Source of the DNA: Paramyrothecium sp. XJ0827
Taxonomy: Eukaryota; Ascomycota; Sordariomycetes; Hypocreales; Stachybotryaceae
NCBI GenBank assembly: GCA_020881915.1
Contig: JAJFPB010000002.1
Location: 5,839,001 to 5,903,000 of the forward strand
Direction: 5' to 3'
DNA length: 64,000 bases
Below the pieces are notes generated by a model. It saw only the letters and a program-made list of their open reading frames with translations. It ran no database searches and had not been told where the DNA came from. A program made the translations under genes and the position numbers. Of the stretch, positions 1 to 64,000 are shown piece after piece. Positions within the stretch are counted from its first letter, which is position 1, and each line of letters starts with the position of its first letter.

Positions 1-1521
1 TAGACGCCGGCCGGAATATGCTGCCCGCTGGACAAGGTGAAAGGCTTAAGGACTTTGCGTGTAAACGAGCCTATGCCAGTTAGTCCATGCCATGTAAAGC
101 CCTCTCCTGAAGATAGACCTACCGGGACCGAATGGGTGAACCCGCATAACCTCTTTGAGAAAACTGTCGAGCTTTTTCATGTTTTGCAGCGATAAATTTG
201 TGAACTCGCCATTAGTAGCAGCTATCGCTTGTTCAACGTCTTCGCGAAGCATCGGAATCAGGTCTGGCATGGCGGCAAGCGTGTACAAACTACTCGAGTT
301 AGTTTTCATTTATAGAAAATCTCACCGTGGGTGGTTTACTCACACGCTCGTGGTTGTAATAGTGGTCGTGTGGATGGCCGCAAAGCTAATGTTAAGTTGC
401 ATTCTGGCAATCGCCTCGGAGTCGGAAAAGCCTTCGGCAATTTGATCGTCAATGATCCACTGCAGCATATCGTCTGGCTTCGGGACTCCGTTCTTCGCAT
501 CTTCCTGTCGCTTGGCAACGACGGGCCGCAAGAGTTCGACTGCTTCTGCCACGCGCTTCTTGACCCGCTTCACGCTGGGAAGGAAAGGGGCGAAGTATGG
601 TCGGCGCCATTGCGGCACCGCGGCCGCATCGTGGGCAGCCTTGACAAGGTCGATTGTGTAGTTGATGGCCACTTCAAGATACTTCTCGTCGCGGCAAAGT
701 TCTGGACCAACGAAGACGCGACCCGAAACCATGGCCACGATCCGGAGTAGCTTGGCGAAGATGTAGACTTCGCTAAATTCGTCGGATTGAGGTAGCTCCA
801 CCGACAGCGCTTCGTACACTTCATCGGAGATGGTTGGGTTCAATCTGACTGTATCAAATGTTAAAAACCATGTCTCGTACTCGTATTATCAGGGATAGTT
901 GCTCACCCAAGGCTGGGGTCAAGGATGATCTGACCGTGTGGATCAGAATTGGCGAGTCTACCTCCAACCCAGTGTACTCCGCTTGCATGGTCTTGAATGG
1001 CATGAGTTAATGACATGAAAAGAGATGCAGAAAGGTCTCAAGACCTACCTCCTTGATCGCCTCAATGACACTCAGCACATCGTCCGGCAGTTTCCTCAGC
1101 TCGGCCAAGTATTTGCTGGAAACTACAACGGTCTCGGCGGCTGCAACTTGATCAGCAATGGAGCTCTGTGCTTCCAAGGTAATGCGACGTACGTGCTGTG
1201 GTAGCGACACGGAAGAAATCCGCTCCTGCTTTGATCTAAACCAGAGCGTAAGCATTCCAAACAGCAGTGGTAGGCTGAAATCGAGTAACTCACTCTACGG
1301 TAGCCCTCCGCGTACAAATCCCAGGCCGCGCCCGCGCTGAACTCCTTTCTTCGAGCGGTCACCGAGCCACTGCCAACATGAGGGATCTTTGCAAGCGAGC
1401 GGGGTACCAGCAGAGCCTTTGCAAGCCAGGCCGATACCAGAATGGTGACGCATGTTCCAATAAGAGGCCATCGGGAGTTGAGTCCCGTGGGAAAGACAAC
1501 GTCGACCGTTGTGTTGTCCAT
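1..1521 (-). CDS. Cytochrome P450, ent-kaurene oxidase-like, 3' end cut by window edge
   Basis: Haem monooxygenase of the fungal ent-kaurene oxidase/LovA-like P450 group, acting at the ER membrane on an unknown, probably terpenoid or polyketide, substrate. Exons by splice signals: 1294-1521, 1193-1235, 1049-1140, 907-991, 344-848, 123-289 and 1-70 (runs off the window). Every intron is 52-58 bp and keeps frame. The start at 1521 gives a hydrophobic anchor (about residues 18-42, WPLIGTCVTILVSAWLAKAL). Family marks seen: a KYLAELRKLPDDV block, the I-helix motif FAAIHTT, the K-helix E-x-x-R in LKEVMR, and the following FTLSSGQHIPAG block. The haem-binding Cys loop lies outside the window. The reading frame is intact as far as visible. 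The next gene, a hydrolase in the same orientation, could belong to the same pathway, but no synthase is visible. Confidence 0.9.
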
Positions 1522-3014
1522 CTTTGAAGATTTTAAGACAGCTTCTGCACGATGGATGACGATCAATCGAAAAGGAAATGGAAGTCTCAACGGTTTATGT
1601 AGTGCAACACGAGCGAGGACCTCCTCACGCTTCAGCTGCCTCGCTTAGACCAACAGATGACCGGCTGTTGGGCTCTCGTCGCACTGTCGGTGGGGCTGAT
1701 TCCGCACGCACATGCATGACAGCCGGGATGGGAGTGAAAAGTGTCCGGGAGATTACCTTCCCGTCAATGGGCGCTTCACCATTGGCTGATCCCCCCGACG
1801 GCAGAGGACCCCTTCTCGTTTGGCGCTGCCCCAGAACGACTTGGACTGGCCCGTGCCCCTCGGTTGCGCCCATTGTTGCATTACTGCCCCCTCATTCGCC
1901 TGCAGGTAAAGCTCAGCGATAACCTGCATGGCTGGAGCGAGATCGTCCCTCGCTATGAAGTCGCCCATGCACGACGGGCAGCAAGGGTCGGGGTGTCGGG
2001 GTCGAGCAAAACCCCGACATTTGCCGTTGCTCGAGTAATTTGGTGCCCAAGAATCCCCATAAGATCAGCAGTTCCTAGTCAATATTGGTTGCGTTGAGTG
2101 GAGATGTGCGTTTTAGCTTCAAGATCTGTAGATCCTTTGTCTCGTCTTCGCATTCGTAGGTGATTAGCTAAACTGGATCCTCTTGCATTAAACCTCGCAA
2201 AAGTCAAACAGAATACTATACCACTTCATCACTTTGTAGGGATCTTGAGTGTTCCATAGTATCTTAATCACAGTGCCTGATATGGGACCGCGGGACATCG
2301 GCTGGTCAATTCCCTCGTTACACATATCTCACATGATGACATCATGGTGGAGTTACTGGTTTTAGACATAGACAGCACTAAATAAGTTATCGTGTCATTT
2401 GACCTACCTGCAAAGTAGCCAGGGCAAACATATCCACATACTGGATTGAATTGTTGCTGATATACTAACAAGCCATGAACGTGACTGCCTAAGGATCAAC
2501 GGTGATTGTTAGCATCTCACTGCGTCCGCCTTAAGTCTAAGAAAATATTACAAGTCCGAAAACCTTCGTCTCATATGACTGCAGACTTCCAGGACATTAC
2601 ACCGTAGGTCTTGGGTGGATCCGAGTTCTATTTCTGTCGCGATTGTTGCAATAAACTATTCGACTGGACTGCCAGTAGTAGGGTAGATACAGCAACCCCA
2701 GCAGTACGGGCGGAATGCACACCTCGTGGCAGGAGTATCTAAACTATTATCACCATGGCTTATCACAACTCGTAGTTTTCACCCCGTAAATTCCCGGTTA
2801 TAATGTGTTTGGGCATGTTAATCATTATTTTTCAAGATTGTTCTGATTGTGATTTCTATGCTGTCATGACTGCCGAAGATTGCCGTACTTTAGCTCTTAT
2901 TGCACTAAGATGGACTGGTTATGGCACAAGTCTTGTGAGTTGAATCTTGGTCACACTGTAGCTGAGTACTTTGCGGTCGATAAAAACCGTGTTTCATGCA
3001 CTGGCCGCTTGTGT
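1522..3014. other. Intergenic, no gene recognised
   Basis: Promoter side of the P450 and 3' side of the hydrolase. Only short overlapping frames are open. One minus-strand frame at 1753-1968 (71 codons, starting MGDFIARDD) looks mildly protein-like but matches nothing I recognise and has no clear gene context. Confidence 0.5.
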
Positions 3015-4046
3015 TTACAGCTTCGCCTTGGTATCCGCACTGGCTTCAAGCAGTCTCTTTACCCATGACTGCTTAGCCTTGATAGAAGCATTGGCAATGG
3101 GTGTTTCTATACCAAGCATGTCAAATCCATGGTAAGCTCCAGGCCAGATATGCAACTCTGCCGTACTGCCAGAAGCCCACAGTTTGCTCGCAAAGGCAAC
3201 TGCCTCGTCGCGAAAGACCTCGCATTCAGCGGCGTCCACAAACGCCGGTGGCAGGTTGGAGAGATCAGTGGCTCGGGCGGGAGCCTCCAGAGCCGAGACA
3301 TCAGGCCCGCCACGGCGGGATCCGAGCACCATATCCCACGCCGCATTATTGGCGTGCCCACACCATGGAGCATTACGGTAGAATTGCTGAGACGATACGG
3401 TAGTGCCACGGTCGTCGAGCATTGGCGTAAGAATCATCTGCCCCAGGAGACTGGGGAAGCTGTTGTTTCTTGCCAAAATGGCGCTCCCCACGGCCAAAGG
3501 CGCGCCTCCTGATCCTCCACAGATAACGATCTTGGCTGGGTCAATTCCTAGCTCATCTGCATGAGTGGCTACCCAAACCAGCCCGGCGTAGCAATCATTG
3601 AGGGCTGCGGGGGCCTGGTGCTCTGGTGCTAAGCGGTACTCCACAGAGACCGTGACTACGTCAAAGCCATCGAAGTAGTCCATGAATAAATCGAGAGCCA
3701 TGAAGCGGTTTCCGCTGATCTGACCGCCGCCATGAATATTATAAAGACAGGGTCTGTTGCGATCGGTGGATGAAGAGCGGAAGACGGACAAGGTGACACC
3801 GTCTGGGTTAGCGCCACTATCTGCCGGCGCTTTCACGATGTGTTCGGTATGAAGAAGGTGTGGGTTCTTTTTGAGGACGTTGTCGACCGGAAAGTAGTTT
3901 GCGATCTGGCGGACAACGGCCAAGTCTAAAGTGTCCGGTAACATCAGCGTGTTCAGACTGCCGACGAGCTGGGGGTCATATGGCGGCTTCGGGAGCTCCG
4001 CAGGTGTTGCCGCCGGCGTGGCAGAATTAGTCTCGGCTGTGGCCAT
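3015..4046 (-). CDS. Alpha/beta hydrolase, HSL (lipase/esterase) type
   Basis: Single-exon 343-residue Abhydrolase_3 family enzyme, probably a cytosolic carboxylester hydrolase. The start at 4046 is chosen over an in-frame codon at 4094 because it sits in CACCATGGC, a strong fungal start context. Visible motifs: the oxyanion HGGG (IHGGGQISG, about residue 105-113), the nucleophile elbow G-G-S-G-G (about residue 180), an acid region AECEVFRDE near residue 285, and the catalytic His in AYHGFD near residue 315. Spacing is normal for the family. Odd point: the elbow reads GGSGGA where most HSL enzymes have GDSAGG, so the residue before Ser is Gly instead of Asp. No signal peptide is seen. Substrate unknown. 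Confidence 0.9.
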   Translation of the reverse strand: MATAETNSATPAATPAELPKPPYDPQLVGSLNTLMLPDTLDLAVVRQIANYFPVDNVLKKNPHLLHTEHIVKAPADSGANPDGVTLSVFRSSSTDRNRPCLYNIHGGGQISGNRFMALDLFMDYFDGFDVVTVSVEYRLAPEHQAPAALNDCYAGLVWVATHADELGIDPAKIVICGGSGGAPLAVGSAILARNNSFPSLLGQMILTPMLDDRGTTVSSQQFYRNAPWCGHANNAAWDMVLGSRRGGPDVSALEAPARATDLSNLPPAFVDAAECEVFRDEAVAFASKLWASGSTAELHIWPGAYHGFDMLGIETPIANASIKAKQSWVKRLLEASADTKAKL

Positions 4047-4770
4047 GGTGCTGTATGTTGTTATATGGTCAGAGTAATCGCGAAGCTTAGGCAAATGTCG
4101 CTCCCTCCCTGTCAGGGTTTGGTGATGTACGGGATAAGAACAAGCATACGACGCTTAAATAGACGTAAACAATCAGCTTAACAAACCGCCTGAAAGAACC
4201 ACACCGAAAGGCCTAATAACCCAATGACATGTGCCAGGCTGCTGAAAAGTTGTATCAATATTCGCCGATTTATCCAGGTGGGGAAGGCCTTCCATCTTAT
4301 AATGTTACCATCACGAGGCACTAAACCGCCGACGGCAAAGAGCGGACGCAATCTCGAAATGATCTCACAACCATCGGCGGATTTAGTGTCTCTCTACTCC
4401 TTGGATCGCTGCTGTGGCTGAGACTAACCCAATACATTGGATCTCGAAAGGTTAGCGCCGGCACTCGATGCTTCATTGAGCCGAATCACGCGAAACCAGG
4501 CACGGATGCGGCCCACCTGTCAAGCTACCGGTACATACCCGAGGATCCCGGCAAGCGAGGCTGAAATCCCGAGAGTAGGTTTCCGTGTGCCTTAAGAGGA
4601 AAAGAGCGGTTGGCCAATAGAACAGCTTGCTGCGAAATGGTTTGGAAGCACAAGTAGCCAGGCACTGGTGTCAAGGTCAAACAATCAGTTTTCATCAGCT
4701 TTTCTTAACTGACATCCAAGTGCCTCCAGATATCCCTGGATATTCGGGCCCAAGTGCATGCGTGGGACGT
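4047..4770. other. Intergenic, nothing recognised
   Basis: Contains the promoter of the hydrolase and the 3' region of the NLR gene. No coding frame, RNA gene or repeat is recognised. Confidence 0.5.
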
Positions 4771-7700
4771 TCAACACAATCGAAAGGCACTGCCCCGTAC
4801 GAGTTGTAACCTCTCCCCGGCTGCAGCAGCCAGGGTAATATTCTCGGCACCCGGCAATGCGCTCAACACGTCTGCACCCCTGAGTCTGCGGCTGCCCCTC
4901 GGGACAAGTGGCACTGAACTGGGATATAATGCTATATTCTCGACCAGAGCGAGAAAAGCTCGGGACTTGTAGTTTCTGTGAAAATTGATTGGAACAGGCT
5001 CGCTATCCTTTTGCTGACTGAAGTAGGCGAGAATAAAATCTTTGAGCGTGGTATAGTATTGCAATTTCTTCGAGGATCGTGCCCCAAAAGCCGAGGAGAA
5101 AGAAATGGCAATCTCCTGCTCCCCGCCTAAGCTAATCAACTCCATGAGAATGCGGACGCGCTGCGTCATCACGCTCCAGTCAATGTAGTACCCAAGTTCG
5201 GTGGCGTAGACCATGTACTCGATTACTTGGCCAATCATTAGCATCCATATCGACGCTTTAGACGTAGCACTCCGTCTTGCGCTGCCTGCGTTCTCTTGGA
5301 ATATCTCGATAGTTCTATTGGGCGAGTGGCCTGCGCATACTAGGCTGACAGCAAGGCTGACATCGGGATTAGGCCCACATGCAGACGAGAGAAGTATGTC
5401 GATCTGCTCGTCCTGCATAAGAGCGTTTTGCTTGCCAAGTCGGCTGAAGATGTAGGTTGCATACCCGAGGTATGCCATATAGTGGTCGAAGGAGCCCTTG
5501 TCGTTGACCCATCCTGGCTGTGTCGACAGAGAGTTGAATTGGACCCAAGCCAAAGATAGCGGTGGATATCTCGACCCGACGGCTTCTTTGAAGGCTTCAA
5601 GTAGGCGGAGAGATGTCGCAGAAGGGCGCCGTAAGAGCTCGCTTGTGGATGGGTTCTCTAAAAGTTGTGTAGACTCTTCGAATAGTTGCACGTCGATTGT
5701 GGAACCCTTGCTGATGGACGCCCTATTGTAGGAGGCGGTCTCGGCAATCCGAAGGCGCGTGTAGGTATGCACCCAGTTTAAACGAATAGCTTTGAGCCTC
5801 GTGCCCGACATCATATAATCTGCGGCAGTTCGATGAAAGAACCGAACACGCTGGTGCATTGCATTAGATACGGGTACCGCCTCGTCCAGAAACCGCCCAT
5901 CGCGGCTCAGACCAACCTCCAGAATGCCCTTGGTCAGGCTGCTGATCTGGCGCTTGACCTGTTCGAGGCGCTCCTCCAGATCCACCTGGGAATATGCCTT
6001 CACCTGGTGTGGTGAGGGAAACGACTCGTCTTCGAGCTCGGATACGTAGCTGAACGCCAGCGCCCCTAGAGGCTTGTCCGAAGGGCTCATGTTATTGTTG
6101 TTCAGGGCAACGAAAAACATCAGATCGGATAGGCGCCTATCAACTGGGTCAAGGTCGCCTAACAGGCGGTCGTAAAGGGCCTCGAGGTCCTTAGGCAGCA
6201 TCTCCAGCTTCTTTTTTATCAAAGTCTCCGAGTCGTAACGACTTGCGGAGCTCACTATGACGCGAGCCACAAGCCGAGCCCAGAGGAACACGCCTTCAGA
6301 TAGGGCAACTATACTCGTGACGAGACTCGCGTACGAGCTCGCGATTCGACTAAAGTTCCTGTCGTTCTCGAATGTTTGGCGACAAAATGTTAAAATGTCT
6401 AACTTGTTTAGGTCGTGTAGATAGAGACGAGTTTGCTCGGGAAACGTGCGCAGGAACTCCGTGTACGGTCTTGAACTGACGCAGCACTTGATGTTGCCCG
6501 TACTGGTCCATTTTTGTATGCTCTCAGCAAGCTCCCAATGGCTGATGCTGTCACCACCGAGCTCGTCTAACCCATCGATGAAGAAGCAGAACTTGAACCG
6601 TCGGTACTTGTTCTCGTAGGCTACAAGGAGGCGGAACGCCTCGGTGATGTTAGCCGGGCGAAACATTTCGGAGCTAAACACCGTGCCCTCTTCGCCGTAC
6701 TCCTCTTCCCGCACCAGGCTGTCCCACTGCTCCGGGAAGACCTTTGAGATTAGGCTTGGATAAACCTTGAGCACCTCGAAGAGGATGGACCGGTAGAGGC
6801 CTTCGAGCGAGCGCTGCATCGCATCGCCAGAGCTCCAGAAGTAAAAATGCGCCATAATGAGCCTTTTGCCGTTTGCCCAGCGGCCGAGCAACTTTCTGGT
6901 GGTCGGGTGACCATAGATGAGCTTCATGGCGGTCGATTTGCCAGACCCAGGCTTCCCAGACATGTGAAACACGCCGCTCTCGTCACGCAGCCACGCGGTC
7001 AGCTTTTGTGAGGCGGCCCGCCTTTCAGGTCCTTGTCCTAATCCGAGCGAGTCTCCATCCACCGATGCGTCCTGTTCCAGCAGCCACTCGTACGTCTTAC
7101 CGCGCGCGTCGTGGATCGCGTCCTCGCGATCGTACATGGTGTCGAAGTAGATATGCCGCAGGATCTTGTTTTCTCGCGGCACGCGAACCGCAAGGCATCG
7201 GAATTTTGTGAGCAAGTCGCGGGCCTCTCGAAGCGGAGCCTCCTGCTCGATGCTGTTGGAGGACTCTTGCCGGTGCAGTGACTCCGAGACAGACTCCAGG
7301 GTCTTGCGCAGCATCTTGATTTCCCGCACTCGTGAGGTGGAGAAGCGCTTAAATTCCTCCCTGAGAAAGTCCAGCTTGACGTTGATCAAGGATTGGTGGC
7401 CACTGGCGACAGGTCAGGAACTGTGCTGTCTTGGAGTTGATAATAGGCATTGTTCGACTCACAGTGTAATTGTATTCAGATGCAAGATGATCTCAGACCG
7501 GTAGTCGGCAATTCTATTCCTGAGGGCTTCAATCTCCTGCTTCTTGCACATACTGGCCCACTTGACTCTCAGGGCGTCCCATCGCGAGTGCTTCTCCGTC
7601 ACTCTCAGATTGATAAGAACTCCTAGGAGCTCGTCTGAGAGACTGATGCACTGTGCTGTGAGCCTCTTTAAGGCTCTTGCCCGTATGCTGTCTCCAAGGA

Positions 7701-7884
7701 CCTGCGAGTCTAGGTCTGAGGTCAGATGTTGCAGGTCTTGGACCACGTCGGTTATATGTTTGTTCTCTGGCGACATTCCGCTGGCCGACTCGTACAAATC
7801 GTGGGCGCCATTGACCAGCTTCCACGAGAAGTCGATGAATGTAATCAGGCTCGAGACCAGGCCCATGGCCGCGACGGGGTCCAT
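4771..7884 (-). CDS. NACHT-domain NOD-like receptor (STAND NTPase)
   Basis: Two exons, 7463-7884 and 4771-7402, with a 60-bp intron, give 1017 residues. Residues 1-140 form the common fungal NLR N-terminal domain (starts MDPVAAMGLVSSLITFIDFSW, helical). A helical linker follows, then a NACHT NTPase: Walker A GKPGSGKST near residue 295, Walker B as FCFFIDGLDEL near residue 420, and a VSSRP sensor. Fungal NLRs usually end in WD40, ankyrin or TPR repeats that sense ligand. Here the remaining 450 or so residues are non-repetitive helical sequence, so this is a short-type NLR without a recognisable ligand-sensing repeat array. Likely role is intracellular non-self recognition or programmed cell death; the partner is unknown. 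No frameshift or internal stop. Confidence 0.9.
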
Positions 7885-8349
7885 GATGACTTAGGGTATG
7901 GTTGTTGCCGAGTTTTGCCTTGCCTTTTCGAACATCATCTAAGTATCATATAATCACCCAGCGAGACATGCAGATATCAGGCTGCGTACGCTGTGTTGAT
8001 TGAGATTGTTTCAAATAACTACTAGACTCTTCAAATCGCCATGTTCGACATTGAGGCTCAGGTAAAGCGGGGCTGCCGTCCTGACAATTGCCTTGTGAGG
8101 CTTTCTAGCACAGCCTCACAACTTGGCTGCATCAATAGTGCAACAATTACCAAGCCTCATCATGATTGGTGGTTGTGGCGCAGTTTTACACTTTGGAAAG
8201 CCTTTCTACGAGTCAGTCTCCGGAATTGAAAGGCAGCAGTCCCTTTCGTTCTATACATTTACAAATTACACCAAATGAGTGATTGCTCCCGAGCACAAAT
8301 ACTCTAAGTAGTCTTGGTATCTAATTGAATGCTTCTTATGAGTGATGGG
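7885..8349. other. Intergenic, nothing recognised
   Basis: Promoter of the NACHT gene and 3' region of the Zn2Cys6 gene. No recognisable feature. Confidence 0.5.
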
Positions 8350-10760
8350 CTACTGGTCGTGAGGTTGATCCATGTCCTCAGGTTCAGGCCGCTGTAAAAG
8401 ATCCCAAGTTGACGACTCGGGCCGATTCCAATCAAAAAGCTCCCATAAAGAATCGATATCAGGCTGGAATGAGACTGGTCCTGTTGTTGAACTCTCCGGC
8501 GGTTCTGTGCCAGCTTCTAGTATCGAGGCCCATTGAGTCTGTCCTATTTCATTGCCGGGTGGATTTGAGTACATATCCAAGACAGGTTGCATTATGTCTT
8601 TGGAAGTTTTTGCGCCCATCATCTGCAGCTCCAAGGATGGTTCCGCCTGACGGTCTTGTAGCATCTTCACAAGCATGCAGTGGTATTTCCCTGGCGGCGT
8701 CCACGTTGTCGACAGCTCCTCCAGTGTCTGCATACATGACTTAATCTTTGTGTTATCAGCCGGCGTAGACCACGCCACGTGGTGATTTTGGCAGCGGGGA
8801 TTCAGCAACGCCAATGCGGCCAAGAGGTTACAATGGGTTGCTGTGATTGGACTCTTGCGAAAGCCCCCGAAGACTTGGCGATATTGATCACCGATCGCTG
8901 ATATCTCTCGAGCTGCCTCGAGGAGAATCCTTGATGCCTTCTTGAGAAAGCCATCTTGTGCGAAGTCCTCGTTTGCTTCGAAACTTGCTTCTTGGATGTA
9001 AGGCCGGGCAAGAAGGATCTTTACTGCGTGGTATGTCATGGCCAATTTGTATGCTTGCGGGAACTGGTTTGGCACTCCGGCTTGAACGAGTTTTAGTTCC
9101 GGACTCAGGCTGTAGTACCAGCTTTTCAACCAGAGTATACACGTATCGAAGAGGCGTCGTCGATGGACCTCGTGGCACAATGGTTTCGGAGCATACCTAT
9201 CGTCTATGAGCCACAAAGCGCAAAGGTGGGTTGGATTGATTGACTTACAAGCTGAGGAAGATCTTTTCTAGAATCTGACACAATTTTATTAGTGCAACAT
9301 TGAGCGAGACAAGAAGATTTGGGTCGATCGTATACAACGCTCGCCTTGGGTCGGTTGGTTGAGCATGTGCTGGTAATTTCGGCATATTGACTGTTGATTA
9401 GAAGTCCTGCAAATATTGAGTAATGTTATAGGAAGGGCAAGCAAGATCTAACATACGAGCATGCTACAAACGCGGCCCGTGTAAACAGCACCAAGCTTGT
9501 CTACACAATACAACGACCAGTAGATTTGTCTTCGAAGTTCTGCCTCTTCGATGGTCATATGCCCCGAAGCCACCAACGAGCCCGAGTCCTGATTAAGGCC
9601 CATGTCTAGGATGAGTCGGTGAGCCATGCCGGAATGAAGCCACCCTGCGGCATCTTGCCCGAAAGCCTGGCAGCGTCAGAGAAGTTCAGTCTGTGATTGA
9701 GGTTGGTCTCACATGATATACAATGCTGAGGACCGCCAAGGATTGAATAGTCGTTATACTAGGCCATTTGAGATCCATTTGCAAGAGAAGGGAAGCAACA
9801 TCCAGGAAACGATGACCGGCCGTGTTGGCATCCTCCGGGTCGGAGCGAACCTCGGGCCGGTCGGAGTAACGCGAGCCAGCAGCGAGGAGGCAATTTAGCA
9901 GCAAGGGGGAAAAGTAGCGCCCTCCATCCTTCTTACTCTTACGGAAAAGAGCCTCATCGACAGCTTGCAACCATGGCTCTTCCCAAGTAAAGTAGAGGTT
10001 AAGGAGATGTGCTTCGAGTTCCTCATTGATAGCAACCGCGCTTACAAAAGTTTCTATAGGTCTCGCTGCCGGCGGAGAAGGATTTAGTTTCGGGGCGGTG
10101 TTACTTATGTCTACAAATTAATCAGTTATCCCCTTAATGCACGGAAACTAAGGAGCATCATTACAGGGCGTGAACTCGAGACGACCACTCGATGGTCCGA
10201 AATAGCGTGGTTCGCCGTCTTGATCGAAGTTTTGCGATTCGTCGAGAGAAAGGACCCCCTCGAAGGCGCTACATAGATCGTTGAATGCCGTTGTCGAGTT
10301 GTTGCTAGTTATAGGTGATGCTGCCGTAGGCACAGCACCCTGTTGCAGCAACTGGACCGCAGAGGCGTCGATGTCTATGGAGTGAAACCAGAGGATCTTC
10401 TCCAAAACCCCAATTCGAGCCTGGAGTAAGCGTACGTATGACTTGGGGGCAGTGCCCCGGCCGTCATCCTCCGTAGTGTAAATACATGATACTTGACGGC
10501 TCGTGCATCGAGAGCAGGCTGGCTTCCCGCCATCGCACTGTCAGGAATTTAGATGCAGGTACAGGTACGCATAGAACGGGCGAAGAGCACTTGTCCATGC
10601 CTACCTTTGCGCGGCGCCGACGACATTCTTGACAGGCTTTGGAAGCATACTTGCTGCGGACCCCCGTCTTCCCCGGGGCGGATGATGAATTCCGTTGTGG
10701 CTTGGATGGTGACGTAGATGTGGACAGGCCTGGCAACTGGCCGGGGGCTGGTCCGGACAT
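8350..10760 (-). CDS. Zn2Cys6 transcription factor with fungal middle homology region
   Basis: Nuclear DNA-binding regulator of about 709 residues. Exons 10605-10760, 10165-10537, 9713-10110, 9453-9666, 9249-9390 and 8350-9196 sum to 2130 nt. The zinc cluster is split by intron 1: C-QE-C-RRRRAK precedes it and C-x6-C-x2-C-x6-C follows, giving CX2CX6CX6CX2CX6C. Exon 2 then has a coiled linker (YVRLLQARIGVLEK). Exons 3-4 hold the Fungal_trans domain, with the typical GWLHSGMAHRLILDMGL and ELRRQIYWSLYCVDK blocks. The exon 4/5 junction is the least certain: a GTTAGA donor at 9452 keeps frame, whereas the better-looking GTATGT donor at 9456 leads to a stop. The target pathway cannot be read from the context. 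Confidence 0.92.
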
Positions 10761-12518
10761 TGTTAAGACGTACGATGGTCAGGCAACTGAGCGATCAGGT
10801 GAGAAATCGAATCGGAACTCTTGGTCGACCTTTCGGAACGGAACGCTGTGTCTCGAGGTGGGGGCGCTGGTGCGGCGGAAACCATATTCCGCGGTGGTGG
10901 GTCCCGTCCAAGACCGGGAGGCCAATGAAGCTACGCCTCAGACGTCGAATAAAATCTGCCACTAACCTAAGTAGTACGGAGAAGGTTGGATTCTGAGCTA
11001 TCTCAGCCTACTCCTGGGCAGGACAAGTTTCCAATGCTAATCGGGAAATTCAGGTCATACTTTATAGTGACGGTGGTTCGTTGAGATGCAGCATCATTGT
11101 GCTCAACAGCTGAGCACGAAAGATATCACTGACAAGTACCCTCGATGCCCTCGATACGCATAACAGCAATACAAACAACGCATCCAGGAGGGATATCAAG
11201 CCATGGATAGTCGGAGAATGGAGGATAAAGACATTGATAAAGAGATATTACTAATCACAAAGACAGGCAGTTACCTATACAACAGTCCGCATCATTTTTA
11301 CTCCGGCAACCAAAAACAAAGTTCCCTGTTTGGTACCACCAGCCTCCCAAAATACTCACCTCGAGAGGAACTTCTATGGGAAGTATGACGTCCGGAGGAG
11401 AGACAACTACCGCTGTGTACAGACCGTCCGGTCAGGCGACATCTTTCAACTTGATATTCAGGGGACATTGGCCAACTACTTACACCCATTGTTATCGCGC
11501 AAATACTAATACTTTGGCAACTCAGCCGGTTGAATCCAAACACTGGAGTGATTTACAAGGGAGTGATTGGCAAGCTGGAGAAACATTCTCGAGCGTCGCG
11601 CTGGTGCTCAATGATGCTAGTTCAAAAGCGAGACCAAATACTCCGCATTGCCACTTATCGCACGAATCCTGGCGATGACAGTCCAAAACTTCCATAATTA
11701 AATGCCAATACTCCTTACCACCTGTACATGCACTGGGACCCGGCGGCTAGGGGTCGTAGCGCGAGTGCCGAGTTCGGGTTCAGGCTCGCGATTCGGAGGT
11801 CGCTTCCCATACGGCCACGGATAATGCATGAGGCAAGACGTGGGAATAAGTAGCACATGGCTATCATAGACCGCCCGACATACCGCCCAAGATTGTGGTG
11901 TCTTGTCGAAAGAACAATATCATTAGTCACACACAAAAAAGGGATGCGGTAGCACTGTAAAGACCATCATGGGGGCCCTTTTGCATACAACTCAATGCTC
12001 ACCTCTTCACGTCATCCTCGTTTGTGTCATGTCCTATCAATCCGCAAAACCCTGCTCCAGCTTATTAATCACAAGGTGTCGCGAATGGATTTCCTGAAAA
12101 ATCGCAACTTGAGAGAATGAACGTCTGCAACACTAAAGAGCAGTTACTGCGCAAATTCCACATGCTTGCGATTATGGACCGCCTGAGTTTTGCGCCCAAT
12201 GCGACAACCGATAGGCAAAGCAGGATTCTGAAACAATGCCACTGTGTAGGTGATCTCACACATGATACGCTTTGCCTCGCCATGATTGGAGATTGAGGGA
12301 GCACTTGCATTATCACGTCGCATCCGCATCCCAGCGCTAACGCCAAATTTGGGGGCCGTTGGTCAAGAGCTTCCCGAGGGTCACCTCCTCTTCTCCTACC
12401 GCTTGCTTCAATGTCCACTGATCCTGTTCCGTCAAGCTTGCCGAGCAAACATTCCAATTAATGTCGATTTGGTACACGTCAGTTTCCCGGATTCTAAGTC
12501 CGACAACAGAATATCACA
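10761..12518. other. Intergenic spacer, nothing recognised
   Basis: Separates the divergent Zn2Cys6 gene and the GHKL/DUF3883 gene, so it holds both promoters. Only short overlapping frames in all phases; no protein family, RNA gene or repeat recognised. Confidence 0.5.
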
Positions 12519-15500
12519 ATGGCAAGGCCACAAAGCCGCCAAGAAGCAAAAGCACTCGTAGAAAAGATTGCGACGAACCATGGATACCTTGGCGAAAATG
12601 AACTCGCCAAGATCTCCCCTGAGGTACGATTCAAGGTAGAGAATGCCTTGCTTAAGAAAGACCTTATGATTGGGTCATCCGTCATCACGTACGATTCTTC
12701 CTGTCTCTCCTTAACATGGCGAACATAGGTTGACGCCATTTCATAGGTTAGCAAAGAACCTATATACGAGCAAAGCCCGCTTCATTTTTGAGCTTCTTCA
12801 AAACGCAGAGGACAACAATTACGTGAACGCTCTATCTCCGCCATACGTCGCATTTCAAGTTCATCCTGATAAAATCATCCTTGAATGCAACGAAGATGGA
12901 TTCAGCACAGAAAATCTGGAGGCTATATGTTCGGTGGGGAAGAGCTCCAAGATCAACGGCGGTGCTCAGGGCTATATCGGCGAAAAGGGGATTGGTTTCA
13001 AGTCTGTTTTTATGGTCGCATGGAAAGTTCACATTCAATCCGGCGCCTTCTCCTTTTCTTTCTCGCACAAGGATGGCGAATCTGGCATGGGAATGATATC
13101 TCCACAGTGGGAGGAAGAAACTGGGATGTTGGGCTCGCCACTTACAAGAATCACGCTTCATTTGCACAACTCTCGCGATGGGCAGATACTTTCAAGGACA
13201 CAGAAAGACATCTATAAGCAGCTTCAAGAATTGCAGGAGACCATTCTTCTTTTCATGAAGAAATTGGAGATTATCCAGGTCATATTCTACGACGAGCACA
13301 ACAACGAAAAGTCATCTACTCAATACTCTAAAATCCGGCCTCGGCCGAATTACGCCATTTTACAACGAAACACCACTACCAATGGCCGATCCGCGTTGGA
13401 GACAAAATATTTCCATGTCACCACTCATGAGGTAACAAATCTTCCTAGACACGAGAACAGAACTTACTCAGAAAGTGACGAAGCCGATCGCACATATGCC
13501 ACATCAGAAGTCATTCTTGCCTTTCCACTCTCGAAGGAGAACATTCCCATAATCACCCCTCAGGAACTCTATGCTTTCCTTCCTTTGCTCCCCGTTGGTT
13601 TCAATTTTCTAATCCAATCCGACTTTGTTACCAACGGTAACAGGCAAGACGTTGTCAAGGACTCCCCTCGCAACATGATCCTTATAGATGGAGTTGCTGA
13701 AGCCTTCATCAAAGCAGTGCTCCAATTCTGCAAGCACACCACTGCATCACTACGATTTCGGTGGATGAGATACTTGCCTAGAAAGGACGCCACGAACATG
13801 GATCCGCTATGGATTTCTCTTATGGATAAGATCGCTTCCCGTATAAGCAACACACGTGTAGTCTTCGGAATCGGCAGTTCAAAGCGCCACATGCTGGGGA
13901 GTCTCTATCGCCTTCCACCTGAAGCTCTTGACGAAAACGGGAAGCCGCTATTTGCAGACGAGCAAGTGATATCTCAATTCTACTGGAAATCAGATCTCGA
14001 TACGCTGCAAACATATGGACTTGCCTATGCTACTTTAGCAGAGTTATGCAGCTGGCTTGGGAAAGACCTTGGAAGAGGTTCGGAATCGCGAATGAAGTCT
14101 CATCACACGTCTGACGCATGGCATACGCGGGCTGCCAAACTCTTTTGCCTTCCGTTCGAAAATCAACAGGAAAGAGAATGTCTGTGGTTGAAAGCCATGG
14201 AGCTCATCCCTCTTGAGGATGGCACCTGGGTCTCCGCTGTTGGAGAACCAGGCTATTTTCCGCAATCCGGAGGCTTGGACATTCCTTCTGGTCTCCCCCT
14301 TCGCATTGTCTCACCAGACGTCACAAACTCGGCACGAAAGACGTTCCTCAAACATTTGGGGGTCACCATTGCACCTATTTCGCTTGTCAGAGAGCTAATT
14401 CTACTTAAGTATCAGCAATCGCAGCTACCAGCAACCTTGGGTCTGCATGTCTCCAAGAGTTACCTGAAATTTCTATACCTTACCCATCACTTGCGAGACA
14501 ACACCGAAATCTCCTATGCCACAATCTCAGTCTACGTTGCTGCTGGGTTCCCACAATTTCCTCACAAAATAGCCATATACATGGCAAACAAGAATCCCTA
14601 TGGTCCCTTGGAGCTCTTCAGTCGAAAAACTGCAGGGAGGTCTCTTCTGACTGACGCTCCGGGGTTTGTAGCTCAATATTTGCATGCAGAGTATTTCAGT
14701 GAACCCATTGAAAATCCTTCCGGTCAAGCTCTGAGTTGGTATCAATGGCTAATCCGCGAGCTCAATATCAAAAATAAAGCGGTGATGTTCTATAGAAACG
14801 AACTGAGTGAAGCTGGGAGTTATCTACAGCAGCACCGGCCGGACAGATTTCTTAAGTGCCTCGGCTTGGCCCTGAAGAATTTTCATCCGCCCTTGGAACT
14901 TGTGATCAGTCTTCAAGGTGCCAAGGTTCTTTGCAGAGGTAATCGTCAGCACCCTCTGGGGCAGTCATACTTCCCCACCAGGGAGTTTGAACACCGTGTC
15001 GATCATTTTCTCGGACCAGACGCATTCTTCCCATGGCTATGGCTCGACTCAAAGACAACCCTCGATATCATTAGGTGGAAGAACATGTTCAACAAGCTTC
15101 TTATCGTTGCCCCCACTACAGACCTCGCCTTTGCATTGGTCATACTCAACTTTTTTCTAGACGGCTTGCAAAGTCCAATGCTGGATAACGTGTCAAGCTC
15201 AATCAGTCCTTTGACTACGCTGAAATTATTTGAGTTGTATGAGTACATACAATCAAGATATCGAGAAGACCCTGATCGAGTGGAGGCACGAGAGGCAATT
15301 TTGTGAGTCACCATCATCATGACTGTCTTTTGTCTTCTCTGACGTTTGACACCTAGGCACCTTTTCCACGGGAAGGAATGTATCTTCATTCCGACAGGAG
15401 AGCAAGAATGTGACTGGGCGCTTCCTCGTGATTGCGTTTGGCACGCGAGCCAGCCGTTGCGATCAGTTCATGCCTTGAGTCATCTCTACGAAAGGTTTGT

Positions 15501-17931
15501 ACCGCTAGAAAGCGAAAACTTCACTTACATTGAACAGTTCTTCACCAAAACTCTCGAAGTTCCGGATTCTAATTGGAAGACTTACCTAAGCGAGTTAATG
15601 GTACTTAAAGCTGAAGCTTGTGATGGTCTTGATGATATATCGGGAATATATAGGGCAATCGATGCTCTACGACCAGAAATCACTGCCACTATTCAGGATG
15701 AAATCATGTAAGTGTGCACAAATGAGACATTGTGTATTTAACTATTCTTAAATGATTAAATAGGGCCACTTTCGAGGGTCACGGTCTTATCTACTATCCG
15801 TCTCGCAATGGAGGTCAGTGGAAGAAGACGTCACAGTGTGTCTGGTCCCGTGCTGGGACACTTCGAGAAAAGGTATCTCTCAATACTGTATACGAAAGAC
15901 TCGAAGACCTTTTTGTTAAACTCATAGGAGTCAAACCGGTTGACGTCAATATGGCCATCAGCGAGTTGAAAGAAGCGGCCAATAATCGAGCAATTAGTAA
16001 GGAAAACCTTGATGAATCACTTTGGACGGTCAATTCTCTGCTGGCCGCCGAGCCCAGTCCTCCGAGTCCAGGCAACATCGGCAGTTATTCTATCTTTCCA
16101 GTCGAACACCCGAGTGGAGTAGTCACCTTTTGCTCCGCAGCTACACAATTCTCCATCGTAGATCGGGAGCCGCTTCTCCGCGCTTTCAAACGAAGGATCA
16201 AGATTCTGAATTTCGACATCAGCCAAGTTAAAGATTTTCAACCGTTCATCAGGTGGGCGCACCTCGAAGACCGGTTTCTATCCCGAAAGGTGAGAGAGGT
16301 TACATCATTTCACGGCGGACCGGTGTCACAAATTTCGAGCCCCCTCCGCCAAATCCGGCACCGGACCGATGCTCTTCTCAGGTTTGTGGTTGATCCCGAG
16401 CAATTGAGGAAGAAACACTAATATTGCGTCTCAAGTATTGCTTCGCATTTCAAAAGTCAACGTTTGAAGAATTCAAATGATTTAGAGGCCTTTTACAAGG
16501 TTCTGAAGACATCACAAGTATATGAGACAAATGGCATCTCTACAGATCTTGTTATCTCTCAGGATAACATAGAAAAGGTAGCTAAAGGCCAGATTACGTC
16601 TCTGCATATCGATGAGAATCAAGGATCTTTGAAGATCTACCTACCGCAGGACAAGGATGACCAGGAATACAGTTTCAACAACAAGCTCGCGCAAAAGTTG
16701 TTCATGTATATGATGACAGACCATCTCACACAACTTCAGGCTGAAATAAGCACAGAAGGCGTATTCGCAACGCGAAATGTCCTACTTGCTCCTCTGTCGA
16801 GAGTAATTACAGCTCTTGAAGGCGATGGTATAATCCCTATCTTTCTGGATGGAGACGAGGAAGGTACAATCATCCAGGACGCCGTTAATCTACCAATTCA
16901 TCCAGATGACGTGGTGGTTACTCGCAGAACTCCCTCGAGCTCCCGGGCAGAAAGCGATCTGAGTGAAGTAGATATACCAACTACTGCCATTTTGAGATCA
17001 GCAGAACGAGATGATGCGAACACGTTCGCAGGCAACACGGTACAAGTAGTGAACAGAGCTCGCTCAAGTCCTGGGACTACAGTTACACCAGTCCCTTCGC
17101 CTGTATTCCCCTTCTTAGTTGGGGCAACTCTCGTCGAGACCACTGGTTTGCAGTACGCCGCTCTTTTGCACAAGGTTGTGGACGCTGCACGGAACAGTAT
17201 GCTTCCCGCCTTCGATTCATCACCAGTGGAGAATATATTCACCACACAGAGGGACTGGAATTTCCGCTCCATATCGCAGATAGAACGTGACTGCAAAGTG
17301 GGTGCAGCTGGCGAGCTTTACGTATGTGATCAAATGGCCATTTACAAAAAAGAAAAATCATTCTCACACTATTCAGGTTTTCGAACTATTGTCTGGTTTA
17401 TTGGCCTCTCAGACCACCTCTGGCTTCTCAAGACTCAATTGGAAAAGCAACATTCGAAAATACGTGCGAGTGCATCCAGATTACGCAACCATGGAGCCGT
17501 GGATGGGATCCGAAACATCTGATATCACTTACAGCGACAGAGAAGGCACACTGACCGACCATTTGATCGACAAGGGCTATCTTTCAGAGGAAACCTGGGG
17601 AGACAAAACACCCAATTACTTCATTGAGGTCAAAACAACGACTACCCAATTGGAAACACGGTTCTTTATGAGCAAGTCTCAGTATCGTAGAGTGAGTCAC
17701 TACATAAGACGCTCATTGGGTAAAATCATAATACTAAGAAAGGCATAGATGAAAAATTCAATTACCGACGAAGGAAACAGACATACGATTTACGTCATCT
17801 TTCGAGTCTTTAACCTTGGCCAAGACAATATGGGCCTGAAAATCTACATTGACCCTGCAAAGTTAAAGGAGGAAAGGGTTTTGCAATTTACGGCGGAGAG
17901 TTGGTCAGTGGTGCCTGCAAGAGTTACTTAA
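12519..17931 (+). CDS. NO VEIN-like protein: GHKL (HSP90-type) ATPase plus DUF3883
   Basis: Seven exons (12519-12688, 12729-15302, 15357-15707, 15764-16381, 16436-17321, 17377-17691, 17749-17931) sum to 5097 nt, 1698 residues. Start ATG is in ATCACAATGGC. Residues about 60-250 form a sacsin/HSP90-like ATPase: N box FELLQNAEDN, G1 region NEDGFS, and a glycine-rich lid GYIGEKGIGFKSVF. Residues about 1525-1690 form DUF3883, with GELYVFELL, a Trp/Arg segment and FIEVKTTT, which resembles the E-x-K strand of PD-(D/E)XK nuclease folds. The central 1200 residues are unassigned. The plant relative NO VEIN affects development; in bacteria the same two modules occur in defence-linked genes. Role in fungi is not established; nuclease activity is inference. 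The first intron (40 bp) is unusually short. Confidence 0.9.
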
Positions 17932-18521
17932 AGGGCTTTTGGTTTTATTCGTCTTCTTTGGATGTGATTAGGTGCCTAATTTGGACGACCCATGTTTTCT
18001 CAGCGCAAATCAACCTTATCTCATTTGTCGTTCTGGAAAATCCGCAAGTTTTCAATTAGCATGGCGGCTCAACAACTTCACATTATGAGATTGTTCAAAA
18101 GACACCTTGCTAGCGTTTCGAATGCTTTCGCATTGGGAGTTTTATAAATCCTCTACTTCCAATGAAGTAATTGGTGAAATTTGGGTGTCAAGAAGACAAT
18201 GAATAAAAAGACCGTACAGGACGAGCAAGTGAGTCCGTGAGCAACCCGCCTTAGAGCTTGCCGGTGTCTAGCCTAAACAATCCCAATCAAGGGCAGATTC
18301 AATGGACCTGATGATCTGGATTTTGTTTCAACTAGCAACCAAGACCAGCGTTGAGGTCGATTCTATGCAAAGTCAGTGTGTACCTCGCATTCATTCAACT
18401 TGATCTTACCGGAAGTACCAACCGGCTACGCCTTTCTTCCCTCCTCTTCGGGGGGGCACCACTTGGGGGCGGCCCATGGACAACATTTACAATCATCAAT
18501 AATATTGACGAACTGAGCATA
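17932..18521. other. Intergenic, mostly featureless
   Basis: 3' regions of the GHKL/DUF3883 gene and of the small secreted protein gene. The last part, about 18437-18518, is an open continuation of the secreted-protein frame beyond its stop (see that entry). Nothing else recognised. Confidence 0.5.
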
Positions 18522-18818
18522 TCAGTCATCATCCTTCAGATCAAAGGATGCTCCTTGGTTCTGATTGGTAATCTCCATCTTTATGTATTTGTTTTGTTCA
18601 GGAACGTTGACGCAGGCATACTTTCTCTGGCCAGGGCTGAATACGCCTTGAAAAGCGCCCCGTTTCCCGCAATAGCCTCTGCAAGCCCGTTCAGAATGGA
18701 ACTTCAATGTTGCTGGGTGCATGATTATGCCTGAAAGAAAACAATCCGAGGCTTCGGCATAGCTGATACACGTAGTGCCCAGGAAGAGGGCTTGTGCAAG
18801 AATGGCCGTGATCTTCAT
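18522..18818 (-). CDS. Small secreted cysteine-containing protein, possibly truncated by an in-frame TGA
   Basis: 98 codons with a clear signal peptide (about residues 1-23, MKITAILAQALFLG...SYAEA) and a mature part with four cysteines, including ACRGYCG and YACVN. The start is in AAAAATGAAG, and a TATA box lies about 130 bp upstream. The layout resembles small secreted effector-like proteins of plant- and insect-associated ascomycetes, in which an acidic DxDDC element follows this region. Here the frame stops with TGA directly after LKDDD, exactly where such proteins carry a Cys. The frame stays open for 27 more codons that are rich in Cys and Pro, then ends at TAG. The gene may therefore be a recent null allele. 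No donor site precedes the stop, so splicing does not explain it. Function unknown. Confidence 0.65.
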   Translation of the reverse strand: MKITAILAQALFLGTTCISYAEASDCFLSGIIMHPATLKFHSERACRGYCGKRGAFQGVFSPGQRKYACVNVPEQNKYIKMEITNQNQGASFDLKDDD

Positions 18819-18944
18819 TTTTCTGAAAGGTGACCAAATGAGTGCTTGATTTGTTTGGAACTTGCTTCTATTGTTGAAGTTGCTGTGAAGATGATGGCGA
18901 TGGAAGAATAGAAACGGAGGATGTTAGAGGAAAGAGCAGGTCGA

Positions 18945-18952
18945 TTTATATA
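18945..18952 (-). promoter_or_regulatory. TATA box of the small secreted protein gene
   Basis: TATATAAA on the minus strand, about 127-134 bp before the ATG at 18818. It is the cleanest TATA box seen in the window and suggests a strongly inducible promoter. Confidence 0.55.
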
Positions 18953-20941
18953 GATAAAACCAGGCATGTCTACAAGCCATTGGAAATGATGTTCAATCCC
19001 CATCTTCTTTGATTTGCTGGTTTCAGCAATTTTGCGCGCTTAACATGTCACATTACGGCGCCAACTAAACCCCTTGCTCCACTATCGTCCCTAACAAGTG
19101 ACGCTATATTGTAATCAAGACGGATCTCATTCAAATGCCTAGTTGGGCGGTTAGACAAGGGGGAGCGCACCGCTCCGTGAGCGCCTTCGGCTTACAGTGT
19201 GCGAGAACACATGCCCAAGGACAGCAACATCTTCAACCAGGCTGGTGAAAGATCGAGCCAAGAGTTCGGCCCAGTCGGCTTCCTAACTATGACTATAATG
19301 AGTCCCTCAACCTCTGGTTTTCTTCCACCTGTCGTGTCACATTGTTCTGAGGAGAAAATAAAATGTCGCTGTGATATCAGTCGCATGAAGATCATTCCAG
19401 TATGCCAAGTCACACATGATGTTGAAGAAAAGCGCTAGACATGGGCATATTCAATCGTTCCATGAGAGTTACGCCACGATAAGCGTTACTCAGAGAGAAG
19501 GACGCATTGGGCCTGTTTTCCCTGCCCAGAACCCGGACTACCGAAGGTTCGCTTGGACGCGTCACTTACCTTGAAAAGTTTGGTTCGATTCGCATAAGTT
19601 CATGGAAATTCCACTTTCCTAGACGAGGGGCTCTTTCAAGCCCGGAGATAAAATTCTCCTGGATCTCCGCCATGTAGCTTTTCGGGTTGCATATTGTCAA
19701 AAGATCCTGACCATCTATTATCTATATCTTGCGGCAGAAGCTGATGTCCGAAGCGTTCCCGTCTACCACAACAGTAGGAAGAAAGAACCAATTTTTCCCG
19801 ATCAATATTTTCATTCCCCTCACAATACTCCTCAAATTGGGAACTGGCAGAATTAAAAAAACTGGCTTCATTGCCCAGATTCTTTTCTTTGAAGGATTGG
19901 TCGGAAACGGCATTCGGTAAATGTCAGAGGTCCATTTAAGTAAGGTCACCATCGAATGGGCAGTGAATTTCTCTAAGACCTCTAAGAGGGATGAGGTGAA
20001 GGTGGAAAAAACATTTGATGAAATCGTTTTAGTATTGTTCAGTCCTAGCAATACGAAGACGAATGCCTCAATTATCTACACAATGGTAAGCGTAATAAGT
20101 AGGAGCGTTTGCTATTGACCACGCAAGTTAGTACAAGTAGCTTTGCTAAAAACTTAAGAGGATTTGCTATTGCTTACTTTTGGGTTTGCAGGTGGGAAAC
20201 CAAAAGTAGATCCAAGCGGTAGATGGTAAAATTTGTGTAATCGAACATGACCTTTGCATGCGGTATGGAGACGAGAAGGGTCAGCAAGACATGAGATGCG
20301 TTCCAGATCGCTGAGGGAGACATAACCCATACGAACAGCAGGATGGTTCGGGTTAGATCAACAGCCGCTTGGCCATGTGCCTCGTTCAAACAGGGTTCTC
20401 CTATTTAATAACTAAAGGAGTTCTGAAGGTATTTGCATATTGAGATAAAGGCACGGCCAGTCCTGCTCAACTGTGTCCAAGCTTCATGTGCCGAGCTGGG
20501 GAAAATGTGATGCTCCACCTGCCTGCTCACAAGGATGGCGTTAGGTCTCTAGAGATGATAAGCAGCACATCAGGGCATTTAGGCTGTCCAAGCGTTACTC
20601 CGAAAAATGCATGGTGACTTTAAGTTCGTTCTGACAAGACTTCAGGGACAATGATATTGCTCGACCCCATGAAACAGATCCATCCTTAGGAGGTTGGACC
20701 AGATTTGAAATCATTGGGTCATACTTCAGCCGTGTTCGTAAAAGATTTAGTGCACGATGACAAGCACCGTGCACTAAGTGCTTGGGATGAACAGTAGTGC
20801 TCATCTTCAGCTTCTGTCTGCTAAGCATCAAACCGTAATAAAGAACCTCTCAGACCATTCAGTCCAGCACTTACGCAAGGGTATCATGGCAATAACTGAG
20901 CTAACTGCCCGAACTCTTGAACACGCTCAACATCTTCTTTA
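18953..20941. other. Intergenic spacer, nothing recognised
   Basis: Upstream of the secreted protein gene and downstream of the NB-ARC/TPR gene. Short frames at 19722-20118 on both strands resemble no family. A GGTTCGATTC box at about 19582 lacks a matching A box, so no tRNA is called. Confidence 0.5.
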
Positions 20942-23488
20942 CTAATCCAATACATTTAGACTGCGCTCTCGCCGCCATTTTGCAAGAACCCGTCTAGAAT
21001 GAACAGTTGTTGGATGATCTGACCGCAATATCGATTGCCGCCACTGTAAACATTGGTCCATGAGAGAAATGGCAGAGTCGCGGCGGCCAAGAGCGTGCCG
21101 CGTGACGGCAAGGGAATGCATTTTTTTTAAGGTAATAGGATGCTTTTCTCCTAGCACCTCTCGTCCCAGAGCCAATGCATTCATGTAAATATCCTCAGCC
21201 TCATTGTATCGACCTTGAAAATTATATAATAATGCGAGGTTGCCCATGACGCAAATCGTTTGAGGGTGCTTCTCTCCTAGTACCTCTCGTTGAAGGTTTA
21301 AAATATTAAGTCTCATGGTCTCGGCCTTATTATAGTAACCTCGGCTGAGGTATGATGATGCAAGTGATGCCATGCTGGCGATCGTCTTAGGGTGCTTCTC
21401 TCCTAGCACCTCTTGTCGAAGGTTTAAAATATTAACTCTCATGGTCGCGGCCTTATTATGGTAACCTTGCTTATGGTATGATGCGGCGAGCGATGCCATG
21501 CTGGCGATCGTCTCAGGGTGCTTCTCTCCTAGCACCTCTTGTCGAAGGTTTAAAATATTAACTCTCATGGTCGCGGCCTTATTATAGTAACCTTGCTTAT
21601 GGTATGATGTGGCGAGTGATGCCATGCTGGTGATCGTCTTAGGGTGCTTCTCTCCTAGCACCTCTTGTCGGAGGTTTAAGACTTCGATTTGCAAAGACTC
21701 GGCCTTGCTATAGTAACCTTGCTTATGGTATGATGTGGCGAGTGATGCCATGCTGGCGATTGTGTCGGGGTGCCTCTCTCCTAGTATCTCTCGTCGAAGA
21801 TTTAAGACATCGATTTGCAAAGACTCGGCCTTGCTATAGTAACCTTGCCGACTATATGTTGTTGCGAGGTCCGACATGCTGCTAATCGTATCGGGGTGCT
21901 TCTCTCCTAGCATCTTTTGACGTAGCCCTAATCCTCTCTTGATCACGGGTTCCATCTCTCTCCATCGTCCGCGGTCGGATAGGAAATCGAATACCCGGCT
22001 AAGAAGCTCCGCTACCTCGATCTGATTTTCACTTATAGCTGTCCACTCTCCTACCCCTACGGCATGTGTCAAGTACTTCTCACATTGTTCCCAGGTCTCA
22101 CGCTTAGAAATAGGGAAGATCTTGCACATTATCTGTATGGCGATTCTTGAGTAGTATGTATCGGCCTTGATGCTATGACAGCCGTTTTCATCGTTGACGT
22201 GTGCCGCGTCCTGCGCATTGATGATATCAGATCTCAACTGGTATTGTATAGCTTCCTGCACAAGCTTGTGCATCTCATAGCTCTGTTTGTCGTTTTTTGT
22301 ATCCATTATACCCAGAAAAGAGAATTCTTTAAGTCGCGTGATGGCCCGTGTTGCCTCAAGATAAACCGAATCTTCGTCCTGGCTTCTATCGTGGTCTTGC
22401 TCCTCTTGGATGGTTGCTGCTAACATCTCGAATGAAATATTTTGCGAATCAAAGTATGCAATTACGTTTAGCATCCTATATGCTGGTTGGCTCTCCTTCT
22501 GGATCTGCTCCATCGAAATCCTCCATGTCTCAAGTATACTATTAGAAACGAGAGGTCTTCTATGTCGATCTGTTTCTGTCTCTTTAAGGAGAGTCCACCG
22601 CTGCTTGCCTTTCCTAAGCATAGTTAAGTATTGCCTGATTGGTGTTGATGTCCGCCGCATGTAGGCTCCGGCTTGAAAGATAGCAAGCGGAAGGTGCTGA
22701 AGCTCTTCTATAAGCGCTGCGGTCTCGCATGTATCTTCGGGTGCATCTGCATTCCTTGCGATTTGTAGAAGCTCCGTCGACTCGTTCCGTGTCATCGGGC
22801 CGACCCGGATACCGCGTCGAGGGCCCACAAGCGTTCCGACAATGCGCTCGTCGCGGCTTGTCCATAAGATATTACCCGAAGGTGCGCGAGGAATAAAATC
22901 AGATAAGTTTGCTGTCTGAGTTGTTTCTCCCGCCTGTGGCACCCCAAATAGGGAAATATCATCGGCATTGTCGAGGATAAGCACCCATTTGTCTTGTGCC
23001 TCGATACAACGTCGTACCGCCCTAAGTAGATCTTCTTTATCGAGCTTCATATTTACCCCCAGAAGCATTGCGACGTCTTGGTAGTCGTGTACAAATGTGG
23101 CCTCGCTATCGCCGTGGACCCAGAAGACCGAGCAGCTAGGATCACGGCATCGTTGATATACATAATCGAGTGCGATCTGAGTTTTCCTGCTGGCATGAGC
23201 CAAATGCCAACTTTGGGACATATTTTCGGCAGCTTACCCTGAGCCTCCCAAGCCGTAGAGAGCGGCAGTGGAATGTTCTGATGCCGTTGGGGGCAGAAGC
23301 CTGTTGACGCTATCGACGATGTCTGGACGACGGACGACATCTTCGTTGCGGGGATACGGGATGGAGCGAATGGCGGCGCGGGCTGGTCGGTGAGGCAATG
23401 GTAGATGGTAGTGGACATCGCCTTGGTTGATTGTGGCATGGTCGCCGAAGTGGCTGTCGGAAACGTCACGTCGCTGCGGCGAGACCAT
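20942..23488 (-). CDS. NB-ARC/TPR NOD-like receptor with N-terminal amyloid-type motif
   Basis: Exons 23238-23488 and 20942-23186 (51-bp intron) encode 831 residues. Residues 12-29 carry a short motif, FGDHATINQGDV, matching the C-terminus of the divergent PNP protein. The NB-ARC NTPase starts almost at once: P-loop GLGGSGKTQIAL around residues 80-91 (the intron splits this loop), Walker B KWVLILDNADD, and LQHLPLAIFQAGAYM (GLPL-like). From about residue 470, eight 42-residue TPR_10/TPR_12-type repeats follow, seven containing LGE(K/R)HP, with central copies nearly identical. There is no separate N-terminal effector domain, so the motif is the only candidate output device. By analogy with NWD2/HET-S, ligand binding to the TPRs would oligomerise the receptor and let its motif template the partner. 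That is inference from architecture. Confidence 0.93.
21010..21970 (-). repeat. 126-bp tandem coding repeats (TPR array)
   Basis: Eight in-frame units of 126 bp encode the TPRs of the NB-ARC receptor. A CTTCTCTCCTAG-like anchor recurs at about 21148, 21273, 21399, 21525, 21651, 21777 and 21903. The units between about 21270 and 21780 are nearly identical in DNA as well as protein, pointing to recent unit duplication or gene conversion. The outermost units are diverged. Confidence 0.9.
23402..23455 (-). other. Amyloid-signalling-type motif, receptor copy
   Basis: Codons 12-29 of the NB-ARC/TPR receptor, core FGDHATINQGDV. It shares F-G, A, I-N-Q-G-D-V and the preceding V-S with the C-terminus of the neighbouring PNP protein. 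The A-x-I-x-x-G-D pattern resembles the HET-s/sigma family of beta-solenoid motifs; amyloid formation is inferred. Confidence 0.7.
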
Positions 23489-23776
23489 CTCGTGCCGTAC
23501 CGTTTGCTGCTTGAATCAAGTCAGTTGTCGTCACCGACTTTTGGTGTAGGTTGTAGATGTTGAGTGGCGGATCCTGGGAGCCTTGTAGAAAAGTGAGGCT
23601 GAGATTATCTGCTTTCCCCGCTTCCGTCTCGTTTCCCCCTTTTCTATTACCTTCTGGCGGCTCAAATCAGGCGGCCAATAAGCGACGCAGTTTGCCCATG
23701 TTTTTCCCAGCTTTCCTTTCCTTTGCTTTGTCTTGATCTGACCTCTCCATTTTCTTGGACCATCTTGATTTCAAAA
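23489..23776. promoter_or_regulatory. Shared divergent promoter of receptor and PNP gene
   Basis: Only 288 bp separate the two start codons. The plus-strand side is pyrimidine-rich (CT tracts from about 23600 to 23750), typical of fungal promoters. The head-to-head layout would allow joint regulation. No specific operator is recognised. Confidence 0.6.
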
Positions 23777-24955
23777 ATGGCTTCCCTGGAACCGCCTCCA
23801 GACCGTTCATACTTTCACGTCGCCATCATCTGTGCTTTGTCTCGCGAGGCTGACGCTGTCACCCTGCTCTTTGACAAGTTCTGGGATGAAGATTCCGATC
23901 CATTTGGCCGCGCAGATGGTGACACGAACATCTACATGACTGGTCGCATCGGTGACCATGACGTTGTTCTTGCCGTGCTTCCAGGCATGGGCACGACCGA
24001 CGCCGCAGCAGCAACGGCCAGCTTGCGCTCAAGCTACCCTCGCTTGAGGCTGGCCCTGCTTGTGGGTATCTGTGGTGGAATCCCAGACATCGACGGCTAT
24101 GACTGTTTTCTTGGCGACGTAGTCGTTAGTAAATCGATTGTTCGATATGATTACGGCAGGCAATACCCTGGCCAATTTGTGATCAAAAATGCCTTTGAAG
24201 ACAGCCTTGGCAGGCCAAATGCAGATATCCGAGGATGCATTGCCGTCTTTGAGACAGAGCTTGCAAGGGAAAGGCTGCAGGCGAAAGCGGCCAAGCACTT
24301 GCAGCACCTGCAGAAAGTAGCCGAGCAAAAGCGAAGGCGAGCAAACTACCAGAATCCCGGTTCCCTTCGAGACAAGCTATACTTGCCTGAATATGGTCAT
24401 CGGCATCAAAGGTCGTGTGATGTATGCCTCAGCGGTGCAGCCGACTTTTGTGAGTCAGCCTCTAAGGCGTCCTGCGAAGACCTCGGCTGCGACGCGAGCA
24501 AACTAGTTGCAAGGGAGAGTCGCGCTCAAGGCGGTGACCTTGGCCCAGAGATTTTCATCGGACGCGTCGGCTCCGGAAATGCTGTTATGAAATCTGGCCA
24601 AGACAGAGACCGTATCGCCGCCGCTCATGGACTCATCGCTTTTGAGATGGAAGGTGCTGGTACATGGGATCAAGTGCCAAGCATCGTCGTGAAAGGTATC
24701 TGCGATTATGCCGACAGCCACAAAAATAAGGGCTGGCAAGATTATGCGGCGGCGACTGCTGCATCAGTGGCCAAGGCCATCCTGGAAAGGTATCCCGCAA
24801 GCGAGCGTGGGCAGGCTTCACTTAACAACGGTGGTAAGACTGAAGGTGCCACGGGTACGGGGAAAGCCGCAAGCGGTAGGACAGTGTCACACAACTCGTT
24901 CGGAAGCGATGCTCGGATTAACCAAGGAGATGTTGGAGGTAACGTGACTTTCTGA
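23777..24955 (+). CDS. PNP_UDP-phosphorylase-like effector with C-terminal amyloid-type motif
   Basis: Single exon of 392 residues. The start at 23777 (AAAAATGGC) is preferred over an upstream in-frame codon. Residues about 10-345 form a nucleoside phosphorylase-like domain: HVAIICALSREADAV, LALLVGICGGIP, LGDVVVSKSIVRYDYG, AFEMEGAG and VKGICDYADSHKNKGWQDYAAATAA. A Cys-rich insertion (CDVC and neighbours) lies around residues 215-245. A Gly/Ser/Thr-rich linker leads to the last 19 residues, which repeat the receptor motif as FGSDARINQGDV. The enzymatic core hydrolyses or phosphorolyses nucleosides in related proteins; as an NLR partner it could deplete nucleosides or produce a signal. Placing the motif at the extreme C-terminus, opposite the N-terminal copy in the receptor, matches known HET-s-type pairs. 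Confidence 0.93.
   Translation: MASLEPPPDRSYFHVAIICALSREADAVTLLFDKFWDEDSDPFGRADGDTNIYMTGRIGDHDVVLAVLPGMGTTDAAAATASLRSSYPRLRLALLVGICGGIPDIDGYDCFLGDVVVSKSIVRYDYGRQYPGQFVIKNAFEDSLGRPNADIRGCIAVFETELARERLQAKAAKHLQHLQKVAEQKRRRANYQNPGSLRDKLYLPEYGHRHQRSCDVCLSGAADFCESASKASCEDLGCDASKLVARESRAQGGDLGPEIFIGRVGSGNAVMKSGQDRDRIAAAHGLIAFEMEGAGTWDQVPSIVVKGICDYADSHKNKGWQDYAAATAASVAKAILERYPASERGQASLNNGGKTEGATGTGKAASGRTVSHNSFGSDARINQGDVGGNVTF
24896..24952 (+). other. Amyloid-signalling-type motif, effector copy
   Basis: Last 19 codons of the PNP gene, core FGSDARINQGDV followed by GGNVTF. It lies behind a low-complexity linker, as expected for a prion-forming tail. It matches the receptor copy at 23402-23455. Confidence 0.7.
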
Positions 24956-25461
24956 TCGAGGATTGGGCTCCCTGCCCTTGCTTGTTGCCCCCGACACTGT
25001 CCTTTCTTCAAGCATGGGGCAAAGCTAAGCATTGTTACTTGTTGTGCAACGGAATACAGACCTCTAGATACTTACCTCATATCGTGTGCACGTGAAAATA
25101 CACATGAGAATGAAAAGCATCCTCTCATGGATTCACATCTGAAACAGATTAAGGGAAGACGAGCAGTGTGATCCTACCTACCACACACGAACACTCAGTC
25201 CTGTCTTGCTTGTGCCATGATGCATCATCGATGACGAGGACAGACTCTGCCTCCAGCCACCTCCACAACATTACAGCGGCCGCATCGTAACCGCCCAACG
25301 CTGTAGTGCAGTGATCGTGCCTTCGTGAACATCCGGTATCCATATGCCATTTTACGTGCTGATGATCGTAGTCAGTAGGGTAACTACAACTGCCTTGCCA
25401 AGTGAACGTTGAAAGTGAACTACTTTTTCTGTACCACTAACTCCTTTGGTTATCTTATGCG
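24956..25461. other. Intergenic, nothing recognised
   Basis: 3' region shared by the convergent PNP gene and the minus-strand frame that ends at 25462. No feature recognised. Confidence 0.5.
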
Positions 25462-26008
25462 CTATACCAGTCCATTGATACGAGGAAGCCCAGGTTCCTC
25501 TACACGAGGAACCCTACAGAAAGCAAAACCACAAGCCCAGTCATCCACACTGGCTTCGCCTACGCACCAGAACCATCCTGCAACTCCCTTTTCCCACTCC
25601 AGGGACGACCCTGGGTCTGACACATTTAAAGGTTCCCGGTATGTGTCGACAGTCACGTAGCTGTTTCCTTCATCGGGCGTCTGGGCAAAGCCGAAGAGGA
25701 CAACAGTCACTTGCCGAACGAGCTGATCGCAGACAGTAAAGTTTCCAACTTCGTGACGCTCAAAGTTGGTACCAATCATCATGGGCCGCCCTCCTTCCTG
25801 TAAGCTATCGCCCGCAAATCCCTCGGTCATCCGATGCTCTAGGTCAAATTAAGCAATGCTCTGGCGTTAGAAAGTCAGGTAGCAGGACGTACGTTTTCCT
25901 GTGGTGTACGGCAACTGCGCCCCGGGGTTGCAGCAGTTTTCCTTGCCAAGACTCCAATACTTTGGCAGCACCGCCAAGTGACTCCATTCTTAAAGCAATG
26001 TAGTCCAT
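25462..26008 (-). CDS. Possible two-exon gene of unknown function
   Basis: An ATG at 26008 opens a 39-codon frame (MDYIALRMESLGGAAKVLES...) that reaches a GTACGT donor-like site near 25890. A second frame at 25462-25830 continues with 122 codons of protein-like composition, ending at a stop (tryptophan-rich stretch GWFWCVGEASVDDWACGF). The junction between them cannot be placed in frame with canonical sites, so this may be a relic. No family recognised. Confidence 0.35.
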
Positions 26009-26133
26009 TTTGGGTTCTAGCAACTGACATAACGTAGATTTCGTGACACGCGAGACCTAAAACCCATGCCTCATGATATATGCATGATAGCTCTGCCCTT
26101 CCGTAACCAATTCCCTGATCTTGTCATCTTATC

Positions 26134-27511
26134 CTAGAATGACGGCAAAGGCCAACTGAGAAAACCAGTCTTTATTTTTTGTTTGATTCTTGCTCCGTCA
26201 TGAAACTTGGACGTAATTGTTGACTTCGGGGTGTTGGAAGTGGCTGACGCCACTATTGGATCTCCTTGCACACGCTCTCCGCTGAGTGGATTGGAAGTGA
26301 CAGGGACGCTCTTTGTCCGATGGGAGAGATTTTCGATTCTTGTTCTTGTTCCAACGAGCACGTTCCTGTAAGAGTCCAGGCTAAAGGTGGCCCAGACTCT
26401 TGATGCGTATGCAACGGTGATGACCACGAATCCTCTTGCGGGTTCGAGAAATGACTTAGTTTAGACATTGGGATTGAAGTTGTTAAAATCCAGGCATGCT
26501 TGTTTGCCTTTGACGCTGAAAGCCGCTGTGAGGGCGACTATAATATGAGCGAGTGTATGAAGTCGAGGGCAACTTTGCTCGTCGACACAGCCTCTAATGG
26601 CCCGCTATGAAAAGTAATTAACTCAAGCTCGTAGTCGTTTAAATGCAATACGTCCAAAAACACTGCTCTTTTAATGAGTAACTGCAAGGTTGCCTCCCCA
26701 AGACTCCACATGTCGGCCGCAAATGGATCTGGTGTATTTTTTCACGTTTCAGCTCCAGTAGGAGCTCCGGGGGCATGAAAACTAACGTTTCCATTATGGT
26801 AGTCGTTGTAGAAGTCAGGTCGTGCACGCGCTGCCTTAGTCCCATGTCACATATTTTGAGATGCCACCCGCATTGTGGCGATTTCGTCCTGATAAGTATA
26901 TTCTAGGCTTTTTGTCAGAAGATTTCTGGCTTGGGACCTGCGGAGAGTCAAAAATATACCCCTAAATCGCGATGCGCAAACTTTTTCTCGTGCATAGAGG
27001 CCATGCCCTCGAGAATCTGGCCGATCACTTGTAGTGTTGATGGCAAGTCTTCCGTCTTCCAAGTGAACGGGTGACTCGTCTGTTTTAGTGTCTGCAGGAT
27101 ACCGTGCAACAAGGGTTCTCACTTGCCGTGAAGCTCTATTCGGATTATGACTCAAGTTAGTTTTGACTTTGCGGAAATCAAGTGGATCTTCATGAGTTGC
27201 GGGTTTCTGCTGTTCACTGCTGTTCGGCCCATTTTCGGCCCATTGACGGCCCTGCCAAGGCCATCGAAACCAAATTGGACTTTAAGGTGGGCTTCAATCT
27301 TCCTGCTAGGTGGGATGACAATGTACTCGCTGGGTTTTGATAGTGCCTGGAGAAGCCACGATGCCACATGGCCCCGTGGCTGGATACTCCAGATCGTGTC
27401 CACCAGCACTGGCCGTGGGCGAATGGGGCGACGAGTCGTATCGAGCCAGGCTATTGCTAGACGTTGACATATTGCTGTGCTGGGAAAAAAGTCACATCCA
27501 GCATTATCCAT
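26134..27511 (-). pseudogene. Protein kinase-like gene, degenerate (frameshift, stop and altered catalytic motifs)
   Basis: Kinase landmarks occur in order on the minus strand. QILEGMASMHEKKFAHRDL, an almost perfect catalytic-loop start, lies near 26960-27020. After an intron-like gap (GTATAT...ATCAG) comes LKICDMGLRQR, in the DFG position, near 26830. METLVFMPPELL, in the APE position, follows near 26780. Then DPFAADMWSLGEA near 26690-26720 is in another frame, shifted at an A6 run (about 26740). The last helix, SPSQRLSASKANKHAW, near 26500 sits directly behind an in-frame TAG. HRDL is followed by G and lacks KPxN, and DFG reads DMG, so even an intact ancestor may have been a pseudokinase. 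The N-terminal part up to 27511 and the C-terminal part to 26134 are only loosely defined. Confidence 0.7.
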
Positions 27512-27655
27512 TACTTTAGTGCGCAGCGTTATAGCTCATCCTACCCACCAATCCCTGTACGACAACACTTCCCCGAGACATACGCACTTATGTGAACCCT
27601 TCCAGCCATCTCGCGGTCCGAGAATCCTCATCATAACTTTCTCTTTGTTGTCCTC

Positions 27656-29103
27656 CTAGCTAGCCTTAGATTTAGCCGGGGGGATACGGTCAACTCGGGT
27701 TCCGTAGGCATTAGGGCCGTGCCTGGCATTTAAAGCTTCCCGCCAGAAGTCGAAATCCTCCTCCTTAACGCGTAGTGAAGATGGAAAGAAAACATCCAAT
27801 AACGAGATCCCGACCCCAGGGAACTTCCTCTCTGCCTCCTTTAAGACAATCGCAACACGCTCAGCCTTTATTTCATCTTTGTGTTTCAAATGGATGCCGA
27901 GTGCGCTTGGCTTTCTGGCGATACCAGCGGCCAATAGATTCTGAATGCTGCCAATCAGTCCTATTCCCAGCAGATCTATAATTAGTTGAGTTAGCATCGT
28001 TCTGTAATAGACCACAGAGGTTTGAGACAAAGAGACGGCATACACCAAGTATTCTCGCGCAAGCCAGCCACGGCAATCAAGAGAACTATCCAGAACAACG
28101 CAAGCACAGCCGATGCGACTCGCGTGACACGTGAAGCGCGTACTGCACGCATGCCCCGAGCCAGAACCTCGATATCCAACCCGATATTTTCTCTCCATCG
28201 ACCGAGGATGACGATAGCGTGGCGGCTCCCGTTACCCTGGGTGATAATAACTGTCCCACCTCCCGTTTTAGGACATGCCCACTTCTCTGCTCTCCACTGT
28301 GGCAGTGAGCTCCCTACTATGGAGAGAATGCTACCTACAGCGGTTACCAAAAAGATACTCCAGTTGGCATTGAAAACCCATGGAAGTATCGCGATAGCCA
28401 GCTGGGTGAGAATGACAATGAAGCCGGAGTACCACACTAGGTCCAGCGTGGGAATACCATGCGGGCATGGAGGGTCTGGATCCACGTCGTATACCGTGAT
28501 TCTAAGGGCCTCCCAGGGCTCCTTCGCCTGTGGGGGGCTTTTCAGGTCCTCCGGTTTGACTACTAGTCCATGGTTCTCTTCTGTGGTTGTCCACCGCCGG
28601 TGGGCCGCCTCAGCCTTCAACTTGTCACTGAGACGGTCGTTCTCATCTCTGAGAAAACGACCGAGAACCCAGGTTTTAGTGGTCCTGTGATGACCAGCTT
28701 CCGCGTCCACGATGATCGCCTCACCTACGTCGGTGGGTGGCATGAGTGCGCCATCTGTTTTGCGTGACGATACACTTAGGCAAAATTATTGCTGGGCTGA
28801 GAAGAAGGGGCTGTTACCTCCGAAGGCCGAAAGCAGCGTGCTCACGGAATAAGCTACCCAACCGAAGGAGAAGGCGACCGGGGTAATGGCCCTACCAGCT
28901 AGCTGGGCAACAGATCGTTGTACGATATCAGGCCCAAGCAGGAGCAGTACTGAGAGTATGTCGCTTGGGTTATGCCACTGCTGCGTCAGGAAGTCGGGCA
29001 CAGTTGATGGAATGGTGGAGTCTGCTTTGCGACTGAAAAAGCGATGGGCAGTGGCTTCTGGTGAGGCTGCAAGCAAGCGTAGCCACGTAGGAGCCATCTG
29101 CAT
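27656..29103 (-). CDS. Uncharacterised multipass membrane protein
   Basis: Exons 28818-29103, 28044-28754 and 27656-27975 sum to 1317 nt, 438 residues. Up to six hydrophobic segments are visible: SDILSVLLLLGPDIV, TPVAFSFGWVAYSVSTLLSA, SGFIVILTQLAIAILPWV, WSIFLVTAVGSILSIVGS, AVLALFWIVLLIAVAGL, and LLGIGLIGSIQNLLAAG, which crosses intron 2. The pattern PSD-x-LSVLLLLG-x-DIVQ, the PVAFSFGWVAY segment and the late IQN-LLAAG-x-AR-x-P-x-A-x-GI-x-L block recur in an unnamed family of mould membrane proteins. A charged C-terminal tail is probably cytosolic. Start could be 29103 or the next ATG at 29097. Function unknown; no enzyme motif seen. Confidence 0.8.
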
Positions 29104-31314
29104 GTAGATAACTCTCGTGCGGTGATAAGGCAAGCAGTTGCTTCAGAAAATCGAGTCTGCAAAATCAGGGTGTGTCCCGTGGGTTGTGGCCTGATCCTAA
29201 CAGTTGTGGTTTCCAAAGGTAAACTCACCTCGCCGATATACTGCGAATTTCAAGGTGGCGGCGCAGCCAGGGTGCTTACTGCTCCCAATGGGGAGGAAAT
29301 GATATAAACCCAAGCTAATGTTTAACAGCCCAGCGAAGGTGTAAGTAACGTTACATCTGCACATCCCGTGCGTGGCTGATGTGCGCGGCCCAACCAAACC
29401 ACGGCAACATACACAAGCATGAGGAACACGAATTGTCCGTTTGCCCAGATGGACAACACCAAGGTTTACTCAGCTACATAAACAGCCATGCAAGCCAGCT
29501 AGCACCCAGGAACCCTCCATTTGCGAACAGTACGAATGCCCTCTGAGGCTGCTCGAAACCGTGCTGGAATCGGGAAACAGCACATCCTGGCTGATCGACG
29601 GCAGTCGCCATCTTAGCGGTCTGAGGTATAAATTCATTGCCATATACCATTTCTGGTCTGATGGGACGGATGTTGGCTTAAAAAGTCTGTGCACGGACGG
29701 GCTGGATAGGGCGTGGATGCAATGAGAGAAACTGGGACACCAACTCGAAGAAGACTCACCTACCTTTCCCACAATCAGCATTGTTCGCTGCATTCATGTA
29801 TTTCCAAAGGCTTGACCTATACTATCACAGAATCAACCAGAACTTGCAGCATTTTCGGGTAAATATTTCTGAACTGTTCCCTTGCTTGTCATGCTGGCTT
29901 CCGCCATGAGGATGTTGAACATGGTTTTTTGCCCCCGAATGAGTATGCCGCTGATGTGTCTTGCTTTTGCTAGTCCCGAAACTGTGTCACTATAAGTACC
30001 ATCTTGCCTAGTTTGCCTCCGAGTTTGTGCCTGGATACGAAGGGTTCGCAGGGGACCCTCTATTCCTCTGCAAGAAATGGGTGCAGATTTTACCGCCTTC
30101 CTGAGATGCAGTCGACATCACTCAAGAACTCAACGTTCAGTACTTATAGATTTATAGTCTCTATATTGTCCAGAAGATCGAAGGGATTGGTTCCAAGAGG
30201 GTCTTCAGAGTTTATCGAATATTGGGTAGCACCTACTTAATGCTTGCGGTTTGCGTCTCTTGTGGCGATGGAGGCCATCTGTTCGGGTCACTTTTGGACC
30301 TCTACATGTGGGAGTCGTCCACCGGGCTGGTGCTATTGGCGCTCTAGCGGCTGAAATATACGGACACCCAAGCCGAGCTTGGCGTCCACATCCCCCGCCC
30401 CCTTCCGGCCCGGAGCAACTACCTATGCTCCCCGCAGATGTTCGCTCCGAACTATCAGCTTCCGTTATACTAGTCGTATATCTCCATACTACATAGTTGA
30501 AGGCATACCTATTAGAGCCAAGTCTTCCTCGTTCATTGTTGCCGCAGTCATCCGTATGTTCGTAACCGAATCTGAGGACGGAGGCCGCCCGTTTGCTATG
30601 AGTTGTTCACGCGGGGAAGGAGCAATAACGTGCAATCCGGGAGGTGGTGCCTAAGTGTCAATCAGTGCACTTGCACCGTCCATGATTAACTGGTTGGATA
30701 CCGTTGTTCTCCTCAAGTGGCCATGCTGGCTTGCCACGCGCTCATTGTTCGAGCTGTGTTGTTGTGTGCCTGTTGATGGCGGAGATTGACCGAGGATGGG
30801 GGGTTCAAACCGTGCCATTTGAGGCCGGCTCCGTCTGATGGTTCGATGATATAATCTCCTGTCGGGAACCTCGGGGGCACTGACAGATGTGGTATCCGCT
30901 TCCTCAGGGATTTCCCCCATGAGGTCCTCCACGGGTAAAATGCCCCATTACGAATGCTTGTACTCCTTCGTTTGTGCCTACCGTAGCCGAGATGGATGAG
31001 GTAGCAGTACCTTTTTCCCCTCTGAACGATTGTGCGTCTGCTTCTAGCCGGCCCATGTTTCTATCGTCATCTACGATATCCGTCTCTTGTGCCGCAGGTG
31101 CAGACGACAGTTCAGTATTCATGCGCGGCAGTTGGATAGAACTAAAGGCTGCGTACGATAAGGAAAAGGAACAAGGTCGAGGAAAGGCAGGAGAACCTTC
31201 TGCTCCTAAGTACTAGCAATATTCATGCACTAAATGCTTCTCTTTTCTCCCCACAACTCATAGCCAAGCAGCTTAGCTACTTACAAATAATTCTGTAAGC
31301 ACACTAGAGGTCAG
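29104..31314. other. Intergenic spacer with a weak Ser/Thr-rich frame
   Basis: No recognised gene. Two overlapping minus-strand frames, 30904-31122 and 30651-30932, encode Ser/Thr/Pro-rich sequence that could be one broken or spliced small gene (start MNTELSSAPAAQ), but no splice pair joins them convincingly. The rest shows nothing. Confidence 0.45.
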
Positions 31315-34164
31315 TTAATCCACACACCACCTTTGATTCTTCGAAAGCGATACGACTGGCGAGGCAAGACTAAGCCAACTGTTGACAACATGATTCTTGA
31401 AAAGCGCCACGTCTCCGCTAGTAGCACGAAATTTCCAATCCCTGCGACGCTCTTCGCTCGCAGTGAGCCACCTTAGACCAGCAGGGTCGCGATTGTTTAG
31501 GATGGTTGCAGTTATGTAATTCCGCACCTGCGGGTCCGCAAGCATGATCGCTGTTATTGTTTTGATCGTTTTAAGGTCCTGCGGTGGGATAGCCCTCGAA
31601 AGGTCGAGCTGCATAAGGGGAAACGGCTTAATGTTGTGTTTCGCCATGATCTCGCATACCATCAAGCCTGCTGCGAACATCTTCTCGAGTGGAGCCTCTG
31701 AGCGTGCGATCTCGACATGATAGAGGGAAGTTACGTAGATTATGTCGTCGTCGAACTTCCGGATTGATACGAGCAAGGCGGACTTGGACCTCAGGTCGAT
31801 GTTCTGCATGTTTGTCTCTTCCGAGAAGAGGATAGCATAATCGCCTTCACGATCGAAGTCAACGGTCGTCTCATGTACTGGCTGGATGATTCGTACGTCA
31901 TACCACTTGGACGTGTCTTCCGAGATATCGTAGATGATACACGTAGATCGTTTGCCTAGTCCTCCGGTGCCCGATTGTCTCTCGTGCCTAGGATCGGTTT
32001 CTTTTTCGGTCCCAATGTTGGTCTCCCCTAGTACCAGAGGCACAATGGAATCAAAAATGAAGCCTTTCATGGAGACCATGAGCCCTTCCTTTTTTGGATC
32101 AACCGTGGCACGAGCAAACATGTCTAGCACGGGGATGCCCAATTTCCCCGTCCGAACGAAGGTGGACTGCGCCCATCTGTAACCCCTTTGCGATAATCTT
32201 GGCGCTCTGTTGAAGATCAGTGAGGGTGGTACAACCGGCCATTGCTTCCACATCGCCGCCATACGAAGAGAGGCACAAGAGGGCTCCTCTGTTGAAACAT
32301 CGAGGATTGGTTCAAGGTCCAGGCCCATTATATTGCAGATGCAAATTGCTTCGTCTGTGGCCCAACTCGTTGACCTTCCCCCCAAGCTAAAAATCATTGT
32401 GACTATGCGAGAAAGAACATCCAGGCCCCAAGAGTCGCATGTGACAATTTCCTTATGCGAGCGCTCGCGCAGCGCCCTCAGCCTTCCGAGCACGTTGTCT
32501 CGAAACATCCATTTGCTCACCATCCTGGTGGGTGATTCGAAAAACTCTTCTTCAAATTCCTTGTTCAAAGTTTCGAGGTTTATGGCCTTATCCTTGAATT
32601 GGAACCAGAGTTGTTTTGCGAGTCTTGCCTCTTGCAGTGTCCAAAGCCGTGTCATCCAGGTTGTGCGATAGATTTGCATCAGCAGCTCCAATTTGGACAG
32701 ACCCGTAGTAGAAAGTGAGGAGACATTCCGGTCCAGCACAAGCACGTGTGAAGCACGTTGATATGTCTGCCTCATCTTCATTATTGCTGCTCGTCGGGAT
32801 TCTGTCGGTTCCAGTGGACAACACAGAGTGTCCATCCAGAACGGCATTGGATTTTTCTTGACGGCAGCCTGTGAGGCTAGGTCGTTGACGTACTTTTGGA
32901 TTCGTTGCAACTGACACTTTGGTAACGAGTTCTTCCTTGGATTCCCAAGCCCATGAGACCAGACATGGGAAATCGCAACGTAATCAGTCTCGGAAGCAGC
33001 GTCCAGGACTTCGACCGAATATCCATCGGCACCGGCTTCCTGTGAAAGTATCGTTAAAGGAAAGCTATCCGGATCGCTTTGTAAGACCGCGGAGGCAATT
33101 CCAGGGTCCAGTTCCAGGTGGGAACAACTACTGTGACAACATTCATCGGGTGCATGTGCCACCTCGTATTCAGCTGGATTGAGCTGATAGGCAACACATA
33201 CATCCTCTGAACACTTGGTATGGTCTTCTAAGCTCTGATGTGATTTTAGGCTTGCTGCGAAATAATCAACGGCTAGGGTACGGCTGCCATCTCTCCAAAA
33301 CTGTGCAGCTGTTCGCGGACACCATCCGAGGTTATTTACAACCTCATGGTTATAATGCGTGAAATCGGCACCCCCTATCCATCTGCCGAGGGAGTATGCC
33401 CCAAGCATATCATAGGCCTGCGCTACTTCGCCTTTGAATACGACGTTCGCCAATGCATTTGCCAAAAATTCATGGAGGGTCGCAATGACGAAAACAGTCT
33501 TCGTATTGATCGCCTCACAGAGAAATCCTATGATCGCTTTGGATTTTCGTATGCACCCATGGGCCCGTTCGAACTGCGGCGATCTACCTTGCGCATTCAG
33601 CTTCGCCATAAGATTCTTACCACGTGGTACTGGCGTATCGTATTGCGTCTGAATGCCGTCCTTGTTCATGATCCTTGCCTCGTGATCCATCATGATACCG
33701 TATTCTGGCTCCGGAACACCACGGACATAGATAGATCCTTTGAAATGAGTCTGGATTGTGAACCACCTCTCCAAAAGAGCATCCATGGATTTCACCGTCA
33801 TCTTGAGAACAAATCGACCATCGTCGGTCACTGCGAGGTAGTTTGTGATGTCCAAGTAGCAGCCAGTAACCTCAGCCAGTGTACCAAAGAAGAGCCAAGC
33901 GATAGCCATGCCCTCGAGCTCATCTCTCGATTGTCGCATAAGCCATGCTTGAAACCCTGGGTGCGCCCAAGCCTTGTTGGAGTATGGGCCAAAGTCGTTC
34001 CAAAACTCTCCTCCTTCATAGCCATAACGCTTTGGGAAGCTGTTCCAGAACGTTCCATTGATATGCTCGTCCCAGCTCGCCTCAAACCAGTACGTCACAG
34101 GGTCGGGGAAGGTAATTTCAATCGGTGAAAGAACAGGTTCCTTGGGAACAGGGAGATATTCCAT
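31315..34164 (-). CDS. HET-domain protein (heterokaryon incompatibility)
   Basis: Single exon. Start taken at the ATG at 34164 (949 residues), because the frame upstream begins only with a GTG; an upstream exon cannot be excluded. Residues about 395-560 form the HET domain: TDYVAISHVWSHGLGNP, PFWMDTLCCP, and MRQTYQRASHVLVLDR. The approximately 390-residue N-terminal region has no recognised domain but contains a Cys/His-rich stretch (HAPDECCHSSCSH) just before HET. The 390-residue C-terminal half is family-typical filler. HET proteins trigger cell death after fusion of unlike hyphae. Reading frame intact over its whole length, in contrast to the HET gene at 53-55 kb. Confidence 0.9.
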   Translation of the reverse strand: MEYLPVPKEPVLSPIEITFPDPVTYWFEASWDEHINGTFWNSFPKRYGYEGGEFWNDFGPYSNKAWAHPGFQAWLMRQSRDELEGMAIAWLFFGTLAEVTGCYLDITNYLAVTDDGRFVLKMTVKSMDALLERWFTIQTHFKGSIYVRGVPEPEYGIMMDHEARIMNKDGIQTQYDTPVPRGKNLMAKLNAQGRSPQFERAHGCIRKSKAIIGFLCEAINTKTVFVIATLHEFLANALANVVFKGEVAQAYDMLGAYSLGRWIGGADFTHYNHEVVNNLGWCPRTAAQFWRDGSRTLAVDYFAASLKSHQSLEDHTKCSEDVCVAYQLNPAEYEVAHAPDECCHSSCSHLELDPGIASAVLQSDPDSFPLTILSQEAGADGYSVEVLDAASETDYVAISHVWSHGLGNPRKNSLPKCQLQRIQKYVNDLASQAAVKKNPMPFWMDTLCCPLEPTESRRAAIMKMRQTYQRASHVLVLDRNVSSLSTTGLSKLELLMQIYRTTWMTRLWTLQEARLAKQLWFQFKDKAINLETLNKEFEEEFFESPTRMVSKWMFRDNVLGRLRALRERSHKEIVTCDSWGLDVLSRIVTMIFSLGGRSTSWATDEAICICNIMGLDLEPILDVSTEEPSCASLRMAAMWKQWPVVPPSLIFNRAPRLSQRGYRWAQSTFVRTGKLGIPVLDMFARATVDPKKEGLMVSMKGFIFDSIVPLVLGETNIGTEKETDPRHERQSGTGGLGKRSTCIIYDISEDTSKWYDVRIIQPVHETTVDFDREGDYAILFSEETNMQNIDLRSKSALLVSIRKFDDDIIYVTSLYHVEIARSEAPLEKMFAAGLMVCEIMAKHNIKPFPLMQLDLSRAIPPQDLKTIKTITAIMLADPQVRNYITATILNNRDPAGLRWLTASEERRRDWKFRATSGDVALFKNHVVNSWLSLASPVVSLSKNQRWCVD

Positions 34165-35203
34165 ACTGTTTGGGATTGATAAAAGACGGGTGGTCGCTGC
34201 CAGGTCCAAGTCGGCGATTACTGGAAGGGTCCGGCTGGGAGGCAGCACATGAAGATGAATTGCATGTATTCACGATATGTCAGAGTCAGCGAATGGGAAC
34301 ACGTGGTAACCATTGATTGGACGCGGCTGAATGTGCTCACTGTGTTAGGTAGCAAGGCTGAAATCAGATGTTGCTCAAGCTAGATCGAAGGGAAATGGGC
34401 GCAGACAACCTTGGGGCAAGCCACGAGTACAGCCACGAGCACTGCCACATGGAGAAATCGAAGTCGATGATATCTTCAGGAATCGTAAGAGAAGTGTATC
34501 CGGGGGGGTAATGTTAACTGAACAAATGAGCTAGGAACGAGAACCTGAGCGAGCAGGTCGAAATACTCACACAAGGAGGTTGCAACAAGCCCTAGCCTGG
34601 TACCACTACCGCTGTGAACAACTGCGGCAGCGGCCTGATCGCGGTCCATCACGGTGGAGGATATATTTCCCACGAAGACAGATCTGTCAAGTAATTCCAT
34701 CTGGTTACATGTTCCTTGTGGCATTTGTGGACGTTGGTCTTGGGCTAGCGTCCACAACTGTTACGTTGCTTGCTCCCCGGACGGGCAACCATTCATCCTT
34801 TTCCCAGTCTAGTCCTTCGCTTATGAACACTTGCCTTGACTACTAGGAGCTTACTACGTGTAAAGATAGAACAATAATCTAATATAATTTGCACTCTAGC
34901 TGCATCAGCTTGCGGATACAACTCGTTGATAAATTCTTAGCTGTATGGAGTAGGCACCTGGTTGGCAAGAACGTTACACTGACCAGATACAGTAGTTATT
35001 CTGCCTCGCTCCTAGCATCTGCGGCTCCAGCCACTCAGTCGTCGTCTGTCGAAGGCCGCCTCCTTGTCCTTGTCCACAGACACAGACAACTTAATCACGC
35101 TCGCGCTATCGTTGGCCCGCCACTCACGCAGAAGACTTTGACTGTCTTATTATATTTCTGTTGAATGATATTTCGGCTAACTTGTGTAATACATTAATAG
35201 AAT
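34165..35203. other. Intergenic, nothing recognised
   Basis: Promoter of the HET gene and 3' region of the F-box-like gene. Short frames only. Confidence 0.5.
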
Positions 35204-35899
35204 TTAACACACAGACCAAGAGAAGTCGTAGTCGTAGTCGTAGTCGTCTGGCGCATTGCTCGCTTCAGCTAGCTCTTTCTCTTGTTCTAGTTCTTCAACT
35301 TTCCATCCATAACTTTTCATGATATCCCTTATACTATCACTCAGACCATTTTTATACACCTGAATAACAACTACTCTCAGAGATGAGATGGCTTTGAAAT
35401 GAGTATTGGTCAGCGCCAATGCTTTTTCAATGACGAATGGTTTGTTGATAGTATTGAGCTGATCGCCATCTGGGTATGTGGTAATCGTCTGCAGGTTTGT
35501 ACAGTTGAGCTGAATCGCAGCGAGGATCTTTGCGGTATCATCACTGAAGGTGATATCATCGTCGCCCGGATCGCGTATTTCGGGAAAATTAATGTGAATA
35601 TACCGGATATGGCTTAAATTATGCTGGCCAATTTTGGTGACGAATAGCGAGATTTGTTCAGAGGTGCATTTGGTAAGGTCGAAGCGGTTCTGACCATAAA
35701 GTACCGAGCTTGCTTCATGGTAGATCATCTTGTTGGCGACAAGGATATCAGTGTGTAACTTTTGCACGGTGGTTTGCAGTCGTGGGCGATTGTCTCGAGG
35801 CGAGGGCCGGGTGGGGCACACAATAGGCTCATCTAAAACAAGAAGTTGCTCATACACGAAGTTGCGGAGTTCGCCGATGAGGCTGATAAAGTTGGCCAT
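35204..35899 (-). CDS. F-box-like hypothetical protein of fungal expansion family
   Basis: 231 residues from the ATG at 35899 (MANFISLIGELRNFVYEQL). The opening helix pair, the central IYHEASSVLYGQNRFDL block and the later strand-helix repeats (LSHIRYIHINFPEI, LQTITTYP) belong to a large family of fungal proteins loosely related to F-box proteins, LPxELRxxIY type. They are usually annotated as hypothetical and are thought to recruit substrates to ubiquitin ligases; that is not shown here. The C-terminus ends in a DYDYDYD run encoded by a GTAGTC microsatellite. An in-frame N-terminal extension to 36091 is open but lacks family similarity. Confidence 0.75.
   Translation of the reverse strand: MANFISLIGELRNFVYEQLLVLDEPIVCPTRPSPRDNRPRLQTTVQKLHTDILVANKMIYHEASSVLYGQNRFDLTKCTSEQISLFVTKIGQHNLSHIRYIHINFPEIRDPGDDDITFSDDTAKILAAIQLNCTNLQTITTYPDGDQLNTINKPFVIEKALALTNTHFKAISSLRVVVIQVYKNGLSDSIRDIMKSYGWKVEELEQEKELAEASNAPDDYDYDYDFSWSVC
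35225..35248 (+). repeat. GTAGTC hexanucleotide microsatellite inside coding sequence
   Basis: About four tandem hexamers (GTCGTA...). Read on the minus strand they encode the alternating Asp-Tyr tail of the F-box-like protein, so length changes would stay in frame. Confidence 0.85.
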
Positions 35900-36462
35900 T
35901 CTATCAATGAATGGATAAACAGTGGCTATCTGGAGGGAAGCGAGAGGAGGTTCGATATGGCTGATTTGGGCATTTAGGCAGCTATACGCCGTAAATTTAA
36001 TGCGAATGCGGGGCTGTAAGACAATATGTATTAAACGGGAGAGAGTCAGGCCAGAGGCAGCTCCCACTGGTACTAGGCAGCTTAAAAACAATTATAAGCC
36101 TTTAATAATCAAGAGTTTTAAAAAACATATGACTCCAAGGTGGCTACATGTATTGATTTCCCTCCTAGGTATAGAGGACAAAAGACCTATTATTATTATT
36201 ATTAAGTATATATCAAAATCCTACGTGATGCACGGCTGCCGGTAATAATGGCTTCCACACATCTTATGGTCATTAGTCGCTTAAGTGTTAATCCGTAGAA
36301 CTGACTCATCATGTCACTTCAGGTCGTAACAACAGCGGCAGCTACTTTAGCCTAAACCGCGGAATCTCAACCCTCCGATATCTATCGCACTCGCAGTCTC
36401 ACAGACAGCTAGTCTGAGCACAAGGCGCTGGGTCTTCCGTAGCCTATTTGAAAATTGCCGCC
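35900..36462. other. Intergenic divergent promoter, AT-rich, with (ATT)n at 36188-36204
   Basis: Lies between two divergently transcribed genes. The stretch 36090-36260 is AT-rich and holds a short ATT trinucleotide run. No binding site is recognised. Confidence 0.55.
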
Positions 36463-38060
36463 ATGGATGCAGTCACCACTGAAAAGAAAGGCCAAGCAGC
36501 TCGTTTTCTCCTCGTCGGCCTTGGTCCATGCGCGAAACGAACGTACGCCAAACATTTGGGATTTTTCAAAGACGCTGGTCGAGCCGAGCTAGTCTGTGCA
36601 ATCGATGTTGAATCAAAAAGAGAAGAGATAGTCCATTACCGAGATGATCACTTTCCGGAAGTGGAGCTAGTTTTTGTGACTCCATTTACCACGCATATGC
36701 CACAAGAGTTGACGGCGGAGCTGAACCAACTTATAATGCGTTTACGGGTCGACTGCGTCATTATCAGTACCGAACCACAGTCTCATAAGTCCTACGGAAT
36801 GTGGGCATTGGATCAAGGCTTAAACATTATCATGGATAAACCTGTAACGACCCGCAAGGGGGCCATTACTGATATGGCAGAGGCCTCTGGAATCGCTCAG
36901 GACTACAATGATTTACTATTTGCATATGAAAAGTTGCAAAGCCGGCGTCGTACCATGTTTCTCATTGCCAGCCATCGCCGTTATCACCCCGCTTATATAG
37001 CTACATTTCAAATGTTGAAGCAGATGGCAGAAAAGTCAGGATCACCAGTGACAAACATCATCTCAACTCACTGCGATGGACAATGGAGGCTTCCAACCGA
37101 GCTTGTCGATCAGCCTTACCACGGATTCAGCGCCGGACATGGCAAGGTCTCACACAGCGGGTACCATATACTCGACACGACGTATCGATACATGAAGGCG
37201 GGGTGGAACGATTCGAAGAAACCAGACAAGATCGAAGTCATAAGCAGTTTCGTCACTGTAGCCGGTTTCTTGAAGACGTTAACCCATGAGGACTATCTTC
37301 GCGTATTCGGAGACGATTATGAAAAATCACGGAAGTATACACATGAGCAGGTCGACACATTGCTTGCTGGGGGTGGAGAGTTGGACGCAACTATCCAGAT
37401 TACTTTCTACAAGCATGACGTGCCAATCACGATGACACAGCTTAATCTACTTCACAATGGCTTCAGCCGGCGGAGCTGGATATCCCCAATCAAAGACTGG
37501 TACAAAGGTTCTGGCCGAGTCAAGCACGAGGCACACGAGATTAGAAGCGGTCCGTTCCAGACAATTATCATGGATTCCCGACAAGCAAGTGACAGCCAAG
37601 ACAGGTTAAAGTCTAACAGTGCGAAGATAGGAAGCGGCAACCACTTTGAAGTGCACGTCTTCAAAAATTGTGATCTCTTCGGGGAAGCTGAGCCCTTGAC
37701 CTCGTACTCAATGGCCGACATAGATCGACAACACACGCCAGGATCAACGTGGACTTACACTGAGAATATGAAGGGAGGAATCTTGAGAGAAGCGCTCGAC
37801 TATCTTGAGGGAATGAAAGAAGTGGAAGATCTGGTTTCAAACATTGATGACCACAGCGTTCCGACACATCTTATGAGTGCGGCTTATATTTCGCATATTC
37901 GACGGGTCAAAGGCGAAAACCCCATTGTGACGATAGACTTGTCCTATGGACCAGGCATTCGCCCCAGTAAGTGTAGTATCCGCTGCCTCGCTTCTTCCAT
38001 GGCTCTCTGGGTTTGACTTACCAAGTAGATCACGGCTCTGCTATGGCATCTTTGAGATGA
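36463..38060 (+). CDS. Gfo/Idh/MocA-family NAD(P)-dependent oxidoreductase
   Basis: Start at 36463 in GCCGCCATGG, a consensus start context. Exons 36463-37966 and 38029-38060 (62-bp intron, donor GTAAGT) give 511 residues; the last exon adds ten codons. The N-terminal Rossmann fold shows FLLVGLGPCAKRTYAKHL (residues about 13-30). The conserved EKP-type loop appears as IIMDKPVTT near residue 125. The C-terminal domain contains SHRRYHPAY and HYHILD-like surroundings (SHSGYHILD). Family members oxidise or reduce sugars, inositols and related alcohols in the cytosol. At 511 residues it is longer than the usual 350-400, with insertions in the C-terminal half. Substrate unknown; the following dioxygenase could be functionally linked, but the orientation is convergent. 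Confidence 0.88.
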
Positions 38061-39166
38061 TTCTCACTGAATTACGTTAGCATCTAGCATCGCCTCTCAA
38101 TTGGCCTCAGACGCCTGTCCTCGGCAGCTCAAATAGTCTTAAATCCGAATTTGATCTCCGACTAGGTCACTAGGCCGTGAAGGAATCAAAAGCATATCGG
38201 CGACATTGAATTCATACCACGTAGCATGGCTTCTGAGCATAGAATCGAGTACAAGGGTGAATATGGGCTGGAGAAGTTTGTTCTGTTTGTTCTATCTAGG
38301 TGGAAAGAGCGGAATATGGTTACAAAGGAATCGCACCGGTGCACCTATGTCTCGATCGAAGCTGTTGTACAGATGGTACTATGTGATTGCCGACAGCTCG
38401 CATGATGCAATGGACATGGCGAGGTCGTTGTGGACCGGCGAGAGCAGTATGACCAATTCCTTATTAGTGTTCTTGTCCCATTTTTATATTTCTTCGATTG
38501 TTTCGGAGGCCTCGATATGTCTTTGAGTCTTCTCGGATACCATGGACCTCATTTTAGTGTATTGCATGACAACTATCAATCCTGATAGCTATTTAGCATA
38601 TTTCTTGCCTCTAGAGATTAGTTTGGCCAATGAGGCAGGGTCGAGCTTGAACTGGAAATAGTGTTCACTCAGGTGATCCGACGCGTGACGCGTTGGGGGA
38701 GCTCAACGTGGGGTCTGTGGTGAGTCGAGCAGCACATGATCAGCCTAATGAATGGACACTATCAAAAGCTGTTCGGTTGAGGCATTGGCTAGTAAGAGAT
38801 ATAGCAATGTGGTAATCAACTAAAAAGATGTGATGGGCTTATAACCTGTTCAAAGTTAATCTACGGATGCCTATAAACATGGCTAATAGTGATTTCCCAT
38901 TCTACCACAGGCGATTGCCTATTGCCAGAGGTTTCATGCCTGCAACAAAACCGTTGTAGCATGCACTGCCCGTCGGGCAGCAAGTCACGGATCTGCGGCA
39001 TCATCTTGACCGTCTCCGTTGTCTGCACACCATATCAACGATAAGTATCACAAACCAAACAAAATGGAAAACCTGAAGAGTTTTTTCCGGGTTAGGACTA
39101 GCTGCAGAGAGGTTCTCTCCTCCCTTGTGAAGGGTAGGGCTGATCCAAAAGAATAACGAGTTGAAG
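38061..39166. other. Intergenic, nothing recognised
   Basis: Shared 3' space of two convergent genes. No family similarity, RNA gene or repeat recognised. Confidence 0.5.
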
Positions 39167-40392
39167 TTAGGAGGTTTTCCAAAACGGTGGAAGCCTTATG
39201 GACGGTTGGGCGCCCCACTCTTCGAAAGTCAGGACTGGCGTCTTCTGCTGGTTGGGAGTCTGCGGTGGAATGACGGAGCTGACAAGGGAACTCATTTTGG
39301 TAGCATCAGCCGGGCGGTAGCATAGGAGGACACTGTATTTGTCCACTGACTTCTGGGCTCCCGGAGCGGTGACGACACGATGATATCCGGACTTCAAGAG
39401 CCCGTTGGTCAGAATGGATAGCACGGCACCCACGTTCACAACGACATGGCCAGGAATCGGCTTGATCCAGCGCCAACCATCATCATGAGTGCTGCCGACG
39501 TGTCTGTTGACACGGCCATTCTGGAGCATTCTCTCAAATCCGGGATCCAGCGTCTGGAGACCGCCAACCCAGGTAAACAGTATGGCAATACTGACCGCAT
39601 CACGATGAGGAGGGAAATTTGTCTGGGCCAACCTTGTTCCTTCGGGTACCCCGGGGTAGCGCAGCAGACGCAAAAAGTCGTTGGACGGATCGGCGGAGCG
39701 GTGGAGCGATTTCAGTTCCCCGTCGGACAGTTGCAACGCCTTTTCCAAAATTCCCAAGAGCATATCAAAAATAGTCTTGCCATTTTGCATCAGCGACCTG
39801 AACAGGTTGCGGTGCTCCCTCAACCAGGGAGGAAGTTGAAACCCCAAATTCGGATCCATTGCCATCTCGTACAGCGGGACCTGGCAAACCATCAGCCCGT
39901 TCATTTAGTACTCAAAAGACACATGCGAGGAACAGAACGTATACTGACGTTGAACGCTTCGCTAAATTCTGGCTCACCGTCAGGCCCGATGCTAGGACAG
40001 TTGTACCTTTTTACCACACCAGTCGGATCAGTATGTCATTCGCTGTCAAATTTCCTTTCGTTTGTGACACTTACTTACCCCATGTTAAAGATGCCCCGGC
40101 TGTCGCGGGATTTATACTCACGCTTTTCTTCCATGGAAAGCGTACGAAGGGTTGCCTGCCCGACCCCGCACGCATCGACGCCGTCGTTCCAAAGCTGAAT
40201 GCCCCTGGGGTCATCCATCAGGTTCAGATAGAAGAAGCCCACCGACTGGCAGATACTCCAGATCTTGTCGATCTCAACCTGGTCATGATCGAAAAGCCGC
40301 TTGAGAGAGATTTGGGGCAGTTCGATAATGGGGCGTTCATCCGGGAAGGGGACAGTCTCGGGGAGGTTTCGGATAGTCGTCTCGTCCCGCAT
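39167..40392 (-). CDS. 2-oxoglutarate/Fe(II)-dependent dioxygenase (IPNS-like)
   Basis: Exons 40079-40392, 39949-40006 and 39167-39880 sum to 1086 nt, 361 residues. DIOX_N part: PIIELPQISLKRLF and SVGFFYLNLMDDP. The small middle exon supplies YNCPSIGPDGEPEFSEAF. The catalytic part has the iron ligands H-x-D in NFPPHRDAVS and the distal His in SGYHRVVTAPG. The motif that normally provides the 2OG-binding Arg (R-Y-S) reads DKYSVL, with Lys in place of Arg. Family members hydroxylate, desaturate or cyclise small molecules in the cytosol and are frequent in secondary metabolism. No signal peptide. Substrate unknown. Confidence 0.9.
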
Positions 40393-40893
40393 TTGGATGA
40401 ATCTCGAGCAAGAACAAATTGAACTTCAGAATAAATCCAAGTGGAAAAGGGGGAGAAGATATATACGCGGCGGCGATGACGGTAGCGCCGAATGCTGTGA
40501 TCGATCGGGGATATGCTTAGAGTGTTGGGCCGGCTGGTGGTGATAGAGTGGTCCAGTAGCTGATGCTCAGCCCTACCCTGACAATCTGCCGTATGTAAAG
40601 TCGCTGGAATCTCTTGTGGCTGTCGCTTAAAACTTCCCCCGCTCCACTAAAATCCACATAGTAGCTCGAGCCCATCAGACCCCAACTAAAGCACCTATGA
40701 AGAATCACGTACCCTCGTATGACTATAGACTGACTATCACATATTCAAATCTCTGTAGTGAGTGTGATCATCGGGGGGTTTGTTTTAAAAATTCGGAGTA
40801 AATAAATAGTTACCATCAGGCCAGCGGCCTCCACCCAAAGACATAGCACGTTTAATTCTCGACCGATCCATCTCGGTCAGGGACTACATCTCA
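40393..40893. other. Intergenic, nothing recognised
   Basis: Promoter of the dioxygenase and tail of the decayed PNP gene. Confidence 0.5.
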
Positions 40894-41662
40894 TCACTTG
40901 GGTGCCCGAAGCGATACCGCCGTAGTGTATGACAAGATCCGAAGAACTTCATGAATCACGCCGAATGGTCTGTACGCCATCGCATTAGTCACATTCATAT
41001 GATCACCCTGGTGTGGACACTCGGCTCTGAAGAGACGGTCTGGTGCAGTGCCGCGTCGGTACGGAGGATGTTGGGCAAATCTCGCTTGTAATATCGAGGG
41101 TACCCAGCTGAGCTTCAGCTCATGAGTCGATCGTGAACTAGACACGGCTGTGCTGAGGAAAGTAACGGGAAGCTTCGGAACTCCCGTGCGCTTGATATGA
41201 CCATCTGCAACGATTTGGCCCATGTCGTGTTGGGTCGCCCTCGTCCCAACAACAGCATCTCCTAAAACAATATCTCCTAAGCAGATATCCGTCTTGCCAG
41301 GGTCCCCACCACCGATCCCTCCCATCAAACCATACGTTATCTATGGGAGTGACCACTTCAAGTTAGTGAAAACATTAGCCGCGTTGTTCATACCATACTG
41401 TGCCGCTAAGAGACAAGCAATCACGATGTTGTGTTGTAGGATGCTGCCCAAGACGTAATTGTTGATATCATCCGGTTGAGCAGGGAGCATCTGATGTTTC
41501 TTCTCTAGCACGGCCTGAGCTGCAGCCATCTCTACATGTAGAGCACGCACAGATCCATGCAATAGGATATTGATCATATGAAAGCATGATCAGCTCTTCC
41601 TCAATGTCGGGTGAAGGCCTACGCCTCTCTAACGGGCGAGAGGAGTCATCATGAGGAGCCAT
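40894..41662 (-). pseudogene. Relic of a PNP_UDP-phosphorylase-like gene
   Basis: The ancestral start is probably 41662 (MAPHDDSSRPLE). QYPIAWICA, the usual first strand of fungal PNP_UDP proteins, is followed by a frameshift near 41545. The frame then continues as LHVEMAAAQAVLEKKH and a NNAANV block. An in-frame TAG at 41341-41343 interrupts it just before the glycine-rich MGGIGGGDP core. The remainder reads DICLGDIVLGDAVVGTRATQHDMGQ and DRLFRAECPHQGDH, after which it diverges and stops at 40894. Thus the catalytic Ser/Glu region at the end of the fold is missing. TAG for CAG would fit a C-to-T transition in a CpA context (RIP-like), but a single site proves nothing. It is a second PNP_UDP gene in the window, now dead. 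Confidence 0.85.
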
Positions 41663-41799
41663 ACATTAGCCATCCTCCATGACGACCGACAAGGGTCATT
41701 TCCTGACCGCTCGAGTTTTTGTGTGTAGGGTGTGTTAGATGGAGACCTCCAGAATAGATGTAAGAACTGAAATACGTCTCTCAATACCGGCTCAAGCTC

Positions 41800-43390
41800 G
41801 CATCTGGAAGAGTCACCCATCTTCACCATCGAGCGCGTCCGCCTTCAATTTCCGATAGCAGCTGAATTTGTCGCGGCTCAGATGGCCAACAATGTCATCA
41901 TCATCCCGATCTCCAGCGGGCACAATCTCCGCATCGACTACGTGAGCCGACCAGAGGAATCAAGGGTAGGACAGGTGACGGGGATGACCCAGACAGAGCC
42001 GAACTGACTGTGAACAGACATTGAGCTATCGAAGAAGAAAGACATCCAGCGATGACATCGTCCGGCGCATGTTTCTCGATCTGACAGCATCCCACTTGCT
42101 CATATGCACAGCGAAGAGCGAGAATTGCTACCTGCAGTCGCAGTCCCGGCAGCCGCGCCTCCTTGGCAAGCTGCGCGGCATTGCAATCGAAAGTGTCGCC
42201 TGGAGTCCGGCGCTGCCAACGGCATCAACGCATGAAATTCTCGCAAGATCTACGAGACCTTTATTGACTTGTCAACTGGGACCTACAAGGATGTCAAGTT
42301 CGTCAAGGTTGTGCGACAACTCCAAGATGGCCCCATCACAGGGCTCTAGGTTGGCTATCTTAAGGGTCGGCTCAATAGACGAAGAGTGATGACTGGGACA
42401 CAGAGCCGCCTACTCCACACGACAGGCAGTGTCAACTACGACCACGACAGCGGTGGGTTAATTTACGCGAGAACGTTCGAGTTGGAGGAAGCTGATATTC
42501 ATGAGATATCTCCAAGAGCACAAGACGCGACAACTGCTCTAGTTGTATCTCTGCAATCCTCAGATAACCCTTACGAGCGAGCATACGGCTGGCTCACATC
42601 CCAAGGTGTTTTCCACGGCAAGCTACTCAAGGCGCCCGTGGACAGTGCCCTTGGTTCCAAGATATTGTCGCAATCCAGTATGCTGGCCAAGGCACAAATA
42701 TAGGACCAATGGGTCGATTAGGCACAGAGCTTCGTCCGACATCATTCAAGCGATCGCGCTTACCCAGTGGCATGTCATAAGCCTAGTTCCTCGCCACCGG
42801 ATTATGACAAGCCGGCTTACCGGGCGAACAGTTTCGGAGCATGAGGTCCTCGGCGCGCAGCAAAGAACATTGAGATTCGCGGTCGACCATTCTAAAAACA
42901 CATTTTGGCTGTTCGCTTCGACTGAGATTTTCGAGATTGTAGTGCACGATGAGGACCGTGATATTTGGAGGACCATGATGAGCCTACGGCAGTTCGAGCT
43001 GGCCCTACAGTATTCCCACACGCAAAAGCAGAAGGAAACGGTGGCAGCCGCTTATGGGCGACCATTTGTCAGGTCAGGGACGGCGGGACGAAGCAGCGGT
43101 ATAATATGGACGCAGCAACAAGTCATTCGAGGGTTTAGCCCTTGAGCTTGTAGACAGGCAACAGCCGGATGCCTTGAGAATATTCCTCGTGACCAGACAG
43201 GCGACAATAAACAAGTCTGCGATCATGCAGCGGCTTATGCTTGCCACCTGGACAGTTGAGCTCTTCATGGTAAAACTTGACACTCTAGACACTCTTGAAG
43301 GCATGATTGGTGGGCAGATTGAGCTACCAGGTGGACTTGAGCCACGAGAGTCAAACAGTCTGCTGGTCTCCACACGAAAAGAGTAGCACA
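41800..43390 (+). pseudogene. Relic of a VPS18/PEP3 gene (HOPS/CORVET subunit), N-terminal part
   Basis: Blocks in correct order, in different frames, match fungal Vps18. PIFTIERVRLQFPIAAEFVA begins at 41816. After an intron-like gap (GTGAGC at 41942 to CAG at 42017) comes DIVRRMFLDLTASHLLICTA near 42056, then LRGIAIESVAWSPALPTAS near 42170. GWLTSQGVFHGKLL lies near 42590, IIQAIALTQWHVISL near 42745, and NTFWLFASTEIFEIVVHDED near 42897. KSAIMQRLMLATW with ELFMVKL ends near 43280. Frames change at least near 42040, 42380 and 42700, and similarity ends at 43386. About the first 540 of roughly 970 residues are represented; the C-terminal clathrin-repeat and RING parts are absent. An intact VPS18 must exist elsewhere, because HOPS/CORVET is needed for vacuole biogenesis. 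Confidence 0.88.
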
Positions 43391-44380
43391 AAGAATCGAC
43401 GAGCCATTCTTCACGAAGCGTGACCATCTAGGAGAATAGGTACTGTGAATCGATGCGAGAAGAAGAGAAGTCCACTGAAACCTCCAGTGCCGATCCCTCT
43501 TTGCCTTTGAAGTGCGGCTCGCCACCTCGCACAAGAATTACAGCCCAAGTCGCCACCATTCGTTGCAGTGAAATTGGCCCTGTCATTATCGGGCCGTTCA
43601 GTGTCGAAATCATGATGTATGGGGCAAAAGGGAGCGAGACAAACTAAACCTTATCAATGTGCGGGGAGGTTCGTTTGATGATATGCCGATCTCCGCAAGC
43701 ATGCCAAGTAGCCGGTGCTAGATCCAACTAGAAGCCGATAAATGCTAAGAGAGCCTACTAGTACAGCAGTCGTTGAGAGCAATTCGGCTACAGCGGCATG
43801 GGTCTAACCTGGGGAGAGGCTAACGAGTCTATGCAATGAACTATACTAGACCTTAACGTTCACTAGAGACGTATTTGCGGATGATGGAAAGACTGTTAGA
43901 GTTTCTGGAACTGCTATGAACAATTGTCAAAACGAGACTTTGAGGACCCGCAAAAGAGTTGATCTCAAAGGCCCTTTGCAAGGAGATCTCTAAACTTCTT
44001 CGATCTTACTCGCCCGCTGCAAGGGCAAAGCCCTCCCCTACGCGTTGTGGGGTAGCCGACCTGTATTCGCGTCACATACACGATGCGTGGTAGACGCAAT
44101 GTCAAATTATTGCATTCAAATGGGACGAGAAGTCACGTTTGGTATCACATTGCAGTATTATTCGAAGGCTCTGAACCATGCTGAGAGGTACACCAGTAGA
44201 ATGAATAGTGGCTAACTTCTGTTCACCCGTGAATAGAAAGTGCTGATACCTCCATCTGCAGGCTATTAAAAGAGTACTTAGAGCTTATCCAAGTATGCAG
44301 CATGCTGCTAACGGCCTCGAGTGTTTCGTTCTCCACTCTCGAGCGTATCGTGCCCGGCACACGTCGACACAGATCTCCAT
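43391..44380. other. Intergenic, nothing recognised
   Basis: Follows the VPS18 relic. No further VPS18-like block is found, so the duplicate seems truncated here. No other feature. Confidence 0.5.
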
Positions 44381-46219
44381 CTACTCGTCGTCGTTGATGT
44401 CGACCTCGGTCTTGGTCCACTGGCGAGCAGGCACCTTGCGCTTGAACAGGATGTCAATCTCACGGTAGGATCGGCCCTTCATCTCAGGAAGGTAGAAGTA
44501 GGCCACGACGAAACAGAAGAAGCCAGTACCGGCCCAAACGTAGCCGGACTTGCCACCAAGGTTTCCGCTCTATAGAGATATGTCAGTAAGGCTAACCGCA
44601 AAGGCCAGGAGGTGTCTTACAGTGGGGTTAAGCATGAAGCTTCCGAGGAAGATACAGGGGATGTTGACAAGGTAGTAAGCACCACGTCCGATACCGGTGG
44701 TCAACGGGCGGAGACGGATGGCCGAGGTCTCACCAATGATGACCCACGAGGCAGGAGCAGGACCCAGGGTGAACAGGACCGAGACGATGAGACCCAGGGA
44801 GGCCTGAGCGAGAGAGGCAGAGGTCGAGGCGCCGACGGAGGCGGCAATACCAAGAGCGACCAGGAAGCCGACGTTGATGAGAGAACCCCAAACGTAGATG
44901 GTACGGCGACCGAGGTAGGTGGTGAGAATCCAGGACAGCATGACGAAGATCATCTGGAGGGCCGAGGTGATGAGACCCAGGGCGAAGGCGGTCTTGGTGT
45001 TCATTCCAGCCTCTGCGGTTGCGTTAGCACATGTCACTTCGGTCGAATGGGCAGTGGCGATGACTCACGCTCGAAGAAGTAGACAGCCTGGTTGGCAATC
45101 AGGTTGCCCGTCAAGTTCTGGGCGGCGTACACACCGCAGACAATCAGGGTACGGTACAGGTCAGTGCCCCTGAACAGCTCCAGAAGGCTGGGCTCCTTCT
45201 CGCTCTTCTCCAGCTCAATGGTACGACGCATCATGGCGACGGATTCCTCGCAGTTGAGGACTGACCTGCGTCCGAGACGGCCAATGGACTTGGCGGCCTC
45301 CTCCAGGCGTCCCTTGCGGACAAGCCACCAAGGGGACTCGGGTGCGATGAACATGAGGATGGCGAGAGGAGTGGGGAACATCCACTGCAGGGCAATGGGG
45401 ATTCTAGGCGGAAGTTGTCAGCAAACGGGGCCGCCCGTCAATGGGTGCAAGGCACGTACCTGTAGGCGTTGGGGTGGTCCAGAGGGCTGTAGTGGTAGGT
45501 GACACCTCCGACAATGATAGCACCGATGGCCCAGAACATTTGCAACATCTGCGTGCAAGGGGCTCGCAGCCTCAGAGGCACGATCTCAGAGCAGTAGGCA
45601 GGGGCGTTGGCGATGAAGATGCCCCAAGGCACACCCTCGAGCAGCTGGGAGACGAACATGACGGGCAGCGAGTTGGCAAAGTAGAAGACGAAGATGAAGG
45701 CGTTGAGGAGCATGAGACCGATGATGGTGGCCCAGCGGTATCCGACCCTGCTGGTGAGGGGTCCGGAGAGACAGACACCAATGAGGGCACCGATGGGACC
45801 GACGGCCTGGAGGGCAGACTGCCAGGCAGTCACAACAACCCACTCCTCGGTGCCGTCGCCTCTGATATGGCGAATACCGTAGTCCTCCTTGAACTTGGGC
45901 AGGGCAAGGAAGGCGCCGATGAGGAAGACACAGTAGGACTCCATGACCTGAGAAGAGTCGGATTAGCCTGGACCGCCCGTGCCTCGGGTGCGAAGAAGAG
46001 GCGACTTACAATGGTGAAGGACATGACGAACGCCCACCAGGTAGCCATGGGGTACTCGCGCACGGCCTGCAGCACTCCCATCTGGTATTCCGCATTCTCG
46101 GCCTCGATGGCGGCGGCCTTGTTGACGGCGGCCTTCTCGTCGTGGATGGAGGCATGGTCGGCGTGGGTGATGCCCGACTCGACCTGGGCGTCGGTCTTGG
46201 TCTCGACACCGGTGCTCAT
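44381..46219 (-). CDS. MFS sugar transporter, maltose/alpha-glucoside permease type
   Basis: Exons 46010-46219, 45460-45947, 45069-45403, 44621-45012 and 44381-44569 sum to 1614 nt, 537 residues. Plasma-membrane proton symporter of the sugar porter family. Seen: a hydrophilic N-terminus of about 60 residues, twelve hydrophobic segments, the signature RVGYRWATIIG (loop 2-3), PESPWWLVRKGR after TM6, TTYLGRRTIYVWG (loop 8-9), and PEMKGRSYREIDILF after TM12. The SPWWLVRKGR and E-T-SAIRLRPLTTGIGR blocks fit the MAL11/AGT1-like alpha-glucoside group; the exact sugar is not readable. Start in CAACATGAGC. Codon use in this gene is strongly biased to C-ending codons, unlike the NLR and HET genes, suggesting high expression and long residence. 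Confidence 0.92.
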
Positions 46220-46254
46220 GTTGGCTGATTGTTTTGCCCGGGTTGAAGCAGTTG

Positions 46255-46276
46255 GTGAGAGAGAGAGAGGGGGGGG
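46255..46276. repeat. GA/G polypurine tract in 5' leader of the alpha-glucoside permease gene
   Basis: Run of GAGAGAGAGAG followed by G8, 36-57 bp before the ATG on the transcribed minus strand (CT-rich in the mRNA sense). Such pyrimidine tracts are common in leaders of highly expressed fungal genes. Confidence 0.6.
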
Positions 46277-49200
46277 TCGGGTGAGAAAAGGGAGGACGGG
46301 AAGCAACCTTTCGCTTGAGGAAACGCGGGGGACGCGGGCACTTTTTGTAGAGTCCCTTTTTCACAATTTGCACTATATTAAGCGGTCTTATAGCCGCTGT
46401 GTCCGGGGATACGGCACCGGCAACCGAATCTGGGTTTCTTGTGTAATGAATGGGAAACAAACCCGTTCGTTGCCTCGCTGGAGCCCAGTCCCAGTCCCGC
46501 GCGAACAAGAATGCAACGCTTGGTTTCTGGGGTTCAAGGGGGCCCCATCCCCGATGCCCAGGCTGGCCAGACTTTTGGCGTCAGCCGTTATACGCACCAA
46601 TAACGGAGCCAAGAGCCAGTCGAAAGCTGGGGTTCTCCGGCTCCACCTCGAGCCACCCCGCAAATTGTCCCGTCCACTTAGACGCCACTTTTGGGCACAT
46701 CCCGGGGCGTGTTTCCCCGAGTTCTCCAGCCTTTCTCCAAGTTCCCCAATCCCTCTCCACGTTCGCCGGCTCGTTCTGCACACGCGACTAGATACGCCGA
46801 ACGGCGGGGATGCGGACACTACCACCTTCCTTTTGGGCTGGGCAAGGGATCGCCCCCCCAGCACCGGTCAACGGCGTCTGGCACCTGACCAACCCCAGTG
46901 TCTCCCTAGACGTCAGAGCGAGTGTATCAGATCTGCCACCCGGCCCAATCAGCGCCGGTGGCCTTGGCCTGCTAGCAGATCCGCTGCTGTCCTTAGGTAG
47001 CTCGGTTCTAACTACATGCGAGGGAAGGCCCGAAATCAACGGCAAGTCCAAGGACGAGGCGGCCAATTAAACACTTTGTCAGCAGGTTACATGGTTCGAG
47101 ACTTCTGCGCTCTGAAGTCCATGGAGATGTTCGTCTTCAAACTATTCGACCTAGCGCAACAGTCTGGCAATCCTTCCTGGGCAACGGTATTGCGGGCAAG
47201 GTGAAAACACCGAGACATCACGACATTGAGCTACCCTGTAGGATCCTCTCTCAGGCTAATTGAAAGGTGTACGGGAACATCTGAGCCCTCCCAAGTGTGA
47301 CAAATAACCGTATTTCCAATATCGGCAAATTGAAGTAGCTTATTGCTTGCTGCGTGTCATTCTCTTCGTGAAGGGTCGTAGCGCGTGCCCTTGACTCATA
47401 ACCATTGGATCGCCCGCAGAGTCACACCAGCCTTATTGACAACAACGTGTTTGCCTCTACCAACTACTACCCTGCGTACATGATGCACCTTGGCGTAAAG
47501 TGATTCCCTTCCCCAATTCACCTTCTCCAACCCCAATTAAGGACCACGCAGCGGAGTTGAGGGGTCCCGGCAGTCACCTTACACTCGTGTTGTTACACGA
47601 TGACAACGGGGTTTGCCATCACAGAACGGACGGCATGTGCGCTCAGGCGGTGCACCATCATGATCTCTTTCGCGACTGCTAGTTAGCTTCGTCACCAAAA
47701 AGCTTCACAAACTAAAGCCTCTACATTAGCCTTACTCGTTTCGCGCGCCTTCTTACCCCGACCTCCACAGTCAAGCTCCACCCACGCCGCATCCAGGATT
47801 TGATGATTCATCCACAAAACTCTTGGCGTCGTGGTGCCAACAGCAAATTTGCCATACAACAGGGGCAGGACCAGAAAACCGGAGTATTCACCATGCATGA
47901 TCTCGAATAGGACAAGACGGCATTCACGTGGTTATTGACCCGGCCAACGATCTGGATAAAACGGGTCTTGTCGGTTCGGCGCTGCAGGCGGCTAATTGCT
48001 CTCAGTAGTGGAGTCTAGCCACAATATACGAGACATAGCACTGTCTGATTGCTGTACATTGTGCCAACTGGCTGCAGGGTAAGGATGGCGCAAGTCGCAA
48101 GATGACAGTATCAAAGAGGCTCGTGGACAAGAAGCGGAACAAAGACTGGGGGGACTGGGCTTAGCTTCATCAGAGCTTGCGATGCACTACGATGCACTAC
48201 AGAAGACCGAATCGGCCATTGAAGACACCAGGTTTAGGGTATCCGCAGTTGCATTTCAAGTACTGGGCTACTTGCATTCCAAAAGACATGACGAGGTTGT
48301 TGTGACGAAGGCGCGTTCCTCCCACGGCTGTTCTACCACCGACGACCCGGCTTCAAATTTAAGCAACCGTGAAGGAAATTTCTCCAGCCGTAAGCAGCAG
48401 GGGAAAGGCTTCAAGGAGCAATTAAAAAAACATGTGAAGTACGTGCAGGGGCTACACCCGCGCGAATGGAGGCAGCATCCATGTCTAGTGGCAAATTGCC
48501 TTGGCATGCGGATAATTGGCAAGCGGCTGGCTAGGGCTGCAGATGAGCCTCGGCGATGAAGGGGGCATCAACGGACACTAGGCCCACTATCGGTTGGCTG
48601 GCACAAAATTAGCACTGGAGAGAAAGAAGGCGCCGTTTCTTCCAATACTTGATACCCCGGGCACGCTTGTGCACTCTTGGCTTTCATTTGTTATGACGTC
48701 GGCTTGGTAGTGTGTGTTAAAAATCTCCGATCCCGTTCCTTGGAGGGAGATAGCAGTCCACAGCACTTGTTGAACTGTAGCCACGGTGATGCACAACAGT
48801 ATCTAAGTAAAATGTCGTCTGATTGTGGAAAGTGTACATGTGACATTCTTCAGGCAGTAGATGATTTTCTTAAAATTTTGTTCCTAGTCTCCCTCTTGAT
48901 AATTGAGACCTAAGCACACTCGGTAGCCGTGTGGAAATATGCTGTAGTTCTGGTGGTCGGACTGAGCATCATTGTATCCCTTCGTGTGTTATCAACCTCA
49001 TGTCTAAACATACCCCCAACCTGGATGCGCAGACAACGATATGATATATGTGATGACTTACTCAACCCTCCTCGACAATGTCCCCAGACGAGCAGAGGAT
49101 GCGATCTAGGGTAGGCCACATTCATCGAATTGGATGCTATTCCGTCCCGGCAAAGCAAATGGCCAGAAGAAGTCGTGTGCTTTCCTTGCACTGTAAGATT

Positions 49201-49332
49201 GAGGCCGACCATGTCTTTCACCACACTGGGTATTTTTCATTTTCATTACACTGCTGGTTCTAGGTTTGTGTAATTTCTGGACCTACCCGAATTCGCAGAA
49301 GAAGGACCAGTGAAGATGCACACTGTTTACAA
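46277..49332. other. Long intergenic region, no gene recognised
   Basis: The first 700 bp are GC-rich and open in several frames by composition only. A plus-strand frame at 48182-48559 (125 codons) has basic, low-complexity sequence without family match. A GGTTCGAGACT box at 47093 lacks tRNA context. No mobile element or repeat recognised. Confidence 0.5.
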
Positions 49333-52123
49333 TCATTTGAGGATCCCAGCCTCACGCTTAAATGCTAGGAGCCAAGCTTCGTTATCCGCCGGCGTGACAT
49401 TGAACGGGTCGTCACTGGGAACGAATTAGTACAAGCAACAATAGGAAAAGCTCATCACTGACTCATTGAAGGATATCCAGCGAGCATAGTGCTGGATCTC
49501 CTGGTCTGACGGAACATGACTTGTCGGATTGTGAGGCGACATGGTCGCGGCAACCCATCTCTTGAGCTCCTCTTGGATCCAATGGAAATAGTTCGCATCG
49601 TTCAGGAAGTGGCTGCCGGGCTTCTGGACGAGCGACCGAGCGGCAGCAATAAGATACTGATCTGTCCGTGCCGGGTTTGTAAAGGCTCTCGCGGAGGTGT
49701 CGAATTCCGCTGGGCTGATGGGAGGGAATGGCACGCTAAAGCTGCTCTGCTGGGGTTGCGCAGGCATCACCCCTGCTGCGAGGTCTGATGGCTGGTGTCG
49801 CTGCTTGAAGCCCTCCATCCAGTAGTCATCATCGGCTGCCGTCTGCCCCCAGCCGTCGTCAGACAAGTGGATGATGATTCGTGCCTGGCGCCGGAGCTCG
49901 GAGTTTGTGGGCTCGCGGCCTATAGTTCTTTGCAGTTGGAGGTAGTCGGTCAATTTCTGCTCGAGCATGCTGTAGTCGTGAATCGTTGCATTCATGTGCA
50001 TGTTTTCCCCAGCACTCATGCTGCCAGCGGCCGCAATATTGGAGCGTTGTAGGAAACCAGCCAGCCATGCCGTCGACTGATTGATCAGCTTGATCAACCA
50101 TGATGCAATGAAATCCGACGGAGTGGCGGACGTGTCTTCAACAAGTCCGAGGATGCGACACGCTTCTTGCTGTAAGTCCTTCGCCGACACCTCTTGGTCC
50201 AATAGTCTCTGCAGCTCGACATAGCCGTGCAGCTGCGTCTCAAACTCACAGTCGTCGAAGATGTTGTCCTTGCCGTTGATCTTGAGAGCGGGAAGCCTAC
50301 CCTCGGCCGGTCCTCGTACAGCCCCAAGCCGCGCGCTTTGCAGAATCTCCTGCTGCGACGTAATGACATCGCGCAGCCACGACGAGGAGCGCACGTCTTG
50401 ACCTAGTACGGCTTCAGATGCTAGAATGATTCGACACGCTTCGTGCTGCATTTCATCCGAGGTCGGCAGTCGCGCATTGAAATGGAAGTGGTTCTGCATA
50501 AAATAGGACAGCTCTAGCTTGAGGAGCTCGTACGCACTCGGGGGCGTCTCGAGCAAGTCCTTGCTGGCTTCAAACGGAAACGGTGTACCTCGTTCGGTCT
50601 CAATGAAATCTGGGACTGTCAGTGGAAATTGACTGGAAAGGGATCTTCGGAAACATACATGGGGGAATGGATTTCTCCAGGAGCTTGAGTACTTCAGCAT
50701 CAAAGCCCCAGTCACCCACCCAATCAGCCATTGTTTTGCCTGCCTTGAAATGATCGCCGAGGTGCTGCACGCGTTGTTCCCACGTCTCCATGACCAAGCC
50801 GCAGAAACCGCACCTAGACCGAATCTTTGGCATTGGGATTTTCCAATTCTTCATCGGCGTCTCGGAGAATTTGGTGTTGTGGACCAGTCGTAGATGTTGC
50901 CGCAGGTGATCCTTCCGGGTGAAGATTCGTTCGTTGTCGGATCGCTGCTGGCATTCCTTGGTGTTGTGCGTCTGTAGGTGGACCTCGTCCGGGTCAACAT
51001 CGCCGCAGAATACGCAATGGTTCGTGTTGGTTTCCTCGTTGTGGTAAAATGGTCCATTCGGCATGCATACCCACCGCTCGAGTGGAAGGTGGAGTGAGTT
51101 CTCGTGTCGTTGCCAGTCGAACTTTGTGTTGAAACACTCTGTGCAAAAGGTACATTGGTATGACCTACGCGTTGAGCCGCCTGGAGCTTCATGGGCACGT
51201 CTCCAGTGTCTCTTCTTCCGACGGGAGCGGCTGTGTGGAACCAGTGAGCCGAGAGACGAAAGACTGCGACGCGAAGAGGCAAATGATTCTCCGCTCGAGA
51301 AGGAGGTGTCGACACTTCGAACTGATGGTGTGGAACCGCGCTCATACGGGCTGGCGGTCCCTGGTGCATGTCCATAGCTGGACGCCACGGCCTGTGAGAT
51401 GGCAGCAACAGAAGCTGGCTCGTGTTCGGGTGGAGACTCAACCCATCTTTGCATCGGGCTCTTCGCCGACACCGAGTTGAGAATGGCAGGAGTCCCAGGC
51501 CTAGCAGGCACATCGACCGCCTTTGTTCTCCCGCTATCTACTGAGGAATGCGACGGTGGGACTTTGCCACGTCGGCGCGCATTCGCGAACCAGTTGATGA
51601 CTTGTGCTTTGGTCAATCCCGTTCGATCCTGAAGTTCTTGCTTCTCTTGTTCGGTTGGATACGGCCAGTCTCTGTGGTCCAACAACCAGTCGTTCAGAAG
51701 CCTCACAGACTGTCGTGTCAGCCTGCGGCCTACTTTCATGGTACTAGGCATGGTGTTGCCCGAGCCACTGGGAGGTCGCGGTGAATCTCGAACACGGTCG
51801 TCGCCAAACGAACCGACTGAAGCCCATTCACTGGGCGTGCATGGTCCCGAGTTGTCAACAGAGAGTATGCCTGGCAGAGGTGCGACCATAGAAAGTGAGA
51901 ACGCCTTTTGCTGATCCGCAGGTTCCGGGAACAGGCTTGCGCCATTGGAATTTTGCAGGCTGTCCAGCAATTCATTCCAGTCTCCATTACGGCTCAAGTC
52001 GAGCTGTGAAGGCGGGTTACTCGCTGGAGAGGTATTCAGATTCCCAGGATCAGAGCTCTCAGGGCCAAATTCGTTCGTGAAGGGGTTCCCGGCTCCTTGG
52101 TTGAGGTGTTGGTTGAAAGACAT
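49333..52123 (-). CDS. Homeodomain (TALE-like) and C2H2 zinc-finger transcription factor
   Basis: Exons 50659-52123, 49463-50609 and 49333-49414 sum to 2694 nt, 897 residues. The start is the ATG at 52123 (MSFNQHLNQG); the upstream in-frame codon is a TTG. Residues about 130-190 form a KN/TALE-type homeodomain with NDWLLDHRDWPYPTEQEKQ and the recognition helix VINWFANARRRGK. Residues about 318-342 form a C2H2 finger (C-TF-C...H-ENSL-H), and further Cys/His pairs (HCVFCGDVD, CGFCGLVMETW) suggest two or three more. The C-terminal half repeats a helical unit with QHEACRII, QQEACRIL and RRQARIII. Nuclear regulator; target genes unknown. The last intron is recognised by TACTAAT and adds a conserved acidic tail (DDDPFN, LAFKREAGIL). 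Confidence 0.92.
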
Positions 52124-52958
52124 GGCTTCGGAAGCAGTGTCTGGCGTCAGATGCAGTGACAAAGCGCTGAAAAGTTTGGAGCTTCACCCTTCAAGTCATC
52201 CTCGAAGGCGAGCATTTCCGGACTGCTAATATAGACTGGCGTGAGAGTCGCCGATGTATGATTCACCAATTGCGCAACTTGATGCTTTGTGAGGCACCTT
52301 GTCGCATCGTCGATGTTCCAGCATGAAGAGTCGTGCGGGAGGACGTCGGGGTGAGCGTCACGGGATGGAAAACTGGGATCTTCTAGCCGTCTTCAATGCA
52401 AGGCTAAGCAACGGGCTAGTTGGCATTATGACTAGCGACCCATTCAATCCACGATGGTGATTGGGTCAATTCCCCGTAGACTTCAACTAGTCACTACGCC
52501 CTATTGGTGGGGAACGTCCATGCCCCGGAATGTCGTTAGGTACAGCACGAGTTTGGTGAATTTTGAGGTGTAGTTGTGAGATCCACCCGTGAGTCCTACG
52601 CCCCGAGAGACTTTAGCAACAGCAAGGGCTGCAAAGGTGCCTCACCGAAACCGCGGTGGTGTTTTATTTGGATCACTTGGTGTATTACTCTCGAAAGGCT
52701 TGGCCTTTCTGAACCTCAATCTGGCCTGGAGTGGCGGAGAATGTCCCTCTGCATATGCAGCAAGAACTTGAATGTCTCTCTCGGGATGATTCTTCTGCGG
52801 ACTGGTCACAATTCGAAAATTAGGAGGTTGATCCAAGTGCAAGATTTGTGACAAGACTTGCCAGTTGATATTGAGGTGGGGACGAGTGAGACGCATGACA
52901 GTTCTGGACCTAAGGAAAGGGCAAAGGCACCGATGACGCCAAGAATCGGATAGTATGA
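52124..52958. other. Intergenic, nothing recognised
   Basis: Promoter of the homeodomain gene and 3' region of the broken HET gene. Confidence 0.5.
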
Positions 52959-54925
52959 TTACTCCAAAATAATGAGAGAGGTTGGTAAAGTATCCCAAAA
53001 GAGATTGATCTGTCTAAACGTCACAGAACTTCTTTTGCCCCCCTGCTCCTCGCCTTCCATAGTACAGAGAAGCTTGACAAGACCAATCCTTGCATACCGC
53101 TGTCTCTCTCCCCTCTTGAGCACAAGCCCAAACGTTTGGTGAAGGTCTTTGTCCTGAACCATGAGAGGCAAAATAAAAACCTTGCTCGATCTGGTATGTA
53201 TGCATAATCTGGGACAAATTTGTGGACTTTCATGGTCATTTTATTGGCGAGCGCTGGATCTCCGGGCGCAGGTAACAAGCGTCGAATGCTAAAGCCATCT
53301 AGTTTTTGAAAAAGGACTTGGACGAGGGGAGCGCAGATCGTGATAGTGCTCCGACAGTATTGACCTAGATACGGGGAGCCAATCGCCTGTAAATCGGTGC
53401 CAACCACTGTCGACCGGTCCAATGGCCAGAGATTCGCTCTCATTTCCCCAAACCAAGCGACGGGCGATTTGACAGATACCCATGACCAGGATGGCGTAGA
53501 GTAGGCGGCAGACCTCTTGTGCTGGAGAAGCGAGAGTTGCCCGGCGGTTTCCCAGAGCATTTCCCACATGAGGGTGTCCGACCACAGTCCTGCCAAGAAC
53601 TTATCCGTTGGAGATTTTTCAGCAGCAAACCGCTGCGAAATTGCTGCTGGCGCGGGCAACCTGTCTTTTTCGAAGGTGAGATCCATCCGTGAGTAGTGAA
53701 GCACTTCGTTATGCCACTTTGCGTTTCTGGAATATTTTAGCACTTTTTCATAGGATAGGTGGTCTCTCTCTTCGTCATTGCTTCCACTCTCGCTTGTTCT
53801 GGTTGACCGGCACTGCGAGATGACTTCTTCCTGGCAGAAATGCAAGACACGGACCGAGAGTTTCATTTCTTGATAGACCCAAGCACGAGACAAGAGTGGT
53901 GCCGCATCGGGCGATCCTTCACTGGCTGCAAGTGACGGCATCTCCCCCCTGGCATATACTTGGCCGCCCGCTACTGGTATGCCACTGACATATTGCGTCT
54001 TCCTCTCCGAGTAACAACCCTAGCTGCCATTTTTCGATGTTGTCGCTGCAATGGTGATCAAGGCGTTCTCATAGATGTCGGCCATGATAATTGACTGCTC
54101 CATCCAATCCTCGGTGCTGTCTTGGATGATGCAGAGCGAATTAATCCAGAGAAAAGCGATATCCAGGCGTCGGCAGATGTAGATAGCATCCTTAAATGTC
54201 TTGTTTAGGTGCTTCCAAGGTATCTGCCTCTTAAAGGCATCAATTGAGGTGGACAGAGTCTTGATCTGCGTTTTGCCTGAGTCCCAGCAGTGACTCAAGC
54301 AAGCATAGTCTGAAGGTTGTACGCCCTCCCGAAGGACAACTCGATCCCCCCTTACATCCAAGATTCTTTTGGGCATGTATAGTTTCTTTTGCGAGGCAGA
54401 TTTGCAAGTCTCATGGTTTGCGAAGCAGTCTTTCACCCAGTAGCGAATCGTTCTTAACGTCTCTTCTGAAGAAGTTGAACTGGAGAGCAGGTTCCCGGGC
54501 GGAATGGTGGATATCCAATCCAGCTTCGACTCGAAATCTCGGTCGTCACCCGGTAAGAAGCGCTGCACCCAGTCAACGGAGGTGGCGGCGCTGTACGTTA
54601 TAGTGTTTCTTATGGTTCTCGACAATGAATGGACCTTGAAAAGCTCGTACTTCTGCGGAGTGATGTTATATCTTATGGATGTGGCCAAACCCGGGCCGGT
54701 AAGGGGGAGGAAGATGGCAAACCGAGAGGGCAGGTCTTCAGAAAAACCGATTGCAGCTTCTAAATCCTTGGAGAAGCATTCAAGAATGGTTCTTCTCAGG
54801 TCACAGCCAGCACAGCCTGATGAAGCGTCGCGCCGCAGTTGTTCTAATTTATGGCGACCTAATACCGGAATTTTTCGAGTCCTTTTCTGTTGTCGACACG
54901 AGGTGCATTTCTTGTTCAAGGCCAT
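52959..54925 (-). pseudogene. HET-domain gene broken by a stop codon and a frameshift
   Basis: The start at 54925 (MALNKKCTSC) leads into a CxxC/CxxC N-terminal segment. The HET domain follows: SDYACLSHCWDSGKTQ, RLDIAFLWINSLCIIQD, and ADIYENALITIAAT. Directly after TSKNGS, a TAG at 54020-54022 interrupts the frame. The same frame resumes with GCYSERK and LLSRAWVYQEMKLSVRVLHF, the conserved region that always follows. The tail is shifted: the family-like end LMVQDKDLHQTFGLVLKRG continues in another frame from about 53180 to 52959, so a one-base indel sits in the T-rich stretch near 53180. Without the two lesions the protein would be a standard 650-residue HET protein. TAG for CAG would fit a C-to-T transition. 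Confidence 0.88.
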
Positions 54926-55606
54926 GATGTCTTGTTCGGGCGTATAAGTCACATAGGTGTTACCGTGTCAATATGCGAGCAGCCATAAAGGTGGTGAATA
55001 GAGGATTTCACAGGCCTTGCCAGCGTGTCACTTTATGAGCGTCGCAACAGGGAGTAACGAGAGAGAACACACGAGCAAGGGCTGACTATGTGAACAGTGT
55101 ACCCGGAGAATAATACCTCGCCAAAAAGCGATTGGTGAATACTTTCTGGTTTTAAGATGAGTCCTGGATTTTGCACGTTTCACCGTCGTGCATAGCCTCG
55201 CGGCGGAGCATGAGGCTGTGGGCCACCAAGACGCAACTCGGCTGGACGAACAGCCCAATTTGAGGATTCCAATAAACCGCTAACATCTCCTAAGGGAGTT
55301 TGACTGATGAATCTAGTATAAAGGTACGATATGTTATAGAATTAAGAAGGAAAATATAATATTGGAGATAATGTAATATTGGAGATAATGTACAATAAAA
55401 GAAATCCCAATTTTACTTTTTAGTTTGTTTTCACAAATGTTTTTTCTTTATTTTTAATTTGATGTCTAATCCTTCGTTTATTAGCCATTTTTAAAATTAC
55501 ATAGATCAAAGTGCATCTGGACAAACAAAGCTACTAGATTCGGTTTTATTTTATTCATAACTACTAGGGGGCGAAATTTCCCATCTAAAGATACATCAAG
55601 AGGCCA
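54926..55606. other. Intergenic with AT-rich island
   Basis: From about 55310 to 55570 the DNA is very AT-rich, unlike its surroundings, and includes a perfect 17-bp tandem duplication at 55358-55391. No coding sequence. It may be a decayed element or simply 3' flanking DNA. Confidence 0.55.
55358..55391. repeat. Perfect 17-bp tandem duplication
   Basis: AATATTGGAGATAATGT occurs twice head to tail inside the AT-rich island. Confidence 0.9.
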
Positions 55607-56524
55607 CTAACTCCCCTCTTTCTTTTCCAGCCAGATAGTAGACTCAATACCCTCCAAGCCCAAAGGTCGCCTCTCCTCGCCACCGGAGCCCTCAGACTTG
55701 ATAGCTATAACAAGATCTGAGAAGCCGATTCCCCTCTCCTGCATGCGCTTGATGTCCTGCTCATTCTCGGCAGCACGCACCACTATCTTAGAACGGGACG
55801 ATCCCTGGGGCACGCCAATGTCGACGAAATATGAGTTTTGCCCGGCCGCAGTTTCTGGTTTGGAGCCAATAATCTTAGCATAGACATGGGCATATTCAGT
55901 CTGCAGGTGCTTGGGTACGAGAATCTCGCACGCCGCGATGCCGGTGGCACCGCAGGGATGCGTAGTCTTCTTCCCGTCGTTGCTTGGAACCCTGTCTGTT
56001 CGTGGAGTGACATCGTGGCAGAAAAATGGGACATCAATCCTGCCGTCGGCGAAGAGTTCTTGGCCGGGCGTCTTGTCGCCTTTGAAGAACTCCGGTCGTG
56101 TGATTTTCCACTTGATCTCGACCCCGTCCGCTTTCTTGCGCGATCCGGCAATCGGCCTGCCGAACTTGACACCAAGACCGGCGTCTCTCTCGGGCGCCTC
56201 GGAGAGCCGCTGGTTGACTGTCCCAACCGATTCCTCGGCGGAGTGGGTGGTATCGGTGATTGCAAAGTCTATGAGTCCCGGGGTTTTGGGCCCCCAGAAT
56301 CTCATGGGCAGGTGCTCGTCATCCAGAGATGGGGGGGTATCGTACCAGTTGAAGAACTCCAGATAGCTGCCATCAGCGAATATGACTAGTTTGTTGCGAG
56401 ATGGTTGGCCTTCGTGATAGCCGCCGGGGGTGACGGTGAAATTGTCGGTGACCCATGTAGGTAGGTTGTCAAAGAATGCGTCGTCGACAAGAAGAACGAC
56501 ATGGTCTTGCTGCGTGGAGGTCAT
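55607..56524 (-). CDS. Glyoxalase-like domain protein
   Basis: Single exon of 305 residues from the ATG at 56524 (MTSTQQDHVVLLVDD). The opening strand DHVVLLV, a YLEFFNW strand about 50 residues later, and a second alpha/beta half (GATGIAACEILVP, YFVDIGVP) fit the Glyoxalase_3 (VOC superfamily) proteins of moulds. An in-frame extension to 56899 has no protein-like character and is rejected. VOC enzymes bind a metal through His/Glu pairs; the first His of DHV and the Glu of YLEFF are candidates. Substrate unknown. Cytosolic; no signal peptide. Confidence 0.85.
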   Translation of the reverse strand: MTSTQQDHVVLLVDDAFFDNLPTWVTDNFTVTPGGYHEGQPSRNKLVIFADGSYLEFFNWYDTPPSLDDEHLPMRFWGPKTPGLIDFAITDTTHSAEESVGTVNQRLSEAPERDAGLGVKFGRPIAGSRKKADGVEIKWKITRPEFFKGDKTPGQELFADGRIDVPFFCHDVTPRTDRVPSNDGKKTTHPCGATGIAACEILVPKHLQTEYAHVYAKIIGSKPETAAGQNSYFVDIGVPQGSSRSKIVVRAAENEQDIKRMQERGIGFSDLVIAIKSEGSGGEERRPLGLEGIESTIWLEKKEGS

Positions 56525-58456
56525 GGTGCAATCTTTGATCGTGGTCGATTGTGTATTGGGATGTAATGAATTTGTGCCAGGGCCATGTGATGGAATTTCG
56601 GGAAGCGACGGCCTGCGCAGCCTATGACATAAGTAGGACGCGGATGGGGAGCATGAAGTCCCTGCAATTCTTGACGAGTTTGTCCGACTGGCTTGAGATG
56701 CCTGACGAGCAGCTGGATCACTCCAAGATGCCAGGAACTTTGAGCTCGCAATGGGAGACGGGCACTTTGTGGTCGTCCCCTCAAATCCGCCTCCAATTAC
56801 CAGCTCGTTATTGGCTCGAATCGAAGTGTAACGCGCCCCGCCCGCCCCGCCTACAGCACGAACTACAGTACAGTATACACTCTGTAGGCTGTATAGCATA
56901 AGGTGCAGGATGAAGCGGGGACCTTACAGTAACCATTGCCCAGCCTCTTTTCTACCTGAAAAACAGCCCGATACGTACCTTAGATAGAACCCTATTGTAC
57001 TAGGTTTCTTACATTGTTCCTTCGCGGCCTCTGCAGCTTAGTTAGGAGTTTCCGAAAGCTGGACAACGTGATCAGGCCTCCCAGATCTTCGTTGCGAGGC
57101 CTAGTAGTTCCTCTTTGGGACGCAATATCCTGTTACATCGCAATCCGCTAGTTCAGCAGCGCCTGACCCCCTCCCGTGGCCGGCAGCGTCGTGTGCGACA
57201 TCTTAATTGGCCTTTGTTGAACCACAGGCATCCTGCCTCTGGTTCAAGAACAACGATAAGGTCTTTTATCCTCTGTACCTAGGAGGGACTTAATCCTATA
57301 GAGTGAAAGAATTGAAAGTAGTAAGTAAAGTAAGTACGCTATTGGTCCCAAAATAGTGGATCGGATATTCCGGATCATCTGCTATAACTGATGGGCCACA
57401 AGCTAAATTCATAAAACCTGAACGAAATGAGTAAGAGCCTAGAACATAGATCCAGAGTGGAAACTGAAAGTCCAAGTTGAAGTCTCCGAATCAAACTACG
57501 CGAGATAAAAGATGAATCGTAATAATGAGGAATTAAAGTTTTTTTCCTTTCTTTCTTTTCGAGCAGCTTCCTCTATCTCATACCCGAGTCTTACCATAAC
57601 GGTCGGCAACGCTGGACGTTTGAAAGCCTGAAAAATTAGGATCTTGACATAATTCACATGTTTGACAACGTGCAAGGTGGTGCTTTAGAACGGGGTGTCG
57701 AGTCCGTAGCCGCAAGCAAAGGGAGAAATCTTTATCAAGGGATCACTACATTCGGACATAAGCAGCTGAGATATGGGACCAGGGTCGAGGAAGCGGACTT
57801 AAAGGGTAAGGGAGATGGCTGGGGACCAAACGCTCAGACCGACTAGGCCAGCGTTTTGTATCCCTACTCCAAGGCAGGCCACGCAGGCAGGGCCAGACCC
57901 TTTCTACCGTCGGCTTTATAAATATGCGACCTGCCTGCTTTCAAGGGCGTCTTAGCTCGCAGCTCATGTGATGTCGCAGCCCTCTAGAATGGACTAGTCC
58001 CCAACGCCCCAGCCGGGATCACCAAAGCCCGCCTGTCTATAGCAGCCAGCCATTGTCGTACGCCAAGCAACGCCGATGGACGTCACCCCAGGATACCCCG
58101 CTCTTGGCTTGGTCTACCCCAGGTTCTGGACTCGCGTCCTGGTGATAAGAGCGTGCGATGTCTCAAGTACCGAAGTGGGCAAAAACCAGGACCATGCCCG
58201 AAAGATATCCGCACACCGACGATCATTTCCGTCGCTTGAGAAGAGGGGGTTACTTTTCCGCGTAGAGCCAGCCAGATGATTATAAAAAGTCAATGCCTTG
58301 CAGCCCGATTAAGGTTTTAAGCTATGCGTCCTAATCGTTCCCTCGTGTCATCACTCCGGGGTTCCTCGTCTTCACGTATAATCTGAAGAGGGCAGCGTTT
58401 CTTCCCCTTCTTTCTTGCAACGATAAGGTGATCATTGATAAACGCCCCTTGTCGTC
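56525..58456. other. Long divergent intergenic region, nothing recognised
   Basis: Contains promoters of the glyoxalase-like gene and of the ACS-family MFS gene. Only short frames; no element recognised apart from a TATA box near the right end. Confidence 0.5.
58281..58288 (+). promoter_or_regulatory. TATA-box-like element of the ACS-family transporter gene
   Basis: TATAAAAA about 170 bp before the ATG at 58457, followed by a pyrimidine-rich leader (CTTCCCCTTCTTTCTTGC). Confidence 0.45.
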
Positions 58457-60236
58457 ATGTCTACCGCAAAGCAAGACGAGGGCGCTGCGGCCGCCCGAAG
58501 CAACAGCAACAATGACGCGATCACCACCGAGCATCGGGATCAAGTTGATGAGGAGGCTTTCAAGAAGATGCCCCAAGTCGACAAGGTGGATAAATTCGGA
58601 TCCCATGACAAGACAGATCCCCACGAAATTGCCTTGGTGAGGAAGGTGGATCGCTACATGCTGGTAAGCCATTGCTCTATTCTCAGTGATCGTATTCCTG
58701 CGTTCCTCGATATTGGACCTGACCGCCTGTCAGCCTATTTTATGGCTCATGTATTTGTTCAATTACCTCGACCGCAATGCCATCGTCAACGCCCGACTGA
58801 ACAACCTCGAAGAGGACCTTGGCTTGGTTGGCACTCAGTACAACACTTGCGTGTCGATCCTATTTGTGGGGTAGGTTTTGCGGAATAACACGATTGCACA
58901 AAATATTGATTTCATGCCATTCAGATACATCGCCTTCCAAATTCCGTCCAATATGCTCCTCAACCGCCTCCGTCCTTCCTGGTACATGGCTGGATTCTGC
59001 TTGGCGTGGTCCATCGTCAGCCTGCTCACATATCTAGCGAATAGCTATGCAACCATGGTTGTCTGTCGCTTACTGCTGGGGATTACTGAAGCTCCGGTAA
59101 GTCATTATGCCGCAGTGCAATCTCGGGAGCCCGTTGGCAGTCAACACGCAGGAGAATGGCAGGGTCAGAAACTGGCAAGAATCAACAAACTGACAATTTT
59201 TGACTGTAGTTCTACCCTGGGGCTCTGTATCTCATTTCGATGTTCTACACACGAAAGGAGGTCGCAACTCGCATGTCTCTCTTTTTCACGGCCAACATGT
59301 TGGCCAGCTCTTTCTCGCCTCTTATTGCGGCGGGGGTGTTCTCTGGCCTCGACGGATCTATGGGACTTGCGGGATGGCGATGGTAAGCCGCTCAGGATTT
59401 CTGTTCTGATCAACGGAGCTAATAGTTCGACTCATAGGCTATTTATCATCCAAGGAGCGCTCTCCATTCTCACGGCTGTTCTGGCCTTTTACTTCCTGCC
59501 CGACCATCCTCTCCAAACCCGGTGGCTCACCCCTGAGCAGCGACAGCTCGCCCACAACCGTATCTACGCTGATACTACCGATCGACGTGAAGGGACTAGC
59601 GCCATCAAAGGCCTCAAGGAGTCTGCGTCCGACTGGCGTACCTGGGCTTTGGTCGCTGCCTACAACTTTCACCTGTGCTCCATCAGCTTCCAGAACTTTC
59701 TGCCCACCGTTGTTCAAACGCTGGGCTTCAACAGAACCATTACCCTAACCCTCGTGGCTCCACCTTACATCCTTGCCGCAATCCTGGGTGTTGCTATGGC
59801 TTGGACTTCTGGACGATGGAATGAACGTACATGGCATATCACTGTTTGCAAGTGCATAGCCATCTGCGGGTTCATTATCTCAGTCACAAGTCTGAACATT
59901 GGGGCACGATACTTCTCAATCTTCCTCTTTGTTGGGTTCTCATTCGGTATCAACAACATCCTCCTCGGTTGGGTCTCGGCTACTGTTGGCCAGACTAATG
60001 AGAAAAAGTCAGTTTCCCTCGCTATCGCAAACAGCCTGGGTAACTGCGCATCCATTTACATGCCTTATCTGTGGCCTTCGACTGATGGTCCACGATACTT
60101 GCCGGCTTGGATCGCCAGTCTCTGTTTCTCTGGAGGTGTTATTGTAATCACCTGGTTCCTACGGACTATGCTGAAGAGATACAACGCGAGAAAGCGGGCT
60201 GAGAATCCTAATGAGACAAACTTCTATGTCTACTAG
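58457..60236 (+). CDS. MFS transporter, anion:cation symporter (allantoate/vitamin permease) family
   Basis: Exons 58457-58663, 58734-58870, 58925-59096, 59210-59382 and 59438-60236 sum to 1488 nt, 495 residues. A hydrophilic N-terminus of about 70 residues precedes TM1. The family mark WLMYLFNYLDRNAIVNARL ends TM1. TM4/loop carries CRLLLGITEAPFYPGALYL, and FYTRKE follows. Twelve hydrophobic segments are present in all. This pattern is that of the DAL5/TNA1-like group, which imports allantoate, nicotinate, pantothenate, biotin precursors or other carboxylates with protons at the plasma membrane. Specificity is not readable. It converges with another MFS gene, with only 250 bp between the stop codons. 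Confidence 0.92.
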
Positions 60237-60486
60237 AAGCTTTGTTATTAGATTACTTAAGGATACAAATGAATTAAGTCAAAAGACATTTCTGTTCCCA
60301 TGTAACGTTACAGCCGCTGATATGATTGACGTACGCAAAGTAATGAGACATAATAATCATCCCTCGCGGCGGAACCATGTTGTCCCAAAAGTTGTGCAGA
60401 CAATCGCTCCAATGTTTTCAGGTATGGCATTGACCGAAATTGCCAACGGGGATGCATCCACTCCGCTCTCCTAAACGTGGACCAAC

Positions 60487-62371
60487 CTATACTTGCCGAG
60501 CCTCCAAGGCGGCTTCAGTAGCAGTCTTGGTCTTGTGGAACCTCCAGTGCTTGACCTTGCTCTCGAACAACTCATCCAACTCCGCTGCAGATCGTCTATA
60601 TGATAGTGGTTAGCCTGATTGAAATTAAAGCAGCAACTTATGGCCAACTCACCCTTTGGTCTCGGGAATTAGCAGCCACATGCCAACGACGAAAGGCAGA
60701 CCTGTCAATCGTAAGCATAGATTCAGCAGTTGACCTCACGACTCCTTCGTCACATACCAATGCCGGCGTAAAACCAGCCGGTCTTGAGCTCCCAACCCCA
60801 CTCGTTTCCATTGACCATGTAAGGTGTAAGAACATTCATAACAACACCGGCCACAGCCGTCGAGGCAGCTCCAAAACCTGCTGTGTATGGTCGCAGTCGC
60901 TGTGAGGAGATTTCACCGATGAAGCCCCATCCGGTGGCACCGTTGGCTGTGAAACCAATATCTGCGCACGTGTTAGCAAACTAGATATCAGGACGGAATA
61001 TTCGGTGGGGGAATTCTCACTCCACAGGCAAGCGAAGAACACAAGCAATTTATTGGATGCTGGAACTCTCGGGGCCACACCCAAGATACCGATCGCAACG
61101 CACGACACCCACGACAATGTCGAACCGCCACATGAAATATTTCTTCGTCCCAGCTTGTCCACTGTGAAGACCATGATCACGGTGAAGGCGATGTTGATAC
61201 CCGAAGTAATGCAAGTTGCTTGGAACGGGTCCTCGAAACCAGCCTGCTGAAAGAAGTACGAGGCAAAAGTCGAAAACAGGGTCAGGCCAATGAACTGTTG
61301 CGTCATAAGGGTCCATAAGGCCGTGATGGTTCGGCGTCCATCGGTTCCCTTGAAGATGGAGTACCATTTCTCGCTGTTGGAGGCACGGGCGACCTCGATC
61401 TCGTGATTCACGGCCATGACAAGCAACTGATAGTGGTGCTCGATATCGAAATCCTTGATTTCCCAGTGTAGGCGACGGAGGGACTTCTTCGCACGCTCCT
61501 CGTAGCCACGAGTTACACACCAAGCCGGGGTTTCTGGCACGATCAGGTAGATGATGAGCATAAGGCCAATCTGAGCCCACTGTGTATAGATAGGCGTAAG
61601 CCAGTCTTCCCTGTCCACACTCGCATGGACCTGCAGAGCAACGGGAGCAAAGAAGACACCGAGGCCGAACCAGAAACTGTATGCGATGAGGAGACCTCCA
61701 CGGATGCGCACCGGAGCCGTCTCGGCGATGTAAGTCGGGACGGTAGACTGAAGGCATCCGACACCGATACCGGCCAGAAGCTTGCCGACCAACCAAACGG
61801 GCCAGGTGCGGGCGACAGATTCGGTGAGTACGCTCATGGCGAGGACGAACCAGTACCAATACATGGCTGCCTTGCGGCCGTAGCGGTCGGAAAGGAATGG
61901 GAGTGTCGTCATGCCAATGATCTGTCCAACGGACATGATGGAGCCCCAGGCACTCAGGATGGACGAAGCCAGCACGGGTTCGCCGTCACTGTTGACCTGT
62001 GTCGCAAACTCTTTGACAAATCCTGGGTTGGCAATAATGTTACCGTTGATACTGTAACGCGAGGACCCGTCAGCATTATTCTTGTCGGTGCTCAGTAGCT
62101 CACGATGATGGGCTTACCCAATCTGGTACCCGTCGGTGGCAGCGCTGAAGGCCACAAGGAAGCAGGTGGCCGTGCACACCTTGAACGCCTTCGCAGTCTG
62201 CCAGAGGCTCAGTGTCTCGTAGCCTGAGAGACCCTGACCTTTGGCTGCGGCCACCATGGAAGCTTCCTTGGCGCCGAGGGGGGCGCCTTCGGCCATTTCG
62301 CGGCGCTCAATGACAATATCTGAGGACTGCACCCCAGCGCTCGTAGTCTTTTCCATGTTGTTCGTAGCCAT
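60487..62371 (-). CDS. MFS sugar transporter, alpha-glucoside permease-like
   Basis: Exons 62118-62371, 61021-62051, 60758-60961, 60653-60701 and 60487-60595 sum to 1647 nt, 548 residues. Sugar porter motifs: FLSDRYGRKAAMYWYW (loop 2-3), IAETAPVRIRGGLL, PETPAWCVTRGYEERAKKSL after TM6, VDKLGRRNISCGG (loop 8-9), and PETKGRSAAELDELFE after TM12. It resembles the other alpha-glucoside-type permease in the window in overall plan, but the sequences are clearly different, so they are not a recent duplication. The fourth exon is only 49 bp and encodes the last membrane segment. Plasma-membrane uptake of a di- or oligosaccharide is the likely role. A GATAAAAG element lies about 120 bp upstream of the ATG. 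Confidence 0.92.
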
Positions 62372-64000
62372 GATGGCGACAACTCGAAGTAGTTATCCGG
62401 TGAGCTGTGGGGAGACCAGGCAAACTGGACGATTGCTGTAGCTGGGTGTGGGCTGGACCAGAATAAGCTCGGTGAGCTGGGATGCCGTGGCTTTTATCCT
62501 CATGCACAGTCACCTGCTCGGGGGAGCATTCGCCAGGATTCCACCGAACAAACCGAGGCTAGTTACCGAAATAATGGGAAGTGATTGTCTCAGCGTGGCA
62601 TCCAGGGGCAGTTCCCCGCCTCAAATCTGGGGGTTTAGGTTGGGCCCGGGGCTAGAGTCTGGGGTGAAGTCTAGAGTGTGACCCATGCGGGGTGATTCTG
62701 GGGTCAGCCATGTGTTGGCCAAGAGCTAGAGGGTCATTTCTATTCGACTGAGCTCTCTGCGCCTTTCTTGGAAGAGACCTGGAATGAAGGTGGGTCGGTG
62801 TAGTGCGATCCGGGAATGAACCAATGTGCCGGCGCAGACCAAGCAGTGCTCGAGGAATCACTCAATCTGATAGGCTCAATCCAAATTATCAGGCGGCCCC
62901 TTGTCTGACTAGCGTACGGCAATGCGTGCGTGCCATGAGCTTGTTGATGGCATGACGCGGGCCCGCGGGGAAAGACGGATCCGCCCCGACAGGCCAGTTG
63001 GCCACGAGCAACCAGCTGACCTAGGCGCCAAGTCTCTTGTCACGGCGTTGCTCAACTGTGATTCCTGTCTAGACCCGGACAACAGACCTGGATTGTACTA
63101 GTTCTGGGTGGACAACGGTGACCTAGGAAATACCAGTCGTGGCTATGACAGCCCCAGGCGGCGAGCCACACCATTTCTGGATGGTTAACGATGCATTGCT
63201 CGATAATTCACTCTATGGCCTCTATAATCAAACACAGCTCAAACCGATGAGCGGGACAGGCCGGCCAAAACACTCCGAAGTTGGGCTTAACGGGCATACG
63301 CGAGGCTCAACAACCCCAGGCGGGAATCGAGCTACGAGATGCAAAGCATGCCCAGCAATACCCGGACCGAAATTCACCCACCGCGGCCAATGGCTGGCTT
63401 CCTCGCGCGTTGCGGTGGCTGAAGACGCATGACGCGAACGTAACCCAAGCGCGCAGTCGACACTAGTCAAACTCTAGATAATGATTCTTGGATTTCGCGC
63501 TGTTGTTTTAGTCCACTGATCCTTGATACTTGGCTGGTGCAGTGCAATCTCAACTCCCGGGGATAATTGTCACGAGGTCTGTTCTCGCTCCCGAATGGCC
63601 ACAGAAAAGGGTCCAGGCCTACTTGAGGCCGCTCATGTTGCTTGTCGGGCACGGCTGAGCTGGTAGCGACGCCCACCACCTGGATACCGTCCAAGGGATT
63701 CGGATGAACCAGGAGACGGCTGTTGCGCGGCACATGTATATCACAGTATCGGAACATGTGAGCTGTATTGTATGTCTGCTTATCGTAACATTTTGAATTT
63801 CGCCGGGTGCCCAGAAGCCACCGAGTCTGAGATGATTATCTCTGACCGAGATGGACTCGGGAGGGCAATAATGGGAATCGATCGGATGCATATGCAGCGC
63901 ATTGCCATTCATGCCCATGCAGAGGTCAGCGGGTCGCCGAACTATGGCGAGATCTCGGCCTCACGGTCGAGGTAGCGATTCATGCAGGGAGCACAAAGAT
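62372..64000. other. Intergenic to window edge, nothing recognised
   Basis: Promoter region of the last sugar transporter, then sequence with short frames on both strands and no family similarity. A gene may begin beyond the right edge. Confidence 0.5.

What the first reader, a model, noticed from the sequence alone, without database searches (positions are those of the whole stretch)
20942..24955. Head-to-head NLR and PNP_UDP effector sharing a matching amyloid-type motif
Seen: the NB-ARC/TPR receptor begins with a motif (codons 12-29) that shares 11 of 17 positions with the last residues of the divergently transcribed PNP_UDP protein, including V-S, F-G, A and the run I-N-Q-G-D-V. Known: in Podospora anserina NWD2/HET-S, and in the sigma systems of Nectria/Fusarium, receptor and effector are neighbours and carry matching short beta-solenoid motifs, N-terminal in the receptor and C-terminal in the effector. 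Inference: this is such a signalling pair with a nucleoside-phosphorylase-type effector instead of a HeLo pore-former. The exact motif variant may be undescribed.
Basis: partly seen in the sequence, partly recalled or inferred. Interest (0 to 1): 0.88.

Follow-up and report, generated by a model that had tools for sequence, protein, structure and literature searches.

The report
Fungal immune receptor paired with nucleotide-cutting enzyme
Two neighbouring fungal genes, a sensor protein and a nucleotide-cutting enzyme, carry the same short tag and probably work as a receptor and its cell-death or defence switch; this kind of pair is already known, but this tag may be a little-described version.

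Summary
An NB-ARC/TPR receptor (23488-20942, minus, one intron) and a PNP_UDP enzyme (23777-24955, plus) lie head to head. Receptor residues 7-25 match enzyme residues 368-386 at 12 of 19 positions; 0 of 20,000 shuffles score as high. By pattern the motif recurs in 112 of 120 listed receptors and 49 of 121 listed enzymes. Profiles built from one side in other fungi find the opposite partner here. Three receptor/effector pairs of this genome, with different motifs, each score highest within the pair. In 14 related enzymes, one clade, the same tail position carries a PP-like amyloid motif: probably one module swap. Best reading: receptor oligomerisation templates the tail and switches on a nucleotide-destroying enzyme. 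Amyloid and ATP cleavage are inferred, not shown. Covariation in 4 linked pairs was not significant. PNP_UDP/NLR amyloid pairs are in print since 2012. The motif is not PUASM, sigma, PP or GDQN by pattern; it may equal published NLR12 or PF01048_015, whose logos I could not see.

The parts
20942..23488 (-). NB-ARC/TPR receptor (NLR), 831 aa; exon 1 23488-23238, exon 2 23186-20942
   Evidence: Pfam TPR_12, TPR_10, DUF7779, NB-ARC; APAF-1 by sequence E 1.3e-4
23187..23237 (-). 51-nt intron (GT...AG) interrupting the P-loop GLGGSG|KTQ
   Evidence: a continuous G-[LM]-G-G-x-G-K is present in 117 of 120 listed related proteins
23414..23470 (-). receptor-side motif, residues 7-25 (RDVSDSHFGDHATINQGDV)
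   Evidence: coordinates checked
23489..23776 (.). 288-bp divergent intergenic region between the two start codons
23777..24955 (+). PNP_UDP_1 effector enzyme, 392 aa, modelled as an MTAN-like nucleosidase fold
   Evidence: PF01048 E 3.1e-13; AlphaFold2 model mean pLDDT 81.9; Foldseek best hits futalosine hydrolase/MTAN, E about 1e-14
24878..24934 (+). effector-side motif, residues 368-386 (RTVSHNSFGSDARINQGDV), in a low-confidence, probably disordered tail
   Evidence: coordinates checked

Best explanation
The two genes form a two-component NLR signalling module. The receptor carries no recognisable effector domain; its TPR repeats sense a cue and its NB-ARC domain oligomerises (inferred from family knowledge). 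Clustered N-terminal motifs then adopt an ordered, most likely amyloid (beta-arch) fold and template the matching motif in the probably disordered tail of the PNP_UDP enzyme. That gathers and activates the enzyme, which by kinship to immune PNP effectors probably hydrolyses ATP or a related nucleotide and so kills or arrests the cell. Shown here: gene anatomy, the shared motif, its conservation on both sides, cross-detection, matching within pairs of one genome, and a PP-like motif at the same tail position in one related clade. Inferred: oligomerisation, amyloid templating, ATP as substrate, cell death.
For: Match beyond chance with 8 of 12 identical residues encoded by different codons. Motif by pattern in 112 of 120 listed NLR N-termini and 49 of 121 listed PNP C-termini, window enzyme included. 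Receptor-side profile from other species finds the window enzyme tail (E 6.6e-4) and the effector-side profile finds the window receptor ORF (E 9.1e-5; 1.3e-3 against the full-length receptor) among 8178 ORFs. Relatives keep both genes close: consecutive locus tags in 4 cases and tags two apart in 1. Within-pair scores 56, 64, 37 against 17-33 between the three own-genome pairs. PP-like tails in 14 related enzymes form one clade (99/99) beside motif-bearing rows, and 5 of 5 queries from 4 of these proteins have Pfam Ses_B, the PP model, among their hits, all below its cut-off. Tail of low model confidence, enzyme fold nucleosidase; PADLOC PN-superfamily effector E 5.3e-13. In print: PNP_UDP/NLR amyloid pairs and a prion-forming PUASM (PMC3321046, PMC9815663; passages and sections).
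Against: No pair-specific covariation in 4 orthologous pairs (9 of 24 and 8 of 24 permutations as good). 57 of 121 PNP rows show neither this motif nor a PP-like tail (58 by the pattern, one of which has the motif by eye); mis-splicing before the tail exon is likely in many but unproven. No Pfam match for the motif: 0 of 7 family peptides and 0 of 2 window peptides, with HMMER's filters on. 18 of 112 pattern-matched NLRs have L/M/F instead of Q at position 18, while all 50 enzyme tails found with that position left free have Q. In one relative (Fusarium solani) listed enzyme and receptor lie on one contig but 78 tag numbers apart. The window enzyme also scores 33 against the HET-S-type receptor of this genome (25 of 3000 shuffles as high), so insulation is not absolute. 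No biochemical evidence of any kind.
Confidence: 0.72

Rival explanations
1. The motif is a short non-amyloid docking or co-oligomerisation element: receptor and enzyme bind through it, without a self-propagating cross-beta fold.
For: Amyloid was not tested; Pfam amyloid-motif models do not match; the motif has polar residues (N/S at 8, mostly Q at 18) at two positions that are in general hydrophobic in HET-s-related motifs.
Against: The same tail position carries a PP-like amyloid-signalling motif in a clade of related enzymes; the composition (G, N/Q, F) and layout (receptor N-term, effector C-term) follow the amyloid pairs in PMC3321046 and PMC9815663.
Confidence: 0.15
2. The signalling pair is right, but the enzyme is not an ATP nucleosidase: it cleaves another nucleoside or nucleotide.
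For: The nearest solved folds are MTA/SAH nucleosidases and futalosine hydrolase; the substrate cannot be read from the sequence.
Against: PADLOC immune-effector models match; reviews state that an immune PNP effector of Detocs cleaves ATP (PMC11249213; PMC10197012; PMC12881547; passages only).
Confidence: 0.3
3. The shared motif is a relic of an ancestral PNP-NLR fusion gene that split, with a copied linker on both sides, and has no present role.
For: PNP_UDP also occurs as an N-terminal NLR domain (PMC12258605, passages), and in this genome a PNP ORF is directly followed by an NB-ARC-like ORF on the same strand (L033).
Against: Conserved at protein level across several genera on both sides although the two copies differ in codons; a relic would not be expected to be kept, nor replaced by another signalling motif.
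Confidence: 0.03
4. Chance or low-complexity similarity.
For: Short motif.
Against: 0 of 20,000 shuffles; family-wide conservation.
Confidence: 0.01

Closest known systems
UDP-phosphorylase/STAND pairs with sigma motif (Daskalov 2012, PMC3321046)
   Same: PNP_UDP enzyme and NLR encoded by neighbouring genes, with homology between the enzyme's C-terminus and the receptor's N-terminus (passages)
   Different: There the motif is sigma (GxGxQFN / GGTQN); neither pattern occurs in the window pair or in the listed relatives
PUASM (Wojciechowski 2022, PMC9815663)
   Same: PNP_UDP-associated amyloid motif shared with a neighbouring NLR; peptides fibrillise, the effector-side motif behaves as a prion in Podospora (passages)
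   Different: Pattern FxGxGxQxxGxGxF absent; PUASM receptors are NACHT or NACHT-WD40, here NB-ARC-TPR
NLR12 / 'HRAM3' motif with single-copy PNP_UDP effectors, and PF01048_015 (same paper)
   Same: PNP_UDP effector with a single motif copy; NLR12 is mostly Sordariomycetes, HRAM-type motifs lie at positions 5-9 of the receptor, with more receptors than effectors
   Different: Logos are in figures and supplements that I could not see; HRAM3 is described with H at position 3, here R. May well be the same motif
HET-S/NWD2 (HRAM1)
   Same: Layout; G at 19 and hydrophobic residues at 5, 10 and 16
   Different: N/S at 8, Q at 18, single effector copy, enzyme in place of HeLo; Pfam HET-s models give no match but hit this genome's own HET-S pair
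Detocs-type PNP ATP nucleosidases
   Same: PNP_UDP domain; immune-effector models match
   Different: Detocs is a 3-gene defensive two-component system (passage); here the partner is an NLR; substrate untested

Membership tests
NLR/effector amyloid-signalling pair (fungal ASM pair) | NLR without N-terminal effector domain, beginning with a short motif | tested here: met
   the first-exon ORF (93 aa, ending in the P-loop) matches 0 Pfam families at E 0.1
NLR/effector amyloid-signalling pair (fungal ASM pair) | Neighbouring gene encodes an effector with the same motif at its C-terminus | tested here: met
NLR/effector amyloid-signalling pair (fungal ASM pair) | Gene linkage conserved in other species | tested here: met
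   5 pairs with tags one or two apart and 3 more on one contig at unknown distance, read from the two lists of 120; 1 same-contig pair is 78 tags apart; orientation not visible
NLR/effector amyloid-signalling pair (fungal ASM pair) | Motifs more alike within a cluster than between clusters | tested here: inconclusive
   Yes between the three motif types of this genome; no among 4 orthologous pairs
NLR/effector amyloid-signalling pair (fungal ASM pair) | Peptides form cross-seeding amyloid | not testable with these tools
   needs ThT, EM, seeding
HRAM (HET-s-related motifs) | Invariant G at 19 | tested here: met
   G in 96% of 49 effector-side and 95% of 112 receptor-side matches; the pattern used allowed only G, S, N (and D in receptors) there, and the numbering is set so that this G is 19
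HRAM (HET-s-related motifs) | Hydrophobic residues at 5, 8, 10, 16, 18 | tested here: not met
   5, 10, 16 yes (partly fixed by the pattern); 8 is N/S; 18 is Q in most (HRAM4 is described with Q18)
HRAM (HET-s-related motifs) | Two motif copies in the effector | tested here: not met
   one match per enzyme in the window; HRAM-like NLR12 effectors are also single
HRAM (HET-s-related motifs) | Match to Pfam HET-s models PF11558/PF17108 | tested here: not met
   0 of 7 family peptides and 0 of 2 window peptides, filters on; own HET-S pair hits as positive control
PUASM | FxGxGxQxxGxGxF | tested here: not met
   absent from the window pair, from the first 100 residues of 120 listed NLRs and the last 75 of 121 PNP rows
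sigma | GxGxQFN / GGTQN repeats; PF17106 | tested here: not met
   genome search with PF17106 gave 1 weak hit, on another contig
PP | FxGx(x)NxGxQxxGxNxG; PF17046 | tested here: not met
   for the window pair; a PP-like tail is present in 14 related enzymes instead
NLR12 / PF01048_015 (PMC9815663) | Match to the published motif profile | not testable with these tools
PNP_UDP immune nucleosidase | PF01048 domain with nucleosidase fold | tested here: met
PNP_UDP immune nucleosidase | Cleavage of ATP | not testable with these tools
   needs enzyme assay

The most novel reading that the evidence does not exclude
The 'INQGD' motif is a distinct, undescribed amyloid-signalling family of Hypocreales and Colletotrichum that couples NB-ARC/TPR receptors to a PNP_UDP nucleosidase, and it is a plug-in module: in one enzyme clade (Beauveria, Metarhizium and kin) it was replaced once by a RHIM-related PP motif, re-wiring the same enzyme to another receptor class.
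Probability: 0.35. Interest if true: 0.62.

Novelty: new member of a known kind. Interest (0 to 1): 0.45.

Why it matters
If right, this is a clean two-gene test bed for asking whether one tail motif decides which NLR controls a nucleotide-destroying immune enzyme. The same genome holds three receptor/effector pairs with different motifs, so insulation between amyloid pathways can be measured. The probable swap to a PP-like motif offers a natural experiment on re-wiring. It also links fungal NLR signalling to the PNP effectors of bacterial defence.

Tried and rejected
Chance similarity: rejected. Sigma, PP, PUASM and GDQN: patterns absent from the window pair and the listed relatives. Canonical HET-s motif: Pfam models give no match to the motif but hit the genome's own HET-S pair. 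A PDB sequence search with the enzyme tail gave 0 hits. A tail-only protein search returned only its own query from one candidate, so it says nothing. Pair-specific covariation among 4 orthologous pairs: not significant. A search of the paper library for pieces of the motif found 4 papers, by their titles unrelated; logos in figures and supplements are not covered, so this is not proof that the motif is unpublished.
Full report
WHAT IS THERE. The window lies in a 51.8-Mb genome held in 15 contigs, G000:C8:5839001-5903000. It is fungal and, by the names of the closest proteins (Dactylonectria, Fusarium, Trichoderma), hypocrealean (inference). On the minus strand an open frame of 93 codons ending in GLGGSG (23515-23234) is followed by one of 763 codons (23233-20942). 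A 51-nt GT-AG intron, plus-strand 23187-23237, restores the P-loop GLGGSGKTQ and gives 831 aa from the ATG at 23488. Pfam finds NB-ARC (24.4 bits, cut-off 23.5), DUF7779 and several TPR models; the nearest solved sequence is APAF-1 (E 1.3e-4). On the plus strand 23777-24955 encodes 392 aa with PNP_UDP_1 (E 3.1e-13). The start codons are 288 bp apart.

THE SHARED MOTIF. None of 20,000 shuffle pairs reaches the score of 56 (maximum 43); the best 60-aa window of 413 other ORFs of the window scores 39. Of the 12 identical residues, 8 use different codons, so the likeness is kept at protein level and is not a recent DNA copy.

CONSERVATION ON BOTH SIDES. A search with the enzyme gave 2074 proteins at E 1e-20 or better among 8000 scored; 120 are listed. 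A search with the receptor's first 95 residues gave 205 at E 0.001 or better among 299 candidates; 120 are listed. With simple patterns the motif is found in 49 of 121 enzyme C-termini (window included) and 112 of 120 receptor N-termini. The 8 receptors that the pattern missed carry a variant by eye, P0163 behind an N-terminal extension. Of the other 72 enzymes, 14 carry another tail (below), 57 show neither, and P0116 has the motif by eye. Many of the 57 seem to read from the PNP domain into an intron, which I could not check on DNA. On both sides the motif reads R3-x-[IV]5-x2-[NS]8-x-F10-G11-[DN]12-x3-I16-[NH]17-Q18-G19-[DN]20-[VI]21; positions 5, 10, 16 and 18-20 are partly fixed by the search patterns, the others are free. 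N8 (98%) and D20 (96%) prevail in the enzymes; S or N at 8 and N or D at 20 in the receptors; 18 of 112 receptors have L, M or F at 18, while 50 of 50 enzyme tails found with that position free have Q.

CROSS-DETECTION. Profiles were built from relatives only (48 enzyme tails without the window's; 116 receptors, by a slightly wider pattern) and run on 8178 ORFs of the window and 40 loci (L001-L040, some overlapping the window). The receptor profile finds the window enzyme tail (E 6.6e-4); the enzyme profile finds the window receptor ORF (E 9.1e-5; 1.3e-3 for the full-length protein). Neither lists the genome's own HET-S pair at E 5.

LINKAGE. Read from names and contig lengths: consecutive tags F53441_5359/5360, ACHAPT_008618/008619, ACHAPA_003161/003160 (printed longest contigs differ) and QQS21_012306/012305; tags two apart ACHAPI_011356/011354; and equal contig lengths, distance unknown, in Fusarium flagelliforme (105 kb), Dactylonectria estremocensis (1.5 Mb) and F. 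avenaceum (4.7 Mb). In F. solani a listed enzyme and receptor are 78 tag numbers apart on one contig. Only 120 rows of each list are shown, so the counts are lower bounds. Orientation could not be seen.

SPECIFICITY WITHIN ONE GENOME. Two other pairs turned up. At C7:1.20 Mb a PNP enzyme and an NLR lie head to head with a different shared motif (YxGPVNGxN[IV]VS; L022). At C7:1.80 Mb a HeLo-type protein and a NACHT receptor carry the classic HET-S motif (L038/L039), recognised by Pfam in the HeLo-type protein above cut-off and in the receptor below it. Scores within pairs are 56, 64 and 37 (10 of 3000 shuffles reach the last); between pairs 17 to 33. The highest between-pair score, window enzyme against HET-S-type receptor (33; 25 of 3000 shuffles as high), is close to the 37 and hints at a remote HRAM kinship or imperfect insulation. 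A second receptor with the window's motif (C8:4.19 Mb) scores 51 against the window enzyme; I saw no PNP ORF in the 7 kb around it, and its TPR part has an in-frame stop.

AGAINST: COVARIATION. With the 4 pairs (window included) whose enzyme tail is readable, true pairing is not better than permuted pairing (9 of 24 and 8 of 24 permutations as good).

MODULE SWAP. In 14 of 121 enzymes the same tail position reads F-G-x(2,3)-[NS]-[SA]-G-[FI]-Q-A-G; the named ones include Beauveria, Metarhizium, Pochonia, Lecanicillium and Conoideocrella. Five queries from four of these proteins all list Pfam Ses_B, each below its cut-off (best 22.8 bits against 23.2; weakest E 0.15). PMC12261475 (section 12 read) says that this model is the PP motif, misnamed. 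The strict PP pattern does not match these tails, so I call them PP-like. In a tree of PNP domains (68 rows; rows with neither tail left out; midpoint root; own-genome rows on long branches) the PP-like rows form one clade (99/99), grouped with two Dactylonectria rows that have the window-type motif (96/88). I read this as one replacement of one signalling motif by another on the same enzyme. It is the best indirect evidence that the window motif does the same job as PP.

THE ENZYME. The AlphaFold2 model (42 rows, mean pLDDT 81.9) has a mostly confident core to about residue 340 and a tail with block means of 38-57. Foldseek's best matches are futalosine hydrolase and MTA/SAH nucleosidases (E about 1e-14, TM-score by target 0.7-0.8, by query about 0.45). 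Residues E24, E290 and E292 are at least 90% conserved and D310 is invariant among the 42 rows; from recalled knowledge of MTAN they fit catalytic positions, which I did not verify residue by residue. PADLOC models PDC-M60C (1.1e-19) and 'PN-superfamily' effector (5.3e-13) match. Reviews state that a PNP effector of bacterial defence cleaves ATP (PMC10197012, PMC11249213; passages only); the primary paper was not held.

WHAT IS KNOWN. PMC3321046 (passages) reported UDP-phosphorylase/STAND pairs with sigma-type extensions in Aspergillus and Magnaporthe. PMC9815663 (sections 19 and 24 and passages) added PUASM, the HRAM-like NLR12 with single-copy PNP_UDP effectors, and PF01048_015 in four pairs. 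PMC4518210 (parts 1-2 and passages) defines HRAM1-5. The window motif is not PUASM, sigma, PP or GDQN by pattern. It meets some HRAM criteria (hydrophobic 5, 10 and 16, G19, and Q18 as described for HRAM4) but fails others (polar 8, single copy, no Pfam match). By host group, position, effector and receptor excess it resembles NLR12, but HRAM3 is described with H at position 3. Identity with NLR12 or PF01048_015 stays open because their logos were out of reach. In the listings and passages that I saw from full-text searches for motif pieces and topics, no paper spells this motif out.

VERDICT. A real, conserved receptor/effector pair of a known kind, probably amyloid-signalled, with a nucleosidase-type effector. 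The novelty lies in the motif variant, if it is not NLR12, and in the probable swap to PP.

Noticed in passing
L022:4117-5948 (G000:C7 about 1.200-1.202 Mb): A second head-to-head PNP/NLR pair in the same genome with a different shared motif (YxGPVNGxN[IV]VS), score 64 within the pair; the receptor N-terminus matches no Pfam family.
   Followed up: partly
L038/L039 (G000:C7 about 1.804-1.806 Mb): A canonical HET-S-type pair: HeLo-type effector with the double HET-s motif (PF11558, PF17108 above cut-off) and a NACHT receptor with one weak match.
   Followed up: partly
L041:1207-3650 (G000:C8 about 4.189 Mb): A second NLR with the window's motif, without a visible PNP ORF in 7 kb and with an in-frame stop in its TPR part; possibly a receptor sharing the window's effector, or a decaying copy.
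   Followed up: partly
C-termini of P0046, P0057, P0073, P0076, P0085, P0087, P0097, P0102, P0106, P0108, P0111, P0114, P0117, P0120: Close relatives of the window enzyme carry a PP-like motif at the same tail position, as one clade.
   Followed up: yes
P0140, P0157, P0177, P0198, P0202, P0221 (Fusarium oxysporum f. sp. radicis-cucumerinum, contig of 309642 bases, tags AU210_016159 to 016216): Six receptors of this motif-bearing family within about 60 gene numbers: a receptor expansion, perhaps many receptors on few effectors.
   Followed up: no
window 31315-34161 (-), 54020-54922 (-), 4771-7311 (-): Two HET-domain genes and an NPHP3_N/DUF7791 protein in the same window: a stretch with several incompatibility-type genes.
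   Followed up: no
window 41212-41472 (-): A short PNP_UDP-like stretch with one stop (E 1.5e-4), probably a fragment.
   Followed up: no
L033:4153-8430 (G000:C12 about 2.058 Mb): A PNP ORF directly followed on the same strand by an NB-ARC-like ORF: possible in-cis PNP-NLR architecture.
   Followed up: no
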